Shown piece by piece: positions 1 through 64,000 of a DNA stretch of 64,000 nucleotides. This DNA comes from Fodinibius salipaludis (GTDB lineage Bacteria; Bacteroidota; Rhodothermia; Balneolales; Balneolaceae). The position numbers and the translations under genes are program-made. Location of the stretch: positions 186,001 through 250,000 of the forward strand of contig NZ_NSKE01000003.1 in NCBI RefSeq assembly GCF_002287075.1, written 5' to 3'. The notes under the pieces were generated by a model. The model saw only the letters and a list, made by a program, of their open reading frames with translations, did no database searches and had not been told where the DNA came from. How positions within the stretch are numbered: the stretch's first letter is position 1; the number at the start of each line of letters is the position of its first letter.

Positions 1-171
1 TCTAAGATTACCAATTTTTAACGAGCGTTCGCCTGTGTTCGAAGCTGTTATGGTTTGGGCATCCAGCATGTTGCTTACAGCTCGATAGTGATTGAATCCC
101 AGGTAGCCCATCCAAAGCGTAAACACAGACAGCAGGCTAAGGACAACAATCCGGTAGTTTTTTGTGTACAT
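1..171 (-). CDS. Membrane-anchored protein, N-terminal fragment (cut by window edge)
   Basis: Reading the minus strand from the ATG at 171 gives MYTKNYRIVVLSLLSVFTLW and then about 37 more residues in an open frame to the window edge. Residues 6-24 form a hydrophobic N-terminal segment that could be a signal anchor; the rest is polar (HYRAVSNMLDAQTITASNTG). Its ATG lies 3 bp after the stop of the upstream DUF2975-like gene, so it is probably the third cistron of that operon. DUF2975 genes are often followed by a small Cro/CI-type regulator, but this fragment does not look like one. I do not recognise the family. Confidence 0.6.
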   Translation of the reverse strand, partial: MYTKNYRIVVLSLLSVFTLWMGYLGFNHYRAVSNMLDAQTITASNTGERSLKIGNLR

Positions 172-174
172 CTG

Positions 175-822
175 TTACACCGTGAGTTTTAATTCTTGAT
201 ACATTTCGTTGCCTTTCTCGAACACAGCGGCCAGGGTAAATACAATCAATCCTATAATAATGAACATCCAATCTTCGCCCACCATGGGAATTTTAATGTT
301 GATATTGGCCTGTTGCGATGCAAGCAAGTGTGCTTTGTCAGCCAGGGAATAGCGAATGAGATATCGGGTGAGCCACTGCAGGGGCTCAACAATAATCAGC
401 AGGATAGCTATGGTTTTGATCCGTTGGATATTTGCAGCTGTAAATATGGATCCGTTAATAGTTCGCTTGAGAAGGCTACGAAGCTGATATAATCCGTAAA
501 GAAAAAGGCCGAGCGCAATGCAGATAAAACCGCTCCAAATGATGTAAATAATGGGGTTACTTTGCATGATAAAATCAAAATCTATGGTTCCGGTAACCGA
601 ATCAATGTCAAGAAACTCATAGTTGGCTTCCTCGTTCAGCGTTACCAGCGAGGGTTCCAGGGGCAGGGTGATCCCAAAAATAGAATCGGGATGGCTGCTA
701 TAGAAGTACTCATAAATTAGTGTGGCGGGGAAGATAACTCCTATAACACACGATAAATACCACCACACGTTAACGATCAGGTAACAGATATAGGCGGTCG
801 ATTTTTTGCTGAATCCACTCAT
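175..822 (-). CDS. DUF2975-like membrane protein (second copy)
   Basis: A 215-aa protein with four hydrophobic segments (about residues 12-38, 88-112, 133-155, 180-203), a large non-membrane loop at about 40-85, and a C-terminal pattern of a last helix followed by EKGNEMYQELKLTV. That E-x-L-T-V ending, with the preceding FTAANIQRIKTIA stretch, is what I know from DUF2975 membrane proteins, whose function is unknown. The upstream gene has the same layout and the same LKLTV/QKLTV ending, so the two are tandem paralogs. The spacing is 4 bp upstream and 3 bp downstream, so an operon is likely. The family call rests on the C-terminal pattern and topology only. Confidence 0.7.
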   Translation of the reverse strand: MSGFSKKSTAYICYLIVNVWWYLSCVIGVIFPATLIYEYFYSSHPDSIFGITLPLEPSLVTLNEEANYEFLDIDSVTGTIDFDFIMQSNPIIYIIWSGFICIALGLFLYGLYQLRSLLKRTINGSIFTAANIQRIKTIAILLIIVEPLQWLTRYLIRYSLADKAHLLASQQANINIKIPMVGEDWMFIIIGLIVFTLAAVFEKGNEMYQELKLTV

Positions 823-826
823 AGTT

Positions 827-1465
827 CTATACCGTTAGTTTTTGTTCTTCGTATAGGCGGGTGCCCTCTTCAAGAATATAGGCGACTAAAAGTACCGCCA
901 GTCCTGCAAGTCCCAGTTCCCACGCAACAGGTGGCCAAATAAGAGAGGTGTTTGCTGGCAGCTCAATATGGTGAATAGTGAGATACGAAAGCCATCCTAT
1001 CGCATACTTATATGGGACGGCTAGCACCATCAGGTGTCCAATAGTTTTAAGATTTTTGGAGTTTTGAGCAGACCATGGTTGTTGACGTCGAAGATTTCGC
1101 AGTATGTGTTTGAGGAGGGTAAGCCCGTACATTGCAAGACCATAGAGCCCCAAAGTCATTATGGAAGCCAAATAGTAGCTCCATGTTTGCTTGAGATCGG
1201 CCTTAATGGGGTCGATACTCGTTTCGAAAATAGATTTTTGGAAAATACCATCCACTCTACTGTTGGCAATAAGATCGGAAAATTGATGAACGCGGATACG
1301 GACGGTCAATTCCTGTATACCCAGTGGGCTACCCACAAAAATTTCTAACAGAAAAAAGATGGCCCCGAATAGAATTGAAATGAAGTATACTGCCCAGGCA
1401 AGCTGAGCAAAAAAGAGTAGAATGCCAGCAATGTTCCAGTCGTTCTTAAACCATTTCCAAGCCAT
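827..1465 (-). CDS. DUF2975-like membrane protein (first copy)
   Basis: 212 aa with hydrophobic segments at about 10-42, 95-120, 138-165 and 178-198, and the C-terminal signature EEGTRLYEEQKLTV. The motif SAQNSKNLKTIGHLM before the third helix corresponds to FTAANIQRIKTIA of the next gene. It is the first gene of a probable three-gene minus-strand operon, with only 4 bp to the next start. The function of this family is not established; some DUF2975 proteins are encoded beside small DNA-binding regulators, but none is visible here. Confidence 0.7.
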   Translation of the reverse strand: MAWKWFKNDWNIAGILLFFAQLAWAVYFISILFGAIFFLLEIFVGSPLGIQELTVRIRVHQFSDLIANSRVDGIFQKSIFETSIDPIKADLKQTWSYYLASIMTLGLYGLAMYGLTLLKHILRNLRRQQPWSAQNSKNLKTIGHLMVLAVPYKYAIGWLSYLTIHHIELPANTSLIWPPVAWELGLAGLAVLLVAYILEEGTRLYEEQKLTV

Positions 1466-1772
1466 ATCTCTAAATCATTTCTTGATGTTCATCCGTAACT
1501 AAAAAGAAATATTATTGAATTACAATAAATTTTTATTGATAAACAACAAATTATTGGTGTTTTATGGTAAAATCAACGAAAATATAGTTGGCCAGGGATT
1601 TCTCATTGAAATTTCAGAAGTCAAAAGTGAGAAGCAAAAAGTGGCAACTAATGAGTAAAAGGTGGGAAATTTGTCACTAGTAACTCATAAAGCAATACGC
1701 ATTACTATGGGCCCGTCTTACTTTTTACTTTTCCTCCTTCCCGTCTGCCTTCTCATATTTGCCGTTTTGTAA
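1466..1772. other. Intergenic stretch with degenerate GAGAAG/GTAAAAAG repeat
   Basis: No gene is seen in these 307 bases. The half next to the DUF2975-like operon is AT-rich and should hold its promoter. At 1615-1765 there is a degenerate inverted arrangement of low-complexity words (AGAAGTCAAAAGTGAGAAGC on the left; CTTACTTTTTACTTTTCC and GTCTGCCTTCTCAT on the right). Its vocabulary (GACGG, GGCAG, GTGAGA) recurs at 3559-3574, 4051-4066 and 7288-7357, so it is probably an old member of the same dispersed repeat. Confidence 0.4.
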
Positions 1773-2960
1773 TTAATCGTCATCTGGGCCGCCCATCAAC
1801 GGTTCATTCATGGCTCGTATGCTGGCGTTGGGTAATCCTTCGGGATAGGCTTCTTTACACATATTGAGTACCTCTACAGCCATCTCAACATGTAGCTGTT
1901 TAGAGTTTTCGTAAAACTCTTGGGCATCATTGCTGAGCTTCGGCTTGCCATGCAGGGGCTTATCACTAACACAGAGCATGGTAGCGTTGGGAATACGATA
2001 GCGATAGCCGTTAGTGGCTACTGTGGCCGATTCCATATCCACTGCGATACTGCGACTTGTATGAATTTTCTCAACCGTTCGACGCTTAATAAATTCCCAG
2101 TTGCGATTGGCCGTGGTAAAGATCGTGCCCATGCGGTGATTACGATTATACTTATCGAGCACCTCTTTAAGAAAGACGTTCATCAAGTAGTTGGGAGTAA
2201 TAGGAATATTGAGCGGCAGGATGTCATCCAAAACGCCATCATCGCGCATAAATCCGGTAGCTAGCACAAAGTCTCCAATCTCCTGGTGGTTGCGCAGGCC
2301 GCCACAGTGACCGACCATAATCATGGCATCGGGTCGAAGAACAGCAACATGGTCGGTAATGGTTTTAGCGTTGGAAGGTCCTACCCCAATATTAACAAGT
2401 GTTATACCCTTGTTATCATCCAGCTTATGATGATAGGCCGGCATCTGAACACCCTCTCGAGCCGGTTTTTTACAATCGGGAAACATTTCTTGGAAAACTT
2501 CTACGTGCATATCATAATTGGTAAACAGGATATAGCGCTGAAAATCTTCGGGGTTGGTACCGGTGTAGTGCTCTAATCGGTTGAGGGAAATTTCGATACG
2601 TTCCGGACTAAACAAGAAGAGTTTTTTCTGCGTAATGTCCCAGTCGTCTTCATCGGTATTGTCGAGCAGATCGGGATCATTAAGTGGCAGGCGCTCACGC
2701 GAGGGAATTATTTTTATGACAGCTCCCTTTTGCCCCAACTTTTTAAGTTCACGAAGCAAATACCATCGAAAGGCTCCGGGTTTAGCCATCTCTCCCGTAA
2801 TTATGGGATTGTGTTTTGACCACGATCGTTTGACCAGTACTTTGGGATATTCCCCATTTTCATAAATCTTCTCCATCGTATCGCAGGCGGCAACCATGCG
2901 CTCGTGGAGTTCTTTTTGAGAATTAACTTCTTCTGTTTCAAATTCAAATCGATCAGCCAT
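1773..2960 (-). CDS. amn: AMP nucleosidase
   Basis: Hydrolyses AMP to adenine and ribose 5-phosphate, a cytoplasmic purine-salvage and adenylate-balance enzyme. The 395-aa sequence has the expected two parts: an N-terminal AMP-nucleosidase domain (about 1-170) and a C-terminal nucleoside-phosphorylase fold with VNIGVGPSNAKTITDHV, MIMVGHCGGLRNHQEIGDFV and the substrate-binding AVDMESATVATNGYRYR. CVSDKPLHGKPK near the C-terminus is also typical of Amn rather than of uridine phosphorylase. It is slightly shorter than the E. coli enzyme. It is divergent from the Nudix gene with only 21 bp between start codons, so the two promoters must overlap or lie inside the coding regions. Confidence 0.93.
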   Translation of the reverse strand: MADRFEFETEEVNSQKELHERMVAACDTMEKIYENGEYPKVLVKRSWSKHNPIITGEMAKPGAFRWYLLRELKKLGQKGAVIKIIPSRERLPLNDPDLLDNTDEDDWDITQKKLFLFSPERIEISLNRLEHYTGTNPEDFQRYILFTNYDMHVEVFQEMFPDCKKPAREGVQMPAYHHKLDDNKGITLVNIGVGPSNAKTITDHVAVLRPDAMIMVGHCGGLRNHQEIGDFVLATGFMRDDGVLDDILPLNIPITPNYLMNVFLKEVLDKYNRNHRMGTIFTTANRNWEFIKRRTVEKIHTSRSIAVDMESATVATNGYRYRIPNATMLCVSDKPLHGKPKLSNDAQEFYENSKQLHVEMAVEVLNMCKEAYPEGLPNASIRAMNEPLMGGPDDD

Positions 2961-2981
2961 AAATCGTAACCTGTTAATCTT

Positions 2982-3566
2982 ATGAGTAAAAAATCATTCC
3001 AATTTACCATTGAACCGTGGTCGGTAGTCCGTGAAAATAAGGAATATCCTACACCAATTTTTAATCTTTTGCAGCGAAAAATGCGTTTGGAGGCAAAAGA
3101 TGAAAAAAATGAAGGTAATTTCTATGTATTAGAAGCTCCGGAGTGGGTAAACGCAATACCCATAACAAAAGATAATGAAGTTTTATTGGTTGAGCAGTAC
3201 CGGTACGGAATAGAACAGCCAACACTGGAAATTCCGGGGGGTATGGTCGATCCGGGGGAAGAACCGATGGAATCCATAAAGCGGGAACTGATCGAAGAAA
3301 CCGGATATCATTCAGCAAATTGGAGCAGCTTGGGAAAGGTGAGTGCCAATCCGGCTATTATGACTAATTATACGCATCTGTATTTAGCTGAGGATTGTAA
3401 GCTAATAGCATCCGAAAAGCCGGAGGGAGATAAGCACGAACGAATTAATGTTCATCTGCTATCGATGGATGAGTTCTTGGATTTTGTTGCCGATGGCACT
3501 ATTCATCACAGTATTATGGTAGCAGCTGTAGCGCGATTTTTGTTGAAGAGCAGACGGGAGATGTGA
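2982..3566 (+). CDS. Nudix hydrolase, ADP-ribose pyrophosphatase-like
   Basis: 194 aa. The Nudix box (GX5EX7REUXEEXGU) is complete: it opens with GGMVDPGEEPMESIKREL and closes with IEETGY at about residues 86-109. It is preceded by the VLLVEQYRYGIEQPTLEIPGG segment typical of the ADP-ribose/NDP-sugar pyrophosphatase (NudF-like) branch. Such enzymes split ADP-ribose or related dinucleotides into AMP plus a sugar phosphate. The divergent neighbour uses AMP, so a shared role in nucleotide housekeeping is possible but inferred. The last codons and stop lie inside a copy of the AGATGTGAGACGGCAG repeat (3559-3574), so the present C-terminus was probably supplied by the repeat. Confidence 0.9.
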   Translation: MSKKSFQFTIEPWSVVRENKEYPTPIFNLLQRKMRLEAKDEKNEGNFYVLEAPEWVNAIPITKDNEVLLVEQYRYGIEQPTLEIPGGMVDPGEEPMESIKRELIEETGYHSANWSSLGKVSANPAIMTNYTHLYLAEDCKLIASEKPEGDKHERINVHLLSMDEFLDFVADGTIHHSIMVAAVARFLLKSRREM

Positions 3567-4066
3567 GACGGCAGTTGGCAATCACAAGGTTGTAAATGTT
3601 CCTAAGTGTTCTTAATCAAGTTGGAAAGCATTGCAAAAATATGCTCTAATTTATTCTCAACTTTGATTAATTCTTTATCTGACAAATAATTTAGCTTCTG
3701 AGCTATTTCAAGTTGTGTATCAACTTCAACTAATGATGAACGAGCGATTTCATAAAACCTACACCGTTCTTTTGCTGACTTTCGTGCTGCTCCTTCTGCA
3801 ATATTCGAGGGGATTGATACAGAAGCACGTCGCAGTTGGGATGTTAACCCATATAGCTCATGTTTGGGAAATCCTAAGGTTATTTCATAAATAATGGCAG
3901 TTAATTGTATGGATAATTTCCAGACATCAAGTTTTTTGTGGCTTAGATTGATCATGATAAAATGATTTATAAAGTGAGTTTGTATTAGTAAGATCAAAGA
4001 ACTTTGATATACTTACAAAATTATTAAAATGGCTTTAGTACATCTCACTTCTGCCGTCTTACATCT
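3559..4066. repeat. Inverted 16-nt repeats flanking the four-helix-bundle gene
   Basis: AGATGTGAGACGGCAG at 3559-3574 and its inverted partner CTGCCGTCTTACATCT at 4051-4066 differ at one position. They enclose a single gene (four-helix-bundle protein) in a 508-bp unit. The left copy contains the stop codon of the Nudix gene. Related words occur after topA (7288-7357) and at 1615-1765, so this is a dispersed repeat family. Whether the unit moves as a cassette is inference; no target-site duplication is obvious. Confidence 0.6.
3602..3955 (-). CDS. Four-helix bundle protein (S23/IVP family)
   Basis: From the ATG at 3955 this is 117 aa starting MINLSHKKLDVWKLSIQL. The frame stays open to an ATG at 3997, but those 14 extra residues do not fit the family, which normally starts just before the KL-D-V-W motif. 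Diagnostic features are LDVWKLSIQL, the LTSQLRRASVSIPSNIAEG signature, then RFYEIARSSLVEVDTQLEIA, matching four-helix bundle proteins (S23, TIGR02436-like). Relatives occur inside 23S rRNA intervening sequences and as accessory proteins of diversity-generating retroelements, but many are stand-alone with unknown function. Neither a reverse transcriptase nor rRNA is nearby. The gene is enclosed by inverted repeats. Confidence 0.85.
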   Translation of the reverse strand: MINLSHKKLDVWKLSIQLTAIIYEITLGFPKHELYGLTSQLRRASVSIPSNIAEGAARKSAKERCRFYEIARSSLVEVDTQLEIAQKLNYLSDKELIKVENKLEHIFAMLSNLIKNT

Positions 4067-4254
4067 AACATTTGATCCCTTCATCTAATCTTCAACTAAT
4101 AGCAGTACCTTCCGCAATCAAAAGATTTATTGCAGTATCTTGCTGATCACATTATTATACAAGTTGCAATAATCATCATATACAGAACGAAAGTGACCAG
4201 ATTAACAGTTCTTACATATCACACAAACAAGTAGAATATCTTATAGATACAGAT

Positions 4255-4728
4255 ATGATTGAAAAAGGAACGCAAATTAATACCGACTTTACGCTCGATA
4301 TCGTCAAAGACGGTGAAGAAAAAACCGTACCGTTTGACGATTTATTGGATAGGCCAACTATTGTATCGGTATATATGCGAAATAATACATCCGGTTGCGA
4401 CAAACAAAACAAAAGCCTGGCCGAACATGCCGATTGGTTTGACGAACAGGGCTATAATTTGATTGCTATAAGTAAAGACAGTTGCGGTTCGCATAAGAAC
4501 TATGCCGAAAAGTTGGGAATTAATTATGTACTGGCATCTGATCCTGATTATAAATTTGCTGAAGCCACTGATTCTATTGTCGAAAAACAGATGTTTGGCA
4601 ATAAATATGAGGCACCAACACGTTCTGCTTATGTGATCGACACAGATGGTACTGTTAAAGCCATTATTGAAAAAGTAAATACTAAAGATCATGCCTCCGA
4701 GTTAAAGGAAGTGATCAAGAATTTGTAG
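4255..4728 (+). CDS. Peroxiredoxin (BCP/PrxQ-like) with altered active-site motif
   Basis: 157 aa with the thioredoxin-fold peroxiredoxin pattern. The peroxidatic cysteine is C48 in YMRNNTSGCDKQN, T45 occupies the conserved Thr position, and the conserved Arg is R123 in PTRSAYVID. The proline normally seven residues before the cysteine is Met41, and the Glu/Cys usually following (CTxEAC) are absent. A second cysteine, C77 in ISKDSCGSH, sits where BCP proteins usually have Val/Pro-Glu, so it is the candidate resolving cysteine. The expected role is thiol-dependent reduction of peroxides in the cytoplasm. It is 12 bp upstream of topA in the same direction, so co-transcription is likely. Confidence 0.85.
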   Translation: MIEKGTQINTDFTLDIVKDGEEKTVPFDDLLDRPTIVSVYMRNNTSGCDKQNKSLAEHADWFDEQGYNLIAISKDSCGSHKNYAEKLGINYVLASDPDYKFAEATDSIVEKQMFGNKYEAPTRSAYVIDTDGTVKAIIEKVNTKDHASELKEVIKNL

Positions 4729-4740
4729 AAAACGAGGTAT

Positions 4741-7287
4741 ATGAAGTCTCTTGTAATTGTAGAGTCACCCACAAAAATTAAAACGCTTAAGAAGTATTTG
4801 CCCAAGGATTATACTATCGATTCGTCGATGGGACATATTCGTGACCTTCCCGCAAACGCCAAGGAAGTTCCCAAGAAATTTAAAGGCGAAGACTGGGCGA
4901 ATCTTGGAGTAAATACGGATGAAGGATTTGAACCCCTTTATGTAATTCCATATGGCAAAAAGAAAGTAGTTAAACGCCTGAAAAAAGAACTCAAGAATGC
5001 TGACGAGCTTATTCTGGCGACAGATGAAGACCGTGAAGGGGAAGCTATTTCGTGGCACTTAACAGAACTGCTGAATCCCGATGTGCCGGTAAAGCGTATG
5101 GTATTCCGTGAGATTACAGAGGAAGCAATTAAGGAAGCGCTGAAACATTTTCGTGATATCGATATGGATCTCGTGAATGCCCAGGAGGCTCGCAGGATTA
5201 TTGACCGTCTGGCGGGATACACTATTTCACCGTTGCTCTGGAAGAAGATTGCACCCGGTCTCTCTGCGGGACGCGTGCAGTCGGTAGCGGTACGATTCCT
5301 TGTTGAACGTGAGCGAGAACGCATGAAGTTCCGATCGGCGCGTTATTGGGATCTAAAAGCACAGCTTCATAAGCAGGATGACAGCGATATTTTTGAAGCT
5401 GACCTTACACACTTAGACGGTAAGCGGCTGGCTTCGGGCAAGGATTTTGATGAAAATACCGGTAAGCTCAAAAAGCCCAAGAAAGTTGTTCTATTGGATG
5501 ATAAGACCGCCGGTGAACTGCGTGATGATCTCGACAAGGCAAAGTGGGAAGTTTCTGAAGTTAAGAAAAATCGCAAGAAACGAAATCCATCGGCGGCCTT
5601 TATAACCTCTACCCTGCAGCAGGAGGCCAACCGAAAGCTGAACTTTTCAGCAAAGCGCACGATGGGTGTAGCTCAAAAGCTGTACGAAAATGGATATATA
5701 ACCTATATGCGTACCGATTCTGCTCGTCTATCGGGACAAGCAATTAATGCGGCGCGCAATGCGGTAAAGGATGAGTATGGCGAAGAGTATTTGTTTGACC
5801 GTCCTCGAAATTATGGTGGCGGATCTAATGCACAGGAGGCCCACGAAGCCATTCGTCCGGCAGGAAGTTATTTTAGAAAGCCGGAAGAAGCGGGACTCAG
5901 CGGTGATCAATTCAGATTGTATGATTTGATCTGGAAACGAACCATCGCCACGCAGATGGAGCAGGCCGAGCTTGAATTTACGAATGTGACGATCAAAGCA
6001 GAAGCCAACGGCAAAGTAGCTGAGTTTAAGACAAGTGGTAAGACCATTGTCTTTCCCGGATTCTTTAGAGCGTATGTGGAAGGCAGTGATGATCCCGATG
6101 CAGCGCTTGAAAATCAGGAGAAGTTCTTGCCTGAACTGAGCGAAGGAGAAGAAGTGATCGAAGAAGGCATTGAGCCGATATCCCACGAGACTAAACCGCC
6201 GGCGCGATTTACGGAAGCAACGCTTGTTAAGGAACTGGAAAAACGCGGTGTCGGACGTCCGAGTACGTATGCATCTATTATCAGTACCATCCAGAATCGC
6301 GGTTATTGCGAAGGGGATGGAAAAACGCTGGTACCTACCTTTACCGCTTTTGCAGTTACGGAATTGCTGGAAGAAAATCTCCATGATGTAGTAGACAGCG
6401 ACTTTACGTCTGAGATGGAAACAAAGCTGGATGAGATTGCCAAGGGTAAGTTGGATACGAAACAATATCTGCAAGCATACTACAATGGCGAAAAGGGATT
6501 AAAGGCCAAAGTGGAGGAGCAGGAAGATCAAATTGATCCCAAAGAAGCACGTCAGCTGGATCTGCCTATTCAAGATCTTGATGATATTCAGGTATTCGTG
6601 GGACGTTATGGGCCATACATCAAAAAACAGGTCAATGGAGACGAGTTAACTACTTCCATTCCTGAAAGTTGGAAGCCGAGCGATATTACGGTAGGAAAAT
6701 TAGAGGAATTGATTAAGGCTGAAGAAGAGGGACCGAAGTCGATTGGGAACCATCCTGAAACCGGGGAGCCTATTTATATGCTAAATGGACGATATGGTCC
6801 CTATGTGCAGGTTGGCGAACGTACGGAAGATAATAAGAAACCGGAGCGCGCATCATTGCTCAAAGACATGAAGCCGGAAGATGTGGATGTGGATTTAGCA
6901 TTACGCTTGTTAGAACTTCCGCGTCCATTAGGTAAACATCCGGAAACAGGTGAAATTGTCCGCGCAGGTGTGGGCCGCTATGGTCCTTTTGTAGTGCATG
7001 ACGGTACCTTTGCTTCACTGCGAAAAAGTGATTACGTGCTGGATGTTGAGCTGGATCGTGCGCTGGAGCTTTTGGAGCAGAAAAAGAATAAGAAATCGCG
7101 TAAAAGCAACGTGATTAAAGAACTGGGTGATCATCCAGAAAACGGAAAGAAAGTGCGCGTAATGACCGGCCGGTACGGACCCTATATCAAGTATGGTAAA
7201 ACGAATATCAGTCTGCCCGATGATTTTGACCCTGAAGATGTGAATATGGATATTGCTGTGCAGCTTATTACTGAGAAAGGAAAGTAA
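4741..7287 (+). CDS. topA: DNA topoisomerase I (type IA)
   Basis: 848 aa. Relaxes negative supercoils by single-strand cleavage. The N-terminal Toprim domain has E8 (VIVESPTK) and the acidic cluster D95/D97/E99 in ATDEDREGEA. The catalytic tyrosine is Y322 in GYITYMRTDSARLS. Conserved RVQSVAVR and GVGRPSTYASI are present. Instead of C-terminal zinc ribbons, residues from about 615 carry four copies of a GRYGPY(I/V) module (GRYGPYIKK, GRYGPYVQV, GRYGPFVVH, GRYGPYIKY), the zinc-free Toprim C-terminal repeat type. The start is supported by 12-bp spacing from the peroxiredoxin stop. A repeat/hairpin follows directly after the stop. Confidence 0.97.
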   Translation: MKSLVIVESPTKIKTLKKYLPKDYTIDSSMGHIRDLPANAKEVPKKFKGEDWANLGVNTDEGFEPLYVIPYGKKKVVKRLKKELKNADELILATDEDREGEAISWHLTELLNPDVPVKRMVFREITEEAIKEALKHFRDIDMDLVNAQEARRIIDRLAGYTISPLLWKKIAPGLSAGRVQSVAVRFLVERERERMKFRSARYWDLKAQLHKQDDSDIFEADLTHLDGKRLASGKDFDENTGKLKKPKKVVLLDDKTAGELRDDLDKAKWEVSEVKKNRKKRNPSAAFITSTLQQEANRKLNFSAKRTMGVAQKLYENGYITYMRTDSARLSGQAINAARNAVKDEYGEEYLFDRPRNYGGGSNAQEAHEAIRPAGSYFRKPEEAGLSGDQFRLYDLIWKRTIATQMEQAELEFTNVTIKAEANGKVAEFKTSGKTIVFPGFFRAYVEGSDDPDAALENQEKFLPELSEGEEVIEEGIEPISHETKPPARFTEATLVKELEKRGVGRPSTYASIISTIQNRGYCEGDGKTLVPTFTAFAVTELLEENLHDVVDSDFTSEMETKLDEIAKGKLDTKQYLQAYYNGEKGLKAKVEEQEDQIDPKEARQLDLPIQDLDDIQVFVGRYGPYIKKQVNGDELTTSIPESWKPSDITVGKLEELIKAEEEGPKSIGNHPETGEPIYMLNGRYGPYVQVGERTEDNKKPERASLLKDMKPEDVDVDLALRLLELPRPLGKHPETGEIVRAGVGRYGPFVVHDGTFASLRKSDYVLDVELDRALELLEQKKNKKSRKSNVIKELGDHPENGKKVRVMTGRYGPYIKYGKTNISLPDDFDPEDVNMDIAVQLITEKGK

Positions 7288-7357
7288 GAGATGGCAGTGC
7301 TGAGACGGCAAATGGCAGAAGTGAGACATTTTTTTACTTCTTCTGTCTTGCATTTAT
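7288..7357. repeat. GAGACGGCA repeat hairpin after topA
   Basis: Immediately after the topA stop come GAGACGGCAAATGGCAGAAG, then GTGAGACA, a run of seven T and ACTTCTTCTGTCTTGC. AGAAGT and ACTTCT form a stem with the T-run in the loop, so this is not a standard intrinsic terminator, although it may end transcription. The words GAGACGGCA and GCAGAAGTGAGA are shared with the copies around the four-helix-bundle gene. A separate short palindrome, GATCCTGAAACGAGTTCAGG, lies at 7423-7442 and belongs to the CCTGAA/TTCAGG family seen at 34682 and 42945. Confidence 0.5.
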
Positions 7358-7511
7358 AGATCCAGAATCTATGTATCGAATTTTGTGTCAGGCTCAATCT
7401 ATTTCGTCATCTTTTAAAGGATGATCCTGAAACGAGTTCAGGATACACGAATTGGAAATTCGCGTAAATTTAACATGACAATAAGGTTCCAGTTTTCTAA
7501 CTTGAGGTGTC

Positions 7512-8081
7512 ATGGAAAAACAGTCAGATACTTATTTCAGCTATCCGCCGAACCTGCACGAACTGGATTTGGCAACGTTGGTTTCGATGTATCGCGACCG
7601 AGGTATTCCTAAGAAAGCGAAACCCGGGGAATATTTTGCCTGTACGGTGACCAACAAGCTTATCAAAGAAGGAAAGTGGTGGTTTGGTCGGTATTACAGC
7701 CAAGAGGCCTGGGATGATACGCTGAGTCGCGGATCGGAGGGCTTTCCGCTTACAGAGGTTGAGATGAATGTTCTGGGGCTCGTCTATGCTGCGGATGACG
7801 AAGCGCCTCGTCGTGATTATGTGGAGCAAAATTGCGGAGCTGTCAGCAAGCTTGCCTATATGATTGTTAACGACCTAAAGGAGTTTGGCTTTTTGTCACT
7901 GGATGATCATGATCGATTGTTGATTACGCCCCGTGGAGAGAAGGCACTACAGGGCATAGCCAAGCAAGTTTACGGTAAAAAGTTCAGGTCTGGCATGCTT
8001 AAAGTAGAGCAGGGTGAAATCACCAATCCCAAGATTGAACGGGCGCCCAAAGAAGACAGCGAACAGGCAAATCTTTTTTAG
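7512..8081 (+). CDS. Conserved hypothetical protein, winged-helix-like
   Basis: 189 aa starting MEKQSDTYFSYPPNLHELDL. I do not recognise a named family. The central part (about 80-160: PLTEVEMNVLGLVYAADDEA, then a helix-rich stretch, then LITPRGEKALQGIAKQVYG) reads like a winged-helix fold, with a predicted beta wing at FLSLDDHDRLLITPRG. There is no signal peptide or membrane segment, so it is probably cytoplasmic. The C-terminal 25 residues are charged and probably disordered. It follows topA with 224 bp of repeats between, so linkage is weak. The function is unknown; a DNA-binding role would be inference from the fold impression. Confidence 0.6.
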   Translation: MEKQSDTYFSYPPNLHELDLATLVSMYRDRGIPKKAKPGEYFACTVTNKLIKEGKWWFGRYYSQEAWDDTLSRGSEGFPLTEVEMNVLGLVYAADDEAPRRDYVEQNCGAVSKLAYMIVNDLKEFGFLSLDDHDRLLITPRGEKALQGIAKQVYGKKFRSGMLKVEQGEITNPKIERAPKEDSEQANLF

Positions 8082-8296
8082 GTATTATCACACTTCTTAT
8101 TTTTAACTATATGCAGTAGTGATTTCGAGCGATAGGGAGATCTGTGTTTTCTCCCAAAGTTTGTTTCTCGGCAGGAAGTTTTGGGCTGTTATTTTTTATC
8201 GGTAAAGAGATGAAAATCTAATCTGTTTTAAAGACCTTTGGAAGTTTAAAAAGTTAAGATTAATCTCATTTTCTGCTTCGGTTAATTTAGCTCTTT
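8082..8296. other. Intergenic region between convergent genes
   Basis: 215 bases between the plus-strand hypothetical and the minus-strand MarR gene. I see no gene. At about 8119-8153, GATTTCGAGCGATAGGGAGA followed by TCTGTGTTTT is a decayed half of the GTCATCTCGA...GAGATCTTTGTTTT repeat found at 37.9-38.7 and 45.3 kb. Confidence 0.35.
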
Positions 8297-8728
8297 TTAC
8301 TCTTCCATTGTATCCAAAGCATTCGAAATCATCTCAGATAACACGTCAACATAACGTTCACCTAATTCCTCTCTCTTTTGCTGGATCAATTTCTCCCATT
8401 TCTCTTGTACTTTCTCAACAGTAACTTTTCCATCACTTGTACATACAACTTTAGTTGCGCGTCCTTCTGATTGCTTTTCAACCAATCCCCGACGCTCCAT
8501 TTTTTGAACTAATCGGGTTATCGTAGATGGTTTTAAATGGAGCATTTCTGCCAACTGGCTGGGCTGAATTCGAGGATTTTTGTTAACTAAATACAATAAT
8601 AAGGTATGTGAAGGCGATAGACCTATTGTTTTCAACATTTCATCAGCCTGATTACTGAGCTTCCGGGCAAATGCGGAGGTAAGAAAAAAGATATTACCTT
8701 CTGTGAGTTTATCAGCCATAACCTTCAA
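8297..8728 (-). CDS. MarR-family transcriptional regulator
   Basis: 143 aa. The MarR winged-helix fold is visible: dimerisation helix (about 5-30), then PSHTLLLYLVNKNPRIQPSQ, the recognition helix LKPSTITRLVQKMERRGLVE and the wing KQSEGRATKVVCTSDG. MarR proteins are dimeric repressors that sense phenolics, oxidants or drugs. No obvious target is divergent from it; the gene behind it is glgP in the same direction, with a hairpin between. Quinone-responsive MarR proteins control mhq genes in Bacillus, and mhq-like genes occur at 40-43 kb here, but any link is speculative. Confidence 0.9.
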   Translation of the reverse strand: MKVMADKLTEGNIFFLTSAFARKLSNQADEMLKTIGLSPSHTLLLYLVNKNPRIQPSQLAEMLHLKPSTITRLVQKMERRGLVEKQSEGRATKVVCTSDGKVTVEKVQEKWEKLIQQKREELGERYVDVLSEMISNALDTMEE

Positions 8729-8783
8729 TTTAGTTGCGCATACAAATAAGATAGTTAAAAGTTATTTCTTTTCAAGCTTAATG

Positions 8784-8819
8784 TACAGTGCTACGGAAGG
8801 CTAACTTCCCGGCACTGTA
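8784..8819 (-). terminator. Hairpin after glgP
   Basis: TACAGTGC (8784-8791) pairs perfectly with GCACTGTA (8812-8819), and GGAAG/CTTCC extend the stem inside. It stands 22 bp after the glgP stop and before the MarR start. No T-run follows on the minus strand, so it is a candidate terminator or mRNA 3'-end structure only. Confidence 0.4.
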
Positions 8820-8841
8820 TAGGAGTTATGATGATTTTAAA

Positions 8842-11301
8842 TTATTGACTGACTTCCACATCCCAGATACGCTCACAGTAATCTTTAATAGAGCGATCGG
8901 ATGAAAAATGTCCCATGTTGGCTACGTTGATTATCGCTTTGCGATTCCAGTCAAACTCATCTCGGTAATTGGCTTCAACTTCCTCCTGTTTTTCAACATA
9001 CTTACGGTAATCAGCCAATACCATAAAGTAGTCGCCTTGGTTTAATAAGGCGTTGGTTATGGGGTGGAATAGGTTTGGATTGTCGGGACTAAAGTAGCCG
9101 TCGTGGATTTGATCAATCACTTGTTTGAGTTCTTCATCCGACTCGTAAATTTTCTGCGGATTATATCCCTGAGCTCGTACATCCTCGATCTCATCAACGG
9201 TATGTCCAAAGATAAAGATATTATCTTTACCGACTTGCTCACGGATTTCAATATTGGCGCCGTCCAGCGTGCCTATCGTTAAAGCTCCATTCAGGGCAAA
9301 CTTCATATTTCCTGTTCCGGACGCTTCCATACCTGCTGTCGAAATCTGTTCGGAAAGGTTGGCTGCAGGAATCATCTTCTCTGCCAATGTTACACTGTAA
9401 TCCGGTAAGAATAATACTTTTAGTTTGGGCGCTACTTCCGGATCATTATTGATAACTTCTGCCACGCTGTTAATCAATTTGATATGTAATTTTGCCATGG
9501 TATAACCCGGTGCAGCTTTTCCCGCGAAAAGCAGTGTACGCGGTTCGATGTCTGCATTGGGATCATTCTTAATTCGGTTATACAGCGTAATAGCATGCAT
9601 TAGCGCCATCAGCTGGCGTTTGTACTCATGAATTCGTTTAATCTGGATATCAAAAATAGATTCGGCATCAACGGTAACGCCCATCGTATCCTTAATATAA
9701 TCAGCAAGCTTTTGCTTGTTACGCAGTTTAATAACTTTAAACTCCGACTGAAATTTCTCATCCTCAGCAAAGTGTTCTACTTCTTGTAGCTGGTCCAGAT
9801 GCGTAACCCAATCGTCTCCAATGCGATCAGAAATTAAGTCCGCCAGTTCACGGTTACATTGTCGTAGCCAGCGACGAGGCGTAATACCATTGGTTACATT
9901 CGTAAATTTTTCGGGATAGTGATCGGCAAAATCTTTAAAAATAGTCTTCTTCATCAGATCACTGTGCAGCTCGGAAACGCCGTTCACTCTTTTAGCCCCA
10001 ATAATGCCCAGATTCCCCATTCGCACGCGGGCATCCATCTCATTACTAATGACCCGCATCCGATTTTTCTTATTACGATCATCCCCGGAAATATCAATAG
10101 AATTTAGGAACCGACGGTCGATCTCCCGGATAATCTGCACGTGCCGCGGAAGCAAGTTTGACATCAGCGAAAGCGGCCATTTTTCCAACGCCTCAGGCAT
10201 CAAGGTATGATTGGTGTAATTAATAGTCTGAGAAACAATATCCCAAGCGGGCTCCCACTCCAGCCCTTCTAAATCCATCAGCATACGCATCAGTTCGGGA
10301 ACAGCTAAATTTGGATGCGTATCGTTACACTGGATAGCCATTTGATCCGGAATTTTACGCAGATCGTCGAACTGTTTTTTAAAGCGATTCATGGCATCCT
10401 GCAACGAGGCCGAAACCAAGAAATACTCCTGCTTTAGCCGGAGCTCTTGTCCCTTGAATACCTTGTCATTGGGATAGAGCACCCGCGAAATATTTTCCTC
10501 AAGCAGATTGCTGCGCACTGCTTCAATATAATCTCCCTGATTAAAACTTTTAAGATCAAACCCTTCATCGGAAGTTGCCTTCCAGAGGCGGAGGTTATTA
10601 ACCACATCATTCTGGAATCCTGGGATAGGTGTATCGTAGGCCAGGGCCGTTACATTATGGGTATTCACCCAGTCGTAATGCAGGCGACCGTTGCCATCCT
10701 CACTGGCAGTGGTATCCCCATAAAATTGCACCGTATATTTTTTCTTGGGACGCACAACGCTCCACGGATAGCCGTACTGCAGCCACATATCGGGTTTTTC
10801 CACCTGCCAGCCGTCTTCAATATCCTGATCAAAAATACCGTAGTCGTATCGAATGCCGTATCCAAGTGCCGGCACGCCGAGCGTAGCCATCGAATCCAAA
10901 AAGCAGGCAGCCAGACGTCCGAGTCCGCCATTTCCAAGGCCGGCATCGACCTCCGCTTCGCGCACCTTGTCGTAATCAAAACCAATCTCTTCAATGGCTT
11001 CGGCGGCCACATCCTGCATCCCCAGGTTAATAAGCATGTTATCCATCAGGCGGCCGATAAGATACTCCATTGACAGGTAGTATACCCGCTTAGACTCATT
11101 CTGATAGTAGCTCTGCTGGGTATTAATCCAACGATCGTGCAGGCGATCCATCACCGCTAATACTACGCTGCGATATTGGTCCCAATCTGTAGACGAAAAT
11201 TTATCTTTAGCTAAGGTGTAGTGAAGGTGCTGCTTAATATCTTCCCGAAAAGAGTCTACGTCCATGCCGGTTCGGGGATTTATAGTTGAATCAACTGACA
11301 T
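8842..11301 (-). CDS. glgP: Glycogen/alpha-glucan phosphorylase
   Basis: 819 aa, close to the usual GlgP/MalP length. Releases glucose 1-phosphate from glycogen or maltodextrin using pyridoxal phosphate. Diagnostic stretches are the N-terminal VYYLSMEYLIGRLMDNMLIN, GLGNGGLGRLAACFLDSMAT, the TNGITPRRWL region and the PLP-lysine motif EASGTGNMKFALNGALTIGT followed by LDGANIEI. The start MSVDSTINPRTGMDV is the first ATG in an isolated frame. The MFS gene lies upstream in the same direction with 88 bp between. With polyphosphate glucokinase at 28 kb it suggests carbon-storage turnover, although the glycogen-synthesis genes are not in this window. Confidence 0.96.
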   Translation of the reverse strand: MSVDSTINPRTGMDVDSFREDIKQHLHYTLAKDKFSSTDWDQYRSVVLAVMDRLHDRWINTQQSYYQNESKRVYYLSMEYLIGRLMDNMLINLGMQDVAAEAIEEIGFDYDKVREAEVDAGLGNGGLGRLAACFLDSMATLGVPALGYGIRYDYGIFDQDIEDGWQVEKPDMWLQYGYPWSVVRPKKKYTVQFYGDTTASEDGNGRLHYDWVNTHNVTALAYDTPIPGFQNDVVNNLRLWKATSDEGFDLKSFNQGDYIEAVRSNLLEENISRVLYPNDKVFKGQELRLKQEYFLVSASLQDAMNRFKKQFDDLRKIPDQMAIQCNDTHPNLAVPELMRMLMDLEGLEWEPAWDIVSQTINYTNHTLMPEALEKWPLSLMSNLLPRHVQIIREIDRRFLNSIDISGDDRNKKNRMRVISNEMDARVRMGNLGIIGAKRVNGVSELHSDLMKKTIFKDFADHYPEKFTNVTNGITPRRWLRQCNRELADLISDRIGDDWVTHLDQLQEVEHFAEDEKFQSEFKVIKLRNKQKLADYIKDTMGVTVDAESIFDIQIKRIHEYKRQLMALMHAITLYNRIKNDPNADIEPRTLLFAGKAAPGYTMAKLHIKLINSVAEVINNDPEVAPKLKVLFLPDYSVTLAEKMIPAANLSEQISTAGMEASGTGNMKFALNGALTIGTLDGANIEIREQVGKDNIFIFGHTVDEIEDVRAQGYNPQKIYESDEELKQVIDQIHDGYFSPDNPNLFHPITNALLNQGDYFMVLADYRKYVEKQEEVEANYRDEFDWNRKAIINVANMGHFSSDRSIKDYCERIWDVEVSQ

Positions 11302-11389
11302 TTATTGGCCAATTAAGTTACTGGATTAGTGATGAAACAAGTAATGATGAAAATACATGAATTAAAAGGAGAAAATGAAGAAGAATGAA

Positions 11390-12589
11390 TTAATTAGAAT
11401 GTTGTAGCTCCGGCTCCGGTAAATACTTCCATACGATAAACGCCATTCCCAAAATCATAGCAGCTCCGATCAGGGTATTACTAAGGTATCCTTGTGATAC
11501 ATAGGCCGGTCCGGCAATAGTGCCGCCTATCCCATAGCCGACCTGGCCAATAGCTACAAGTAAGCTCATGAGCGTGCCACGCTTACGCCCTGATACTAAC
11601 TCTGTGGTGAGAGCTTGAAAAGGACTGATGCGCATCGCTACCAGCATCATGATCACAAAAAACAGCACATAGGCAACCCAGAAGGATTGGACTAATGGGA
11701 TTGTCAGGGCCATCACGATTGCCAATCCTAAACATGAAGCGATAATAATGCGTTTCCGTCCCCACAGATCTGAAAGCTTTCCTGCCTGCGGACCGGTTAT
11801 CACATTCGCAATTCCGCCCACCAAGAAGAGCGAAGCGATTTCATTTCCAGATACGTTGAAGGTAGTTTCTAACCAAGTGGGAAGAAAAATAACATACACC
11901 GAGAGGCTCAAAAACATCAGGAAATAACTGACGGCAGAAGCAATAATTTCGGGCTTGCGAAGCATTAGCAGATACTTCCGGATGGATCCGATTACCGTGA
12001 CTTTGGCTTTTTGGAGTTTTATATCCGGTTGTGGGACGGTAAGCCAAATTAACAATAGGGCAAACAACATGAGTACTGCGAATGCAAGAAAAGGTGCTCG
12101 AAAGCCAAAATATTCTGCTAAGATTGTACCTATGGGAATACCCAGAATTTGTCCCATTGCAATGCCGCTCATAATCCATCCGTTCGCCCAGCCCCGTCGC
12201 TCATAAGGAAAATAATCGCCGACATACGAAACGGATGCCCCGCTTAGAATTCCACCGGCAGCTCCCGCCAATCCCCGAACAATTAAAAAGCTAAAAAAAT
12301 CGAATACAAATCCATGTAAGAAAAGAGCACCGGTCATAATACTTGTGCCAATGAGTAGTATTTTCCGTCGACCGATCTTATCGGAAATGGGTCCTGTTAT
12401 CAGGGCGCAAATGCCAACCATTACGGCATAGGCGGTAACGAGAATTCCCAGCAATGCTTCGGATACGGCAAGCTGCTCACTAATGCGCGGCAATATAGGC
12501 GCGATTATCATAATTTGACTGCTGGCAGCAAAGACCAGCAACCAAAGCGAAAAGATGATAAAAAAGACTTCTTTTTTCTTGTTGGGCAT
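11390..12589 (-). CDS. MFS transporter
   Basis: From the ATG at 12589 (MPNKKKEVFFIIFSLWLLVF) this is 399 aa with about 12 hydrophobic segments. The longer frame to 12643 is rejected because its first 18 codons run through the terminator hairpin of ispE (12598-12629). The MFS signature GPISDKIGRRKILLIG lies in the loop between TM2 and TM3 and a second copy, GKLSDLWGRKRIIIA, follows TM8, the usual twofold pattern of drug:H+ antiporter-type MFS proteins. The substrate cannot be told from sequence. The order fits a minus-strand run of ispE, MFS and glgP, but the hairpin suggests separate transcription. Confidence 0.88.
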   Translation of the reverse strand: MPNKKKEVFFIIFSLWLLVFAASSQIMIIAPILPRISEQLAVSEALLGILVTAYAVMVGICALITGPISDKIGRRKILLIGTSIMTGALFLHGFVFDFFSFLIVRGLAGAAGGILSGASVSYVGDYFPYERRGWANGWIMSGIAMGQILGIPIGTILAEYFGFRAPFLAFAVLMLFALLLIWLTVPQPDIKLQKAKVTVIGSIRKYLLMLRKPEIIASAVSYFLMFLSLSVYVIFLPTWLETTFNVSGNEIASLFLVGGIANVITGPQAGKLSDLWGRKRIIIASCLGLAIVMALTIPLVQSFWVAYVLFFVIMMLVAMRISPFQALTTELVSGRKRGTLMSLLVAIGQVGYGIGGTIAGPAYVSQGYLSNTLIGAAMILGMAFIVWKYLPEPELQHSN

Positions 12590-12597
12590 AATACTTA

Positions 12598-12629
12598 GAT
12601 GCCTGACACTTTTTGAAGTGCCAGGCATC
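12598..12629 (-). terminator. TGCC(C/T)GG-type hairpin after ispE
   Basis: GATGCCTGACACTT (12598-12611) pairs with AAGTGCCAGGCATC (12616-12629) around a 4-nt loop, with one mismatch. It lies 30 bp past the ispE stop and resembles the hairpins after the two BspA lipoprotein genes (47448-47480, 49606-49639). It decides the start of the MFS gene. Confidence 0.6.
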
Positions 12630-12658
12630 TTGATGTCCCTCAATATTTAGAATTTATT

Positions 12659-13534
12659 TCACGCTTTTCGATAAATCCCGTAGTCGGGTTCAAAACCCGG
12701 ACGGGTTAAGTTAGTTGGGAAATCAAGCTCTAATAGTCCTTTATAGGCATTGGTCGCCACAAAATCCTGCTCAAAAATGCCGTATACGGCTGATCCGCTT
12801 CCGGTCATCGAAGCATAGGTGGCACCAAATTCATACATTTGATCTTTCATATTTCCTGATACGTTGATACGCTGGAAGACTGATTTTTCCAGATCGTTAT
12901 TGAGGATAAACTGCCACTCGTCAATATCTTCTTCGGTAAGTATTTTCTTTAAATCAAATTCCGGCTCGGGATCGGGCACACAGTTTTGATAGGCTTCGGC
13001 CGTGCTGCTCTGTTCATTGGGAAAACAGGTGACAATCCAAAAATCAGGTTGTAAATCCAGATGTTCAATTTCATGACCGATGCCTTTGGCAATGCCAGAC
13101 TTTCCTTTAATGAAGAAGGGAACATCGGCTCCCAGATCGCGGCTTATGTCGATAAGTTCATCGTCGGTAAGCCCCAGTTCCTCAATTTTATTCAGCAACC
13201 GCAGCGTAAGTGCCGCGTTACTGCTTCCTCCGCCAAGTCCGGCCCCCGCGGGAATTCGCTTATCTACGCGAATTAGGTAATTATGCTGCAGCCCGATGTA
13301 TCGGTTGAGTGTTTCAATGGCTTTGTTGATGAGATTGCTGTCATCAGTAGGGATATTTTCATCGTTCATCTCCAGCTTCATTTCCGGAGCTCGCTTTACT
13401 TCGAAATGATCGCGCCACTCCAGAAAACACATTCCTGTTTCTATGGCATGATAACCAGTGGGCAGGCGCTCAAGGACATGCAATCCTAAATTGATTTTTG
13501 CATACGAATCGGCAATCCAAACGTCGTTGGCCAT
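12659..13534 (-). CDS. ispE: 4-diphosphocytidyl-2-C-methyl-D-erythritol kinase
   Basis: 291 aa GHMP kinase. Phosphorylates CDP-methylerythritol in the MEP isoprenoid pathway. It begins with the family-typical AKINLGLHVLERLPTGYH. The GHMP ATP-binding motif RIPAGAGLGGGSSNAALTL is at about 91-109, DLGADVPFFIKG follows, and the C-terminal MTGSGSAVYGIF motif is present. The length is normal. The other MEP genes are not nearby. The gene sits between two small repeats (the AACCCTGCGGGTTT element upstream and the hairpin downstream), so it is probably transcribed alone. Confidence 0.95.
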   Translation of the reverse strand: MANDVWIADSYAKINLGLHVLERLPTGYHAIETGMCFLEWRDHFEVKRAPEMKLEMNDENIPTDDSNLINKAIETLNRYIGLQHNYLIRVDKRIPAGAGLGGGSSNAALTLRLLNKIEELGLTDDELIDISRDLGADVPFFIKGKSGIAKGIGHEIEHLDLQPDFWIVTCFPNEQSSTAEAYQNCVPDPEPEFDLKKILTEEDIDEWQFILNNDLEKSVFQRINVSGNMKDQMYEFGATYASMTGSGSAVYGIFEQDFVATNAYKGLLELDFPTNLTRPGFEPDYGIYRKA

Positions 13535-13560
13535 ATAATTTTCTATTTAATTAACTAATG

Positions 13561-13638
13561 AAACCCTGCGGGTTTCTTTTATAAAAACTGTGAATGTTAT
13601 TCAATTAATAATTCTAACAACGAAAACCCGCAGGGTTT
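13561..13638. repeat. AAACCCTGCGGGTTT inverted repeat element (copy 1)
   Basis: AAACCCTGCGGGTTT (13561-13575) and AAAACCCGCAGGGTTT (13623-13638) are inverted copies separated by AT-rich spacer, and each arm is itself nearly palindromic. The element fills the gap between the CCA-transferase gene and ispE. A second copy is at 19031-19110. It may act as a terminator or RNA-processing hairpin. Confidence 0.6.
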
Positions 13639-13647
13639 AAAGTAGAT

Positions 13648-15081
13648 TTATTGTTTCTCGACAAATTGGTCTTTAATATCCATCATGTAATTAAAAGCAG
13701 CATCGTGCTCATTGGGAATTTCGCCATCTAAAATGGCTTCCTTAATGGCATCTTTAATATCTCCGATTACCGGACCGGGCTCCAGGTCTAAGGCATCCAT
13801 AATTTCATCCCCTCTGATTGGATTAGTCCAATTGCGAATACGATCCTTCTTTTCAACCTCTTCGATTTTTTTCTCCACATAATCGAAGTTACGGTTATAC
13901 TGCTTCACCTTGTAATCATTTTTACTGGTGATATCCGCACGGCAAAGCATCATCAAATCGTCAATATCGTCCCTGGCTTCGTAGATTAGTCGACGCACGG
14001 CACTGTCGGTTACATCATCAGAAACGAGAGCAATGGGACGCAAGTGCAGGCGTACTAACTTGCGGACATACCGCATCCGTTCATCGAGTGGTAGCCCCAG
14101 TCGCCGAAAAATAGGCTTTACCCATTTAGCCCCCAGTGCATCATGACCGTGAAACGTCCAGCCCGTTCCTTTTACAAATTTCTGGGTGGCAGGCTTGGCA
14201 ATATCATGCATAATGGCCGCCCAGCGGAGCCAAAGGTCTCCGCCCATTTCAGCTACATTATCGAGCACTTTGAGTGTGTGCCAGAAGTTATCTTTGTGAC
14301 GGACCCCCCGCACTTCCTCAACACCGTGCAGCTTTACCATCTCGGGAAAGAAATGTTCCAGTAAGCCTGTTTTAAACAGATGATCAAATCCAATAGAAGG
14401 TTTCTCGGCCAGCACAATTTTATTGAGCTCCTCAATGATACGCTCTTTAGAGATAATCTCGATACGCTCGGCCATTTCCTCAATACCGCGATACGTTTGT
14501 TCCTCTATATCGAACTGCAGCTGTGTGGCAAAGCGGATGGCGCGCATCATCCGCAGGGGATCATCCTCAAAGGTTTTAAGTGGATCAACTGGGGTGCGAA
14601 TGAGTTTCTTTTTAAGGTCTTGTATCCCGCTAAAGGGGTCAACAAGCTGACCATAATTTTCTTCGTTCAGCGACCACGACAGGGCATTAATCGTAAAGTC
14701 ACGCCGCAGTTGGTCATCTTCAAGCGTCCCATCCTCCACAACAGGCTTGCGGGAATTTCTGCGATAACTCTCTTTGCGTGCACCCACAAACTCCAGATCC
14801 ATATTGTCGTGCCGGATGTGCGCGGTCCCAAACTGTTTATATACCGAAAGATTATCGGCGTCCAACCGGTCAGCAATTTCTTTCGCAATTTCGATGCCGG
14901 ACCCAACGGTCACAAAATCAATATCCAGCTTATCGGCATCTTTGGTGCGGTTAAGGTAAAAATCACGTACGTATCCGCCAACGACATACACATCTTGGTT
15001 AACCGTTTTTCCGGCCTCTGATATTTGTTTAAATACTTTCTGATGCTTTGGAGGGATATCTTCCACTTCGCTGTCCTTCAT
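13648..15081 (-). CDS. cca: CCA tRNA nucleotidyltransferase with HD domain
   Basis: 477 aa. Adds or repairs the tRNA 3' CCA end. The class II polymerase-beta head has VVGGYVRDFYLNR with the catalytic acidic pair in DKLDIDFVTVG. RRDFTINALSWSL follows, then the DPLRMMRAIRFATQL motif. An HD domain is present (IMHDIAKPATQKF, then a distal HGHDALGAKWV), as in bacterial CCA enzymes with repair phosphatase activity. The combination fits CCA-adding enzymes better than poly(A) polymerase I, but the two are hard to separate by eye. It is divergent from the CDF transporter gene. Confidence 0.92.
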   Translation of the reverse strand: MKDSEVEDIPPKHQKVFKQISEAGKTVNQDVYVVGGYVRDFYLNRTKDADKLDIDFVTVGSGIEIAKEIADRLDADNLSVYKQFGTAHIRHDNMDLEFVGARKESYRRNSRKPVVEDGTLEDDQLRRDFTINALSWSLNEENYGQLVDPFSGIQDLKKKLIRTPVDPLKTFEDDPLRMMRAIRFATQLQFDIEEQTYRGIEEMAERIEIISKERIIEELNKIVLAEKPSIGFDHLFKTGLLEHFFPEMVKLHGVEEVRGVRHKDNFWHTLKVLDNVAEMGGDLWLRWAAIMHDIAKPATQKFVKGTGWTFHGHDALGAKWVKPIFRRLGLPLDERMRYVRKLVRLHLRPIALVSDDVTDSAVRRLIYEARDDIDDLMMLCRADITSKNDYKVKQYNRNFDYVEKKIEEVEKKDRIRNWTNPIRGDEIMDALDLEPGPVIGDIKDAIKEAILDGEIPNEHDAAFNYMMDIKDQFVEKQ

Positions 15082-15193
15082 TAATTACTTGTCATAAAAC
15101 GAGCGTAAAAATAAGAACAAATACACTTGCTTTCAGGTATTCTTTGCGTAATCTTTTAGTCCTGTTATAACTAACATTTACCATGAATAATCT

Positions 15194-16126
15194 GTGAAAA
15201 CATCCCCCGCCAAAACCGCTTTACGCATTAGCCTGCTGGTATCGGTTCTTTCTCTTTCGCTCAAAGTCACTGGTTTTGGAATTACCGGGTCCAATACCGC
15301 CTTGTCTGATGCCGCAGAATCTGTCATCCATGTTCTTGCTGTTTCATTTGTGTATTACGGATTGTTGCTGAGCACCAAACCCGCCGACGACAAGCACCTG
15401 TATGGACACGAACGCGTTGAGTTTTTATCTGTCGGGATTGAAGGTGCTGTTATTACACTTGCAGGGATCACTATTATTTATCAATCGGTCGAAAATTATC
15501 TGTACGGATATAATCTGCGCGAACTTATGACCGGGGTGTATCTCATTGGAGGTGCGGGAATTATCAATTTTATTCTTGGCAGTTACCTGTTAAAGGTTGG
15601 ACAGCGCGAAGAAAATATGATCGTTATAAGCAATGCCAAGCACACGCTTACCGATGTGTGGACCAGTGCCGGCGCAGTTGCCACCTTGCTGATCATTAAG
15701 TTCACTGATTTACTTATTCTGGACTCTCTGGTCGCTATTTTGCTGGCTTTTTATATCATGTACGAGGGATTTAAACTGCTCAAATATTCGGTGGATGGAC
15801 TTATGGATTCCCGCGATCCGGCGGTAGACAAAGCCATCCGCAAAGAGTTATCCAAAGAACTGCCGGGATCTATGATCAACGTTCACAACTTGCGTCACCG
15901 CACTACCGGTAGTACAACATGGATTGAATTCCATGCCATCTTTGAGGAAGATGTGAATTTGGAACAGGCTCATGATGAAGCAACTCTTCTTGAAAAACGA
16001 CTTATTAATGCCGTTAAAGGCGATGTTATTGTTACTATCCACCTGGAGCCGGAAGGCAGCCACGAAGAGGTACACAACACGCTGAAAGATGCGGATCAAA
16101 ATCGTCCGCTCGAAGATTTTATTTGA
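15194..16126 (+). CDS. Cation diffusion facilitator (CDF) transporter
   Basis: 310 aa with six membrane segments and a cytoplasmic C-terminal domain (about 205-300) ending in VIVTIHLEP. Exports divalent metals (Zn, Fe, Mn or Co). The TM5 metal pair is H-x3-D in NAKHTLTDVWTS; the TM2 pair is E-x3-H in SDAAESVIHVLAV instead of the usual D-x3-D or H-x3-D, so metal choice cannot be predicted. The start is a GTG; an ATG 11 bp upstream opens only a four-codon frame (ATG AAT AAT CTG TGA) that overlaps the GTG and could couple translation. It is divergent from cca. Confidence 0.9.
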   Translation: MKTSPAKTALRISLLVSVLSLSLKVTGFGITGSNTALSDAAESVIHVLAVSFVYYGLLLSTKPADDKHLYGHERVEFLSVGIEGAVITLAGITIIYQSVENYLYGYNLRELMTGVYLIGGAGIINFILGSYLLKVGQREENMIVISNAKHTLTDVWTSAGAVATLLIIKFTDLLILDSLVAILLAFYIMYEGFKLLKYSVDGLMDSRDPAVDKAIRKELSKELPGSMINVHNLRHRTTGSTTWIEFHAIFEEDVNLEQAHDEATLLEKRLINAVKGDVIVTIHLEPEGSHEEVHNTLKDADQNRPLEDFI

Positions 16127-16143
16127 TTGATGATAGATAGTAA

Positions 16144-16212
16144 TGAGTAGTGAGTGATGAGTATTGAGAAAATACTAAATATCAATACTCACTATTCAGA
16201 TCCCACTACTCA
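16144..16212. repeat. Inverted repeat between convergent genes
   Basis: The arm at 16144-16167 (TGAGTAGTG... GAGTATTGA) is matched by an inverted arm at 16182-16212 (TCAATACTC ... CACTACTCA), with an internal asymmetry of about 7 nt. It separates the convergent CDF and nucleotidyltransferase genes. No T-run follows on either strand in the right place, so it is entered as a repeat or structure rather than a terminator. Confidence 0.55.
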
Positions 16213-16218
16213 AAAAAA

Positions 16219-17226
16219 CTACACTTCAACTCCTATTTTCGTATGATCACCCAGATGTACTTCCTGATCAACATCTTTGAGCTCCACATGTCGACCAATA
16301 GTTGAATCCTCAATATTACAGTCTTCAAGCGTAGCATGCTCCTGAACCAGGCTGTTTTTAACCGTGCATTTCTTAAGAGTTGATCCTTCGGCAATACTGG
16401 CTTTGGGACCTATAATACAGTTTTCGAGCTCCACATCATCCCCAATATAAACGGGAGGTATAATTTTGGTACCGGGGAAACGATCTTCATCGATCTCCTC
16501 ATATTCCTTCTCGGTAATAATGCCGGATGTCTCTCTCCAGGCAGGCAGCGTCCCGCAATCCAGCCATTGATCAACCGTTGCCTTTTTAAATACTTTATTA
16601 TCCTTTAGCAGGCGGTCAAGCGCATCCGTAAGCTGAAACTCATTCCCTTTTCCGCGGATATCATTATCTAATAGGTATTCAATTTCTTTCTTGAGTTCGG
16701 CACCATCCTTAAAGTAGTAAACACCAATAATTGCCAGATTCGAAATGGGTTCGTCGGGCTTTTCCACAAAATCGGTAATCTTGCCATCCTTCTCGACAGC
16801 TACACCAAAACGCGAGGGATCTTCCACCTCTTTAAGCCAGACAACGCTGTCGGCATCTTCGATAGATACGGAACCTTCCATATCAAAAATAGTATCAGCA
16901 AAAACAATAATGCATTCGCCATCCAGATCTTTTTCGGCGCAATATACGGCGTGCGCTGTACCCTCTGCCTGTTCCTGTACCCGGAACGTGGCCTTAGCAT
17001 TCTGCCGATCGCTCATTGCTTTTAAAGCGTCTTTAATTTCCTGGCCAAAATCGGGACCAAGAATAAATACAATTTCATCGATATTGCGATCAAGTGTGCG
17101 TGCAAACGTCTCTACAATACGTTCCACAATCATCTTTCCGGCGACGGGCAAAAGGGGCTTGGGAACTGTGTGCGAATGGGGTCGAACTCTTGTGCCTCGA
17201 CCTGCCATTGGGATTATTAATTTCAT
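16219..17226 (-). CDS. Sugar-phosphate nucleotidyltransferase with beta-helix tail
   Basis: 335 aa. The N-terminal pyrophosphorylase signature is complete: MKLIIPMAGRGTRVRPHSHT followed by VPKPLLPVAGK. The substrate region includes QAEGTAHAVYCAEKDL and VEKPDEPISNLAIIGVYYF, then QWLDCGT. Residues about 250-335 show hexad repeats (YIGDDVELENCIIGPKASIA and on), a short left-handed beta-helix. Members make NDP-sugars from sugar 1-phosphates and NTPs; RmlA/ManC-type specificity cannot be resolved here. It is divergent from the Mur ligase-like gene, so a cell-envelope role is reasonable. Confidence 0.85.
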   Translation of the reverse strand: MKLIIPMAGRGTRVRPHSHTVPKPLLPVAGKMIVERIVETFARTLDRNIDEIVFILGPDFGQEIKDALKAMSDRQNAKATFRVQEQAEGTAHAVYCAEKDLDGECIIVFADTIFDMEGSVSIEDADSVVWLKEVEDPSRFGVAVEKDGKITDFVEKPDEPISNLAIIGVYYFKDGAELKKEIEYLLDNDIRGKGNEFQLTDALDRLLKDNKVFKKATVDQWLDCGTLPAWRETSGIITEKEYEEIDEDRFPGTKIIPPVYIGDDVELENCIIGPKASIAEGSTLKKCTVKNSLVQEHATLEDCNIEDSTIGRHVELKDVDQEVHLGDHTKIGVEV

Positions 17227-17346
17227 ATATTTGAACGAATTTTAGATGAAAGATTATCTATTTTGTTTAGCGCGTTAATATAACGGATGTTCCAAACTTT
17301 AGCGACCATTCATCACTTGCTATCTCTTTAATCTAACTGCTGTATA

Positions 17347-19023
17347 TTGAACTGGTATTTAAATCTTATTGATATCCTGATCTTGGTTTTCGTGCTGGTA
17401 ATGGCACGTCATACTTTGCTCAGGGGACGTTATTTTTTACACATTTTTCAGCAAAACGGATATAAGCTCAACGAGTTTTGGTACTGGCTTGTCCAACACT
17501 GGAATCAGCGTGTCATAACTGTTGAGCACGTATTGTATAATGTCATCATTTTTGTTTTGCTGATTTTCCTCTCTAATGCGGTTACGGGCAGTGCGGCCAT
17601 TATCATTTTGGCTGTTTTTGGAATTTCCTGGTTTGGCCCCTTCAACTATTACGGTGGGGAAGAATCTAAAAAGCCGCTTGTATTTACTCCGCGGATGATT
17701 CGCCTGACTATTCCTTTCGCAATATTATCGCTTTTATTACCTGTTGCAGTAACCTTTATTTCGTATGCAGGATATATTCCCTTCACCGAAATGACTATCA
17801 AAAATTCCGGGTTGTATGCCGCCGATATGTATCTACTTGCTTTCGGATGGGTGCTGGGCCATGCGCTTATTCCATTTTTCATTTTTGCGGCCGCCCTCAT
17901 TACCAAACCTATAGAGGCATACGTCCACCGGCACTTTATTAAACTGGCCAAACAAAAGCTTTCCCAGATGCCCGACCTAACGGTTATTGCTATTACCGGC
18001 AGCTACGGCAAGACGAGCACAAAGTTCATGATTCGTGACCTGCTGAGCGAACGGTATTCCGTCTGTTCAACGCCGGGTAGCTATAATACGCCGATGGGCA
18101 TTTGCAAAGTTATCAACAACGATCTGGAAGCCCGTCACCAAATTCTCGTACTCGAGATGGGCGCCCGCTACGAGGGTAATATTGATGATCTTTGCGATAT
18201 TGCCGAGCCCGATATTTCGGTTGTCACTAATGTGGGGGTCGCTCATCTCGAAACGTTTGGCTCACAGGATGCCATCGCTCGAACCAAATCCACTATTGTA
18301 AAGCGCACCAAGCCAAACGGTAAAGCAGTCCTCAACGCTGACGATGAACGAGTTAGGACCATGGCCGATCTTCGGGATGATTTAGAGTTTACTTTTGTGG
18401 GACTTGAATCTGGTGATATCCGTGCTAAGAATATTCAATATGGCCCCGAAGGAATGACATTTGTTATAACTGTGGATGATCAGCAAGAACAGGAATTTAC
18501 TATGCAGCTGCTGGGATCCCACAACGTGCAAAATATGCTGCTGGCCGTGGGAGTTGCCCGATCATTCGGACTCCGGCTCACCACCATGGCAATGGCCGCT
18601 TCACGCATGGAGCCCGTAGAACACCGCCTGGAGCTGAAGTCGCAGAACGGCATTACTGTCATTGATGATGCTTTTAACTCGAATCCCGTGGGCGCTAAAA
18701 ATGCTGTTGAAACACTGGTGGCTTTTGATAGCGGACGCAAAATTATCATTACTCCCGGGATGATTGAATTGGGCGATTTACAGGAGGAAAAGAATTGTGA
18801 ATTCGGTGAGCAGGTCGGAAAGGCTGGTTTAGATCTGGTTATCCTTGTGGGACAAAACCAAACACAACCGATTAAAGAAGGCATTGCATCAACCGGCTTT
18901 GATATGAAAAATGTAAAAACGGTAAATAGCCTTCATGAAGCTAACCAAACAATGCAAAACTTTGCCCAAGAAGGCGATGTAGTGCTTTACGAAAACGACC
19001 TACCGGACAGTTTTAATGAATAA
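17347..19023 (+). CDS. Membrane-anchored Mur ligase-family protein (MurF-like)
   Basis: 558 aa from a TTG start. The first 190 residues carry about five hydrophobic segments (7-20, 62-78, 82-97, 119-140, 158-185). A Mur ligase core follows: ATP-binding GSYGKTST at 218-225, CSTPGSYNTPMGICKVI, VLEMGARYEGNIDDL, VTNVGVAHLETFGS, and the C-terminal ligase domain EHRLELKSQNGITVIDDAFN. MurF adds D-Ala-D-Ala to UDP-MurNAc-tripeptide and is normally soluble with an N-terminal UDP-binding domain, which is missing here and replaced by membrane helices. It may therefore act on a lipid-linked or other substrate, or be an accessory MurF. No mur cluster is adjacent. Confidence 0.8.
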   Translation: MNWYLNLIDILILVFVLVMARHTLLRGRYFLHIFQQNGYKLNEFWYWLVQHWNQRVITVEHVLYNVIIFVLLIFLSNAVTGSAAIIILAVFGISWFGPFNYYGGEESKKPLVFTPRMIRLTIPFAILSLLLPVAVTFISYAGYIPFTEMTIKNSGLYAADMYLLAFGWVLGHALIPFFIFAAALITKPIEAYVHRHFIKLAKQKLSQMPDLTVIAITGSYGKTSTKFMIRDLLSERYSVCSTPGSYNTPMGICKVINNDLEARHQILVLEMGARYEGNIDDLCDIAEPDISVVTNVGVAHLETFGSQDAIARTKSTIVKRTKPNGKAVLNADDERVRTMADLRDDLEFTFVGLESGDIRAKNIQYGPEGMTFVITVDDQQEQEFTMQLLGSHNVQNMLLAVGVARSFGLRLTTMAMAASRMEPVEHRLELKSQNGITVIDDAFNSNPVGAKNAVETLVAFDSGRKIIITPGMIELGDLQEEKNCEFGEQVGKAGLDLVILVGQNQTQPIKEGIASTGFDMKNVKTVNSLHEANQTMQNFAQEGDVVLYENDLPDSFNE

Positions 19024-19030
19024 CGTTTTA

Positions 19031-19110
19031 GACCCGCAGGGTTTTCAAAATATTACTATAACCAATTATTTTTCACTTTAACTTTCCACCAAAAGAACCC
19101 CTGCGGTGTT
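19031..19110. repeat. ACCCGCAGGGTTTTC inverted repeat element (copy 2)
   Basis: GACCCGCAGGGTTTTC at 19031-19046 and GAACCCCTGCGGTGTT at 19095-19110 form the same kind of inverted pair as the element at 13561-13638, with a 48-nt AT-rich spacer. It lies directly after the Mur ligase-like gene and before the convergent aminopeptidase, where a bidirectional terminator would be useful. Confidence 0.5.
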
Positions 19111-19201
19111 ATTGCAATACAAAAAGTTTAACAGGATGAAGGACACCCCTCAAAAGTGGCTTCATCTCATTTAGAGCTTATCTAATATATCTAACTGCCA
19201 A

Positions 19202-20536
19202 TTACCCAGCCATAATTTTCTCTATTTCATCTCGCTCTTTTGGAACAGTCGTCATATTTTCGCAGCCGTCTTCAGTAACGATGATGTTATCCTCAATACG
19301 AACGCCACCAAAGTCCATCATATCGTTCAGCTTCGAAGCATTCAGGAATTTTGAAGCCTTATCATTTTCAAGGGCAGGTTTTAAGAGTGCAGGGACAAAA
19401 TAGAGTCCCGGCTCGATGGTTAGCACCATGCTCGGCTGCAACGTTCGCCGCATTCGCAGATACTTAATACCTGGGCGTTCAATGCGCTCTACTCCTTTTG
19501 GATATCCACCTACGTCATGGGTATCCAGTCCAAGAAAGTGGCCGAGTCCGTGTGGAAAGAAAAGCGCGAAAATATCCTCTTCCATAAGGTCATCGATCGC
19601 CCCTTTTACGATATTGGCATCCTTAAGCCCCTGCATCATCACGCGCGCTGCCAGAATATGCAGATCCTCCATTTTTGCTTTGGGTTTTGCTGCATCAATA
19701 ACCTGTTTTTGAGCTTCCAACACCGCTTCATAAATTTCAGCTTGTGTATTCGTAAATGCTCCGTTGGCGGGATAGGTCCGCGTAAAGTCCGAAGCATAGC
19801 CGTTACATTCATAACCGGCATCAATCAAAAACAGGTCGCCGTCTTTTATCTCGCGGTTGTTTTCAACATAATGGAGAATGGCGCTGTTTTCTCCCGCCGC
19901 AAAAATACCGTTGTAGGCATCCTGCATCAGACCATTTTTAATCTGATGATAATCGAACACCGCCTTCATCTCGTGCTCATATTTGCCGGGCTCCAGCGCC
20001 TTTAGCACGGCCTTATGGGCGATATTGTTTACGCGAGCCGCCTCCCGCATCTGATCGAGTTCCCAGTCTGTTTTGAAAACTCGGCAGTGCGTCAAGGCAT
20101 CTTCAAGGGTATCGAGATCGATAGGCAGGTCTCGCTCAAACTTTTCTATGAATTCGGCTTGCTCCTCTTCAACACAGTAAATTTTCTCGGGAGCTAATTC
20201 TTGAAGAACCTGGGGTAGTTTGGCCTCGTAATGAAGATGGTCGGGCTGATAGTCATCCTGAAGTTGCTCCTTTGATTTTACGCGTCCGTGCCAAACCGCA
20301 TACTGAGCATCGCGATTGGGAGCAAACAGGTGATAATCCTGGTTTTTAAGATCAAGGATGAGATGGAAGTCCGGCTCATTTACTCCGGTCAGATACCAAA
20401 AATTTGACTCCTGACGAAAAGGAAACTCATAGTCGGTATCGTAACGATACATCAAGTCTGCTCCTTTCATATAAACGATAGCAGATTCCTTGTCATCAAG
20501 AAGTGAAAATAGTTTTTCGCGGTGTAAATGATGCAT
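19202..20536 (-). CDS. pepP: Xaa-Pro aminopeptidase (aminopeptidase P)
   Basis: 444 aa, M24B family. Removes N-terminal residues preceding proline. The N-terminal aminopeptidase-P domain (about 1-135) includes FPFRQESNFWYLTGVNEPDF. The pita-bread catalytic domain shows the metal ligands: D in LIDAGYECNGYASDFTRT (both Asp), H in FFPHGLGHFLGLDTHDVGG, E in VLTIEPGLYFVP and E in GGVRIEDNIIVTEDG. The length matches E. coli PepP. There is no signal peptide, so it is cytoplasmic. It is followed in the same direction by the HsdR_N-like gene 78 bp upstream of its start. Confidence 0.94.
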   Translation of the reverse strand: MHHLHREKLFSLLDDKESAIVYMKGADLMYRYDTDYEFPFRQESNFWYLTGVNEPDFHLILDLKNQDYHLFAPNRDAQYAVWHGRVKSKEQLQDDYQPDHLHYEAKLPQVLQELAPEKIYCVEEEQAEFIEKFERDLPIDLDTLEDALTHCRVFKTDWELDQMREAARVNNIAHKAVLKALEPGKYEHEMKAVFDYHQIKNGLMQDAYNGIFAAGENSAILHYVENNREIKDGDLFLIDAGYECNGYASDFTRTYPANGAFTNTQAEIYEAVLEAQKQVIDAAKPKAKMEDLHILAARVMMQGLKDANIVKGAIDDLMEEDIFALFFPHGLGHFLGLDTHDVGGYPKGVERIERPGIKYLRMRRTLQPSMVLTIEPGLYFVPALLKPALENDKASKFLNASKLNDMMDFGGVRIEDNIIVTEDGCENMTTVPKERDEIEKIMAG

Positions 20537-20614
20537 AGAACAAAGTTTTTAAATGAAAATGAGAGGTGGAAGTTACAGTAAAAGTTGTATCTGACAAACT
20601 AACCAAAACCTGAA

Positions 20615-21541
20615 TTAATTGACATGCTCTATAAATAATGTATCGATCTCTTTTACAATATCATCAACCTTGGTTATTGATTTCAGATCTATATAATTAC
20701 TAAGATCAAAAGTTTTAATTCCCTGTCGAGAATATATCGAGCTATTTCCGTTTTTCTCTGCAAAAAGCACATCTAAATTTACTTCGAGTACGGCCTCGTT
20801 TTCGTTTTCTTTGTTCAGAATAATCACAAATCTATTGCCTCCGAAGGCCGTATTTAACGTTGTCAAAGCCAGACGCCTGTTTTCTGATGTTTGTACGATT
20901 CGATAATAGTGATTGAGATCAATATCAGAAGGACTATTACTGAATGTCAAAAAATTAACTTTTGAACCATCGTTTGGCAGCCAAAGATTAGGCAGTGTTT
21001 CTTCGAGCCATAACCGTAGCTCCGGTGATGCTTTTTCCCCGGCAAATCCACGCTGCTTCCAATCATCAAAGTCGTATTCCGGTTGCTTTTGTTTTCCATC
21101 TAAAAAGTCTGGATGGTGGCCATTCAGTTCATTCACTTTTCCTGATTCCTTATCTATAGCATACCAAAAATCTGAAATGCCGTTGGTCATCAGTAAATAG
21201 GGAGCGCCCACTTTTTGATTATATCGCGCTACCTGCTGGGCCGTTTTCGCAGATATGGACACATACTCTGCCTTGCATTCGATTAATAGCTTAGGATCAA
21301 ATTGCTGGGAATAACAGATCAGGTCGGTTCGCATGGAGGTGTCCCCGAGCTTGCCAATAGCTTCTTCAGTTGAAATGCGATGCTTTGACCATCCCCTCTG
21401 TATCAAGGCCTCCATAATACGCAGCCGAACTCGTTCTTCGGGCAGGTTCTTGAGCGCTTTTTTATGGATGGGATTCCATAGTTTTTTCTGCCGGTCGCGC
21501 CAAACTATTGGAGGATAAATGTGTTTTGCAATACTTGCCAT
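20615..21541 (-). CDS. Orphan type I restriction R-subunit N-terminal domain protein
   Basis: 308 aa. Residues about 35-145 match the HSDR_N nuclease domain: an N-terminal helix-rich part, then the PD-(D/E)xK core, D in MRTDLICYSQQFDPK and E-x-K in LLIECKAEYVSISAKTAQQV, then QVARYNQKVGAPYLLMTNGI. The C-terminal 150 residues are unassigned. There is no helicase domain and no hsdM or hsdS in the window, so this is not a complete restriction system. Similar stand-alone proteins are common in Bacteroidota with unknown roles. The core residues look intact, so it could be an active nuclease. Confidence 0.8.
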   Translation of the reverse strand: MASIAKHIYPPIVWRDRQKKLWNPIHKKALKNLPEERVRLRIMEALIQRGWSKHRISTEEAIGKLGDTSMRTDLICYSQQFDPKLLIECKAEYVSISAKTAQQVARYNQKVGAPYLLMTNGISDFWYAIDKESGKVNELNGHHPDFLDGKQKQPEYDFDDWKQRGFAGEKASPELRLWLEETLPNLWLPNDGSKVNFLTFSNSPSDIDLNHYYRIVQTSENRRLALTTLNTAFGGNRFVIILNKENENEAVLEVNLDVLFAEKNGNSSIYSRQGIKTFDLSNYIDLKSITKVDDIVKEIDTLFIEHVN

Positions 21542-21729
21542 AAGGCTAAATATAGGGATGATTTGAGAACTGCCAAGTTTCCTGCAATATCTGATTATAA
21601 ATCGAACACGCTGACATTATGAAGGACTATGGGAACGTGAGAAATCCTTGTTCAGTTATATGTCATTCAGAATGAAAACAAAGATCTCTTATTAATTTTT
21701 GGGATGATCATTCCCTTGGGCATAAAGTT

Positions 21730-21758
21730 AAAAAGGCCCCGAAATTCGGAGCCTTTTT
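21730..21758 (-). terminator. Intrinsic terminator of the rpmH-yidC operon
   Basis: AAAAAGGC (21730-21737) pairs with GCCTTTTT (21751-21758), with CCGA/TCGG inside and one C-A mismatch. It lies 25 bp past the yidC stop, and the A-run on the plus strand gives the U-tract on the minus strand. It would also work for plus-strand transcripts. Confidence 0.75.
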
Positions 21759-21782
21759 ACACTAAATGAATCTAAGATATTT

Positions 21783-23603
21783 TTAAGCTGCTGCCGCCTC
21801 TTTTTCCTTGTCCATCTGACGGTAGATAATCAATTGTTGACCGATAGATACCACGTTATAAATCAGATAGTAGAGACTAAGTCCGGCCGCAAAATTATTA
21901 AAGATAAATAGCAGCATAAATGGAAAGACGTATTGTAAAGCCTTCATGTTAACGCCGCCGGGGCCACTGCCCCCACCGCCACCGCCAGGTCCCATACCGC
22001 CGGTAAGTTTACTTTGAGCAAACATGGCAGCGGTCATAAGTAGCACAAAACCAGCCACCTGATCACCTAAAAATGGTACGCTAAAGGGGAGACTTAGAAT
22101 ATAGTCCGGTGCCGATAGATCACTGGCCCATAGGAATTCCTGTTGACGGATCATGATAGAATTCTGGAAGAAACGCCAGAGGGTAATCAGGATTGGTAAC
22201 TGCAGAAGGTTAGGCAAACAACCGCCCAAAGGATTTACCCCCTCCTCCTTATACAGTTTCATGGTAGCCTTCTGCTGCTTCTCGGGATCGTCCTCATACT
22301 TCTCCTTGATCTCCTGCATCTTGGGCTGCAGCTCTTTCATAGCTGCCATACTGCGGTAGCTTTTCTTGGTCAATGGATAGAGTACCATTTTGATCAGAAT
22401 AGCGAAGAGGATAATGGCAAATCCGTATCCCATATAATTATCAACAAAACCAAAGTATGGAATAACGAGATACTCAACGATCGGATCCGATATCCAGCTA
22501 AGCCAGCTGTAGCCCGTATCAACCATGCCGTATGTGGTTCCATCATAACCCTGCAATGCGTAATAATCTAACGGCCCTACGAACATGTGAAAAGAGGCGG
22601 TACCTTCCTGTGAAAGATCAGTGGTTATAAACGATTGATACCGGTGCTCGGTTGTTGAAAGATCTGTTTCTCCACTCTGTTCGCCTATAAGATGAGCTCC
22701 TTCTGTGGGATTACTCGTTTCTATGATTTGAGTAAAGAATTTGGTTCGTGTAGATACCCAGTCAATATTTCCATTATAATCCTGGGTATTGCGTCCGGCT
22801 TCACTTAATTTGAGCTGCTCCATCTCTCCACCGGTATATACATATGCTTTTGCATAGGTAGCCTCGGTAGTGGCTGGGTATTTCTCAGTAAAGTTTAGCG
22901 GTGATTTCCATCCAAAGTCAAAGTTACCGCCAATGATATCTTGTTCAAGTCCTTCAAATTCAACATCTAATTTAATCTCGTGGGAATTCCCAAAGAGCGT
23001 GTAGGTATAAATCAGACGTTTTTCGTCACTGATATTTAGTGCATATTTGACCTCGGTAGAATCATTTTCTCCAATAGAGATCGAATCGCCCGGTGTAACT
23101 TGTTCAAAAACCAAGTCTTCGGTTTCGACATTATAGTTTTCACTGGTGAGAAACCCCAATGAGTATGCCGATTCAGTGGTATCCTTGATCATCTGAACCG
23201 GGTTGTGATTCCATGTCTCGTAGTCTTTAAAAGTAATTTTAGATGGACCGGCACCAATATTAGTAAATGTGGCGTTATATAGTGGTGAATCAACCACTAA
23301 TTTTGTGGTATCATCAATACTGGCAGCAGAAAACATTCCCATTTCAGGTTGCTCTTCCTCATCTTGAGTTAAGCGTGCAGGTTCTTGCTCTTGTTCTTTT
23401 TGCTCAGCCTGCTGTTGGGCTACACCTTCTGCTTGTTCCTGGTTTTGTTGCTGGCTATCAGCCTGCGCGGCAGCTATGCTATCCTGACGAGCCTGTTCGG
23501 CTTGCCGTTGTTGTAGTTCCTGTTCCGATGGCATGGAATAGTAGGTCCATGCAACCATTACTAAAAATATTAATATAAATCCGGTTACTGTATTACGATC
23601 CAA
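21783..23603 (-). CDS. yidC: Membrane protein insertase YidC
   Basis: 606 aa. Inserts and folds inner-membrane proteins, alone or with SecYEG. The N-terminal signal-anchor is VTGFILIFLVMVAWTYYSMP (about 6-25), followed by a Gln/Glu-rich linker to about residue 90 and the large periplasmic beta domain (about 95-345). The conserved insertase core starts near IVEYLVIPYFGFVDNYMGYG and contains KKSYRSMAAMKELQPKMQEI (the C1 coiled-coil loop), GGCLPNLLQLPILITLWRFF and YYLIYNVVSIGQQLII. A Gly-rich loop follows at SKLTGGMGPGGGGGGSGPGG. It is the last gene of the rpmH-rnpA-yidD-yidC operon and is followed by a terminator. Confidence 0.97.
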   Translation of the reverse strand: MDRNTVTGFILIFLVMVAWTYYSMPSEQELQQRQAEQARQDSIAAAQADSQQQNQEQAEGVAQQQAEQKEQEQEPARLTQDEEEQPEMGMFSAASIDDTTKLVVDSPLYNATFTNIGAGPSKITFKDYETWNHNPVQMIKDTTESAYSLGFLTSENYNVETEDLVFEQVTPGDSISIGENDSTEVKYALNISDEKRLIYTYTLFGNSHEIKLDVEFEGLEQDIIGGNFDFGWKSPLNFTEKYPATTEATYAKAYVYTGGEMEQLKLSEAGRNTQDYNGNIDWVSTRTKFFTQIIETSNPTEGAHLIGEQSGETDLSTTEHRYQSFITTDLSQEGTASFHMFVGPLDYYALQGYDGTTYGMVDTGYSWLSWISDPIVEYLVIPYFGFVDNYMGYGFAIILFAILIKMVLYPLTKKSYRSMAAMKELQPKMQEIKEKYEDDPEKQQKATMKLYKEEGVNPLGGCLPNLLQLPILITLWRFFQNSIMIRQQEFLWASDLSAPDYILSLPFSVPFLGDQVAGFVLLMTAAMFAQSKLTGGMGPGGGGGGSGPGGVNMKALQYVFPFMLLFIFNNFAAGLSLYYLIYNVVSIGQQLIIYRQMDKEKEAAAA

Positions 23604-23625
23604 AAGAAATCCTCAGTCTATATTG

Positions 23626-23850
23626 TTAATTATTTTTAGGTTCCGGCACAGGGTCGTGTCCGCCTTTACTCCAGGGATGACAACTGCCCACCCGTTTTAT
23701 GGTCAGCCATAATCCTTTAAGCATACCATGTTTTTGGAATGCTTTGATACTGTATTGGCTACAGGTTGGATGGTACCGACAGCTGTTAGGCATCCATGGA
23801 GAAATGATTAATTGATATAAGCGGACAAGTCCTATAAAGAGATACTTCAT
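23626..23850 (-). CDS. yidD: Membrane protein insertion efficiency factor YidD
   Basis: 74 aa. Contains the family signature [20 protein letters not shown] followed by [12 protein letters not shown], with conserved cysteines, and [17 protein letters not shown] near the end. YidD assists YidC-dependent insertion at the inner membrane. Its ATG overlaps the rnpA stop by 4 bp (ATGA-type junction at 23847-23850), and yidC starts 22 bp after its stop, so translational coupling is likely. Confidence 0.95.
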
Positions 23851-24284
23851 GAATGGCCGGGAGAAGTAGTAGAGAGTTGGTCTCGAACTTTGCTTAGCAA
23901 AGCGATAACATTATGTTCCACATCAGCGTAATTTGCATTTGTCGTCTTTGCCATCAGCGCCCCGTGAAACATTTTACCAGCATTTTCAATAGGTTCAGAT
24001 AAGATACTCTGGTGATGCCGATATGCTTCTTTAAGGAGCCGTTTCATGCGATTTCGTTTATTTGCTTTTCCCAAGCTTTTTTTGACGACAAATCCCATAA
24101 GGCAGCCGGAAGAATCTGATTCCAAAATCTTGAACCGCAGGTCAACAAAAGTATTGCGGATGGTTTTTGCATCTTTTTCAAACAGACGCTGAAAGTTCTT
24201 CCGGCCCCTTAATATTTTGGCTCTGGGCAAACTCTTATCATCAGCAGAGCCAGAAATATGATTACTTGGGTCCTTGTTCATCAC
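23847..24284 (-). CDS. rnpA: Ribonuclease P protein component
   Basis: 145 aa. Protein cofactor of RNase P, which matures tRNA 5' ends. The basic core shows [40 protein letters not shown] and [10 protein letters not shown], the RNR motif that contacts the RNase P RNA. The N-terminal 25 residues ([20 protein letters not shown]) are an extension overlapping the end of rpmH. If real, its translation would be coupled to L34; an internal start nearer [11 protein letters not shown] cannot be excluded. Confidence 0.92.
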
Positions 24285-24417
24285 TAATGGTTAGGCTGTG
24301 ACGTCCTTTTTTACGGCGCTTCTTCAACACCTTTCTTCCGTTCTTGCTGCTGTTGCGCTTACGGAAACCATGCTTGGATTTGCGCTTCTTGCTGCTTGGT
24401 TGGTAAGTACGTTTCAT
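24262..24417 (-). CDS. rpmH: Ribosomal protein bL34
   Basis: Found by reading the minus strand. The ATG at 24417 opens [20 protein letters not shown], followed by [20 protein letters not shown] and [11 protein letters not shown], and the stop is at 24262-24264: 51 aa. The MKRTYQPS start and GFR-R-S-NGR-VL--RR-KGR-LT pattern are unmistakable for bL34 of the 50S subunit. The last 23 bp overlap the start of rnpA in another frame, so rpmH and rnpA are probably translationally coupled. The conserved order rpmH-rnpA-yidD-yidC supports the call. A plus-strand frame over this region is a shadow. Confidence 0.97.
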
Positions 24418-24636
24418 TGTTACAAATTGGTTTATGAAAATTCAATTCTTAGAGAGACTCCTAAAATAAAAATAAAATTAGACAATAAGAACCTTAAATT
24501 ATCGGTTACATTAAGGTGCGTAGGTATTGGTCTGATTTTCAAAAATACCTGATATGCCGTTAAATAATTTGAACAGGCACTGCGTATACTGTAACTTTCA
24601 CAAATCACAAAAATTGCACGAGACCCGTATTATTTT
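24418..24636. other. Divergent promoter region rpmH / secA
   Basis: 219 AT-rich bases between the divergent rpmH and secA starts. They must hold both promoters. I looked for DnaA boxes because rpmH often neighbours oriC, and found no cluster of TTATNCACA-like sites, so there is no support for an origin here. Confidence 0.4.
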
Positions 24637-27600
24637 ATGTTCGATACATTAAGCGAAACGGTTGGAGATGTTCTAACCTCAATTTTTGGTACCAAAAGTG
24701 ATCGCGATCTTAAAAAAATCTGGCCCATCGTTGAAAAAGTAAATGAACACTACGAGGGCATGGAGCAGCTTTCTGACGAGGAGTTGAAGCAAAAGACAGA
24801 AAGCTTTCGTCAGAAAATTGAGGATGCCACCAAAGAAATTAATGAAGAAATAGAGTCTTTAAAAGAGACTCTCAACAGCGATGAGGAGTTATCCGTAAAT
24901 CGGCGGCGCGAACTCGCTGAAGAGTTAGATGATCTCAAACAGGAACAAACAGACACTATTGAAGATGTGTTGGAGGAAATTCTTCCTGAAGCTTTCGCCG
25001 TAATGAAAGATACCTGTCGCCGGTTTTTGGGCGAAAAATGGATGGTGGGCGGCAATATGAATGAATGGAGCATGGTGCCATACGATGTTCAGATTGCTGG
25101 TGCCATTGCGATGCATCAGGGCAAAATTGCTGAAATGAAAACCGGTGAAGGTAAAACGCTGGCTGCTATTATGCCGGCTTATCTGAATGCACTCAGTGGT
25201 CGCGGGGTGCATATTGTTACTGTTAATAATTACCTGGCCAAGCGTGATGCCGAATGGAACGAGCCGCTGTTCAATTTTCATGGCCTCGAGGTGGATTGTG
25301 TTGACCTTTACGATCCTAATTCTCAGCCACGCCGCGAAGCCTATCAGGCTGATATCACCTATGGAACCAATAACGAGTTTGGATTTGATTACCTCCGTGA
25401 TAACATGGTAATCAACTCCGAACAGCTGGTGCAACGTGATCACAACTTTGCCATTATTGATGAGATAGATTCTATCCTCATTGATGAGGCGCGAACACCT
25501 CTAATTATTTCTGGTCCCGTGCCCGAGGATACACAGTCCGAAAAGTATGAAGAACTCAAGCCACGGGTTGAGTCGTTGGTCAGTGCCCAGAAAAAACTGG
25601 TTGCCAACCTTGTTAAAGAAGGCCAGGAACATCTTGAAGAAGGAAATAGAGAAAAAGCAGGTCTTGCCTTGTATCGCGCCCAACGCGGATTTCCAAAGAA
25701 TAAGAAATTCCGTAAGATGATGCAGGTTCCTGAAAACCAGAAGCTGGTTCAGGAAACGGAAGCTTTTTACCTGCAGGATAACGCACGTCGCCTGCCGGAG
25801 GTTGACGAAGTACTCTACTACTCGGTGGATATGAAGATGAATAACATCGAGATGACCGAAAAGGGACAGGATTTTATAACCAAAGCTGATGAAGAGGAAG
25901 AATTCTTTGTGATTCCTGACCTCGGTACCGAAACCACAGATCTTGACGAAGAGATGGATAAGCTTCGGGAACAAAAGATCAAAGAGATTGAAGAAAATGA
26001 TGAGTGGAGTGAGGAATATAAAGAAGAAAAGATTGAAGAAGCGAAGCAGGAAGTTGCCCAGAAACGTGAACAGCGCCTGAATGAATTACACCGCCTGTTT
26101 GCCGAACGCAGCGATCGTATCCATACAGTAAACCAGCTGCTTAAAGCGTATACGTTGTTTGAACGTGAAGAGGAATACATTGTGCAAGATGGGAAAGTCC
26201 AGATTGTAGATGAGCACACTGGTCGTGTGCTTTCGGGACGACGTTATTCCGACGGACTGCACCAGGCTCTTGAGGCTAAAGAAAATGTAAGTGTTGAGGC
26301 CTCAACACAGACTTATGCAACTATTACGCTGCAGAACTATTTTCGTATGTATAATAAGCTGTCCGGAATGACCGGTACAGCAGCAACGGAGGAGGGCGAA
26401 TTTAATGAAATTTATGACCTCGATGTTGTTATCATTCCTACCAATGAACCGGTAATCCGGGATGACAAAGAAGATCTCGTATTTAGAACTAAGCGCGAAA
26501 AATACAACGCGGCTATTGAACGCATTCGTAGCTATCATGAAAACAAACAGCCGGTGCTTGTGGGTACCACCAGTGTGGATGTTTCGGAAACAATCAGCCG
26601 GATGCTTAAACGCGAGGGTATTCCGCATAATGTACTGAACGCCAAGCATCACGCCCAAGAAAGTGAAATTGTAGAAAATGCCGGTCAGCCGGGTGCCGTT
26701 ACAGTAGCTACCAACATGGCCGGTCGCGGTACCGATATTAAGTTGGCCCCAGGCGTTAAGGAACGCGGCGGACTTGCTATCTTGGGTACCGAACGTCATG
26801 AATCACGACGTATTGACTTACAGCTGCGTGGACGTGCCGGTCGACAGGGTGATCCCGGAGAATCACAGTTCTTTGTATCTCTTGAAGATGATTTGATGCA
26901 GCTCTTTGGATCGGATCGTGTAGCCAATGTAATGGAGCGCCTCAATTTTGAAGAAGGTGAACCTATTACGCATTCCTGGATTACTAAATCCTTGGAGCGT
27001 GCCCAGAGCAAGGTTGAGCAAAACAATTTCAGTATCCGTAAGAAGCAGTTGGAGTATGATGATGTACTGAACAATCAGCGTGAGGTCATCTACAAACGAC
27101 GTAAGCATGCGCTCGAGGGCGATGAGCTTCGCAGCGATATTTATGATATGCTTGAAGACCTCGTAGAAAGTATTGTTGAAGAACATTATCCGCAGGGCGA
27201 ACTCGATAAACTTCGCGACACTATTCTGCGATTTTTGGCAGTTGATATTAAGCTCGATCGAGATGAGATGGGCAGGATGGGCCCCGATGTATTGATTGAT
27301 CATATTATTGAGCGGGCCTACGAGGTGTATCGTCAGAAAGAAGAGATGATCTCCAAGCCGCTGTATCAGGTAATTAAAAATATTAAGAAGTCGGATGCTG
27401 ATAACAAGCCAACGAAGGTGCAGGTTATTTTTACTGACGGTATTCGTCGCCTGCGTGTAGTGGTAGATGTTGATAAGGCCTATGAAAACGAAGGAAAAGA
27501 AGTTGCACGTGCTCTTGAACGTACCGCAGTACTTTCAACGATTGACAGTAAATGGATGGACCACCTGCGTGAGCTTGATTCGGTGAAAGAGGGTATTGGT

Positions 27601-28038
27601 CTGCGTGCATACGGACAGAAAGATCCCCTGCTTGAATACAAGAAAGAAGCATTTGAAATGTTTAAACAGCTTCTTGATGAAATTAATCAGGAAGCTATAT
27701 CACTGATATGGAAGGCTATCCCCGAAATGCAGGCTGATGAAGAAAAACTAAAACAAGCACCGGAGGAGCGTGCCAAAGTTGATATGAAACACGCTAAAAC
27801 GGAGCATTCTGATGCGACAAACATGGGCTTCAAATCAGGAGGTGGAGCACAACAAAATGGAGGACAACAGCAACAGCGAAGTGATCAGAAGCCACAACCA
27901 GTAACTGTTGAAGAAGAGCCCGGTCGCAACGACTATGTAAAAATTCAAAACATGAACAGCGGTGAAGTCATTGACATCAAATGGAAAAAAGCCAAGCGCA
28001 TGATTGATGAAGAAGGATGGGTGCTTATTGAAAAGTAG
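24637..28038 (+). CDS. secA: Preprotein translocase ATPase SecA
   Basis: 1133 aa, long for SecA. Drives Sec-dependent protein export. The motor is complete: Walker A KTGEGKTLAA (about 169-178), TYGTNNEFGFDYLRDNM, DEAD-like IIDEIDSILIDEARTPLI, GMTGTAATEEGEFNEIYDLD, VATNMAGRGTDIKL and QLRGRAGRQGDPGESQFFVS. Charged, E/K-rich insertions (about 330-380 and 425-480) account for the extra length, as in other Bacteroidota-type SecA. The tail lacks the usual C-x-C-x8-C zinc motif; after EEEPGRNDY it continues with KIQNMNSGEVIDIKWKKAKR. It is followed 9 bp later by polyphosphate glucokinase. Confidence 0.97.
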   Translation: MFDTLSETVGDVLTSIFGTKSDRDLKKIWPIVEKVNEHYEGMEQLSDEELKQKTESFRQKIEDATKEINEEIESLKETLNSDEELSVNRRRELAEELDDLKQEQTDTIEDVLEEILPEAFAVMKDTCRRFLGEKWMVGGNMNEWSMVPYDVQIAGAIAMHQGKIAEMKTGEGKTLAAIMPAYLNALSGRGVHIVTVNNYLAKRDAEWNEPLFNFHGLEVDCVDLYDPNSQPRREAYQADITYGTNNEFGFDYLRDNMVINSEQLVQRDHNFAIIDEIDSILIDEARTPLIISGPVPEDTQSEKYEELKPRVESLVSAQKKLVANLVKEGQEHLEEGNREKAGLALYRAQRGFPKNKKFRKMMQVPENQKLVQETEAFYLQDNARRLPEVDEVLYYSVDMKMNNIEMTEKGQDFITKADEEEEFFVIPDLGTETTDLDEEMDKLREQKIKEIEENDEWSEEYKEEKIEEAKQEVAQKREQRLNELHRLFAERSDRIHTVNQLLKAYTLFEREEEYIVQDGKVQIVDEHTGRVLSGRRYSDGLHQALEAKENVSVEASTQTYATITLQNYFRMYNKLSGMTGTAATEEGEFNEIYDLDVVIIPTNEPVIRDDKEDLVFRTKREKYNAAIERIRSYHENKQPVLVGTTSVDVSETISRMLKREGIPHNVLNAKHHAQESEIVENAGQPGAVTVATNMAGRGTDIKLAPGVKERGGLAILGTERHESRRIDLQLRGRAGRQGDPGESQFFVSLEDDLMQLFGSDRVANVMERLNFEEGEPITHSWITKSLERAQSKVEQNNFSIRKKQLEYDDVLNNQREVIYKRRKHALEGDELRSDIYDMLEDLVESIVEEHYPQGELDKLRDTILRFLAVDIKLDRDEMGRMGPDVLIDHIIERAYEVYRQKEEMISKPLYQVIKNIKKSDADNKPTKVQVIFTDGIRRLRVVVDVDKAYENEGKEVARALERTAVLSTIDSKWMDHLRELDSVKEGIGLRAYGQKDPLLEYKKEAFEMFKQLLDEINQEAISLIWKAIPEMQADEEKLKQAPEERAKVDMKHAKTEHSDATNMGFKSGGGAQQNGGQQQQRSDQKPQPVTVEEEPGRNDYVKIQNMNSGEVIDIKWKKAKRMIDEEGWVLIEK

Positions 28039-28047
28039 TAATCACGG

Positions 28048-28806
28048 ATGGAAGTTTTAGGAATAGATATTGGCAGCTATGGCATAAAAGGTTGTATTGT
28101 AGATACCGAGAAGGGAGAAATTATATCAGAACGTAAGAGTACGTCACCTCTTGACGATACAACACCCCACAAAATTCTCGCGCAGATGCATCAGATTGTA
28201 AGTAAAGAATTTAAGTGGGATGGACCGGTAGGCTGTGCTTTTCCCGCACCGGTAAATAACGGTATTGTGTTGTCGGCAAAGCGTATTAACGATTCGTGGA
28301 TTGATGCTAATGCCGAGCAACTTTTTTCTGGGATTACCGATAATGACTTTTCTGTAATTAACGATACTGATGCCACCGGACTGGCTGAGATACACTTTGG
28401 GGCCGGCCAACATGAGGAGGGGGTAACTATAGTACTTACCGTAGGCACGGGCATTGGTTCTTCCGTATTTTTAGATGGAAAGTTAGTGCCCAATACCGAG
28501 CTGGGACTTTTAGAAATTCAGGGCATTACTATTGAAGAACGTGCTTCTAACAAATCCCGAAAAGAAGAAGGAATTCGCCAAAAAACGTGGGCCAAGCGAT
28601 TGCAATTCGTGCTCGAGCATCTTGAGCAAATTTTCCATCCCAACCTGTTTATTCTGGGTGGACAGTTAAGTCGAAAGGCGGACAAAACGTTTCCGTTTAT
28701 TAAAGTTAATACCGCATTTAAAGCGGCCAGTTTTTTAAATGATGCCAGTATTGTAGGTGCTGCAATGGTAGCATCCCAAAAGGGAAATATACTTTATAAT
28801 CGTTAA
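28048..28806 (+). CDS. ppgK: Polyphosphate glucokinase (ROK family)
   Basis: 252 aa. Phosphorylates glucose using inorganic polyphosphate (often also ATP). The motifs match PPGK rather than a general ROK kinase: GIDIGSYGIKGCIVD (phosphate-binding loop, with Ser where Gly-Gly is usual), INDTDATGLAEIHFGAG (catalytic Asp region), LTVGTGIGSSVFLDGKLVPN followed by TELGLLE, where PPGKs usually have TELGHLE. The C-terminal GGQLSRKADKTFPFI fits. It starts 9 bp after secA and probably reads through from it. It links phosphate storage with glucose activation; glgP is at 9-11 kb. Confidence 0.88.
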   Translation: MEVLGIDIGSYGIKGCIVDTEKGEIISERKSTSPLDDTTPHKILAQMHQIVSKEFKWDGPVGCAFPAPVNNGIVLSAKRINDSWIDANAEQLFSGITDNDFSVINDTDATGLAEIHFGAGQHEEGVTIVLTVGTGIGSSVFLDGKLVPNTELGLLEIQGITIEERASNKSRKEEGIRQKTWAKRLQFVLEHLEQIFHPNLFILGGQLSRKADKTFPFIKVNTAFKAASFLNDASIVGAAMVASQKGNILYNR

Positions 28807-28897
28807 AGTTGGCTTGAAAGAAGAAAAGCGTAAAATCTTGTTGCATTCTTTGCCCATTTCAGAAAACCTTTCTTTATTATCGATCAATTAATAAAAA

Positions 28898-30997
28898 ATG
28901 TTCTCTATGCGATCATTTCTAAAGATTTTTTTTGTGCTTCTTTTTATACCGGCATTGGGTTACGGCCAAAGCGGGCTTGATACCTTAAGCTTGGAATCAA
29001 TTTTTTACGATCCTCTGTTGTCTGGAAACCGACCCGATATTGTTTCCTTTTCTCCTGATCAGTCCCATATTTATTATCAGGCTAACGACTCATCAATGAC
29101 TGAAGAGGAGTTGTTTCAACGTCCTGTTACCGGAGGAGAACGCAAGCTTGTAGCAGACAAGGTGGAACGAAATTTTAGTGTATCGCCCAATCGCCAAAAA
29201 TTACTATATACTGATCAGGGGGATATCTGGATAGCAGATCTTGATTTTACAAACAAAAAACAGCTGATCGATTCTAAGGCAGAAGAGTATGGAGCGAAGT
29301 GGGGGCCTGACAGCGAGCGTATTGCATTTGTTCAGGATGGGGACATTTGGATGATAAATATCAACACGTCAAAGCTTACGCAAGTTACCAGTAAAAAGGA
29401 GGATGAACCCGGATTCAGCGTTGAGGGTTGGGCCGGTAATGACAAGCTCATCCTCACTCAGTACGATACCTCAGACTACGAGGAATATTATTTTCCGGAG
29501 TATGTAGGTCAGCGTGTAGAGCCGGGATCTACACGCCGCGGCATTGCTCGTCAACTTGTGTCAATTGCCGACCTGCAAAACAAAGAGATTGATCTGCTAT
29601 TAGAAAACAAAGGATATATAGATACCGATATAAGTGCTGAGGGTAATTATCTTGCCGTTGATGTTACCGGTGCACCCATGAAGAAGCGAGAGGTCAAGGT
29701 TTTTGATCTCTCCTCAAAGAATCCTACTACCGTATTTGAGGATTCAACGAAAGGCTGGCTCTATAATACGGAAATAGCTTTTGCCCCATCAGGTGACAGG
29801 TTGATGGTCTTATCCGAAAAAGACGGTTGGAATCATATTTATACGGTTAACCCTGACGGATCCAACCTGCAGCAACATACGGATGGAGAATATGAAGTTC
29901 CGTGGGCAGAATGGCTAAATAGTAATGCAATTATTTACGCTTCAACCGAGGTGGGACCGGGAGAACGGCATATTTATCGGATGAATATCAACAAAAACGA
30001 AACAGATAAACTGACGAAAGAAGCCGGTTATCGGCAGAATTTTGAATTAAGTAAGGACAAGGATCAGCTTGTTTATCGGTACAGTTATTTTAACGAGCCG
30101 TTTGAAATTTATTCGCTGGATCTGAGTGATCAATCCGCAGAAAAACGATTGACAGAAACTATTCCCGATCAGTTTAATAAAATAGACTGGCAAAAAGAAG
30201 ATTATATACGATTCGCGGCCAGAGATGGAGAAACCAAGCTTTCAATGTCTGTTCTTGAACCCATTGATAAAAAGGAAAAATCCGGTAACCCAGTGGTTGT
30301 TTTTGTTCACGGAGCGGGTTCCCTGCAAAATGTATACAAGGGCTGGTCGAATAATTACTATCGCGAATATATGTTTCACCAGTATTTAACGGCGCGCGGC
30401 TATTACGTGATCGAGGTAGACTATCGTCATAGTACCGGTTACGGACGTGAATTTCGCGAAGATGTCACAAACTGGATGGGCAAGTACGAAACCCGTGATA
30501 TTATTGACGGGGTCGATTACCTGGCTGAACATTATCCACAGGCTGATACTTCGCGGGTGGGCATTTACGGTGGAAGCTATGGCGGGTTTATGGCATTGTA
30601 TGCTACGAGTGTAGCACCCGGTTATTTTGATGCAGCTGCGGCCTTGCGTGCGGTTACCAACTGGGAAAATTACTACCAGACAAATCCGTGGTACACGCAG
30701 CCGCGGCTGGGAACACCCGAAGCCGACTCTGCACACTACGCTCGAAGTTCTCCCATTACTTATGTTGAGCAACTCGAAGATCCTGTTCTTATTCTACACG
30801 GCTTGACCGACAATAATGTAGGGTTCCAGGATGCAGCCCAATACATCGAAAAGTTAATACAAACAGGCGACAAAGAGTTTGATATGATGATGTATCCCTC
30901 GGAACGCCACAGCTTTGAAGATCCGGATGCATGGTTTGACGAATATTCTCGTATTTTTGACTTTTTCAACAAACATCTTAAAAATGAGACCGATTAA
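28898..30997 (+). CDS. S9 family serine peptidase (DPP4-like), exported
   Basis: 699 aa. Residues 4-24 (MRSFLKIFFVLLFIPALGYG) form a signal peptide, so the ATG at 28907 is an equally good start. A beta-propeller domain with WD40-like blades (FSVSPNRQKLLYT, AKWGPDSERIAFVQDGDIWM and similar) covers about 40-455. The alpha/beta-hydrolase domain has the nucleophile S560 in YGGSYGGFMALY, D638 in HGLTDNNVGFQDA and H671 in SERHSFEDPD. YRHSTGYGREF is typical of the DPP4/acylaminoacyl-peptidase branch. It probably digests proline-containing peptides in the periplasm. The gene stands alone. Confidence 0.92.
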   Translation: MFSMRSFLKIFFVLLFIPALGYGQSGLDTLSLESIFYDPLLSGNRPDIVSFSPDQSHIYYQANDSSMTEEELFQRPVTGGERKLVADKVERNFSVSPNRQKLLYTDQGDIWIADLDFTNKKQLIDSKAEEYGAKWGPDSERIAFVQDGDIWMININTSKLTQVTSKKEDEPGFSVEGWAGNDKLILTQYDTSDYEEYYFPEYVGQRVEPGSTRRGIARQLVSIADLQNKEIDLLLENKGYIDTDISAEGNYLAVDVTGAPMKKREVKVFDLSSKNPTTVFEDSTKGWLYNTEIAFAPSGDRLMVLSEKDGWNHIYTVNPDGSNLQQHTDGEYEVPWAEWLNSNAIIYASTEVGPGERHIYRMNINKNETDKLTKEAGYRQNFELSKDKDQLVYRYSYFNEPFEIYSLDLSDQSAEKRLTETIPDQFNKIDWQKEDYIRFAARDGETKLSMSVLEPIDKKEKSGNPVVVFVHGAGSLQNVYKGWSNNYYREYMFHQYLTARGYYVIEVDYRHSTGYGREFREDVTNWMGKYETRDIIDGVDYLAEHYPQADTSRVGIYGGSYGGFMALYATSVAPGYFDAAAALRAVTNWENYYQTNPWYTQPRLGTPEADSAHYARSSPITYVEQLEDPVLILHGLTDNNVGFQDAAQYIEKLIQTGDKEFDMMMYPSERHSFEDPDAWFDEYSRIFDFFNKHLKNETD

Positions 30998-31070
30998 ATT
31001 TACGGGAAACAAAACGTATCGGTATCAGTTGTAACCATTTGAAAACTTTTAGGACAAACGCATAACATTA

Positions 31071-32150
31071 ATGGTCTGGACATTTGCAATTGCAATTACA
31101 TTTGTTGCTGCCCTTTTTATTGTAGATAAATTGTTATCTGCCCCCAAATACATTGAAGGTGATTCCGATCATTTTGATGGCAAAAAATTTGTTAATCCTA
31201 ATGGCGCGGGAACCCATCATTATATTGAGGTTCTAAAATGGTGGCTTGGAGGAAATGATAAGGGAGTTTGGGATAGTTACGACAAGGATGATTTGCCCGA
31301 TCATCCCACACCGGTACCCTCTGTTGAAAACGGAGAACATCGTATTACCTTTATAAATCATGCTACTTTTTTAATTCAGGTTAACGGACAAAATATATTA
31401 ACCGACCCGGTGTGGAGCTTTCGCGCAAGTCCCTACCAGTGGATTGGTCCCAAGCGCAAACGTCCGGCCGGTATTGATTTTGAAGATCTACCCCATATCG
31501 ATACTGTTTTACTGAGCCACAACCATTACGATCACCTCGATATTGAGACGATACAAAAACTACAAGAGCGGGATAATCCACAGTTTATTGTTCCGTTAGG
31601 AGTTGAACGATACCTCCACACCAAGGGAGTAGACAAGACCATTCGTTTGGACTGGTGGGACAAATATGGTTTGGGCAATGATACTACTTTAACAGCTGTA
31701 CCGGCACGACACTTTTCGGGGCGCGGCCTTTTTGATCGCAATAAAACCCTCTGGTGCGGTTACGTAATAGAAAATCCGTCTGGCAATATTTACTTTGCAG
31801 GAGATACCGGCTATGGGGATTTCATTAAAGAGATTAAACAGGAAGTAGGTCCCGTAAATACTTCAATTATTCCCATCGGAGCATATAAACCACGCTGGTT
31901 TATGGAGGCTATTCACATGTCGCCCGAAGAGGCTGTCAAAGCACATATAGAGCTGCAATCCCAAAAAAGCATTGCTATGCACTTTGGCACTTTCCCCATG
32001 GCTGATGATGGAATGTATGAACCCTTGGAGGATCTGGAAGAAGCGCGGCGAAAACACCACGTTTCTGACAAGGATTTTGTGAGTCTTCAACATGGTGAAT
32101 TGTATTTAAGGAATGTACAACAATCAGATTTTAGATCTGAAGTAGCATAA
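31071..32150 (+). CDS. Metallo-beta-lactamase-fold hydrolase (NAPE-PLD/UlaG-like)
   Basis: 359 aa with an N-terminal membrane anchor (WTFAIAITFVAALFIVDKLL, about 3-22). The MBL signature is SHNHYDHLDIETI (H-x-H-x-D-H); earlier strands INHATFLIQVNGQNILTDPV and WSFRASPYQWIGPKRKRPAG, and later AGDTGYGDFI, IPIGAYKPRWFM, HMSPEEAVKAH and AMHFGTFPMADDG, closely match bacterial relatives of N-acyl-phosphatidylethanolamine phospholipase D. Activity on membrane lipids is plausible but unproven from sequence. It is 73 bp after the S9 peptidase. Confidence 0.88.
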   Translation: MVWTFAIAITFVAALFIVDKLLSAPKYIEGDSDHFDGKKFVNPNGAGTHHYIEVLKWWLGGNDKGVWDSYDKDDLPDHPTPVPSVENGEHRITFINHATFLIQVNGQNILTDPVWSFRASPYQWIGPKRKRPAGIDFEDLPHIDTVLLSHNHYDHLDIETIQKLQERDNPQFIVPLGVERYLHTKGVDKTIRLDWWDKYGLGNDTTLTAVPARHFSGRGLFDRNKTLWCGYVIENPSGNIYFAGDTGYGDFIKEIKQEVGPVNTSIIPIGAYKPRWFMEAIHMSPEEAVKAHIELQSQKSIAMHFGTFPMADDGMYEPLEDLEEARRKHHVSDKDFVSLQHGELYLRNVQQSDFRSEVA

Positions 32151-32283
32151 CCTAAATTCAGGTTATCACTTCTACCAGTTAAACAGCGTTACTGTACATA
32201 AATTCAGCTGCGAAATGGTCTTCATTTTTTGTAGATTTATCCGTTGTTTAAAGCCATAACCAATAGCTCAACAAGAGCCTCTG

Positions 32284-34248
32284 ATGTCTGATAATTATCG
32301 CGCGTTAACACGTACCTACCGCCCTACTTCTTTTGATGATATTGTATCACAGGAGCACGTCAGCAGTACGCTCAAAAATGCCATCAAGAAAAGTCGGCTG
32401 GCTCATGCCTATATGTTTTGTGGTCCGCGTGGCGTTGGAAAAACGACGATGGCGCGTGTATTGGCTCGAACGGTTAATGAAATTGATCGCGATGTTGATG
32501 GAGAATCGCTAAATCAGACACTCAACGTTGTTGAAATTGACGCGGCTTCAAATAATAGTGTTGATGATATCCGGGATCTGCGTGAACGCGTCCGTATTCC
32601 TCCCCAAAACGGACGTTACAAGATCTATATCATCGACGAGGTTCATATGCTTAGCAAGTCGGCGTTTAACGCCCTGCTAAAGACCTTGGAAGAGCCCCCT
32701 GATCATGTGATCTTCATTTTTGCTACCACCGAGCCGCACAAGGTACTGCCAACAATATTATCGCGCGTTCAGCGGTTCGACTTCAAACGTATTAGCGTTG
32801 ATCAAATCGTAGATCGTCTTGCTAATGTTGCTGAGAACGAAGGTATCAACATCGACGAAGAATCGCTTCATGTAATTGCTAAAAAAGCAGACGGAGCACT
32901 GCGCGATGCCCTCGGACTGATGGATCAGGCCATTGCCTTTTGCGGCAACAATATTCAGCATGAAGAGCTGCTTCGGGCACTCAATGTGGTGAGTACCGAG
33001 CGCATGTTCGAATTTATGAATGCGGTAGAAGCGCAAGATGCCAGCCACGGACTCGAACTGATCAATGAGTTGCTGCAGGAAGGCTATGACATCCAGGAAT
33101 ACCTGGTTGGATTAACCGAACACTTGCGGAATCTTTATGTGGCTAACAGTTCGGAGCAAATGCATCTGGTCGAAGCATCTCCTGATACAAAAGAACGTTA
33201 TCGTAAATCAGCCAAGAGTTTTTCGGAAGACGATCTGATGCGTATGCTTCATATTGTGAGTGAGGCACAGTACAAGATCAAAGAAGCGCATCAGCCTAAA
33301 ATTCAGTTTGAGATAACGCTTCTCAAGCTTATCCATATGGAGCGCACTCAAAAGCTGAATACCTTACTAACCGAGCTGGAGCAGTTAAAAAAAAAGCTAA
33401 ATAATTCTGAGCTGCCTGCATCTGCTGGCATAGATTCCAATGAAGAGGGCTCAAAAGAAGAAAACCAGCAGCCAAATACGGTATCGATATCAACAAGTCC
33501 GACTTCTGATTCAAATGGACAATCCGCTTCACAGGAAGAAAAGGAACAGTCGAAAGGTCATTCAAAGGAAGAACCAAAATCATCAGATAAAGAACCGGAA
33601 GAAAAGCGAAGTGCACCGGTAACACCCGATTCGAATGGTCAGGTTTCCTCCCCCAAAGAATCCACTTCTAAAGAGCAGCGCCCCGTAAAAAGCGAAACAT
33701 CAGTAAAAGAAGAGGGGCAGCAGGTTGGTGATGAAGATGAATTTAAAAACTTGTTTGGAAAATCTTCTCTGGGCAATCCGCAGGCCAAAACCGAAGACGA
33801 TAGCCCGGATCCTGATTCTAAACAACCTGCTGAAACTGAGACGGTTACTGCTCAAAAACGGGCTCCCAAAGATGTTTCACTTCAGGAAATAAATGACTGT
33901 TGGGATGACTATTTAGACAATTTGCGCCAGCATGTGCCGCAAATGCTTTACTTTCAGATGCAGCGTGTTGATCCTGTTGAACTTAAAAATGGCGATCTGA
34001 AGCTGCGAGCTAATGATGACTTTGCCAAAAAAATTGTAGACGAAAACAGACGTCGCCTCGGTAAATTTTTGGAGGATGAAATTGGTGCTTTTCTTAACCT
34101 TACTTGTATCGTTCAGAAGCAGGAAAAGAGTGGTGAGGATTCAATGAGTCCGTATGAGCGATTTAAAAAGCTTCAGGAACGAGACCCGACTATTAAAAAG
34201 CTGGTTGAACTCTTTGGGGCTGAATTAGATTATAATTTAAATCAGTAG
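32284..34248 (+). CDS. dnaX: DNA polymerase III subunit gamma/tau (no zinc module)
   Basis: 654 aa clamp-loader ATPase. Walker A is GPRGVGKTT at 47-55, Walker B region IIDEVHMLS about 116-124, FATTEPHKVLPTILSR with sensor 1, then the lid domain. The segment between Walker A and EIDAASNNSVDDIRDLRE normally holds four zinc-binding cysteines (C-x8-C-x2-C-x2-C); here it reads ARTVNEIDRDVDGESLNQTL with none. Residues about 365-500 form a Glu/Lys/Ser/Gln-rich linker, followed by a conserved C-terminal domain (tau-like). It heads a dnaX-ebfC-recR run, the classic arrangement. Confidence 0.95.
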   Translation: MSDNYRALTRTYRPTSFDDIVSQEHVSSTLKNAIKKSRLAHAYMFCGPRGVGKTTMARVLARTVNEIDRDVDGESLNQTLNVVEIDAASNNSVDDIRDLRERVRIPPQNGRYKIYIIDEVHMLSKSAFNALLKTLEEPPDHVIFIFATTEPHKVLPTILSRVQRFDFKRISVDQIVDRLANVAENEGINIDEESLHVIAKKADGALRDALGLMDQAIAFCGNNIQHEELLRALNVVSTERMFEFMNAVEAQDASHGLELINELLQEGYDIQEYLVGLTEHLRNLYVANSSEQMHLVEASPDTKERYRKSAKSFSEDDLMRMLHIVSEAQYKIKEAHQPKIQFEITLLKLIHMERTQKLNTLLTELEQLKKKLNNSELPASAGIDSNEEGSKEENQQPNTVSISTSPTSDSNGQSASQEEKEQSKGHSKEEPKSSDKEPEEKRSAPVTPDSNGQVSSPKESTSKEQRPVKSETSVKEEGQQVGDEDEFKNLFGKSSLGNPQAKTEDDSPDPDSKQPAETETVTAQKRAPKDVSLQEINDCWDDYLDNLRQHVPQMLYFQMQRVDPVELKNGDLKLRANDDFAKKIVDENRRRLGKFLEDEIGAFLNLTCIVQKQEKSGEDSMSPYERFKKLQERDPTIKKLVELFGAELDYNLNQ

Positions 34249-34331
34249 CTAAAGACTCTTATCTTTACACAATCGTTGACAGATTGTATGGCAAGAATTA
34301 AACGTATCTAAAAACGCTAAAACCTATTGTT

Positions 34332-34676
34332 ATGAATCAAAATATGGCTAACATGTTCGGAAAGTTTTCCGAGCTGCAAGAAAAAGTAGAAGAAGCAAAA
34401 CAGGAACTTTCGAAGCTTGAAGTTGAAGCCGAAGCCGGCGGCGGCATGGTTAAAGTTAAAGCCAACGGTAAGCGCCAAATTTTAAGCATCAAATTGGATA
34501 AGGATGTTATTGATCCCGATGATGCCGAGATGATGGAAGATTTGGTGGTGGCAGGTGTTAATAAGGCACTTGATAAAGCAGAAGAAGCGGCCCAGGAACG
34601 TATGCAGGAAACCTATAAGGATTTGATGCCCGGCGGCGGAATTCCTGGTATGGATCTGAGTAAATTAGGGCTGTAA
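34332..34676 (+). CDS. ebfC: YbaB/EbfC nucleoid-associated protein
   Basis: 114 aa. The first 33 residues form a helix (KFSELQEKVEEAKQELSKLE), followed by VEAEAGGGMVKVKANGKRQI, SIKLDKDVIDPDDAEMMEDL and a C-terminal Gly/Pro/Leu-rich tail ending PGMDLSKLGL. This is the standard YbaB/EbfC fold, a dimeric DNA-binding protein. Its place between dnaX and recR is conserved across bacteria and supports a role in replication-associated repair. A CCTGAA-type repeat separates it from recR. Confidence 0.95.
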   Translation: MNQNMANMFGKFSELQEKVEEAKQELSKLEVEAEAGGGMVKVKANGKRQILSIKLDKDVIDPDDAEMMEDLVVAGVNKALDKAEEAAQERMQETYKDLMPGGGIPGMDLSKLGL

Positions 34677-34681
34677 CCATC

Positions 34682-34770
34682 GTGTCATGCTGAATCCCGA
34701 TGTGTCGGGACAGGCTTTGTTTCAGCATCTATCATGTAAACAGACCCTGAAATAAATTCAGGGTGACACA
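34682..34770. repeat. GTGTCATGCTGAA...TTCAGGGTGACAC palindromic element
   Basis: The ends GTGTCATGCTGAA (34682) and TTCAGGGTGACAC (about 34758-34770) are inverted, with an inner palindrome TCCCGATGTGTCGGGA and a second inner pair CCCTGAA/TTCAGGG. It lies inside the dnaX-ebfC-recR run without other disruption. It shares GTGTCAT-CTGAA ends with the element at 42945-43020 and the fragment at 7423-7442. Confidence 0.65.
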
Positions 34771-34795
34771 ATGCTTAAATACTCATTAAATCTTT

Positions 34796-35404
34796 ATGGA
34801 AGGAACATCAGAAATACTGGAGCAGGCTATCGAACAGTTGGCCAAGCTCCCGGGAACAGGGCGTAAATCAGCACGGCGCATTGCACTCTTCTTGCTGAAG
34901 CAGAATGACGAGTCGGTTATTAAGTTGGCGGAGGCGCTGATAAGTCTCAAAAAATCTATTACTCGTTGTTCTACCTGTGGTGTGATCAGCGACGGAGACC
35001 CCTGTTCTATTTGCCAAAATACGAAACGCCAAACGGGTCAAATATGCGTGGTTGAGGAATCACAGGATGTATTTCTGATTGAAAAAACGAATGAATTCCG
35101 CGGGCGCTACCACGTACTCGGCGGTGTTATTTCTCCTCTCGACAATATTGGGCCCGATGATGTTCGCATCAAGCAGCTTATGCAGCGGATCAACGAGGAT
35201 GATGAACAGATTGACGAAGTTATTTTAGCGCTCAATCCCGATTCGGAAGGCGAGGCTACCTCCTATTATATTAACAAACTACTCAAGCCTTTTGATGATG
35301 TGGAGGTAACGCGCATTGCCTATGGCATCCCGATGGGAACCGAGCTTGAATTTATTGATGAAGCTACGCTGGGGCGTGCTTTTGCGAGCCGGAATACTTT
35401 TTAA
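34796..35404 (+). CDS. recR: Recombination protein RecR
   Basis: 202 aa. Works with RecF/RecO to load RecA at gaps. The helix-hairpin-helix region LAKLPGTGRKSARRIALFLL is at about 16-35, the C4 zinc finger is C-x2-C-x8-C-x2-C in CSTCGVISDGDPCSICQ, and the Toprim domain starts VVEESQDVFLIEKTNEFRGR and includes HVLGGVISPLDNIGPDD and the acidic EVILALNPDSEGEAT. The C-terminal RIAYGIPMGTELEFIDEATL is the expected ending. The M1 peptidase follows 85 bp later. Confidence 0.96.
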   Translation: MEGTSEILEQAIEQLAKLPGTGRKSARRIALFLLKQNDESVIKLAEALISLKKSITRCSTCGVISDGDPCSICQNTKRQTGQICVVEESQDVFLIEKTNEFRGRYHVLGGVISPLDNIGPDDVRIKQLMQRINEDDEQIDEVILALNPDSEGEATSYYINKLLKPFDDVEVTRIAYGIPMGTELEFIDEATLGRAFASRNTF

Positions 35405-35489
35405 AGATAAAATCAATATTGGAAGCTCCTTGTTGGGAGTTGGGAGGTTTTCCATTTTTGATATCGAATATTTAATCAAATACGACATT

Positions 35490-37382
35490 ATGAAATTAAG
35501 ACATTTACTTTTACCGCTACTATTTTTGGGGCTAACATTTTCTGCCGATGCACAGGATGAAAATTACTGGCAGCAAGAGGTAGAGTATGAAATGGATATC
35601 GATGTTGATGTCGAAGATCATCAATTTACCGGGACTCAGAAGCTGACGTATCATAATAATTCGCCCGATACGCTGCATCGCGTTTTCTATCACCTATATT
35701 TTAACGCGTTTCAGCCCAACAGTATGATGGATGTCCGTTCACGTACAATTGAAGATCCGGACAGCCGCGTGCGAGATCGTATTCAGAAATTGCCCAAAGA
35801 TGAGATTGGCTATCATCACATCAACAGCCTTAAACAAAATGGTGATGCCGTTTCTTACAGTGTTGAAGGTACCGTCATGGAAGTTACTCTGAATGAGCCT
35901 ATTGCGCCTGGTGAATCCACTGTTTTTAATATGGAGTTTGAAAGCCAGGTGCCGCGACAAATTCGTCGCAGCGGCTGGATGAACAAAGAAGGTGTGGAGC
36001 TTTCGATGAGCCAGTGGTATCCTAAGATTTCGGAATATGACGATAACGGCTGGCATCCCAATCCCTATATAGGTCGTGAGTTTTATGGTGTTTTCGGTAG
36101 CTTTGACGTCGAAATTTCGATCGACAGTTCGTACGTATTGGGATCAACGGGGCACTTGCAAAATCCTGAAGAAATTGGACACGGTTATGCCGAAGAGTAT
36201 GATCGAGCCAATTCCGAAAAATTAACGTGGCACTGGAAGGCGGATAACGTCCATGACTTTATGTGGGGCGCCGATCCCGACTTTACACATACGACAGCCC
36301 AAGTGCCAAATGGGCCGAAATTGCATTTCTTTTACCAAAAAGATACGGTGGCTGTTAATGCTGATCGGTATTCCCAAGAACAGCTTCGTCAAAATTGGGA
36401 GCAATTGCCTGAGTATGCGGTAAAAGCCTTTCAATATATGAGCAGTCACTATGGAAAATATCCCTATGACAAATATTCCTTTATCCAAGGTGGCGACGGC
36501 GGAATGGAATACCCCATGGGAACGCTCATCACCGGCAACCGATCGCTTGGTAGCCTTGTAGGAGTTTCTGTTCACGAGCTTATTCACTCATGGTACCAAG
36601 GGGTGTTGGCCAACAACGAAAGTCGCTATCCCTGGATTGATGAAGGTTTTACGACGTATGCATCAGCCCTGACCATGGCCCATCTGTTTAATGACGGGAA
36701 GGGTAAAAATGTGCATGAACGTTCTTATCAATCCTATTACAATATTATTGAAGACGGCAAGCAGGAGGCAATGGATACGCATGCCGATCACTTCCATACC
36801 AATCGTGGTTATGGAACGGCTTCGTATTCAACCGGAGCGGTATTCTTAAATCAGCTGCGTTACATCATTGGTGGGGAAACCTTTGATCGCGGGATGAAAC
36901 GATTTTTCAAAGAGTGGAAATTTAAGCATCCCAATGGGCGTGATTTTCTGCAGGTTATGGAAGAGGAATCAAATATGGTACTGGACTGGTATTATCAATA
37001 CTTTATCGAGAGTACCAAGCATATCGATTATGGAATCACCTCAATGTTAGGGGTCGATGGGTCAACGTACGTAACACTAAAACGTGAAGATCTGATGCCG
37101 ATGCCGATCGACCTGATGGTTACGTATAAGGATGGCAGCAAGGAACAGATTTACATTCCTATGCGCATTATGCGGAATACCAAGCCGAACGAAAATCCTG
37201 ATATCCCCCGCACTATCAAAAAGGATTGGCCGTGGGTGAATCCTACATATACCGTTGAAATCTCCCGATCACCCAAAGAGATAAAGCGTGTTGAGATTGA
37301 TCCTACAAAACGCTTGGCTGATATCAATCGTGATAATAATGTTATTGAGATGGATGAATATATGAAGCCTGCGAAGAATTGA
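35490..37382 (+). CDS. M1-family metallopeptidase, exported
   Basis: The frame is open from 35316 but overlaps recR, so I use the ATG at 35490, which begins a signal peptide (MKLRHLLLPLLFLGLTFSAD, AQ cleavage). The mature gluzincin follows; 630 aa in total. The zinc site is HELIHSW with H362, E363, H366 and the third ligand E385 in PWIDEGFTTYA. GGMEYPMGT (337-345) is the exopeptidase GxMEN-like motif in altered form. The N-terminal beta domain (about 30-250) matches M1 aminopeptidases. It probably degrades peptides in the periplasm. A strong terminator follows. Confidence 0.92.
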   Translation: MKLRHLLLPLLFLGLTFSADAQDENYWQQEVEYEMDIDVDVEDHQFTGTQKLTYHNNSPDTLHRVFYHLYFNAFQPNSMMDVRSRTIEDPDSRVRDRIQKLPKDEIGYHHINSLKQNGDAVSYSVEGTVMEVTLNEPIAPGESTVFNMEFESQVPRQIRRSGWMNKEGVELSMSQWYPKISEYDDNGWHPNPYIGREFYGVFGSFDVEISIDSSYVLGSTGHLQNPEEIGHGYAEEYDRANSEKLTWHWKADNVHDFMWGADPDFTHTTAQVPNGPKLHFFYQKDTVAVNADRYSQEQLRQNWEQLPEYAVKAFQYMSSHYGKYPYDKYSFIQGGDGGMEYPMGTLITGNRSLGSLVGVSVHELIHSWYQGVLANNESRYPWIDEGFTTYASALTMAHLFNDGKGKNVHERSYQSYYNIIEDGKQEAMDTHADHFHTNRGYGTASYSTGAVFLNQLRYIIGGETFDRGMKRFFKEWKFKHPNGRDFLQVMEEESNMVLDWYYQYFIESTKHIDYGITSMLGVDGSTYVTLKREDLMPMPIDLMVTYKDGSKEQIYIPMRIMRNTKPNENPDIPRTIKKDWPWVNPTYTVEISRSPKEIKRVEIDPTKRLADINRDNNVIEMDEYMKPAKN

Positions 37383-37409
37383 TTGAGAAACCTTGCGATA
37401 CAATTTTTA

Positions 37410-37440
37410 AAGCCCGGATTTAGCGATCCGGGCTTTTTTT
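37410..37440 (+). terminator. Intrinsic terminator after the M1 peptidase
   Basis: AAGCCCGGAT (37410-37419), loop TTAGCG, ATCCGGGCTT (37426-37435), then more T: a perfect 10-bp GC-rich stem with a U-tract, 28 bp past the stop. Confidence 0.92.
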
Positions 37441-37499
37441 ATTTTAGTTACAATCGAAATGACACCAAATTTAAAAAGCGAAGAAGCTGGGAGTTATCC

Positions 37500-37784
37500 T
37501 TATAAGTAATTAATAAACTCCCATTGGGGATTTTCGTTCTCAATTAACGTTTTCTTTTTTTTATGGGACCATTTTTTTAATTCCTTTTCCCTTTCTATCG
37601 CCTTTTGAGCTGTTTTGTAGGTCTCATAGTAAATTAGCTTGTAGCAATAGTAACGACCGGGAAAAGTTTGTCGATCTCCTCTGTTTTTATAGTGTTCGTT
37701 AAGCTGTTCGCAGAGATTATCGCTCATACCTATGAATAGTGTCGATCTCCCGGGATTGGTGGTAATATAAACGTAATAAGGCAT
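37500..37784 (-). CDS. GIY-YIG domain protein, copy 1 (catalytic Arg lost)
   Basis: 94 aa, a single GIY-YIG domain. The GIY strand is YVYITTN, the YIG strand is STLFIGM, and the conserved Glu lies in AIEREKELKKW. The Arg normally found in the following helix (R-x2-x-H) is Gln here: CEQLNEHYKNRG versus SERLKEHYENRG in the neighbouring paralog. GIY-YIG domains are nicking or structure-specific nucleases, so this copy may bind but not cut. It shares a 41-nt identical stretch with copy 2 (37618-37658 and 38109-38149), indicating recent duplication or gene conversion. Both genes are set among GTCAT palindromes. Confidence 0.85.
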   Translation of the reverse strand: MPYYVYITTNPGRSTLFIGMSDNLCEQLNEHYKNRGDRQTFPGRYYCYKLIYYETYKTAQKAIEREKELKKWSHKKKKTLIENENPQWEFINYL

Positions 37785-37873
37785 TCTGAATTTTATCTTT
37801 TGAATCTTATATAGGTAAGATCTGTAAAAGGGTAAATCCTTACAGTTTATTTTAGAATAAATAGCTCTGGGAT

Positions 37874-37960
37874 TGTCATTTAGACCATAGAGAGGGATCT
37901 TTGGTTCCCATTGATCAAAACAAAGATTATCAATTCACGTACGTTACGTTCAAAATGACA
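37874..37960. repeat. GTCAT palindromic repeat between the GIY-YIG genes
   Basis: Starts GTCATTTAGACCATAGAGAG and ends TTACGTTCAAAATGACA, with GGATCTTTGGTT and AACAAAGATTATC as inner inverted parts. It is a full but diverged member of the GTCATCTCGA...TCGAAATGAC family, and sits 90 bp upstream of copy 1, just after the stop of copy 2. Confidence 0.7.
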
Positions 37961-37966
37961 TAGAAG

Positions 37967-38275
37967 TCAAAGCCGACCAACCCGGAAGTCATCGTTATAG
38001 TTAAGAAACTTCCAACCGGGGTTCACATTATTAATCAATATTTCTTTCTTATCACGACGCCACTTTTTTAATTCTTTCTCTCGCTCAATTGCTTTTTGAG
38101 CTGTGCGATAGGTCTCATAGTAAATTAGCTTGTAGCAATAGTAACGACCAGCAAAAGTTTCAGGATCTCCTCGGTTTTCATAATGTTCTTTTAGCCGTTC
38201 GCTCAGCTCTTTTGTTATTCCGATGTACAAGGTGGTTCTCCCGGGATTTGTCGTGATATAAGTATAAAATGGCAT
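37967..38275 (-). CDS. GIY-YIG domain protein, copy 2
   Basis: 102 aa with a complete GIY-YIG domain: YTYITTN (GIY strand), TTLYIGI (YIG strand), Arg in SERLKEHYENRG, the conserved Tyr/Lys region GRYYCYKLIYYETY and Glu in AIEREKELKKW. It is about three quarters identical to copy 1. Small one-domain GIY-YIG proteins of this type (YhbQ-like) are frequent in Bacteroidota with no proven role. Both strands around the gene carry GTCAT palindromes (37874-37960 downstream; 38364-38668 upstream). Confidence 0.88.
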   Translation of the reverse strand: MPFYTYITTNPGRTTLYIGITKELSERLKEHYENRGDPETFAGRYYCYKLIYYETYRTAQKAIEREKELKKWRRDKKEILINNVNPGWKFLNYNDDFRVGRL

Positions 38276-38730
38276 TGTATCTCAATTATTTGAACTTACA
38301 GGTAAGATCCGATGGAAAGCCATTCCTTACATCTTTTCCGGATACTTAATACCATATTCTTTTGAAACATTGATTTCTCACTATGCTATGTTTCGCTTGA
38401 AATGACGGCATTAGGTGTGTTTTTTGTTGTCATCTCGAACGGAGTGAGAGATCCTTGTTTTCGACCCGAGTTAATAAAAGCCTTATAAATAAAACATAGA
38501 TTTCTCGCTTACACTCGAAATGACGATTAGATTGTAGATTAGAAATGAGAAAAAAATCCACCAAACTGCAACTACCATGTCATCTCGACCGCAGGGAGAG
38601 ATCTTTGTTTTCAATAAATAGCAACAAGCTTAAAATATAGTTTTCTCACTTTGCTCGGTCACAAATGGTAAGCCAGGGTGAGAATGATGGAAAATTATTC
38701 ATCTATCTATCATAAAAGGGTAGTAAGTAT
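38276..38730. repeat. Cluster of GTCAT palindromic repeats
   Basis: This 455-bp gene-free region holds three members of one family. A lone right half is at 38364-38406 (GATTTCTCACTATGC...CGCTTGAAATGACG). A full element at 38429-38524 opens GTCATCTCGAACGGAGTGAG and closes ATTTCTCGCTTACACTCGAA with ATGAC. A third at 38579-38668 opens GTCATCTCGACCGCAGGGAG and closes TTTCTCACTTTGCTCGGTCA. Left halves carry GAGATC(C/T)TTGTTTT; right halves AAAACATAGATTTCTC. The halves are inverted, so each full unit can fold into a long imperfect hairpin. Confidence 0.8.
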
Positions 38731-40017
38731 TTAAAAGTAGTATCCAATATTGATGTTAAACCGGGTATTCCAGCGCGGGTTATTTGTCCCGGCTCCTAAT
38801 CCTTCCCCAAAATTATCCGTTAGCCACGGTTGATTCTTCCCCGAAGCAATATCAAAATACGTGTACATCTTACCGGCCGTGACCATAAACCCGAGTACAT
38901 TGTGTTGGGTATCCGCAAAGGTTTCATTCACTTTATCGAGATAGGTGTAGTTATCATAGAACGTTAGGTTCGATATGGGTCCCCAGTCAACATCTTTGGA
39001 ATACGAAACGCCGAGTACGTACATATGTCCTTCGGCTGCAACGTCATAGCCCGGCGTACCATCGCTTGAGGGAAATCCGTAGGCTCCCATCTGAACCACA
39101 TCTACAGGATTACCCAGATCGTTTTGGGCATTATGGTTGTAATAGATGTATTCGGCTTTGACATTGAAATTGCCGTACATTCCGTCGATATGTGGAGCCA
39201 CTGCGTAGTGATCGCTTACCTCGTCAAGAGCGCTGTTATAAATGCCGCCGTATTGTAAAGAGGTGCCAAGCTCCGTACTACCTAACGATCCGTGATCCCA
39301 GTTATAAGCTACTCGTCCGTTAAACTGACTGGTTTCAGAATTTGACAACCCTTCATTGGGCTCTTCGATAATATCGTAGGAATAGCGGGCCGTATTCTGT
39401 GGGGCAAACTCGGCTATGCCATTGGGGTCGGCCTGCATGAAATAGGCCAGTTGAAAATCCCAGTTTTTACGTGAAGTGGTCAGTTTGAATCCCATGTCGT
39501 GATCGTCTTCTAATCCCAGGTAATAGGGAAGCTGGAACCACCAATTGTGGGAAGCATATTGAAGTAGGCCGAAAGGCACCTGGGTGACACCTATCTGCAG
39601 ATTTGTTTGATCCGAAAAATTATAGCCCAGCCAGCCCTGTTTTATGAAGTGTGTTCCAAAGGTGGGATAAAACCGATATTCTAAATTTATGTTAATACCT
39701 TCGGCGCGTCCCTCTACGTTGATGCGCCACATGTCGAATGTGAATTCGCTATCTCGCTCACCAATAGATCCCCCGTAATCCTCGAGATATAAATTATATC
39801 GAAGAGCCCCGCCAATTGATAAGTAATTGCTGGTATCTTCATTGGCTACGGCAAGAATCCCGGAATCCATAATCGATGGCCCATCGTTTTTATTTTCATC
39901 ATCATCGATTGCTAAAGCAGAAGAAGAGATAGAACTGATTAACCCAAAAACAAGGATTAAGAAAATGAACCGAGGATAAGACGTACAAATACGCGAATTC
40001 ATTGAACCTAAAGCCAT
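38731..40017 (-). CDS. Outer-membrane beta-barrel porin (phosphate-selective porin-like)
   Basis: Up to 428 aa; the ATG at 40002 (MNSRICTSYPRFIFLILVFG) is the better start for the signal peptide, which ends near SSALA. The rest is rich in alternating aromatic/polar strands (INVEGRAEGININLEYRFYP, WLGYNFSDQTNLQIGVTQVP, FDVEIS-type turns) and ends INIGYYF with the terminal aromatic expected for outer-membrane barrels. The motif NLQIGVTQVPFGLLQYASHN resembles OprO/P-type porins. The solute is unknown. The upstream gap carries a perfect 8-bp inverted repeat that may be an operator. Confidence 0.8.
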   Translation of the reverse strand: MALGSMNSRICTSYPRFIFLILVFGLISSISSSALAIDDDENKNDGPSIMDSGILAVANEDTSNYLSIGGALRYNLYLEDYGGSIGERDSEFTFDMWRINVEGRAEGININLEYRFYPTFGTHFIKQGWLGYNFSDQTNLQIGVTQVPFGLLQYASHNWWFQLPYYLGLEDDHDMGFKLTTSRKNWDFQLAYFMQADPNGIAEFAPQNTARYSYDIIEEPNEGLSNSETSQFNGRVAYNWDHGSLGSTELGTSLQYGGIYNSALDEVSDHYAVAPHIDGMYGNFNVKAEYIYYNHNAQNDLGNPVDVVQMGAYGFPSSDGTPGYDVAAEGHMYVLGVSYSKDVDWGPISNLTFYDNYTYLDKVNETFADTQHNVLGFMVTAGKMYTYFDIASGKNQPWLTDNFGEGLGAGTNNPRWNTRFNINIGYYF

Positions 40018-40090
40018 AACATAATCCCGATGTGTTTATGTATTATAGAGACTTCCCAGTTGAACACAGTTACAAGTTTTAACGGCAAAT

Positions 40091-40116
40091 AGTTCAGTGG
40101 TACTCTTAACTGAACT
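40091..40116. promoter_or_regulatory. Inverted repeat upstream of the porin gene
   Basis: AGTTCAGT (40091-40098) and ACTGAACT (40109-40116) are a perfect 8-bp inverted repeat with a 10-nt spacer, about 75-90 bp before the porin start and 144 bp after the end of the esterase gene. Its position suits an operator for the porin; no T-run follows, so a terminator is less likely. Confidence 0.4.
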
Positions 40117-40259
40117 GGACGTTCAATTATATTGATCAGATAGATCTGCGAATACAGTACAAGTTTTTACCCGTAAACAGGGTTCAGAATTTGTTGGTAG
40201 TGAGGAATGGATTTAAACTATTTCTGGATGGGTCATCTCTCGATGAGTATGGATTGGAG

Positions 40260-40928
40260 TTATCCTATATTATTGATGATGTGTTGGGCGTATTCAATTT
40301 CGTCTTTATTAACGGTATGTGCCATGCCTACATAAATTTTCTTGGTAACGTTGGCGCCAAGTTTTTCAAAGACCTCTTCGGTCAGATCAACACGCTCCTG
40401 CGGAATGTGTGGGTCCCGGTCACTACACCCCAAAAATACCGGAGTTTGCTCCAGTGATCCCTGGTAATTTTCGGGATCCACTTCTTCGCCAATAAGTCCG
40501 CCGCTAAATCCGACAATACCACCAAAACGCTGTGGGTGGCGCGCCGCGAATTCAGTTGTCAGGCAGGCCCCTTGTGAAAATCCGAGGAGGATAATTTTTT
40601 CGGTAGGAATGCCACCCTCATTTAGTTCCGAAATTTGGTCATAAATAGCCTGGAGTCCACTATTGATACCCGGCTGATTCATCTCTTTGGGAGCCATAAA
40701 TGAGCGCGGATACCACGTATGTCTCTTTGCCTGTATAGCTCTATAATGGATGTGATCGCCCTCAAACTCATCGGCAAACATCATCATACTTTGGGCCGAT
40801 GCGCCGCGACCGTGAATGAAGATCATGCTCATTTCAGCATTATCTATTTTTGCTCCATCGGTTACGAGCGGTTGATTTTGGTGTGGGCCGCTAAAGGGGT
40901 TTTGGGGATCAACTTGGAATAAGGACAT
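40260..40928 (-). CDS. Carboxylesterase/phospholipase (MhqD-like alpha/beta hydrolase)
   Basis: 222 aa. Alpha/beta-hydrolase with FIHGRGASAQSMM near the N-terminus, the nucleophile elbow LGFSQGACLTTEFA, Asp in FLGCSDRDPHIP and His in GMAHTVNKDE. It belongs to the phospholipase/carboxylesterase family. In Bacillus subtilis the homologous mhqD is co-transcribed with the ring-cleaving dioxygenase mhqO and induced by methylhydroquinone. Here it lies 18 bp after two MhqO-like genes in the same direction, which strongly suggests the same quinone-response role. Confidence 0.85.
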   Translation of the reverse strand: MSLFQVDPQNPFSGPHQNQPLVTDGAKIDNAEMSMIFIHGRGASAQSMMMFADEFEGDHIHYRAIQAKRHTWYPRSFMAPKEMNQPGINSGLQAIYDQISELNEGGIPTEKIILLGFSQGACLTTEFAARHPQRFGGIVGFSGGLIGEEVDPENYQGSLEQTPVFLGCSDRDPHIPQERVDLTEEVFEKLGANVTKKIYVGMAHTVNKDEIEYAQHIINNIG

Positions 40929-40946
40929 GGTTGGGTGTTTTGGACT

Positions 40947-41876
40947 TCAGGTTTTGATAGGTGGCAATGCAGCTTCAATTTGCTCTCGCTTGGGTTCGTG
41001 CCACGGAGTTAATTCCAGTTTATCTGCCTGATCTTCGGAAGGATCGGCATTGACAAAGTACCCGGGGCCGTTGGTCGCCATTTCGAAAAGTACGCCGCCG
41101 GGGGTACGATAATACACGGATTTAAAAAAGTGTCGGTCAATAATTTCGGTCGGTTGCAGTCCGCGCCGGATAATTTCAAAGCGCATTTGAGTCAAGTCCT
41201 CTTTGTCTTCGCTTTGAAATGCTACGTGATGGACAATACCAGCTCCATTTTGTCCGGCTTGTGAGTCGACTTTTTCAATAATCAGGCTGTGGCCGAGTAT
41301 GCTCTCCGTTTCATAAAGCGTGAGGTTATTTTCGCTATCCGTTTTCTCAAACCCTAAAACGGAGGTCAAAATTTCTTCGGTCTGTTCTATCTGATCAAGT
41401 TTTAGCGTGGTGCTCCAAAATCCCTGAATCTGATGCTCTTTGGAAACGGGGGACTGTTCCCAGCTGTGAAGCTCATCATCATAATCAAAGACCAAATGCA
41501 GCTGTAAGCCATCGGGATCTTTAAACGAAATATGAGTTTTTCCAAAGCGAGAAAAAGGGTCGCTGTGGGATATATCTTGCTTATCCAAGCGATCCTGCCA
41601 GTAATCCAGAGAATCTTTGGGTACAGTTAGTGAAACTTCCGTAGCTTCTCCCGAACCCGGGTTACCTTGGCGGGCGCGCGGCCAGGGAAAAAAGGTAAGG
41701 CTGGAGCCCGGACTACCCTCAGCATTGGCATAGAAGAGATGATATTTAGTGGGGTCGTCCTGATTGACTGTTTTCTTGACCATGCGCATCCCCAGTTTTT
41801 TGACGTAGAAATCGTAGTTATCCTGGGGATCACTGGCAATTACTGATATATGATGTAATCCTCTGTGATTGGTCAT
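40947..41876 (-). CDS. Ring-cleaving dioxygenase, MhqO-like (copy 2)
   Basis: 309 aa with two vicinal-oxygen-chelate (glyoxalase/extradiol) modules. The first begins GLHHISVIASDPQDNYDFYV and the second begins near GFWSTTLKLDQIEQTEEI. Candidate metal ligands are His in LHHISV, His in IVHHVAFQSED and Glu in VLFEMATNGPG. Same length and layout as the upstream gene (about half identical), so the two are tandem paralogs, possibly with different hydroquinone or catechol substrates. There are 8 bp between them and 18 bp to the esterase. Confidence 0.88.
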   Translation of the reverse strand: MTNHRGLHHISVIASDPQDNYDFYVKKLGMRMVKKTVNQDDPTKYHLFYANAEGSPGSSLTFFPWPRARQGNPGSGEATEVSLTVPKDSLDYWQDRLDKQDISHSDPFSRFGKTHISFKDPDGLQLHLVFDYDDELHSWEQSPVSKEHQIQGFWSTTLKLDQIEQTEEILTSVLGFEKTDSENNLTLYETESILGHSLIIEKVDSQAGQNGAGIVHHVAFQSEDKEDLTQMRFEIIRRGLQPTEIIDRHFFKSVYYRTPGGVLFEMATNGPGYFVNADPSEDQADKLELTPWHEPKREQIEAALPPIKT

Positions 41877-41884
41877 AATGGTTC

Positions 41885-42814
41885 CTAACTATTTAGTGTT
41901 GGAAGCTCTTTCTCAATTATGGAACGTTCGTGTTCGAGCCAGTCGGGTAGTTTCAAAGATGTCCCCAGCTCGTCCGGTTCTTCATCGCGCGTAAAACCGG
42001 GTGGGTCGGTGGCAATTTCAAAAAGGATACCGCCCGGCTCATGAAAGTAGACCGATTTAAAGTAGTCACGATCTTTCACTTCGGTAAGATAATACCCTTT
42101 GTTGAGAAGTTGTTTGCGCAGGGATTGTTGCTCTTTTTCATCTTCGACCCGAAAGGCAATATGATGCACCGTGCCTTTGCCCGGACGTCCATTCAGGTCA
42201 AATCCATCAATAATTTCAACGGTTGCGCCAAAGTCGGCGTCGGATTCGTAGAGATACCTGTTGTCAAATTGATTGGTCAGCTCAAATCCGAGATCGTCTT
42301 CAAGCAGACGTCCGGCCCCCGAATAGTTTTCTTCGCCCAAAGTGGCGCCGTGAATACCTCGGATAGCATAGTTCTGAGGTATGGGTCCATCCGACCAGCC
42401 GTCAAAAATATTAGCTTTGGGATCAAGTACGAGCTCAAGATGAAGTCCGTCAGGATCCTGTAAGCCGATTATTTCTTTTCCAAAGCGGGAAAAAGGTTCC
42501 TCAATGTCGAGACCGTACTCACGAAGATGATCCAGCCAAAAAGTTTTTGAACCGGTTGGAACCGAAAAGGAAACGGCAACAACTTGTCCGCGATCGGGAT
42601 CTCCATCTTGCAGATGCTCCCAGGGGAAAAAGGTAAGTATAGTTCCGGGATTTCCGGATGCATCCCCGTAGTATAAATGGTATACCGAAGGGTCGTCAAA
42701 GTTGACCGTCTTTTTGACGAGTCGCAGACCCAGAACCTCAGTATAAAACCGGTGATTTTCTTTGGGATCTCCGGCTACGGCCGTAATATGATGAATACCT
42801 TTGCTGTGTGACAT
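41885..42814 (-). CDS. Ring-cleaving dioxygenase, MhqO-like (copy 1)
   Basis: 309 aa, first gene of the three-gene operon. The N-terminal module starts GIHHITAVAGDPKENHRFYT and contains KKTVNFDDPSVYHLYYGDAS; the second starts near AIRGIHGATLGEENYSG. Metal ligands probably include His in IHHITAV, His in GTVHHIAFRVED and Glu in ILFEIATDPPG. In B. subtilis MhqO-type enzymes open hydroquinone rings and confer quinone resistance; that function is inferred from family and gene order. Confidence 0.88.
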   Translation of the reverse strand: MSHSKGIHHITAVAGDPKENHRFYTEVLGLRLVKKTVNFDDPSVYHLYYGDASGNPGTILTFFPWEHLQDGDPDRGQVVAVSFSVPTGSKTFWLDHLREYGLDIEEPFSRFGKEIIGLQDPDGLHLELVLDPKANIFDGWSDGPIPQNYAIRGIHGATLGEENYSGAGRLLEDDLGFELTNQFDNRYLYESDADFGATVEIIDGFDLNGRPGKGTVHHIAFRVEDEKEQQSLRKQLLNKGYYLTEVKDRDYFKSVYFHEPGGILFEIATDPPGFTRDEEPDELGTSLKLPDWLEHERSIIEKELPTLNS

Positions 42815-42944
42815 AAATTCTTAGTTCATACTTTGTTTACCTGTAAATCGTACCCAAAAGATAGTGGTTGCAGGATAGAAATCTATATTGGAGTTTGTTT
42901 AAATGGTGGAATTCAATAAGGCTTAGAATGTATTATGAGTTAAG

Positions 42945-43020
42945 GTGTCATCCTGAATTTAGTTCAGGATCTTAGGTTTCATACTTTTATAACAGATTCT
43001 GAAACAAGTTCAGAATGACA
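42945..43020. repeat. GTGTCATCCTGAA...TTCAGAATGACA palindromic element
   Basis: GTGTCATCCTGAATTTAGTT followed by CAGGATCT forms the left half, and AGATTCTGAAACAAGTTCAG followed by AATGACA the right half. The outer ends GTGTCAT/ATGACA are inverted and each half has its own CCTGAA/TTCAGG stem. It lies between the mhq-like operon and the Old Yellow Enzyme gene. Related copies are at 34682-34770 and, as a fragment, 7423-7442. Confidence 0.7.
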
Positions 43021-43053
43021 TGTATTCTAAAATGTCCGACATTAACATTTAGG

Positions 43054-44160
43054 CTACTCCGCAGCCACTTCCGCGGATTCATTTAGGAACGGATAGTCGG
43101 TATAGCCTTCTTCACCGCCACCGTAGAATGTGCTTTGGTCCGGTTCGTTGAGTTCAGCCCCGGCTGCAAAACGAGCAGGCAGATCAGGATTAGCAATAAA
43201 CGGGCGCCCGTAAGCCAATAAGTCAGCTATTCCATCTTTAATGGCTTTATTGCCACTTTCTTTGTCGTAACCTACGTTGGTAATGATAGTCCCTTCGTAA
43301 ATTTCACGGAAGTATTTAGTGACTTCAGTAGGATAGTTGTTGAGATCACTGACATCGTTCATGGGCTCCATTAGGTGTACGTAAGCCAGGTTGAAATCGT
43401 TGAGTTGTTCTAACAGATAGCAAAAAGTTTCTTTGGGATTAGAATCACTGATACCCTGATTGCGTCCGGCCGGTGAAAATCGAATGCCTGTTTTGCCTGC
43501 CCCGATTGCATTCACAACAGCATCAACTACTTCGATGGCAAAGCGGATACGGTTTTTAAGACTTCCCCCGTATTCATCAGTACGTTTATTGGTACCGTCT
43601 TTCAGAAATTGATCGATGAGATATCCATTGGCTCCGTGAATCTCCACACCGTCAAAACCGGCTTTTATAGCATTGCGAGCAGCTTGGACATAATCCTCAA
43701 TAATGCCTGGAATTTCGTCCGTTTTAAGGGCACGCGGAGTAACAAAATCCTTCATCCCATCCGCCGTGAAAATCTGTCCCTCAGGTTTTACGGCAGAAGG
43801 AGCTACCGGAGGTTCACCATTGTGGTATCGGGGATGGGATACTCTGCCTACATGCCAGATTTGGGCGAAAATTTTGCCATCTTTCTCATGCACAGCTTTT
43901 GTTACTTTCTTCCATCCTTCGACCTGTTCATCCGTGTGAATGCCGGGCGTCCACGGATAGCCGATACCCTGTTGTGAAATTTGCGTGCCTTCACTGATGA
44001 TAAGTCCCGCTGATGATCGCTGCCGATAGTATTTCGCCATTAAATCGGTAGGTACATTGCCTTCTCCTGCTCGGCTTCGTGTCATTGGGGCCATCACCAT
44101 ACGGTTGGCCAATTCAGTTCCGGACAAATTGTATGTAGTTAACAGTGGTTGCTTGTTCAT
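43054..44160 (-). CDS. Old Yellow Enzyme-family alkene reductase (NemA-like)
   Basis: 368 aa FMN-dependent TIM barrel. Reduces activated C=C bonds of enones, quinones, maleimides and nitro compounds with NAD(P)H. Motifs: NRMVMAPMTRSRA at the N-terminus, the glycine-rich HVGRVSHPRYHNG loop, HGANGYLIDQFLKDGTNKRT followed by DEYGGS, and the phosphate-binding ADLLAYGRPFIANPDLP. NemA-type enzymes are part of electrophile stress responses. It is upstream of the mhq-like operon in the same direction but separated by 239 bp with a repeat, so probably separately transcribed. Confidence 0.92.
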   Translation of the reverse strand: MNKQPLLTTYNLSGTELANRMVMAPMTRSRAGEGNVPTDLMAKYYRQRSSAGLIISEGTQISQQGIGYPWTPGIHTDEQVEGWKKVTKAVHEKDGKIFAQIWHVGRVSHPRYHNGEPPVAPSAVKPEGQIFTADGMKDFVTPRALKTDEIPGIIEDYVQAARNAIKAGFDGVEIHGANGYLIDQFLKDGTNKRTDEYGGSLKNRIRFAIEVVDAVVNAIGAGKTGIRFSPAGRNQGISDSNPKETFCYLLEQLNDFNLAYVHLMEPMNDVSDLNNYPTEVTKYFREIYEGTIITNVGYDKESGNKAIKDGIADLLAYGRPFIANPDLPARFAAGAELNEPDQSTFYGGGEEGYTDYPFLNESAEVAAE

Positions 44161-44364
44161 AAATATCCTGTAGTTAGATTCAATAAACTCCTTTGTTTGA
44201 ATATTAATTTAATATTGAACTATTTAATAACAAAATAGATAATTCCTATGTTTCTTATTGATTTTACTAAACACCGGACGTCATTACTCTATTCCTTTGT
44301 TACAGCTATAATTTGTAGATTAGGGTGATAAATATCGATTTAAAGTCTGAAATCAGTTATTACC

Positions 44365-45144
44365 ATGGAGTTATTCGGTTTTAGAACAGATGAAAAAGTT
44401 GGTTTGGCATTAGGGGGCGGCGCAACGCTTGGCGCGGCACATGTAGGCGTATTGCGGGCGTTGGAAGAATCCCAAATTGAAATCGACTGCATAGCGGGTA
44501 CCAGCATTGGGGCGATGGTCGGAGCGTTTTATGCATTTGGGATGTCGGTGGATGAAATTGAGAAAATTGCCCTGGAACTTGACTGGCCGGATATCTCAGG
44601 AATCGCCTTATCGCGAAGGGGGCTGTTGAACAATGACAAAATGGGAAAACGGTTGGATAAATATCTGGGGGATGTTCATTTCGAAGATGCTGATATATCC
44701 TTTGCCGCAGTAACGACCGACATTTCTACCGGTGAAAAAGTTATTCTTGATACAGGAGATGTTTCCGAAGCAGTAAAGGCAAGCACCTGTATTCCCGTGC
44801 TTTTTGAACCCATTGAATATAACGGACGTCTTTTGGTGGATGGCGGACTTAAAGAGAGCGTTCCGCTTTCAGCTATTCAAAATATGAGCGCTGAATTTAC
44901 CATCGGGGTAGATTTGAATGCTCATAGACAATACAAGCGTCCCGAAAATATATTGGATATCCTGAATAATACCTTGGAAATTGCTTTGAAGCACCTGGCT
45001 AACGTAAACCTTAATGAAATGGATCTGCTTATTCAGCCTAACCTGGCCGAGTTCAGCCGAAGTGAAACCAAAGATATTGATAAGATGATTTTGGAAGGAT
45101 ATGAGGCCGCCAAAACCATTTTGGATAAGGAAGAGATCGGATAA
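44365..45144 (+). CDS. Patatin-like phospholipase
   Basis: 259 aa with the Ser-Asp dyad of patatins: oxyanion loop LGGGATLGAAHVGVLRALEE, nucleophile motif GTSIGAMVGAFYAFGM, and the Asp in VDGGLKESVP. The length and lack of a signal peptide fit the cytoplasmic RssA/YlbK type of acyl hydrolase. It is divergent from the alkene reductase across a 204-bp gap that should hold both promoters. The substrate is unknown. Confidence 0.9.
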   Translation: MELFGFRTDEKVGLALGGGATLGAAHVGVLRALEESQIEIDCIAGTSIGAMVGAFYAFGMSVDEIEKIALELDWPDISGIALSRRGLLNNDKMGKRLDKYLGDVHFEDADISFAAVTTDISTGEKVILDTGDVSEAVKASTCIPVLFEPIEYNGRLLVDGGLKESVPLSAIQNMSAEFTIGVDLNAHRQYKRPENILDILNNTLEIALKHLANVNLNEMDLLIQPNLAEFSRSETKDIDKMILEGYEAAKTILDKEEIG

Positions 45145-45693
45145 GAGCATGGTTCATCACTGATTTTTTTCTGGGCCCTTCTCTTTTTTTACAAGGAATC
45201 GGTGTTGTGGTCTATATATGACGAAATATTAGAATATATAAAAAATGACCTCTTTTAGTTATAGGTCTCCTGATATAATAGTGAGACAGATAATGGACAG
45301 GATATATACCCAACTACAACTCCCCTGTCATCTCGAGTGAAACGAGAGATCTTTGTTTAATAGTAATGGCAACTTCAAAAACACAGATTTCTCTCTTTTC
45401 CCGAAAGCTTTTGGGATCGTTTGAAATGACAAAGGATAAGTTTAAAAGCAGTACTATCATTGGTAATGATGGGAATGAAATTCAATCCGTCTCCACCTGA
45501 TTCATATAATCTACTGAAGTGTTGGATTTCTCTTCAAAGATTCTTTTATCGATAATTTGACCCGAATTTCCTTTCGGTTACGTATCTGTTAGTAGGGATT
45601 ACTCAATTTAGTAGGGATTACTCAATTACGATCTACGAATCTTTTATTGGTCCAAAATCCCTTGACCAAAAATTTAATAAATCTACAGATACG
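45145..45693. other. Gene-free region with GTCAT palindrome and 19-nt tandem repeat
   Basis: 549 bases with no convincing gene. A full GTCAT repeat lies at 45327-45430 (GTCATCTCGAGTGAAACGAG ... TCGTTTGAAATGAC), with an extra nested AAAGCTTTTGGGA block in the right half. At 45590-45627 the 19-mer AGTAGGGATTACTCAATT(T/A) occurs twice head to tail, 67-104 bp before the lipoprotein start, which suits regulator binding or recent slippage. Confidence 0.6.
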
Positions 45694-47406
45694 ATGTATA
45701 AATCAAGAGTTGTCCAAACGATACTTATTTCATGCATTGCATTAATACTACTTTCATGCGGGGGTGACGACGAACCCAGCCCGACCGGCGGTGGGGAGCC
45801 AACCTTCTATGATGTTAGCGTAAACGTGAACCCGTCTGGTGCTGGTACCATTTCCCCTTCAGTAGATGATACATACGAAGAGGGCAAGGAGGTTGAATTG
45901 CAAGCTAATCCCGGTGATGAGTATGTGTTTGCCAGTTGGACCGGTGATTTAGAAGAAACAGACAATCCTTTATTGCTCACTGTTGACAAAAACTATGAAC
46001 TAACGGCGAATTTTGAACTCAAAACGTATGAACTTTTGGTCAGTACCGAAGGAGAAGGAGCCGTGTCAGAGACAGTAATTCAGGAAAAATCCAAAGAGTA
46101 TGAGCACGGCACGGTCGTAGAGCTTGCGGCCACTCCGGCTGAAGGCTGGCGATTTGTAGAGTGGCAGGGGGATATTACGGGCAGTGATAATCCGAAGCAG
46201 ATCACCGTGAATAGTCCCAAAGAAGTAACCGCCGTATTTGAGAAAAAAAGCTATCCCCTTACCATTCTGACCGATGGAGAGGGAGCCGTTTCAGAGACGG
46301 TGATACAGCAAAAGACCGCTGATTATGACCACGGTACGGTTGTAGAGCTGGAACCAAGTGCCGCTACCGGCTGGGAATTTGTCGGGTGGAAGGGCGATTT
46401 AACAGGTAGCCAAACCCCGATACAAATTACCGTAACGCAAAGCACAACGATTATAGCAGAATTTGAACTACTTGGCTCGGGCAGCCGCCCGGACTTCTAC
46501 CTGGCTGAAAACGGGGTGACTATAAAATGTGAGGCTGCCAGCGTAGGCGACACTGGAACGGTGGATGGGGAGGAATACACTAAGCGCATCGCCGGAGATA
46601 TTACCACTGGCAATGCCCCCACTACTTGCACCAGTGGCATTATGACTATGAGGACAATGTTCAGGGATTCAACGGCCTTTAACGGAGATATCAGCCACTG
46701 GGATGTGTCCAGTGTCATTGACATGAGTCTGATGTTTTATAATGCTTCATCCTTTAACCAGGATATTGGTGATTGGGATGTTTCCAGTGTAGGTAATATG
46801 AGTCAGATGTTTCAGTATGCTGCATCCTTCAACCAGAATATCGGTGATTGGGATGTGTCCGGGGTAGAAGAAATGGGTTGGATGTTTCGGGATACCGATG
46901 CCTTCAATCAAGATATTGGCGGCTGGGACGTATCCAATGTAACGGATATGCGTCTGATGTTTTATAATGCTTCATCTTTTAATCAGGATATTGGTGATTG
47001 GGATGTTTCCAGTGTAACAAATATGTATGCTATGTTTCAAGGCCCCTTTTCCGGAACCTCATCTTTTAATGCAGATATCAGCGACTGGGATGTCTCCGGT
47101 GTAGAAAATATGGGTAAGATGTTCCAGAATGCCGATACCTTCAATCAAGATATCAGCGGTTGGGATGTATCCGGCGTAACCAATATGAGTGGTATGTTTT
47201 CTGGCGCTTCAGCCTTTAACCAGGACATTGGTAGTTGGGATGTTTCTGCCGTGACAACTATGGGGGCTATGTTCAATAATGCCTCTTCCTTTAACCAAGA
47301 CCTCAGCGGTTGGTGCGTATCCAATATTTCATCCGAGCCCACAAATTTTTCAGCCGGCAGTCTGCTTACGAATAGTAATAAACCGGTTTGGGGAACCTGT
47401 CCATAA
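45694..47406 (+). CDS. Surface lipoprotein with InlB-type repeats and BspA-like (DUF285) repeats, copy 1
   Basis: 570 aa. The signal peptide ends in lipobox LLSC (C22), followed by an acidic GGDDEPSPTGGG linker. Three divergent InlB B-repeat modules occupy about 38-108, 110-185 and 186-260 (each ends like NPKQITVNSPKEVTAVFEKK). A short module FYLAENGVTIKCEAASVGDT with two cysteines leads into about nine DUF285 units of about 25 residues (WDVSSVIDMSLMFYNASSFN QDIG type) up to WCVSNIS. BspA-type proteins mediate adhesion in other bacteria; the role here is unknown. It is followed by a hairpin terminator and a paralog. Confidence 0.88.
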   Translation: MYKSRVVQTILISCIALILLSCGGDDEPSPTGGGEPTFYDVSVNVNPSGAGTISPSVDDTYEEGKEVELQANPGDEYVFASWTGDLEETDNPLLLTVDKNYELTANFELKTYELLVSTEGEGAVSETVIQEKSKEYEHGTVVELAATPAEGWRFVEWQGDITGSDNPKQITVNSPKEVTAVFEKKSYPLTILTDGEGAVSETVIQQKTADYDHGTVVELEPSAATGWEFVGWKGDLTGSQTPIQITVTQSTTIIAEFELLGSGSRPDFYLAENGVTIKCEAASVGDTGTVDGEEYTKRIAGDITTGNAPTTCTSGIMTMRTMFRDSTAFNGDISHWDVSSVIDMSLMFYNASSFNQDIGDWDVSSVGNMSQMFQYAASFNQNIGDWDVSGVEEMGWMFRDTDAFNQDIGGWDVSNVTDMRLMFYNASSFNQDIGDWDVSSVTNMYAMFQGPFSGTSSFNADISDWDVSGVENMGKMFQNADTFNQDISGWDVSGVTNMSGMFSGASAFNQDIGSWDVSAVTTMGAMFNNASSFNQDLSGWCVSNISSEPTNFSAGSLLTNSNKPVWGTCP

Positions 47407-47447
47407 TTTGCCAGCAAATTAATTGATATTGTTTTGTCAGAAATAAT

Positions 47448-47480
47448 AAATGCCCGGCTCTTCTAAAGTGCCGGGCATTT
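47448..47480 (+). terminator. TGCCCGGC hairpin after lipoprotein copy 1
   Basis: AAATGCCCGGC (47448-47458) pairs perfectly with GCCGGGCATTT (47470-47480), with CTT/AAG extending inside after a T-T mismatch. It is followed by GTGTATAAAA, the same flank as after copy 2. Confidence 0.8.
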
Positions 47481-47671
47481 GTGTATAAAAGTCACCAGCT
47501 TCTGACGTACATGGTTAGAATTGTGCACTACTTATACATGTCCATGGGGTCTCCGATTAGTTGATTTTACAAGTCGATTAATATTTTATATATCTTTAAA
47601 AATTTATTTCAAGGGAGCTACAAATAATTCTGTTAAATATTTTTTTAACGCATCAAGAGAGCCTAACTGTT

Positions 47672-49582
47672 ATGAGACGTTTATTATATTCTTCAATTCT
47701 TGTACTTCTTACCATTTCATTTATTTCTTGCGGGGGCGATTCGGGTACCGGCCCTGATCCGGATAACGACAACGAAGGCACCGGTGGAGAAGAAGCGACC
47801 ACCTACACCGTGGAGGTCTCTGCTGCCGATGGCGGCTCGGTGTCGCCTTCCGGGTCCAACGAATATGAAGAAGGCGAGGAAATAGAGATTGAAGCCAGTG
47901 CCAACGACGAATATCTGTTTTCCGAGTGGACGGGCGATACCGAAAGCGAGGAGAACCCGCTGTCGCTTACCGTGGACCAAGACTATTCGCTGACGGCTAA
48001 TTTTGAAAAGAAAAGCTATTCACTGACCACCAATACCGAAGGGGACGGAGCCATCGATGAAAATGTGATTGAGGAAAAATCCACTGATTACGAGAGTGGC
48101 ACGGTCGTGGAACTGACGGCCAATCCCGCCGATGGGTATAAATTTGTGGAGTGGAAAGGCGATCTGACAGGCACCGATAATCCCCAGCAAATAACCGTGG
48201 ACAGCCCCAAAGAAGTGACAGCGGTTTTTGAGAAGAAGACGTATTCGCTGACCACGAATACCGAAGGGGAAGGAGCCATCGATGAAAATGTGGTTCAAGA
48301 GAAATCCACCGATTATGAGCACGGCACGGTTGTAGAGCTGACGGCCAATCCTGGCGAAGGGTATAAATTTGTAGAGTGGAAGGGCGACCTGTCAGGCACC
48401 GACAATCCCCAGCAAATAACCGTGGACAGCCCCAAAGAAGTGACGGCCGTATTTGAGAAGAAAAGCTTTGCACTGACTACTAATACGAGCGGGAGCGGTT
48501 CAATAACAAAATCTCCTGATCAGTCAACTTATGAATATGGAACGACTGTTGAGTTGGAGGCTGTCCCGGCTGACGGCCATGTATTCGTAGAGTGGACTGG
48601 TGCAATAGCGAGTGCTGATAATCCTGTTCAGCTAACTGTCGATGAGGAAAAGGAAATGACGGCAGTCTTCGAAGAGGAACAAGCAAAATTCTATCTGGCA
48701 TCCAACGGGGTGACTATAAAGTGTGAGGCTGCCAGTGTGGGGGATACAGGAACGGTAGATGGTGTGACTTATACTAAGCGCAGCGCCGATCAAATTACCA
48801 CTGACAACGCCCCCACTACTTGTACCTCGGGCACTACGGATATGAGCGAGTTGTTCAAATATGAGGATAATTTTAACGGTGATATTGGGCACTGGGATGT
48901 TTCTTCAGTAACAAATATGCACCGAATGTTTACAGATGCCGACGATTTCAATCAAGATCTCAATAGCTGGGATGTATCCAATGTAACAGACATGAGTGTA
49001 ATGTTCGCATCAGCCTCTAAGTTTAATGGAAATATCAGTGGATGGGATATATCGAGTGTAACTGATATGAGTGCAATGTTTAATGGCGCATTATCTTTTA
49101 ATGGTGATCTCAGCGATTGGGATGTTTCCTCTGTAACAGATATGAGCAGTATGTTTAGGAAGGCTAATGATTTCAATGGGGACATCAGCGTTTGGGATGT
49201 GTTAAGCGTAACGGATATGAGCAATATGTTTTCCTCTGCAGCTTCTTTTAATCAAAATATTGGTTCTTGGGCTGTGAACAATGTGACGGATATGAGTAGA
49301 ATGTTTTATGAAACTGATTCTTTTGACCAAGACCTGGACAATTGGGATGTGTCTAGTGTTGAAAATATGGATAGTATGTTTGCCTATTCCACTTTTGATG
49401 GGATTATTAGTAATTGGAATGTGTCGAATGTGACTAATATGGATCAAATGTTCTATTACGGTGCTTTTAATCGTGATATCAGTGGCTGGTGCGTTGAAAA
49501 AATTTACTCTGAACCTGACAGGTTTTCAGAATGGGGTGCCCTTGAAGAAAGCCACAAACCTGAATGGGGCACGTGCCCATAA
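47672..49582 (+). CDS. Surface lipoprotein with InlB-type repeats and BspA-like (DUF285) repeats, copy 2
   Basis: 636 aa, a paralog of the preceding gene with four InlB-type modules instead of three. Lipobox FISC (C20) is followed by a Gly/Asp/Glu-rich linker. The modules at about 108-183 and 184-259 are nearly identical at the DNA level (period 228 bp; both contain CGAAGGGG(A/G)(C/A)GGAGCCATCG). The FYLASNGVTIKCEAASVGDT junction and about nine DUF285 units follow, ending WCVEKIYSEPDRF...PEWGTCP. The region 47750-48460 looks GC-richer than the DUF285 part. Both genes share the same tail and terminator, indicating duplication of the whole unit. Confidence 0.88.
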   Translation: MRRLLYSSILVLLTISFISCGGDSGTGPDPDNDNEGTGGEEATTYTVEVSAADGGSVSPSGSNEYEEGEEIEIEASANDEYLFSEWTGDTESEENPLSLTVDQDYSLTANFEKKSYSLTTNTEGDGAIDENVIEEKSTDYESGTVVELTANPADGYKFVEWKGDLTGTDNPQQITVDSPKEVTAVFEKKTYSLTTNTEGEGAIDENVVQEKSTDYEHGTVVELTANPGEGYKFVEWKGDLSGTDNPQQITVDSPKEVTAVFEKKSFALTTNTSGSGSITKSPDQSTYEYGTTVELEAVPADGHVFVEWTGAIASADNPVQLTVDEEKEMTAVFEEEQAKFYLASNGVTIKCEAASVGDTGTVDGVTYTKRSADQITTDNAPTTCTSGTTDMSELFKYEDNFNGDIGHWDVSSVTNMHRMFTDADDFNQDLNSWDVSNVTDMSVMFASASKFNGNISGWDISSVTDMSAMFNGALSFNGDLSDWDVSSVTDMSSMFRKANDFNGDISVWDVLSVTDMSNMFSSAASFNQNIGSWAVNNVTDMSRMFYETDSFDQDLDNWDVSSVENMDSMFAYSTFDGIISNWNVSNVTNMDQMFYYGAFNRDISGWCVEKIYSEPDRFSEWGALEESHKPEWGTCP

Positions 49583-49605
49583 TAGGCCTACAAGTATATC
49601 TAATA

Positions 49606-49639
49606 AAATGCCCGGCAACTTCTGAAGTGCCGGGCATTT
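49606..49639. terminator. TGCCCGGC hairpin after lipoprotein copy 2
   Basis: AAATGCCCGGC (49606-49616) and GCCGGGCATTT (49629-49639) form an 11-bp stem with CTT/AAG inside the loop. It lies between convergent genes, 24 bp after the lipoprotein stop and 15 bp past the SDR stop, and can serve both strands. Confidence 0.8.
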
Positions 49640-49653
49640 GTGTATAAAAACAA

Positions 49654-50367
49654 TCAGCTTTTGCCATACACCGTTACGATACTTCCCCGCGTTACTTCAT
49701 TTTCGGGAGAAACCAAGTAGGCAACCTGTTGGGCCAACTGCTTGGGCTTCGGCCACTTGCCAAAATCAGCATCGGGCATGCTTTTGCGGTTTTGTGGCGT
49801 ATCAATCACCGAAGGGGCAATGGCGTTAACTAAAATATCATCCTCCACTACTTCGGCAGCCAGTGATTCAGTGAGTGCTGCAACACCTGCTTTAGATGTT
49901 GTATAGGCTGTCATTCCTTTTCCCTGTCGCGGCTCCTGGGCGGGACGTGCGGCAATATTGACAATACGTCCACCTTTGCCCTGTGACTTAAAATGCTGCA
50001 CCGAAGCGCGACAGCTGTTGAAACAGGTAACTAAGTTTAAATTAATTTGCTTCATAAAATCCGCTTTGGGCGTGTTTTCAATGGAACCCATGCCAAAACC
50101 GCCGGCAATATGAATAGATCCCCATAGGGAGCCGTTGGCGTCAATCGCATCCTCATAAAATGATTGTGCCTGGGCTTCATCGGATAAATCCACACCAACC
50201 TTGGCAAAAACATTTTCGTGATCCGACAGCTCAAAAGAATCAAACTCATCCTGATTAAAGCAGGGGACGCTGCAAGTGGCACCGGAATCTAATAATAATT
50301 CTACAACAGCAGTCCCCAGTGATCCGGCTCCGCCTGTTACAATCACATGTCGATCAGAAAAATCCAT
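49654..50367 (-). CDS. SDR family oxidoreductase with replaced catalytic Ser
   Basis: 237 aa from the ATG at 50367 (MDFSDRHVIVTGGAGSLG); the frame is open further up, but a 22-residue extension before the Rossmann strand is not expected. The cofactor motif is TGGAGSLG and the active-site YTTSK is present (Y-x3-K), but the catalytic Ser strand reads IVNIAARPAQEP, with Ala where SDRs have Ser. HIAGGFGMGSIE replaces the usual NNAG. It may be a weak dehydrogenase/reductase or non-catalytic. Its 5' side shares the intergenic region with the sigma-54 promoter of trkH. Substrate unknown. Confidence 0.82.
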   Translation of the reverse strand: MDFSDRHVIVTGGAGSLGTAVVELLLDSGATCSVPCFNQDEFDSFELSDHENVFAKVGVDLSDEAQAQSFYEDAIDANGSLWGSIHIAGGFGMGSIENTPKADFMKQINLNLVTCFNSCRASVQHFKSQGKGGRIVNIAARPAQEPRQGKGMTAYTTSKAGVAALTESLAAEVVEDDILVNAIAPSVIDTPQNRKSMPDADFGKWPKPKQLAQQVAYLVSPENEVTRGSIVTVYGKS

Positions 50368-50509
50368 AGTCAATTCTATAAAGTTTGAAACCACCCCCAT
50401 TACAGATAAAAAAAGAGTGGAATTGAGATTCAATTATTCAATGAATCCAAGTTAAAAATAAACAAATAGAAACTTTAGTCTTCTATGTTCCCAAATACTT
50501 AAAAAAATA

Positions 50510-50543
50510 TCCCATTTTGAGAATATGATCTCCCAAAATGAAG
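50510..50543. promoter_or_regulatory. Paired enhancer sites upstream of trkH
   Basis: TCCCATTTTGAGA (50510-50522; reverse TCTCAAAATGGGA) and TCCCAAAATGAAG (50531-50543). Each fits the palindrome TCYCAAAATGRGA (13/13 and 11/13). The centres (50516, 50537) are 21 bp apart, two helical turns, and 130 and 109 bp upstream of the promoter GG at 50646. The kdp promoter has two sites at exactly the same distances. Confidence 0.75.
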
Positions 50544-50644
50544 CATTATAAAATGAGAATTAAATTCCATTTTCTGTTAGAAAATCCTATAAATCGTTGC
50601 ATAACAATTGGTTTTGGATATAATGGATGTGCTTCAATTTGAAT

Positions 50645-50659
50645 TGGCACGTTTTTTTC
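50645..50659 (+). promoter_or_regulatory. Sigma-54 promoter of trkH-trkA
   Basis: TGGCACGTTTTTTTC matches the sigma-54 consensus TGGCACG-N4-TTGC at 10 of 11 fixed positions (TTTC for TTGC) with correct GG-to-GC spacing. The expected transcript start is about 50671, leaving a leader of about 190 nt. Confidence 0.78.
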
Positions 50660-50860
50660 AACTTATCTTATGTTCCAAGACTGTATCTCAAATACAGATG
50701 GCCATATATCACAAGACAATTGTATCGAAGATTGAAAACTATGTGTAATTAGCGGAAGCTGTTATAGGTGTAGATGACGACGATCCCTGTAAAATAGTTG
50801 AATAGTCTCCTTTCTAAATAATAGAAATACAACGAATAAGATTTAGATAATCCCCAATAC

Positions 50861-52429
50861 ATGAACGCAAAAAGAAGTCAATTTAGAACCATCATTAGAG
50901 ATGTTGGAAGCATCCAATTACTCATTGGTCCCATATTACTGATTCCGGGTTTGGTTTCTATGTTATATGGTGAAACCTATTCGGCCTTCTCTTTTGGAAT
51001 CAGCTCGGTTATTACTACCCTTTTTGGAGGTATTGCCTATCAAATAAATAAAAAGGCAGAGAGCAACGGACAGAGTCAGGCGATGATGACGGCAGCAGCG
51101 GCCTGGATGGTGACTTCGTTCTTCGGAGCTCTTCCCTTTTTCATCGCTGCTCATATTACTCCGGTTGAGGTAGCTCAGTCATTTGTACCGGCCGGAGAAA
51201 CCTATTCTTCAAGCCTATACAATTTTAAGAGTTTCCTGCACGCTTTGTTTGAGAGTGTGAGTTCATATACCACCACCGGTTTGACGATGAGCGTTCATGA
51301 GCCGTCGGTTGGCTATGGACTACTGTTCTACCGCTCATTTGCGCAATGGCTTGGTGGGGCGGGTATGATTGTGTTGTCACTTGCTATCTTACGACACTCT
51401 AGCGGTATGCATGGGTTAGCCCTGTACAATGTTGAGGCCAGCGGACAAAAAATACGCCCCAATGTCAGGCAGACCACGCAAGCTATCTGGAAGGTCTATC
51501 TAACTGTCACATCCTTTTCTGCACTGTATATCTTTGTGGGCACCTGGATGGTATTTCCTGACTATAATCTTCTGCAAAACCTGTTTGAAGCGGTTAATCA
51601 TGCCATGACCGGTCAGTCAACAGGAGGGTTCAGTACTTTTGATGACAGTATTTCCGGCTATGGATCATACGCCATGGAGATGATTTACCTATTGCCAATG
51701 TTATTGGGGGCGATCTCTATCCCATTATATTACAAAATTTACGAGAAAGGGAGCTTAAAAGAACTATGGCTGGATTACCAGGGGCGTTGGCTTATTCTGC
51801 TGAATATTGTTGGTTCTACGGTGCTGATTATAATGTTAATGAGTTCATTTTCTTTTTCTCAATCATTCAGAGAGGGGATTTTCCAATTTATTAGTGCGTT
51901 GACGACCACCGGCTGGCAAACGGCTGATTTAAACACGTGGCCAGTTTATGCCACATTATTGATGGCTTCGATCCCAATGATTATTGGAGGATCAACTGGA
52001 GCTACGGTAGGAGGAATTAAGATTTTTCGTGCCTATTTTATGGCAAAAGGATTTACATGGAAATTAAAGAAGGTTATTCAGCCGTCCAGTAGTATTATTT
52101 CAGTAAAGTTAGGAACAGACCGCTACCCATACAAAGAAGTTTCTGACGATTTGATGGAAGCATATGTGTACTCCATGTTATATTTTGTCGTACTATTGGG
52201 GGGCATTATAATTAGTGCCATGTTTATGGGAGAAAACTTTCAATTGATTGATGCCATCTTTGAATCGGTCTCAGCACAGGGTACGGTAGGTTTATCCAGT
52301 GGACTCACAAGTCCTTCTATGCATCCCGTAACAGAGATAACCTATATCATTCAAATGTTGGTAGGACGTCTGGAGCTTATTCCGATACTCATTATGCTGC
52401 GCTCATTTTTCAAACACTCAAAGATTTAA
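50861..52429 (+). CDS. trkH: Potassium uptake protein TrkH/KtrB, channel subunit
   Basis: 522 aa with the fourfold M1-P-M2 layout of the Trk/Ktr superfamily. Four selectivity-filter loops are visible: SSYTTTGLTMS, MTGQSTGGFSTFD, SALTTTGWQTADLN and SAQGTVGLSSGLT, each with the conserved Gly. The N-terminal pair of extra helices (SIQLLIGPILLIPGLVSML, FSFGISSVITTLFGGIAY) fits TrkH rather than the shorter KtrB. It imports K+ through the inner membrane, gated by the TrkA encoded 24 bp downstream. It is preceded by a sigma-54 promoter and paired enhancer sites. Confidence 0.95.
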   Translation: MNAKRSQFRTIIRDVGSIQLLIGPILLIPGLVSMLYGETYSAFSFGISSVITTLFGGIAYQINKKAESNGQSQAMMTAAAAWMVTSFFGALPFFIAAHITPVEVAQSFVPAGETYSSSLYNFKSFLHALFESVSSYTTTGLTMSVHEPSVGYGLLFYRSFAQWLGGAGMIVLSLAILRHSSGMHGLALYNVEASGQKIRPNVRQTTQAIWKVYLTVTSFSALYIFVGTWMVFPDYNLLQNLFEAVNHAMTGQSTGGFSTFDDSISGYGSYAMEMIYLLPMLLGAISIPLYYKIYEKGSLKELWLDYQGRWLILLNIVGSTVLIIMLMSSFSFSQSFREGIFQFISALTTTGWQTADLNTWPVYATLLMASIPMIIGGSTGATVGGIKIFRAYFMAKGFTWKLKKVIQPSSSIISVKLGTDRYPYKEVSDDLMEAYVYSMLYFVVLLGGIIISAMFMGENFQLIDAIFESVSAQGTVGLSSGLTSPSMHPVTEITYIIQMLVGRLELIPILIMLRSFFKHSKI

Positions 52430-52453
52430 CTAAAACTTTTACAAACAAGAGTT

Positions 52454-53140
52454 ATGACTAAACAGAATAATATGATGTATCTTATCGTCGTGGGAGCTGG
52501 TCGCATAGGCAACCGTGTCATTGAACTGGCTACTCATGACGGACACGAAGTCGTGGTAATAGAGAAAAATACGGACTTGGCAGAAGTAACAAGCTCAAAG
52601 TATGATTGCCTGGTCATTAATGACGATGCCTCCAAAAACGATGTATTGGAAGATGCCGGTATTGAAGAAGCAGATGCCTTAATCACGACCACCAATGATG
52701 ATTCCACCAATCTCTTAGTGATGATGCTGGGACGGCGATATAACGTCCCCCGGTTGTTGAGTTCGGTCAGAGAGCCGGATCATATCAGTTTGTTTGATGA
52801 ATTGGATATCGATTCTGTTGAAAGTCCTCACCGATTGAATGGAGAATTCCTGTACAAAACGATTCAGCGTCCGGGTATTAAAGATTTTATGCGCCTGGAT
52901 GGAGGAGCTGAGATTGTCGAGGTTGTACTTGAGAAAGAATCTTCACTAATCGGGCTGACTATTATTGAAGCGCTTGAATCCGAGAAAGTTGCAGAGGATG
53001 TCATTATTGTAGCTATTTACAGGGAGGGTGAGCTTATCATTCCGCGAGGTAATACCAAGTTTGAAGCAGGAGATACTATAACAGTGTTGTCCAAAGAAGG
53101 AATAGGAGAAGATGTCATTCAGACATTTAAACCCCGGTAA
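52454..53140 (+). CDS. trkA: TrkA-type potassium uptake regulator (RCK protein)
   Basis: 228 aa: one TrkA_N Rossmann module with LIVVGAGRIGNRVIELATHD and the ITTTNDDSTNLL nucleotide-binding region, then one TrkA_C module (about 140-228, VVLEKESSLIGLTIIEALES and the PRGNTKFEAGDTITVLS strand). A single N+C pair is KtrA-like, half the E. coli TrkA. RCK proteins form cytosolic rings that gate the TrkH channel in response to nucleotides. It is 24 bp after trkH, in one operon. The ATG codons at 52472 and 52475 are also possible starts. Confidence 0.93.
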   Translation: MTKQNNMMYLIVVGAGRIGNRVIELATHDGHEVVVIEKNTDLAEVTSSKYDCLVINDDASKNDVLEDAGIEEADALITTTNDDSTNLLVMMLGRRYNVPRLLSSVREPDHISLFDELDIDSVESPHRLNGEFLYKTIQRPGIKDFMRLDGGAEIVEVVLEKESSLIGLTIIEALESEKVAEDVIIVAIYREGELIIPRGNTKFEAGDTITVLSKEGIGEDVIQTFKPR

Positions 53141-53636
53141 CGTTATATGTTTCTCGAAAGAAATATATAGCATTGGATATGGAGCTTGTGCCAGCTGGTG
53201 GAATATGAGCTACCAAACATCATGATGGGGAATCATCCTGCTTGCTGTGATTGAAATTTTGACTACTTGTAGTCAAGCAGTTCAACCTGAAAAGAATTTT
53301 CATGCAAGTAAAGTTCTCCAGATCATAGAAAGGGCTGGCTGCAATGGTACCCCTTACACATCTACTACTTACTATAACTATACCAGTGAGGAGCTTGCCG
53401 GCTCATTGGATATTGTTTTGACAGCCAATTGTTACGAAGTTCTTTCTTGCCTGGTTCCGGGGCTTCAGTTAGGGAGGCTTAGCTGTAGTTGCGTCTCGGC
53501 GAAGGCAGGGAGACCAAAAGAATAGAACATATTGGTTTATAATTGAAGTTTAAGCTTTCCATATCTCTCCTCCCTTTCTATCAAGACATATTTCTTATTT
53601 GTCTGATAAGATTTTAAGCCCCCCCATGTTAGGTCT

Positions 53637-53670
53637 TCCCAAATTGATAATCCATCCTCTCATTTTGAAT
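53637..53670. promoter_or_regulatory. Paired enhancer sites upstream of kdp
   Basis: TCCCAAATTGATA (53637-53649) and TCTCATTTTGAAT (53658-53670; reverse ATTCAAAATGAGA) each match TCYCAAAATGRGA at 11 of 13 positions. The centres 53643 and 53664 are 21 bp apart and 130 and 109 bp upstream of the GG at 53773, identical to the trkH arrangement. Confidence 0.72.
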
Positions 53671-53771
53671 GAGCATTCCAGTGTTCAAAGATAATTCAGA
53701 GTTCTGACTAAAATTTGTAAGTATTTGTTAATAATAGACTTATAGAAATAAATAGGACTTAAAAAACACTT

Positions 53772-53786
53772 TGGCACGCTTATTTC
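53772..53786 (+). promoter_or_regulatory. Sigma-54 promoter of the kdp operon
   Basis: TGGCACGCTTATTTC matches TGGCACG-N4-TTGC at 10 of 11 fixed positions and has the same TTTC variant as the trkH promoter. The predicted start is about 53798, 33 nt before the first small gene of the operon. Confidence 0.8.
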
Positions 53787-53830
53787 CTACCCCTATACGT
53801 GAAGATGAAACCATAACCAAAGGCAGCAGC

Positions 53831-53923
53831 ATGACACTTTTATTCTGGATTACACTCGTAACATTCGGTCTCGTCATTTTCTGGGGACTGTTCAAAAGCA
53901 TCGACTTTTTTGCCGACATATAA
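53831..53923 (+). CDS. 30-aa single-pass membrane microprotein, first gene of the kdp operon
   Basis: ATG at 53831 gives MTLLFWITLVTFGLVIFWGL and then FKSIDFFADI, with the stop at 53921-53923. Residues 2-20 form one hydrophobic helix; the tail is short with F/D residues. It lies between the sigma-54 promoter (33-nt leader) and kdpF (19 bp before its ATG), so it should be translated with the operon. It is not KdpF, which follows. I do not know a named family; a second small KdpABC-associated subunit or stabiliser is the natural guess but is unproven. Confidence 0.65.
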   Translation: MTLLFWITLVTFGLVIFWGLFKSIDFFADI

Positions 53924-53941
53924 CTCTAAAACAACACAATT

Positions 53942-54019
53942 ATGATGGTACTTCTCATTCTATCAGTCACAATGTTCGGGTACTTGTTTTATGTACTTCT
54001 GCACCCCGAAAAGTTCTAG
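53942..54019 (+). CDS. kdpF: K+-transporting ATPase small subunit KdpF
   Basis: 25 aa: MMVLLILSVTMFGYLFYVLL then HPEKF, stop TAG at 54017-54019. The pattern hydrophobic helix - GYL-YVLL-PE-F is the KdpF signature (compare Y-L-x-Y-A-L-L-x-P-E-x-F). It is a single-pass lipid-like subunit that stabilises KdpABC. It sits directly before kdpA, 39 bp from its ATG. Translation may begin at the second ATG (53945). Confidence 0.9.
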   Translation: MMVLLILSVTMFGYLFYVLLHPEKF

Positions 54020-54058
54020 CAATTAATATTCAATCATTAATCTAAATTTGAAACATCT

Positions 54059-55756
54059 ATGGATACGCAACTAATAGGTATTGGGTTTATCTACCTACTT
54101 ACAATCTTGCTGGCGATACCACTCGGTAAGTATATAGCCCGGGTATATCGCGGCGAGCATACCATGCTTGATCCGGCATTAAATCCGGTGGAAAAGCTGG
54201 TGTACAAAATATGCCGCATTACGCCTGGTCGCGAAATGAATTGGAAACAACATCTGGGAGCCCTGCTAACCATCAACATGATGTGGTTTGTATGGGGTAT
54301 GGTGTTGTTGGTGACTCAAAAAGGCTGGTTTTGGAATCCGGCTGAGATAGCCAACATGTCGCCGGACCTTGCTTTCAACACTGTGATCAGTTTTGTGGTG
54401 AACTGTAACCTGCAGCACTATTCCGGGGAGTCGAGCCTGACCTACTGGTCGCAACTTGGCTTCATTACGTTTATGCAGTTTGTAAGTGCCGGTACCGGGA
54501 TGGCCGCCTGTGCCGTAATTTTCCGTGCGATCAAGACCAAGCAAAGCGAAAAGCTGGGCAACTTCTACCGGCTGTTCGTGCGAAGCTGCGTCCATATCCT
54601 GCTGCCGCTTGCTATCGTGGTAGGTTCGCTGTTGGCATTAAACGGATCACCCGTTACCTGGGAAGGCTATGATACCATCACTACGCTCGAAGGCCATCAG
54701 CAAACCGTCGCTAAGGGGCCGGCTGCTGCCGAAATTGCCATAAAACAGCTGGGTACCAACGGAGGTGGATTTTTTGGAGCGAACTCTTCGGTTCCTTTTG
54801 AAAACCCGAATTACATTACCAATATCGCAGAAACTATGTCTCTTATACTTATTCCCATGGGCATGGTATTTGCCTTTGGCTACTACACAGAGAAGCGAAA
54901 ACTAGCCTGGATATTCTTTGCTGTAATGACGGTCGGCTACTTGGCTTTAACGACGCTTGCAGTCTATGGTGAGATGGAAGGGAACCCGGCCATTGCCCAA
55001 ATGGGAGTGTCACAGGAACTGGGCAGCATGGAAGGTACTGAGACGAGATTCGGTCCGGCTGCTTCAGCCTTGTGGGCTACCGCTACGACTTCTACTTCCA
55101 ACGGCTCGGTCAACTCTATGCACGACAGCCTGATGCCGCTTGGTGGCATGGCTACACTCACGGGAATGTTCATCAATGCTAATTACGGTGGCGTGGGGGT
55201 AGGCTTTATCAACTTCTACGTATTCGTGATCGTTGCCATCTTTATTGCCGGACTGATGGTGGGACGAACACCGGAGTTTTTGGGTAAGAAGGTAGAGGCC
55301 AAAGAGATGAAGATAGCCACTATTGTCGTCTTGCTGCATCCCGCTGTTATTCTGGTGGGTACGGCCATTTCGGCTTGGTTGATCACCCATAATCCCGATT
55401 GGGGCTGGCTGAACAATGCCGGTTTCCATGGCTTCTCCGAGATGTTGTATGAGTTCTCTTCGGCCACGGCCAATAACGGTTCCGGTTTCGAGGGACTCGG
55501 TGACAATACGCCCTGGTGGAATATCGCAACGGGTGTTGCGCTCTTGTTGGGCCGTTATGTGCCTATCATCGGACCCATTGCCATCGCGGGGTTACTGGCT
55601 AACAAACAATTTATCCCCGAAACGGCGGGAACACTGAAGGCAGACACCGCAACCTTCGGCGTCGTGCTTTTCGCAGTGATTGTAGTTATCGCAGCCCTGG
55701 CGTTTCTGCCGGCTCTGGTACTCGGCCCGATCGGTGAATATTTCATGCTCTATTAA
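54059..55756 (+). CDS. kdpA: K+-transporting ATPase subunit KdpA
   Basis: 565 aa, the K+-selective channel-like subunit of KdpFABC. Ten or so membrane segments with four filter loops: VNCNLQHYSGESSLTYWSQL, IKQLGTNGGGFFGANSSVPF, ATTSTSNGSVNSMHDSLMPL and SSATANNGSGFEGLGDNTPW. The third loop has Asn where E. coli has Cys. ITPGREMNWKQHLGALL near the start is also family-typical. It follows kdpF directly and is followed 21 bp later by kdpB. Confidence 0.98.
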   Translation: MDTQLIGIGFIYLLTILLAIPLGKYIARVYRGEHTMLDPALNPVEKLVYKICRITPGREMNWKQHLGALLTINMMWFVWGMVLLVTQKGWFWNPAEIANMSPDLAFNTVISFVVNCNLQHYSGESSLTYWSQLGFITFMQFVSAGTGMAACAVIFRAIKTKQSEKLGNFYRLFVRSCVHILLPLAIVVGSLLALNGSPVTWEGYDTITTLEGHQQTVAKGPAAAEIAIKQLGTNGGGFFGANSSVPFENPNYITNIAETMSLILIPMGMVFAFGYYTEKRKLAWIFFAVMTVGYLALTTLAVYGEMEGNPAIAQMGVSQELGSMEGTETRFGPAASALWATATTSTSNGSVNSMHDSLMPLGGMATLTGMFINANYGGVGVGFINFYVFVIVAIFIAGLMVGRTPEFLGKKVEAKEMKIATIVVLLHPAVILVGTAISAWLITHNPDWGWLNNAGFHGFSEMLYEFSSATANNGSGFEGLGDNTPWWNIATGVALLLGRYVPIIGPIAIAGLLANKQFIPETAGTLKADTATFGVVLFAVIVVIAALAFLPALVLGPIGEYFMLY

Positions 55757-55777
55757 TCAAATTAGGAATACATCATT

Positions 55778-57811
55778 ATGAAGAAGCAACGACCTAAATT
55801 ATTTGAACCTGCACTTGTAAAGACGGCCATAAAGGAGGCTTTTGTAAAACTAAAGCCTACTGTTATGGCCCGGAACCCGGTTATGTTTGCCGTGGAAGTG
55901 GGAGCGGCAATTATGCTGCTTGTGAGCCTGGCGGTTCTCTTTGGAATGGTTGACCAGGGAAGTTTTGGCTATAATATTGCCATATTCTTAATCCTGCTGT
56001 TTACCATTCTCTTCGCCAATTTTGCGGAAGCCCTGGCAGAAGCTCGTGGTAAAGCACAGGCCGACTCCCTGCGAAAAACCCGGAAAACAACCCCTGCCAA
56101 ACGGCTTAACGAAGATGGTACTACGGAAACCATCCAGTCATCCGAACTGAAAAAAGGTGATATTTTTGTCGCCGAAGAAGGAGACGTAATTCCGGCCGAT
56201 GGAGAGATCATCGAAGGATTGGCTTCGATTGACGAATCGGCCATTACGGGTGAATCTGCACCCGTGATCCGTGAATCCGGTGGGGATAAATCCGGTGTGA
56301 CGGGTGGTACGAAAGTACTATCCGACCGTATTAAGGTGGAAGTGACCTCCGATCCGGGCGAATCATTTCTGGACAAAATGATTGGACTTGTGGAAGGCGC
56401 CGAACGTCAAAAAACACCGAATGAGCTGGCGCTCGGTATTCTGCTTGCCGGCTTTACGCTGGTGTTTCTGATTGTCGTGGTTACGCTGCAGCCGTTTGCC
56501 ATGTATGCCAATACGGCTATAGCCATCGCATCGCTGATCGCTCTGTTTGTCTGCCTGATACCCACAACCATCGGTGGGCTGCTTTCGGCTATCGGTATTG
56601 CCGGTATGGACCGGGCGCTGCAGGCCAACATCATCAGTAAGTCGGGCCGGGCGGTAGAAACGGCCGGTGATATCGATACCCTGCTGCTTGATAAAACGGG
56701 TACGATTACTATCGGGAACCGTAAAGCAACCAACTTCTATCCGGTTAACAGCGTGGATGAGGATCACTTTATTCAGCAGTGTGTGGTCAGCTCGTTGGCT
56801 GATACTACACCGGAGGGAAAGTCCATTATTGAACTTGCCAAAGAGATGGACCAACCTATTCCGGAGCCGGACGAGGATGAGGTTGAATTTATCAAGTTTA
56901 CTGCTCAGACTCGAAGCAGCGGAATCAACCTGCCGGACGGTACGGAGATTCGCAAAGGTGCTGTAGATGCTATGAAGGATCTGGTGGAATCGGCCGGGAA
57001 TAATTTCCCGGATGCCCTGGAAGAGAAGGCGGAAGAAATATCGTCTGATGGGGGTACGCCGCTGATTGTAGCCGAAAATAAGGAGGCTATCGGGGTGATA
57101 CAGCTCGAGGATATCATCAAAAAAGGAATCGAAGAGCGGTTTGCCCGCTTGCGCAAGATGGGGGTCAAAACGGTGATGGTGACCGGCGATAACCCGCTGA
57201 CGGCCGAATATATTGCTAAAAAGGCTGGAGTGGACGACTTTATCGCCGAAGCGACGCCCGAAGACAAGCTCGAGTACATCAAAAAAGAACAGGCTGATGG
57301 GAAGCTTGTAGCCATGATGGGTGACGGTACCAATGACGCGCCCGCACTGGCGCAGGCCGATGTTGGCGTTGCGATGAACACCGGTACGCAGGCTGCCAAA
57401 GAAGCCGGTAATATGGTGGATCTGGATAACGATCCCACCAAGCTTATCGAGGTAGTGGAGATCGGCAAGCAGCTGCTGATCACCCGCGGTACGATGACCA
57501 CCTTCTCCATAGCCAACGACGTGGCGAAATATTTTGCCATCGTGCCGGCCCTGTTCATTCTGACATTCCCGCAACTACAGGCGCTGAATATTATGAATCT
57601 GGCCAGCCCGCAATCGGCCATACTGTCGGCGGTTATTTTCAACGCCGTTATCATCCCGCTGCTAATTCCGTTGGCACTGAGGGGCGTGGAATACAAACCG
57701 ATTGGCGCCTCAAAGCTGCTGGCCCGAAATCTCTTTATCTACGGGCTCGGCGGCATCATCGCGCCATTCGTGGGTATTAAACTGATTGACATTCTAATTA
57801 ATCTGGTATAA
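55778..57811 (+). CDS. kdpB: K+-transporting P-type ATPase subunit KdpB
   Basis: 677 aa, the catalytic subunit. Phosphorylated Asp is D305 in [13 protein letters not shown], the actuator motif is TGES at 157-160 (S160 corresponds to the inhibitory phosphoserine known in E. coli KdpB), the KGA nucleotide-binding motif is in RKGAVDAMK, and the hinge is [20 protein letters not shown]. The start [20 protein letters not shown] is typical. The operon position between kdpA and kdpC is conserved; a hairpin lies after its stop. Confidence 0.98.
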
Positions 57812-57818
57812 AACTGAA

Positions 57819-57847
57819 TCCTCCAAGGTTGTGGAACCCTTGGAGGA
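57819..57847 (+). terminator. Intercistronic hairpin kdpB-kdpC
   Basis: TCCTCCAAGG (57819-57828) and CCTTGGAGGA (57838-57847) form a perfect 10-bp stem with a 9-nt loop. No T-run follows, so it more likely adjusts mRNA stability or kdpC translation than ends transcription. It lies in the frame upstream of kdpC and argues for the internal kdpC start. Confidence 0.55.
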
Positions 57848-57875
57848 ATTAAATAATAATCTAATTTCTAAAATT

Positions 57876-58445
57876 ATGAAGAACGAACTTTTAAAGTCAT
57901 TTTTGCTAAGTGTTGTTTTATTGGGATTGTTTGCATTCGGTTACCCCTTTTTGATAAAAGGAGTAGCCATGCTGGGAACAAGCCATAACGGTGAAGGCGA
58001 AGTCATCAAAGTAAATGATCAGGTCGTTGGTTACGAACTAATCGGTCAGCGCTTTACATCCGACCGATATTTTAACAGCCGGCCCGGAGGGTATGATGCC
58101 GCCGGAACCGGTGGTTCAAACAAAGGGCCTATGGATCCGGATTACCTGGAAACAGTGCAGACGCGCATTGACTCCATTCTGGCACAAAATCCCGATATCA
58201 CCAAAGAGGATATCCCCACCGACATGGTGACGGCTTCCGGCAGTGATCTGGACCGGCACTTTTCTCCGCAGGCTGCCTACATGCAGATTCCGCGTATAAG
58301 CAAGGTGCGGGATATTTCCGAGGATCGCCTGCGCGAGCTTGTAAATAACCATGTAGAAGGACCTCTGCTTGGATTCCTTGGTCCGAATGAGCGCGTGCAC
58401 GTATTGAGACTCAATATTGCTCTGGATGAACTGGATAATCAATAA
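57876..58445 (+). CDS. kdpC: K+-transporting ATPase subunit KdpC
   Basis: 189 aa from the ATG at 57876 (MKNELLKSFLLSVVLLGLFA), which opens the N-terminal membrane helix expected for KdpC. The frame extends to 57831, but that part lies in the intercistronic hairpin. Family motifs: IGQRFTSDRYFNSRPGGYDA, GPMDPDYLETVQTRI, PTDMVTASGSDLDRHFSPQA and VNNHVEGPLLGFLGPNERVH with VLRLNIALDEL. KdpC is the single-span accessory subunit. A GC-rich hairpin follows. Confidence 0.97.
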   Translation: MKNELLKSFLLSVVLLGLFAFGYPFLIKGVAMLGTSHNGEGEVIKVNDQVVGYELIGQRFTSDRYFNSRPGGYDAAGTGGSNKGPMDPDYLETVQTRIDSILAQNPDITKEDIPTDMVTASGSDLDRHFSPQAAYMQIPRISKVRDISEDRLRELVNNHVEGPLLGFLGPNERVHVLRLNIALDELDNQ

Positions 58446-58458
58446 TTGCCAATAAAAA

Positions 58459-58494
58459 AACCGGCGGTGGTACTGGAGGTACCGGCCGCCGGTT
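58459..58494 (+). terminator. GC-rich hairpin after kdpC
   Basis: AACCGGCGG (58459-58467) pairs with CCGCCGGTT (58486-58494), and GGTAC/GTACC continue inside around TGGAG. It is preceded by an A-run rather than followed by T, so it may be a partial terminator or 3'-end protector separating kdpC from the porin. Confidence 0.6.
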
Positions 58495-58543
58495 CATTTG
58501 GTGCCTAAACATGGAACTGTCTAAACACACAAGGAACTTTATT

Positions 58544-59278
58544 ATGAACATTTCAGGAACAAAGAACAAGGTTGTTTATTTATTTGCCACAATATGTTTT
58601 ACCGCTATAGGACTTTGCAGCTTACCCGCCGAAAACGCTAAAGCCCAGGACGTTGATTTCGGGGCCGATTTTGTAAACCGTTACGTCTGGCGCGGAATTG
58701 ACTTTGGTAAATCTGCCAGCATCCAGCCAACTATTGAATTTACCTCCGGTGGATTTACTGCGGGCACGTGGGCGTCGTATGCAATGAGTCCTGTAGAAAA
58801 CAGCACGGTTAGTGCGGTCGGCGCCTCCGAGCACGACTTGTATTTGAGTTACAGCTTTGGGAACGTATCTGTCGGGGTAACTGACTACTACTTTCCCACC
58901 GGATCTGAGATCTTCAATTTCGATGACGATGGAGCCGGAGCGCACTATATTGAGCCTAATATTAGCATTGCGGGGCCCGAATCGTTTCCCGTAACCTTCT
59001 ATGGTGCAATTAACGCCTACAATGATCCAGACCATTCCATCTATCTGGAAGCCAGCGTTCCATTTTCTGTGGGAGATACCGATATGGCGGTTACCATAGG
59101 AGGGGTACCGGCTGAGTCGAACTACTACGGCACGACCAAAGCGGGTCTTATAAATATGAATCTTTCGGTGTCGCGAGAGATCGAAATTACTGACAAATTC
59201 AGTTTGCCAATCTTTGGCGGCTACATCCTGAATCCCTACGCCGAACAGTCCTACCTGGTATTCGGGCTGAGCCTGTAA
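58544..59278 (+). CDS. TorF-family putative porin in the kdp locus
   Basis: 244 aa from the ATG at 58544 (MNISGTKNKVVYLFATICFT), which gives a clean signal peptide cut near AKAQ; the frame opens at 58511. The mature start VDFGADFVNRYVWRGIDFGK is the hallmark of this barrel family (Gcw_chp/TorF), and beta-hairpin strands follow (VSVGVTDYYFPTGSEIFNFD, GAINAYNDPDHSIYLEASVP) up to AEQSYLVFGLSL. It is probably an outer-membrane channel. Porins of this type commonly follow kdpC in Bacteroidota, which suggests a role in K+ passage; that is inference. Confidence 0.82.
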   Translation: MNISGTKNKVVYLFATICFTAIGLCSLPAENAKAQDVDFGADFVNRYVWRGIDFGKSASIQPTIEFTSGGFTAGTWASYAMSPVENSTVSAVGASEHDLYLSYSFGNVSVGVTDYYFPTGSEIFNFDDDGAGAHYIEPNISIAGPESFPVTFYGAINAYNDPDHSIYLEASVPFSVGDTDMAVTIGGVPAESNYYGTTKAGLINMNLSVSREIEITDKFSLPIFGGYILNPYAEQSYLVFGLSL

Positions 59279-59295
59279 CGAGATGCATTACTCCA

Positions 59296-59348
59296 CCCAA
59301 AGCATCCACCTTGTCAAAATAATAAGTTGAAGGGTGGATGCCTTTGGG
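59296..59348 (+). terminator. Long hairpin after the kdp porin
   Basis: CCCAAAGCATCCACCTT (59296-59312) and AAGGGTGGATGCCTTTGGG (59330-59348) form a stem of about 17 bp with two small bulges and a 17-nt loop, followed by ATTTTCG. It lies 18 bp past the porin stop and probably ends the kdpF-porin transcript. Confidence 0.75.
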
Positions 59349-59430
59349 ATTTTCGTCAGGGGATAATGGTGAAGATGCTGGATCTTGACCTTGCCACTGG
59401 ATTTAAAATTAAGTTATTCACTTTTGAAAT

Positions 59431-60096
59431 ATGAATCTGATCATTATAGGTGCCGGACGTATAGGCCGTCGTATTATTGAACTTGCTACAAGTGATCATC
59501 ACGACGTGGTTGTTATTGAAGATGATGAACAAGCTGCCCGAGAGGCGGCAAAAGATTTTGAGTGCCGTGTTTTACATGAGAAGCCAACAAATGACGAGGT
59601 TCTAAAACAGGCTGCCATCGCAGAAGTCGATGTTTTGATCACCACAACAAATGATGACACCGTCAATCTGACAACGATATTAATTGGCCGCCAGTATGGT
59701 GTTCCACGATTGATCAGCTCGGTAAGCGACCCCGATCATATCGAATTGTTTCGCAACCTGACCGTTGATGTTATTGCTGATCCCCACCGTTTGCTGGGGG
59801 AATACTTGTATCGAAATGCCCTGGAACCGAGTATGAAAGGTATTATACAACTTCGTGGTGGGGCTGAACTTACAGAAATCAAACTGGATAAACATTCTTC
59901 CCTGGTTGGTAAAACGATTGTAGATGCCCTGGAAAGCGAAATAATCACCAATCACGAAATTATAGTGGCTATTTATAGGAAAGGGGGGGTGATTATACCC
60001 CGTGGTGATACGCAATTTGAAATCGGTGACGGTGTAACTATCTTATCAAAAAAGGGAATCAGCAATGGTATCTTCAGGACAGTCCAAAGACAATAA
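59431..60096 (+). CDS. Second TrkA-like RCK regulator
   Basis: 221 aa, about half identical to the TrkA at 52454. It has the same NAD-binding start LIIIGAGRIGRRIIELATSD, ITTTNDDTVNLTTILIGRQY, RLISSVSDPDHIELF and the TrkA_C module with IPRGDTQFEIGDGVTILSKK. There is no second trkH in the window, so it may modulate the same TrkH, another channel, or Kdp. It is followed by the universal-stress protein with overlapping or adjacent starts. I found no good sigma-54 promoter directly before it. Confidence 0.88.
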   Translation: MNLIIIGAGRIGRRIIELATSDHHDVVVIEDDEQAAREAAKDFECRVLHEKPTNDEVLKQAAIAEVDVLITTTNDDTVNLTTILIGRQYGVPRLISSVSDPDHIELFRNLTVDVIADPHRLLGEYLYRNALEPSMKGIIQLRGGAELTEIKLDKHSSLVGKTIVDALESEIITNHEIIVAIYRKGGVIIPRGDTQFEIGDGVTILSKKGISNGIFRTVQRQ

Positions 60097-61075
60097 TGTG
60101 TTTGACATTCAAACGCTTAATGAAAATAACCTAAAGGCAAAATTAGCATCTTCAGAGGAACAAAAGAAAACTGATTCCACCGGGTATACCATTCTAATTC
60201 CCATTAGTAATCCGGATTCTTTCAAAGCATTGCTCCCGCCAGCCATTAAGGCGTGCTACAGGCATAGTGGGAGATTATTACTGTTGCATGTCCTCTCCGT
60301 TTCGCATGTCACAAATGGAGTTGAAGAAGCCAAATTGGATACTGCTAAATCACTGTTGCTGGAGGGATTGCAACGGGTTCGTGCAGCCGGGCTGGAAGCG
60401 GAATTATTGATACGAATTTCGAGCAACATTCCCGATGCCATAATTCATACTGCCCAAGAGCAATATACTTCCCTTTTGGTAATGGGATGGGGCGTTCCCG
60501 ATGACGATGAGCAAAATCTAATTGATGCGGCTGCTGTGGATCGAATCTGTAGGAATGTTGAGGGAAATATTCTGATTGGTGAGCCTCACATACAATCAAC
60601 GTTCAGAAAAGTAGTGGTGATGGTGGATGAACTCTCTTTGGTTGAGCCGGTACTGGAACATGCCTCTTTCCTATTGCATGGAAGACAGGAAGGAGTTGTG
60701 TTATTTCACTCATTTAAGGGAGGTCCCTGGGAAACTGGCATTAACGAATATATCCATTCTTTAAACAAAGAACTGCGAACATTTAAGCATAAGAATCCCG
60801 GATTTGAGGGAGAAATATTGCTCCGTCATATTTTAGAAACGGAGCTCGAGGACGGGGCGCTGAGCAACATACTTAAAGAACACGCGCAAGATGCCGATTG
60901 CATCCTGTTGGGAACCCGCGAGGAACACTGGGTCAAAAAAGCGTTACTGGTGGAGCGCCCCAATGTAATTACGGAGGCCGTGTCGAAACCCATATTTTTA
61001 TCCCGTCCGCAAAATGCACAGCCTTCTACGTGGGTAGATATAATTTTCAATTATTTTAGAACACACTGGCTATAG
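60065..61075 (+). CDS. Tandem universal stress protein domain protein
   Basis: 336 aa. Two UspA-like modules: about 41-180 (YTILIPISNPDSFKALLPPA, LLVMGWGVPDDDE, GNILIGEPH) and about 183-315 (KVVVMVDELSLVEPVLEHAS, DADCILLGTREEHWVKKALL, KPIFLSRPQ). This layout is like the soluble C-terminal parts of some cation transporters. The ATG at 60065 overlaps the upstream TrkA stop by 32 bp; the GTG at 60098 in the same frame would begin right after it and still keep both domains. In the K+ island it may sense nucleotides such as c-di-AMP or ATP, which is inference. Confidence 0.75.
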   Translation: MVSSGQSKDNNVFDIQTLNENNLKAKLASSEEQKKTDSTGYTILIPISNPDSFKALLPPAIKACYRHSGRLLLLHVLSVSHVTNGVEEAKLDTAKSLLLEGLQRVRAAGLEAELLIRISSNIPDAIIHTAQEQYTSLLVMGWGVPDDDEQNLIDAAAVDRICRNVEGNILIGEPHIQSTFRKVVVMVDELSLVEPVLEHASFLLHGRQEGVVLFHSFKGGPWETGINEYIHSLNKELRTFKHKNPGFEGEILLRHILETELEDGALSNILKEHAQDADCILLGTREEHWVKKALLVERPNVITEAVSKPIFLSRPQNAQPSTWVDIIFNYFRTHWL

Positions 61076-61135
61076 TTGTTATAAAAATTGCTGATCAAAT
61101 AAGTAATAGTTCCAAGAACTAGAAATATTTAGGTC

Positions 61136-61148
61136 TCCCAAAATGGGA
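61136..61148. promoter_or_regulatory. Enhancer site upstream of kdpD
   Basis: TCCCAAAATGGGA is the best copy of the TCYCAAAATGRGA palindrome in the window (13/13). Its centre at 61142 is 116 bp upstream of the promoter GG at 61258. A much weaker copy (8/13) is centred about 20 bp downstream at 61162. Confidence 0.72.
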
Positions 61149-61256
61149 ATCGTCAATTCATATTTGTAGAATTAGACTCTTCTGTGGCTGCTAAAGAAAA
61201 GAAAAAACCTTGCTTAATTGACGTTGAAGGGTGTATACAGTTAATCTGAAGTATCT

Positions 61257-61271
61257 TGGCACGATATCTGC
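61257..61271 (+). promoter_or_regulatory. Sigma-54 promoter of kdpD
   Basis: TGGCACGATATCTGC matches TGGCACG-N4-TTGC at 10 of 11 fixed positions, with the true GC at -12. The predicted start is at about 61283, which is the GTG/ATG of kdpD, so the transcript would have almost no leader. Confidence 0.78.
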
Positions 61272-61285
61272 AAGCTTAAAAAGTG

Positions 61286-62443
61286 ATGAGTAAAACTGAA
61301 TCAGAACGTAAAGAAGCAGCGGTTAATCGGTTCCTGGGTCTCATCAGGAAATCGAGACGTGGCAAATTCAAGCTGTACATCGGCATGGCCGCCGGTGTGG
61401 GGAAAACGTATCGCATGCTGGAAGAGGCCCATCAACTCTTAGAAAAAGATGTAGATGTCAAAATCGGTATCATTGAGACCCACGGGCGCAAGGAAACGGC
61501 GGAACTGACTGAGGGAATTCCCCGAATTCCCATGAAGGAGGTGTTTTATAAAGGAAAAGAGCTTAAAGAAATGGATGTAGAGGCCATCAAACAAAACAAA
61601 CCGGAGGTGATTCTGGTCGATGAACTGGCACATACCAACATCCCGGGCTCGAAAAACGAAAAGCGCTGGCAGGATGTGGTGGAGCTTTTGAATGCCGGCA
61701 TCAATGTAATTAGCACGGTGAATATCCAGCACCTGGAATCGTTAAATAACGATGTAGAGCAAATTACCGATGTAAATGTCAAAGAACGAGTACCGGATAC
61801 CGTGCTGCAGATGGCCGATGAGCTTGTCAATGTAGATCTGACGGTCGATGAACTTTTGCAACGGCTTGAAGATGGCAAGATTTATGATCCGTCTAAAATT
61901 AGTACGGCACTGGAAAACTTTTTTAAAAAAGAAAATCTGCTGCAACTGAGGGAGCTGGCCCTGCGAGAGGCGGCCGGACAGTTGGGAAGAAAAATTGATG
62001 CTGAGGTTTATAAAAAAGATGCTATTACCGGCAACCGAATCATGGTCTGTATCAGTACAAATCCAGAAGGCGGTAAACATCTGATACGGCGCGCGGCGCG
62101 TATGGCCTCGTCAATGCGATCAGAGTGGACGGTAATGTACGTACAGTCGAAGGAAGAAAGCAGTGATCGCGTTGATCTGGCGGACCAGCGGCATCTTATC
62201 AATAATTTTAAATTGGCCACCGAGCTGGGTGCTGAGGTGGAAAAGATAGAGGCTGAAAATATTGCTGAAAGTATCGTTGAATATGCGAAGGAGCATGATG
62301 TTCGGTGGATCATGATGGGAGCGCCTAAACGGACGATATGGAATAAATTGGGGCTTCGAACGCTTACTGAAAAAGTGCTCCACCTGGTAGAAAACTTAAA
62401 CATTGATTTAATCGTGGTATCACACAATGGGCATGAACATTAA
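61286..62443 (+). CDS. kdpD: KdpD sensor protein, short form without kinase core
   Basis: 385 aa from the ATG at 61286 (a GTG precedes it directly). The N-terminal KdpD domain is complete: RGKFKLYIGMAAGVGKTYRM (Walker A) followed by LEEAH, DVKIGIIETHGRKETAELTE, EVILVDELAHTNIPGSKNEK (Walker B) and INVISTVNIQHLESLND. A universal-stress module follows (about 250-385: NRIMVCISTNPEGGKHLIRR to NLNIDLIVVSHNG). The four membrane helices, GAF and histidine kinase of E. coli KdpD are absent and instead a separate kinase gene overlaps its end. It senses the K+ demand signal in the cytoplasm. Confidence 0.93.
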   Translation: MSKTESERKEAAVNRFLGLIRKSRRGKFKLYIGMAAGVGKTYRMLEEAHQLLEKDVDVKIGIIETHGRKETAELTEGIPRIPMKEVFYKGKELKEMDVEAIKQNKPEVILVDELAHTNIPGSKNEKRWQDVVELLNAGINVISTVNIQHLESLNNDVEQITDVNVKERVPDTVLQMADELVNVDLTVDELLQRLEDGKIYDPSKISTALENFFKKENLLQLRELALREAAGQLGRKIDAEVYKKDAITGNRIMVCISTNPEGGKHLIRRAARMASSMRSEWTVMYVQSKEESSDRVDLADQRHLINNFKLATELGAEVEKIEAENIAESIVEYAKEHDVRWIMMGAPKRTIWNKLGLRTLTEKVLHLVENLNIDLIVVSHNGHEH

Positions 62444-64000
62444 AACCAAACTGTACACAGGACTTGGGTTTTTGGCATTTCTGCTGGTCTTACTTTGGGG
62501 CAGTAGCTTGGTATCTGTCAATACACTCGCTGAAAATACCGTTGACATCATTCAGAACAACAGTCGTACAATTACCTACATGCAAAATATGGAGCATGCG
62601 ATGAGTAAGCTCCATAAGAAAGAGGTCAATATGTTGTCTGATACAGCCCGTCCTGCATCAACGAATGTAGATTCGCTAAAACGAATTTTAAAGCGGGAGA
62701 TGTCAAAACAAATGAAAAATTTTACGGAAACTGGTGAACCTGAGGCAAGCAGGGCGCTACGAGGGGCTCTTATGCAATACCTGGAACAGTTTGATCGGTT
62801 TCGTTCTCAAGAATATCGAGACATGAACTCTTATCAGACTATCGTAAATAAATACGCAGAGATCCAAGACCTGATTTCTCAGATCACGTATATGAATCTC
62901 GATGCCATTGACCGTAAAAAGGATCGAGCTCAAGAAACCGCGGCACAAGTTATTTTGTATATGACGATTATTGGTGCAATAAGTACGTTATTGGCACTGG
63001 CGCTACTCTTGAAATATCCCAATTATATTGTTAATCCAATCCGAGAGCTTATAGAGCGTATACAGAATATTGCGAACCAAAATTATGACCAGCGTCTGGA
63101 ATTTAACACCGGCGATGAATATGAAGAGTTGGCCCAGGCGTTTAATACGATGGCCACCCGCTTGCAGGAATATGAAAGCAGCAATCTTGCCAAATTGAAG
63201 AATGAGAAGCAGCGCATTGAGGCCATTATCAACCAGATGAATGAGGCGATCGTCGGGCTGGACAGTGAAAAGAATATCCTTTTTGTAAATTCAAAAGCGG
63301 AAGAACTTCTTGGGCTGGATCGCAACAAACTGGTAGGGCAGTATGCGCCTGATGTAGCATCTACCAATGATTTGATGCGTAAACTGATTAAAGGCTTGAT
63401 GGATACGGAGAAAACGAATCAAGATGAGGAAGGCGATCTAATTAAAATTGCCTCTGAAAATCGCCATATTTACTATTCCAAAGATACCCTGCCTGTCCTT
63501 TTAGATGATGAGGCGCAGCAGGATGGTAAACAGATCGGGACTATCGTTACGCTCAAAAACGTAACCCATTTCCAGGAAATGAATGAGGCGAAGTCAAATT
63601 TTGTGGCTGTGGTTTCTCATGAGTTAAAAACCCCCATTGCCTCCATAAATATGAGTCTGCGATTGTTGGAGGATGAACGTGTGGGACCTTTGAATGAAGA
63701 GCAGGTTGAGCTTATTGATAGTATTCGCAATGATGCCGACCGCATGAAACGTACCACAGCTGAACTGCTGGATCTTTCAAAAATCGAAAGCGGGAATATT
63801 CAGTTAAATAGCCAGCCAGCTCGTCCTTCCGACCTGCTTGATTATGCATTCGAAACCATGGTAATGCAGGTCGACCAAAAGGGAATCGACATAGAAATTG
63901 AATGTGAGGAAGAGCTGCCTGCCGTTAAAACCGATCTACAGAAATCGGTATGGGTACTTGTAAATTTAATATCGAATGCTGTGCGATATACCCCGGACCA
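62427..64000 (+). CDS. HAMP-PAS sensor histidine kinase, partner of KdpD (3' end cut by window)
   Basis: Open frame from the ATG at 62427 (or 62433), overlapping the kdpD stop by 17 or 11 bp, to the window end: about 524 residues. Order: TM1 in KLYTGLGFLAFLLVLLWGSS (about 8-28), a helical extracytoplasmic region to about 170, TM2 VILYMTIIGAISTLLALALL (about 174-193), HAMP (IVNPIRELIERIQNIANQNY on), coiled coil, PAS (AIINQMNEAIVGLDSEKNIL to about 365), HisKA with H398 in FVAVVSHELKTPIASINMSL, then the HATPase N-box LVNLISNAVRYTPD at the very end. The overlap with kdpD implies coupled translation and a joint signalling complex. Its response regulator should lie beyond the window. Confidence 0.92.
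   Translation, partial: MGMNIKTKLYTGLGFLAFLLVLLWGSSLVSVNTLAENTVDIIQNNSRTITYMQNMEHAMSKLHKKEVNMLSDTARPASTNVDSLKRILKREMSKQMKNFTETGEPEASRALRGALMQYLEQFDRFRSQEYRDMNSYQTIVNKYAEIQDLISQITYMNLDAIDRKKDRAQETAAQVILYMTIIGAISTLLALALLLKYPNYIVNPIRELIERIQNIANQNYDQRLEFNTGDEYEELAQAFNTMATRLQEYESSNLAKLKNEKQRIEAIINQMNEAIVGLDSEKNILFVNSKAEELLGLDRNKLVGQYAPDVASTNDLMRKLIKGLMDTEKTNQDEEGDLIKIASENRHIYYSKDTLPVLLDDEAQQDGKQIGTIVTLKNVTHFQEMNEAKSNFVAVVSHELKTPIASINMSLRLLEDERVGPLNEEQVELIDSIRNDADRMKRTTAELLDLSKIESGNIQLNSQPARPSDLLDYAFETMVMQVDQKGIDIEIECEEELPAVKTDLQKSVWVLVNLISNAVRYTPD

Follow-up and report, generated by a model that had tools for sequence, protein, structure and literature searches.

The window, the whole stretch of 64,000 nt analysed here, contains on its forward strand a kdp operon whose first frame is a microprotein gene (positions 53831–53923; ATG, 30 codons and TAA) reading MTLLFWITLVTFGLVIFWGLFKSIDFFADI, with a gap of 18 nt between its TAA and kdpF. 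This is the hydrophobic 30-codon frame that the preliminary description had reported ahead of kdpF, and it is present, in the operon, as claimed. It is followed on the same strand by kdpF (53942–54019; 25 aa; TIGR02115, E 4.3e-9, above cut-off; PF09604, E 1.3e-7), kdpA (54059–55756; PF03814, E 3.6e-225), kdpB (55778–57811; E1-E2 ATPase and HAD hydrolase domains) and kdpC (57831–58445; GTG start as listed; PF02669, E 6.6e-57). Further downstream are the gene for a short KdpD of 386 aa with a KdpD domain and a Usp domain (61283–62443, forward strand; PF02702, PF00582) and, from position 62427, a histidine-kinase-like frame named from its sequence.

The maximum 19-residue hydropathy of the microprotein is 2.29 and its AlphaFold2 model is a single helix spanning residues 3–29, with a mean pLDDT of 95.3; the product is hence predicted to be one membrane helix. 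Scans against Pfam (E ≤ 1) and NCBIfam (E ≤ 10) gave no match for the microprotein of the window, and those with 26 homologues returned only matches of single members (best E of 0.0036 in Pfam and 0.061 in NCBIfam), which we take as chance. A profile comparison with solved structures found nothing convincing, the best hit being ExbB with an E of 0.47.

Genes for TrkH, two TrkA-like proteins and a Usp protein lie on both sides of the kdp operon (50861–53140 and 59431–61075), forming a potassium island, and the short KdpD followed by the separate histidine-kinase-like frame (61283–63998 for the pair) and, beyond the window, by an NtrC-type activator forms a split sensor arrangement. The protein encoded after kdpC (58511–59278) has a sub-threshold match to the TorF family putative porin (20.5 bits; cut-off 47.15), and a TorF porin is annotated directly ahead of kdpF in Sphingomonas (L245); the TorF-like protein is a possible candidate for an outer-membrane partner of the pump.

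Upstream of the microprotein gene there is a sigma-54-type −24 element, TTTGGCACG (53770–53778, forward strand), which is kept in G006, a genome of the same genus. The sequence TTGGCA occurs in 47 of 99 regions upstream of homologues (117 minus near-copies), where 6.8 would be expected and the reverse strand gives 3. A single Chryseobacterium-like cluster provides 18 of the 49 rows listed in this analysis, so that the count overstates independent events. Of the sigma-54 promoter proposed in the preliminary description, this good, enriched and retained −24 box stands, whereas the −12 half (about 53783–53786) reads TTTC, departing from TTGC, and the two-part match, TGGCAC with a correctly spaced TTGC, shows no enrichment among 202 upstream regions (9, against 43 in 1010 simulated controls) and no clear enrichment in the set of 99 (4, against 1.1 expected). 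The −7 element of Bacteroidota, TA..TTTG, was found in none of the 99 regions, against 12.7 expected. A gene for an NtrC-type sigma-54 activator is situated at about window position 64717, ca. 0.7 kb past the window end, and what we take to be similar-looking NtrC-type activator genes precede the operon in L020 and L036. It is plausible that the operon begins upstream of the microprotein gene, under sigma-54 control.

Conservation and codon constraint of the microprotein frame

KdpA is rare among the relatives of the window: of 116 genomes just two have it, that of the window itself and G006. A search of 58 genomes identified the microprotein frame at the same place in G006, with 90% identity (E 2.2e-13); eight other matches from this search (E 0.016–0.83) look like chance. 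The two DNA sequences differ in 9 of 90 bases, distributed as 1, 1 and 7 over codon positions 1, 2 and 3, and the changes comprise 6 synonymous and 3 non-synonymous ones (Nei-Gojobori; Fisher p 0.0024). The preliminary description had made its case dependent on conservation of the frame in close relatives, and in this comparison G006 keeps the frame, with mostly synonymous changes. A longer form starting at a TTG (53771, 50 aa) was considered and rejected, because the open frame of G006 has only 31 codons and the homologues align over the 30-aa form.

From 270 confirmed KdpA relatives we took the best 80 as loci, and 79 of these best 80 of 270 score at least 20 bits with a profile built from 26 homologues, of which 24 came from those same 80 loci; the exception is L036, and L020 reaches exactly 20.0 bits. 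The homologous frames are mostly 26–31 residues long and most members, with exceptions, carry the C-terminal motif F-x-L-[FY]-[YF]-K-[SA]-[IV]-[DE]-[FWY]-F-[ED]-[KRQNH]-I. In three sets of hand-chosen loci (19, 19 and 13), the in-frame pN/pS was 0.34, 0.22 and 0.18, compared with 0.93 to 4.44 in the shifted frames, and kdpF gave 0.29, 0.07 and 0.14 in the same sets. The microprotein is under purifying selection at the protein level.

The frame and its presence ahead of kdpF might in principle be due to a conserved leader region that happens to be open over this length, as its shortness and the eight chance-like matches mentioned above would allow. This is refuted by the codon-position pattern and by the linkage to kdpA described below, and also by the frequency of such frames: an ATG frame of 24–45 codons with a membrane stretch occurs at most 200 nt before kdpF in 76 of 103 loci of the phylum, against 2.0 expected from dinucleotide shuffles. 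We consider chance a practically untenable explanation, and the frame at 53831–53923 is a real gene.

Linkage to kdpA and relation to KdpF

The profile identified 46 matches in 46 of 394 genomes from the phylum (E ≤ 3.2e-4), two of them, the window and G006, being seeds of the profile. All 46 copies are on the same strand as kdpA, 114–918 nt upstream of where the KdpA profile match begins. KdpA itself was matched in 111 of the 394 genomes (110 over cut-off), and no strong microprotein match appeared in the 283 kdpA-less genomes; weaker profile matches (E 0.0015 to 0.1) are located elsewhere, judging their coordinates by eye. Among these 394 genomes the microprotein is accordingly encoded only with kdpFABC (46/46 matches), and 65 of the 111 kdpA genomes have no confident match to the type found in the window. 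Every carrier also has a KdpD of the short form, with an open frame of 374–430 aa, so linkage to KdpD cannot separate a subunit of the pump from a regulator acting with the sensor.

KdpF and the microprotein are alike in being products of 25–30 residues with one membrane helix, both encoded immediately upstream of kdpA and easily missed; the gene table of Parabacteroides L235, which is incomplete by design, includes neither. The microprotein thus shares with KdpF the trait of a single-helix frame next to kdpA. They differ, however, in that they show no sequence match, have different conserved C-terminal ends and co-exist. The KdpF models PF09604 and TIGR02115 matched none of the 26 homologues at E ≤ 1, and while all of 21 KdpFs of the Bacteroidota type end in PEKF or PERF, the microprotein ends in FFADI, FFEKI or similar and lacks this P-E-[KR]-F terminus. 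Moreover, kdpF is present in all 46 loci of the phylum carrying the window's type, so the microprotein is not a replacement for KdpF. That it is distinct from KdpF, as the preliminary description had held, is borne out by the lack of a match to either model together with its own homologues, linkage and codon constraint.

If the gene were a tandem copy of kdpF that has diverged, with a KdpF-like function, this would account for the size, the single helix, the adjacent position and the short, charged C-terminus with its hydrophobic last residue, and a KdpF profile from other phyla places 15 of the 26 homologues above the 95th percentile obtained with shuffled sequences. We nevertheless regard such an origin as very doubtful, given that the Pfam and NCBIfam KdpF models give no match, that profile-profile comparison (hhalign) produces either nothing that can be used as an alignment (probability 13.9 over 1 column) or a weak alignment (11.3), that the P-E-[KR]-F end is missing, and that the microprotein is always accompanied by kdpF in the phylum sample.

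The kdpF-proximal slot in other lineages and the KdpA tree

Among 109 kdpA loci of the phylum with at least 300 nt upstream, not counting the window and G006, we found the window's type in 44, a second type in 26, a third type in 7 and none over threshold in 32, the profiles for the second and third types being seeded partly from these same loci. The second type (MNVYHxLYxGILIFLxLAG...) occupies the same slot before kdpF in 26 loci between L192 and L233, belonging to family f26 and genera g69 and g74, and its pN/pS was 0.32 in 12 loci, against 1.19 and 1.55 in the shifted frames. The third type is a 27-aa product with the pattern M-x-D-[LI]...[RK]-x-[CA]-[DE]-[RK]-L. At least 5 of the 32 loci below threshold (L181, L183, L186, L194 and L208) have another short membrane frame, as judged by eye.

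We also inspected 26 hand-picked named records, E. coli K-12 and 25 from a plasmid collection, with the window's type appearing in only one of them (Parabacteroides, L235). Fifteen of the 26, from 11 Alphaproteobacteria, 2 Deinococcus and 2 Actinomycetota, have a one-helix frame of 26–30 residues next to kdpF that we took for the third type, a call that in some records depends on choosing a GTG or an internal ATG as start. In Deinococcus sp. KNUC1210 (L236) this frame is situated between kdpF and kdpA and was left out of the alignment, and in D. radiodurans the slot protein, likewise of a sequence type other than that of the window, lies between kdpB and kdpF-kdpA. No such frame was seen in the remaining 10 of the 26 records: E. 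coli (L154), Klebsiella, Acinetobacter, Ideonella, S. aureus, Listeria, Enterococcus, L. plantarum, Picosynechococcus and Halobacterium, the absence being weak in Acinetobacter, L. plantarum and Picosynechococcus, where no kdpF was seen either. A tblastn search with the Rhizobium form matched 180 plasmid records, counted as sequence matches irrespective of kdpA proximity in each record; among the matches listed, 3 of 40 fall under an annotated gene, which in L258 is on the opposite strand.

The second and third types resemble the window's type in being short one-helix frames near kdpF and in their size range, but they are tied to other KdpA clades. In cross-scoring, the third-type profile placed 18 of 26 members of the window's type, and the profile of the window's type 6 of 19 third-type members, above the shuffled 95th percentile, with 15 of 26 and 3 of 18 for KdpF controls; we do not propose that the types form one family. 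Elsewhere among Kdp lineages, different one-helix microproteins seem to occupy this position, and E. coli appears to do without.

Several loci contain, ahead of the microprotein gene, an extra short frame with one membrane stretch and a mostly basic N-terminus (e.g. MTISRKTFKKREHSTFSLLIVSYVLFTLLTLIIKI). It was seen in L053, L062, L088 and other Chryseobacterium loci (ca. 275–167 nt before kdpA), as well as in L015, L017, L027, L048, L068 and L024 (1398–1541). Over the 78 nt upstream, the Chryseobacterium set varies with the codon pattern of another frame, and the extra frame is preceded by a −24 box. Proteins of the DUF7674 family (PF24722) are encoded between the microprotein gene and kdpF in L024 (1644–2003 and 2304–2684) and L020 (2504–2848).

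A quick KdpA tree was built with 144 rows, comprising 28 hand-picked from the best 80 loci, the phylum loci and some of the named records. All 73 rows labelled with the window's type fall in one clade of 83 rows with a support of 100. The tree requires eight label changes, indicating that losses, gains or missed copies occurred. Ten of the 83 rows in this clade have no match to the microprotein, and in five of them (L036, L176, L185, L191 and L232) we saw no substitute frame; loci of the same clade without any such frame indicate that the microprotein can be lost. The window and G006 are sisters nested inside the Bacteroidota clade of the tree, and this position, together with the rarity of kdpA in the window's family, suggests that the whole operon, including the microprotein gene, was acquired from Bacteroidota.

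Possible function and comparison with known systems

Among ion pumps KdpFABC is a textbook case whose structures have been solved. The preliminary description had suggested a second small subunit of KdpFABC or a regulator of its assembly, and such a role would fit the strict linkage to kdpA. The reading that we favour, with a probability of about 0.6, is that the microprotein is a second single-helix accessory subunit of this pump, beside KdpF: its constant association with kdpA, the presence of kdpF in the same loci and the selective constraint on both helix and C-terminal end all suggest a partner of the pump complex proper. The microprotein would be made under potassium limitation and insert as a single helix whose K/D-bearing C-terminus faces the cytosol, and it may pack on KdpA/KdpB at a site other than that of KdpF; this packing would stabilise or tune the complex, with the conserved C-terminal motif as the putative contact surface. 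On the other side, 65 of the 111 kdpA genomes and 10 of the 83 rows of its own KdpA clade lack a match, and KdpFABC of E. coli works without the microprotein (none was seen in L154). The presence of KdpD in all 46 carriers could also fit a role with the regulator.

As a regulator of the pump and not a part of it, the microprotein could be a transferable single helix that inhibits or activates KdpB, much as phospholamban acts on SERCA, or an adaptor bringing the short soluble KdpD serine kinase to the pump. P-type ATPases with small single-helix subunits do exist, phospholamban and sarcolipin being examples according to the available part of PMC10654040, and all 46 carriers have the short KdpD (open frame of 374–430 aa), the KdpD domain being described as a serine kinase acting on KdpB in the accessible portion of PMC11018627. 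However, the short KdpD is also present in genomes of the same clade without a microprotein match (G309, G356 and G133, corresponding to L176, L185 and L191), and rhizobial and other operons, taken whatever their form of KdpD, carry a slot microprotein too. We therefore judge this explanation rather unlikely.

The frame might instead be a leader peptide whose translation, and not its product, controls the translation or transcription of kdpF and the later genes. The operon opens with it, a gap of 18 nt separates it from kdpF, and in other loci the two are close or overlap; in Caulobacter the ca. 100 nt before kdpF are treated as a structured 5′ UTR in the available text of PMC8552747. In Phenylobacterium (L256), a relative of Caulobacter, the corresponding region contains a third-type frame. 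A leader is at odds with the constraint at the amino acid level (pN/pS 0.18–0.34) and with conservation of the motif across families; additionally, L024 and similar loci have ca. 1 kb and two DUF7674 genes between the microprotein gene and kdpF, and the Deinococcus slot protein, of another type, is encoded after kdpB in D. radiodurans or after kdpF in KNUC1210. This makes a leader improbable, and we rank the accessory subunit first, followed by the transferable regulator, the leader peptide and the kdpF duplicate.

The frame is absent from Pfam and NCBIfam, and the KdpFABC gene set would thus be incomplete in many bacteria. Should the microprotein be a subunit, a pump produced from the cloned kdpFABC genes of such bacteria would miss a part; should it be a regulator, it would offer a simple bacterial model for microprotein control of a P-type ATPase. 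As a tentative generalisation, for which the odds are somewhat below even, the Kdp pump of Bacteroidota, Alphaproteobacteria, Actinomycetota and Deinococcota may consist of five subunits, two of them single-helix microproteins, and the four-subunit complex of E. coli may be a reduced one.

Among described systems, KdpZ and KdpY are small hydrophobic proteins. The nearest precedent is the kdpZYABCXDE transcript of Clostridium acetobutylicum, as presented in the part of PMC5401905 available. Like the microprotein gene, kdpZ and kdpY are there ahead of kdpA in one transcript, a likeness by gene order alone. The novelty claimed in the preliminary description holds for Pfam, NCBIfam and the literature searched, in which the microprotein is not described, but must be qualified by these genes already reported ahead of kdpA (PMC5401905, in the same part). 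The available parts of PMC9650054, PMC11364881, PMC12316311 and PMC7535926 contain nothing on such a protein. Elsewhere, in the sections of each source at hand, the pump subunits are given as KdpA, B, C and F (PMC10654040), the operon of D. radiodurans is named kdpBACD-N (PMC5716572), and the short KdpD/Usp form is assigned mainly to Bacteroidota and three other phyla (PMC11018627). Phospholamban and sarcolipin, from the animal P2A ATPases covered in that portion of PMC10654040, are likewise small single-helix partners of a P-type ATPase, a comparison that we draw as an analogy only.
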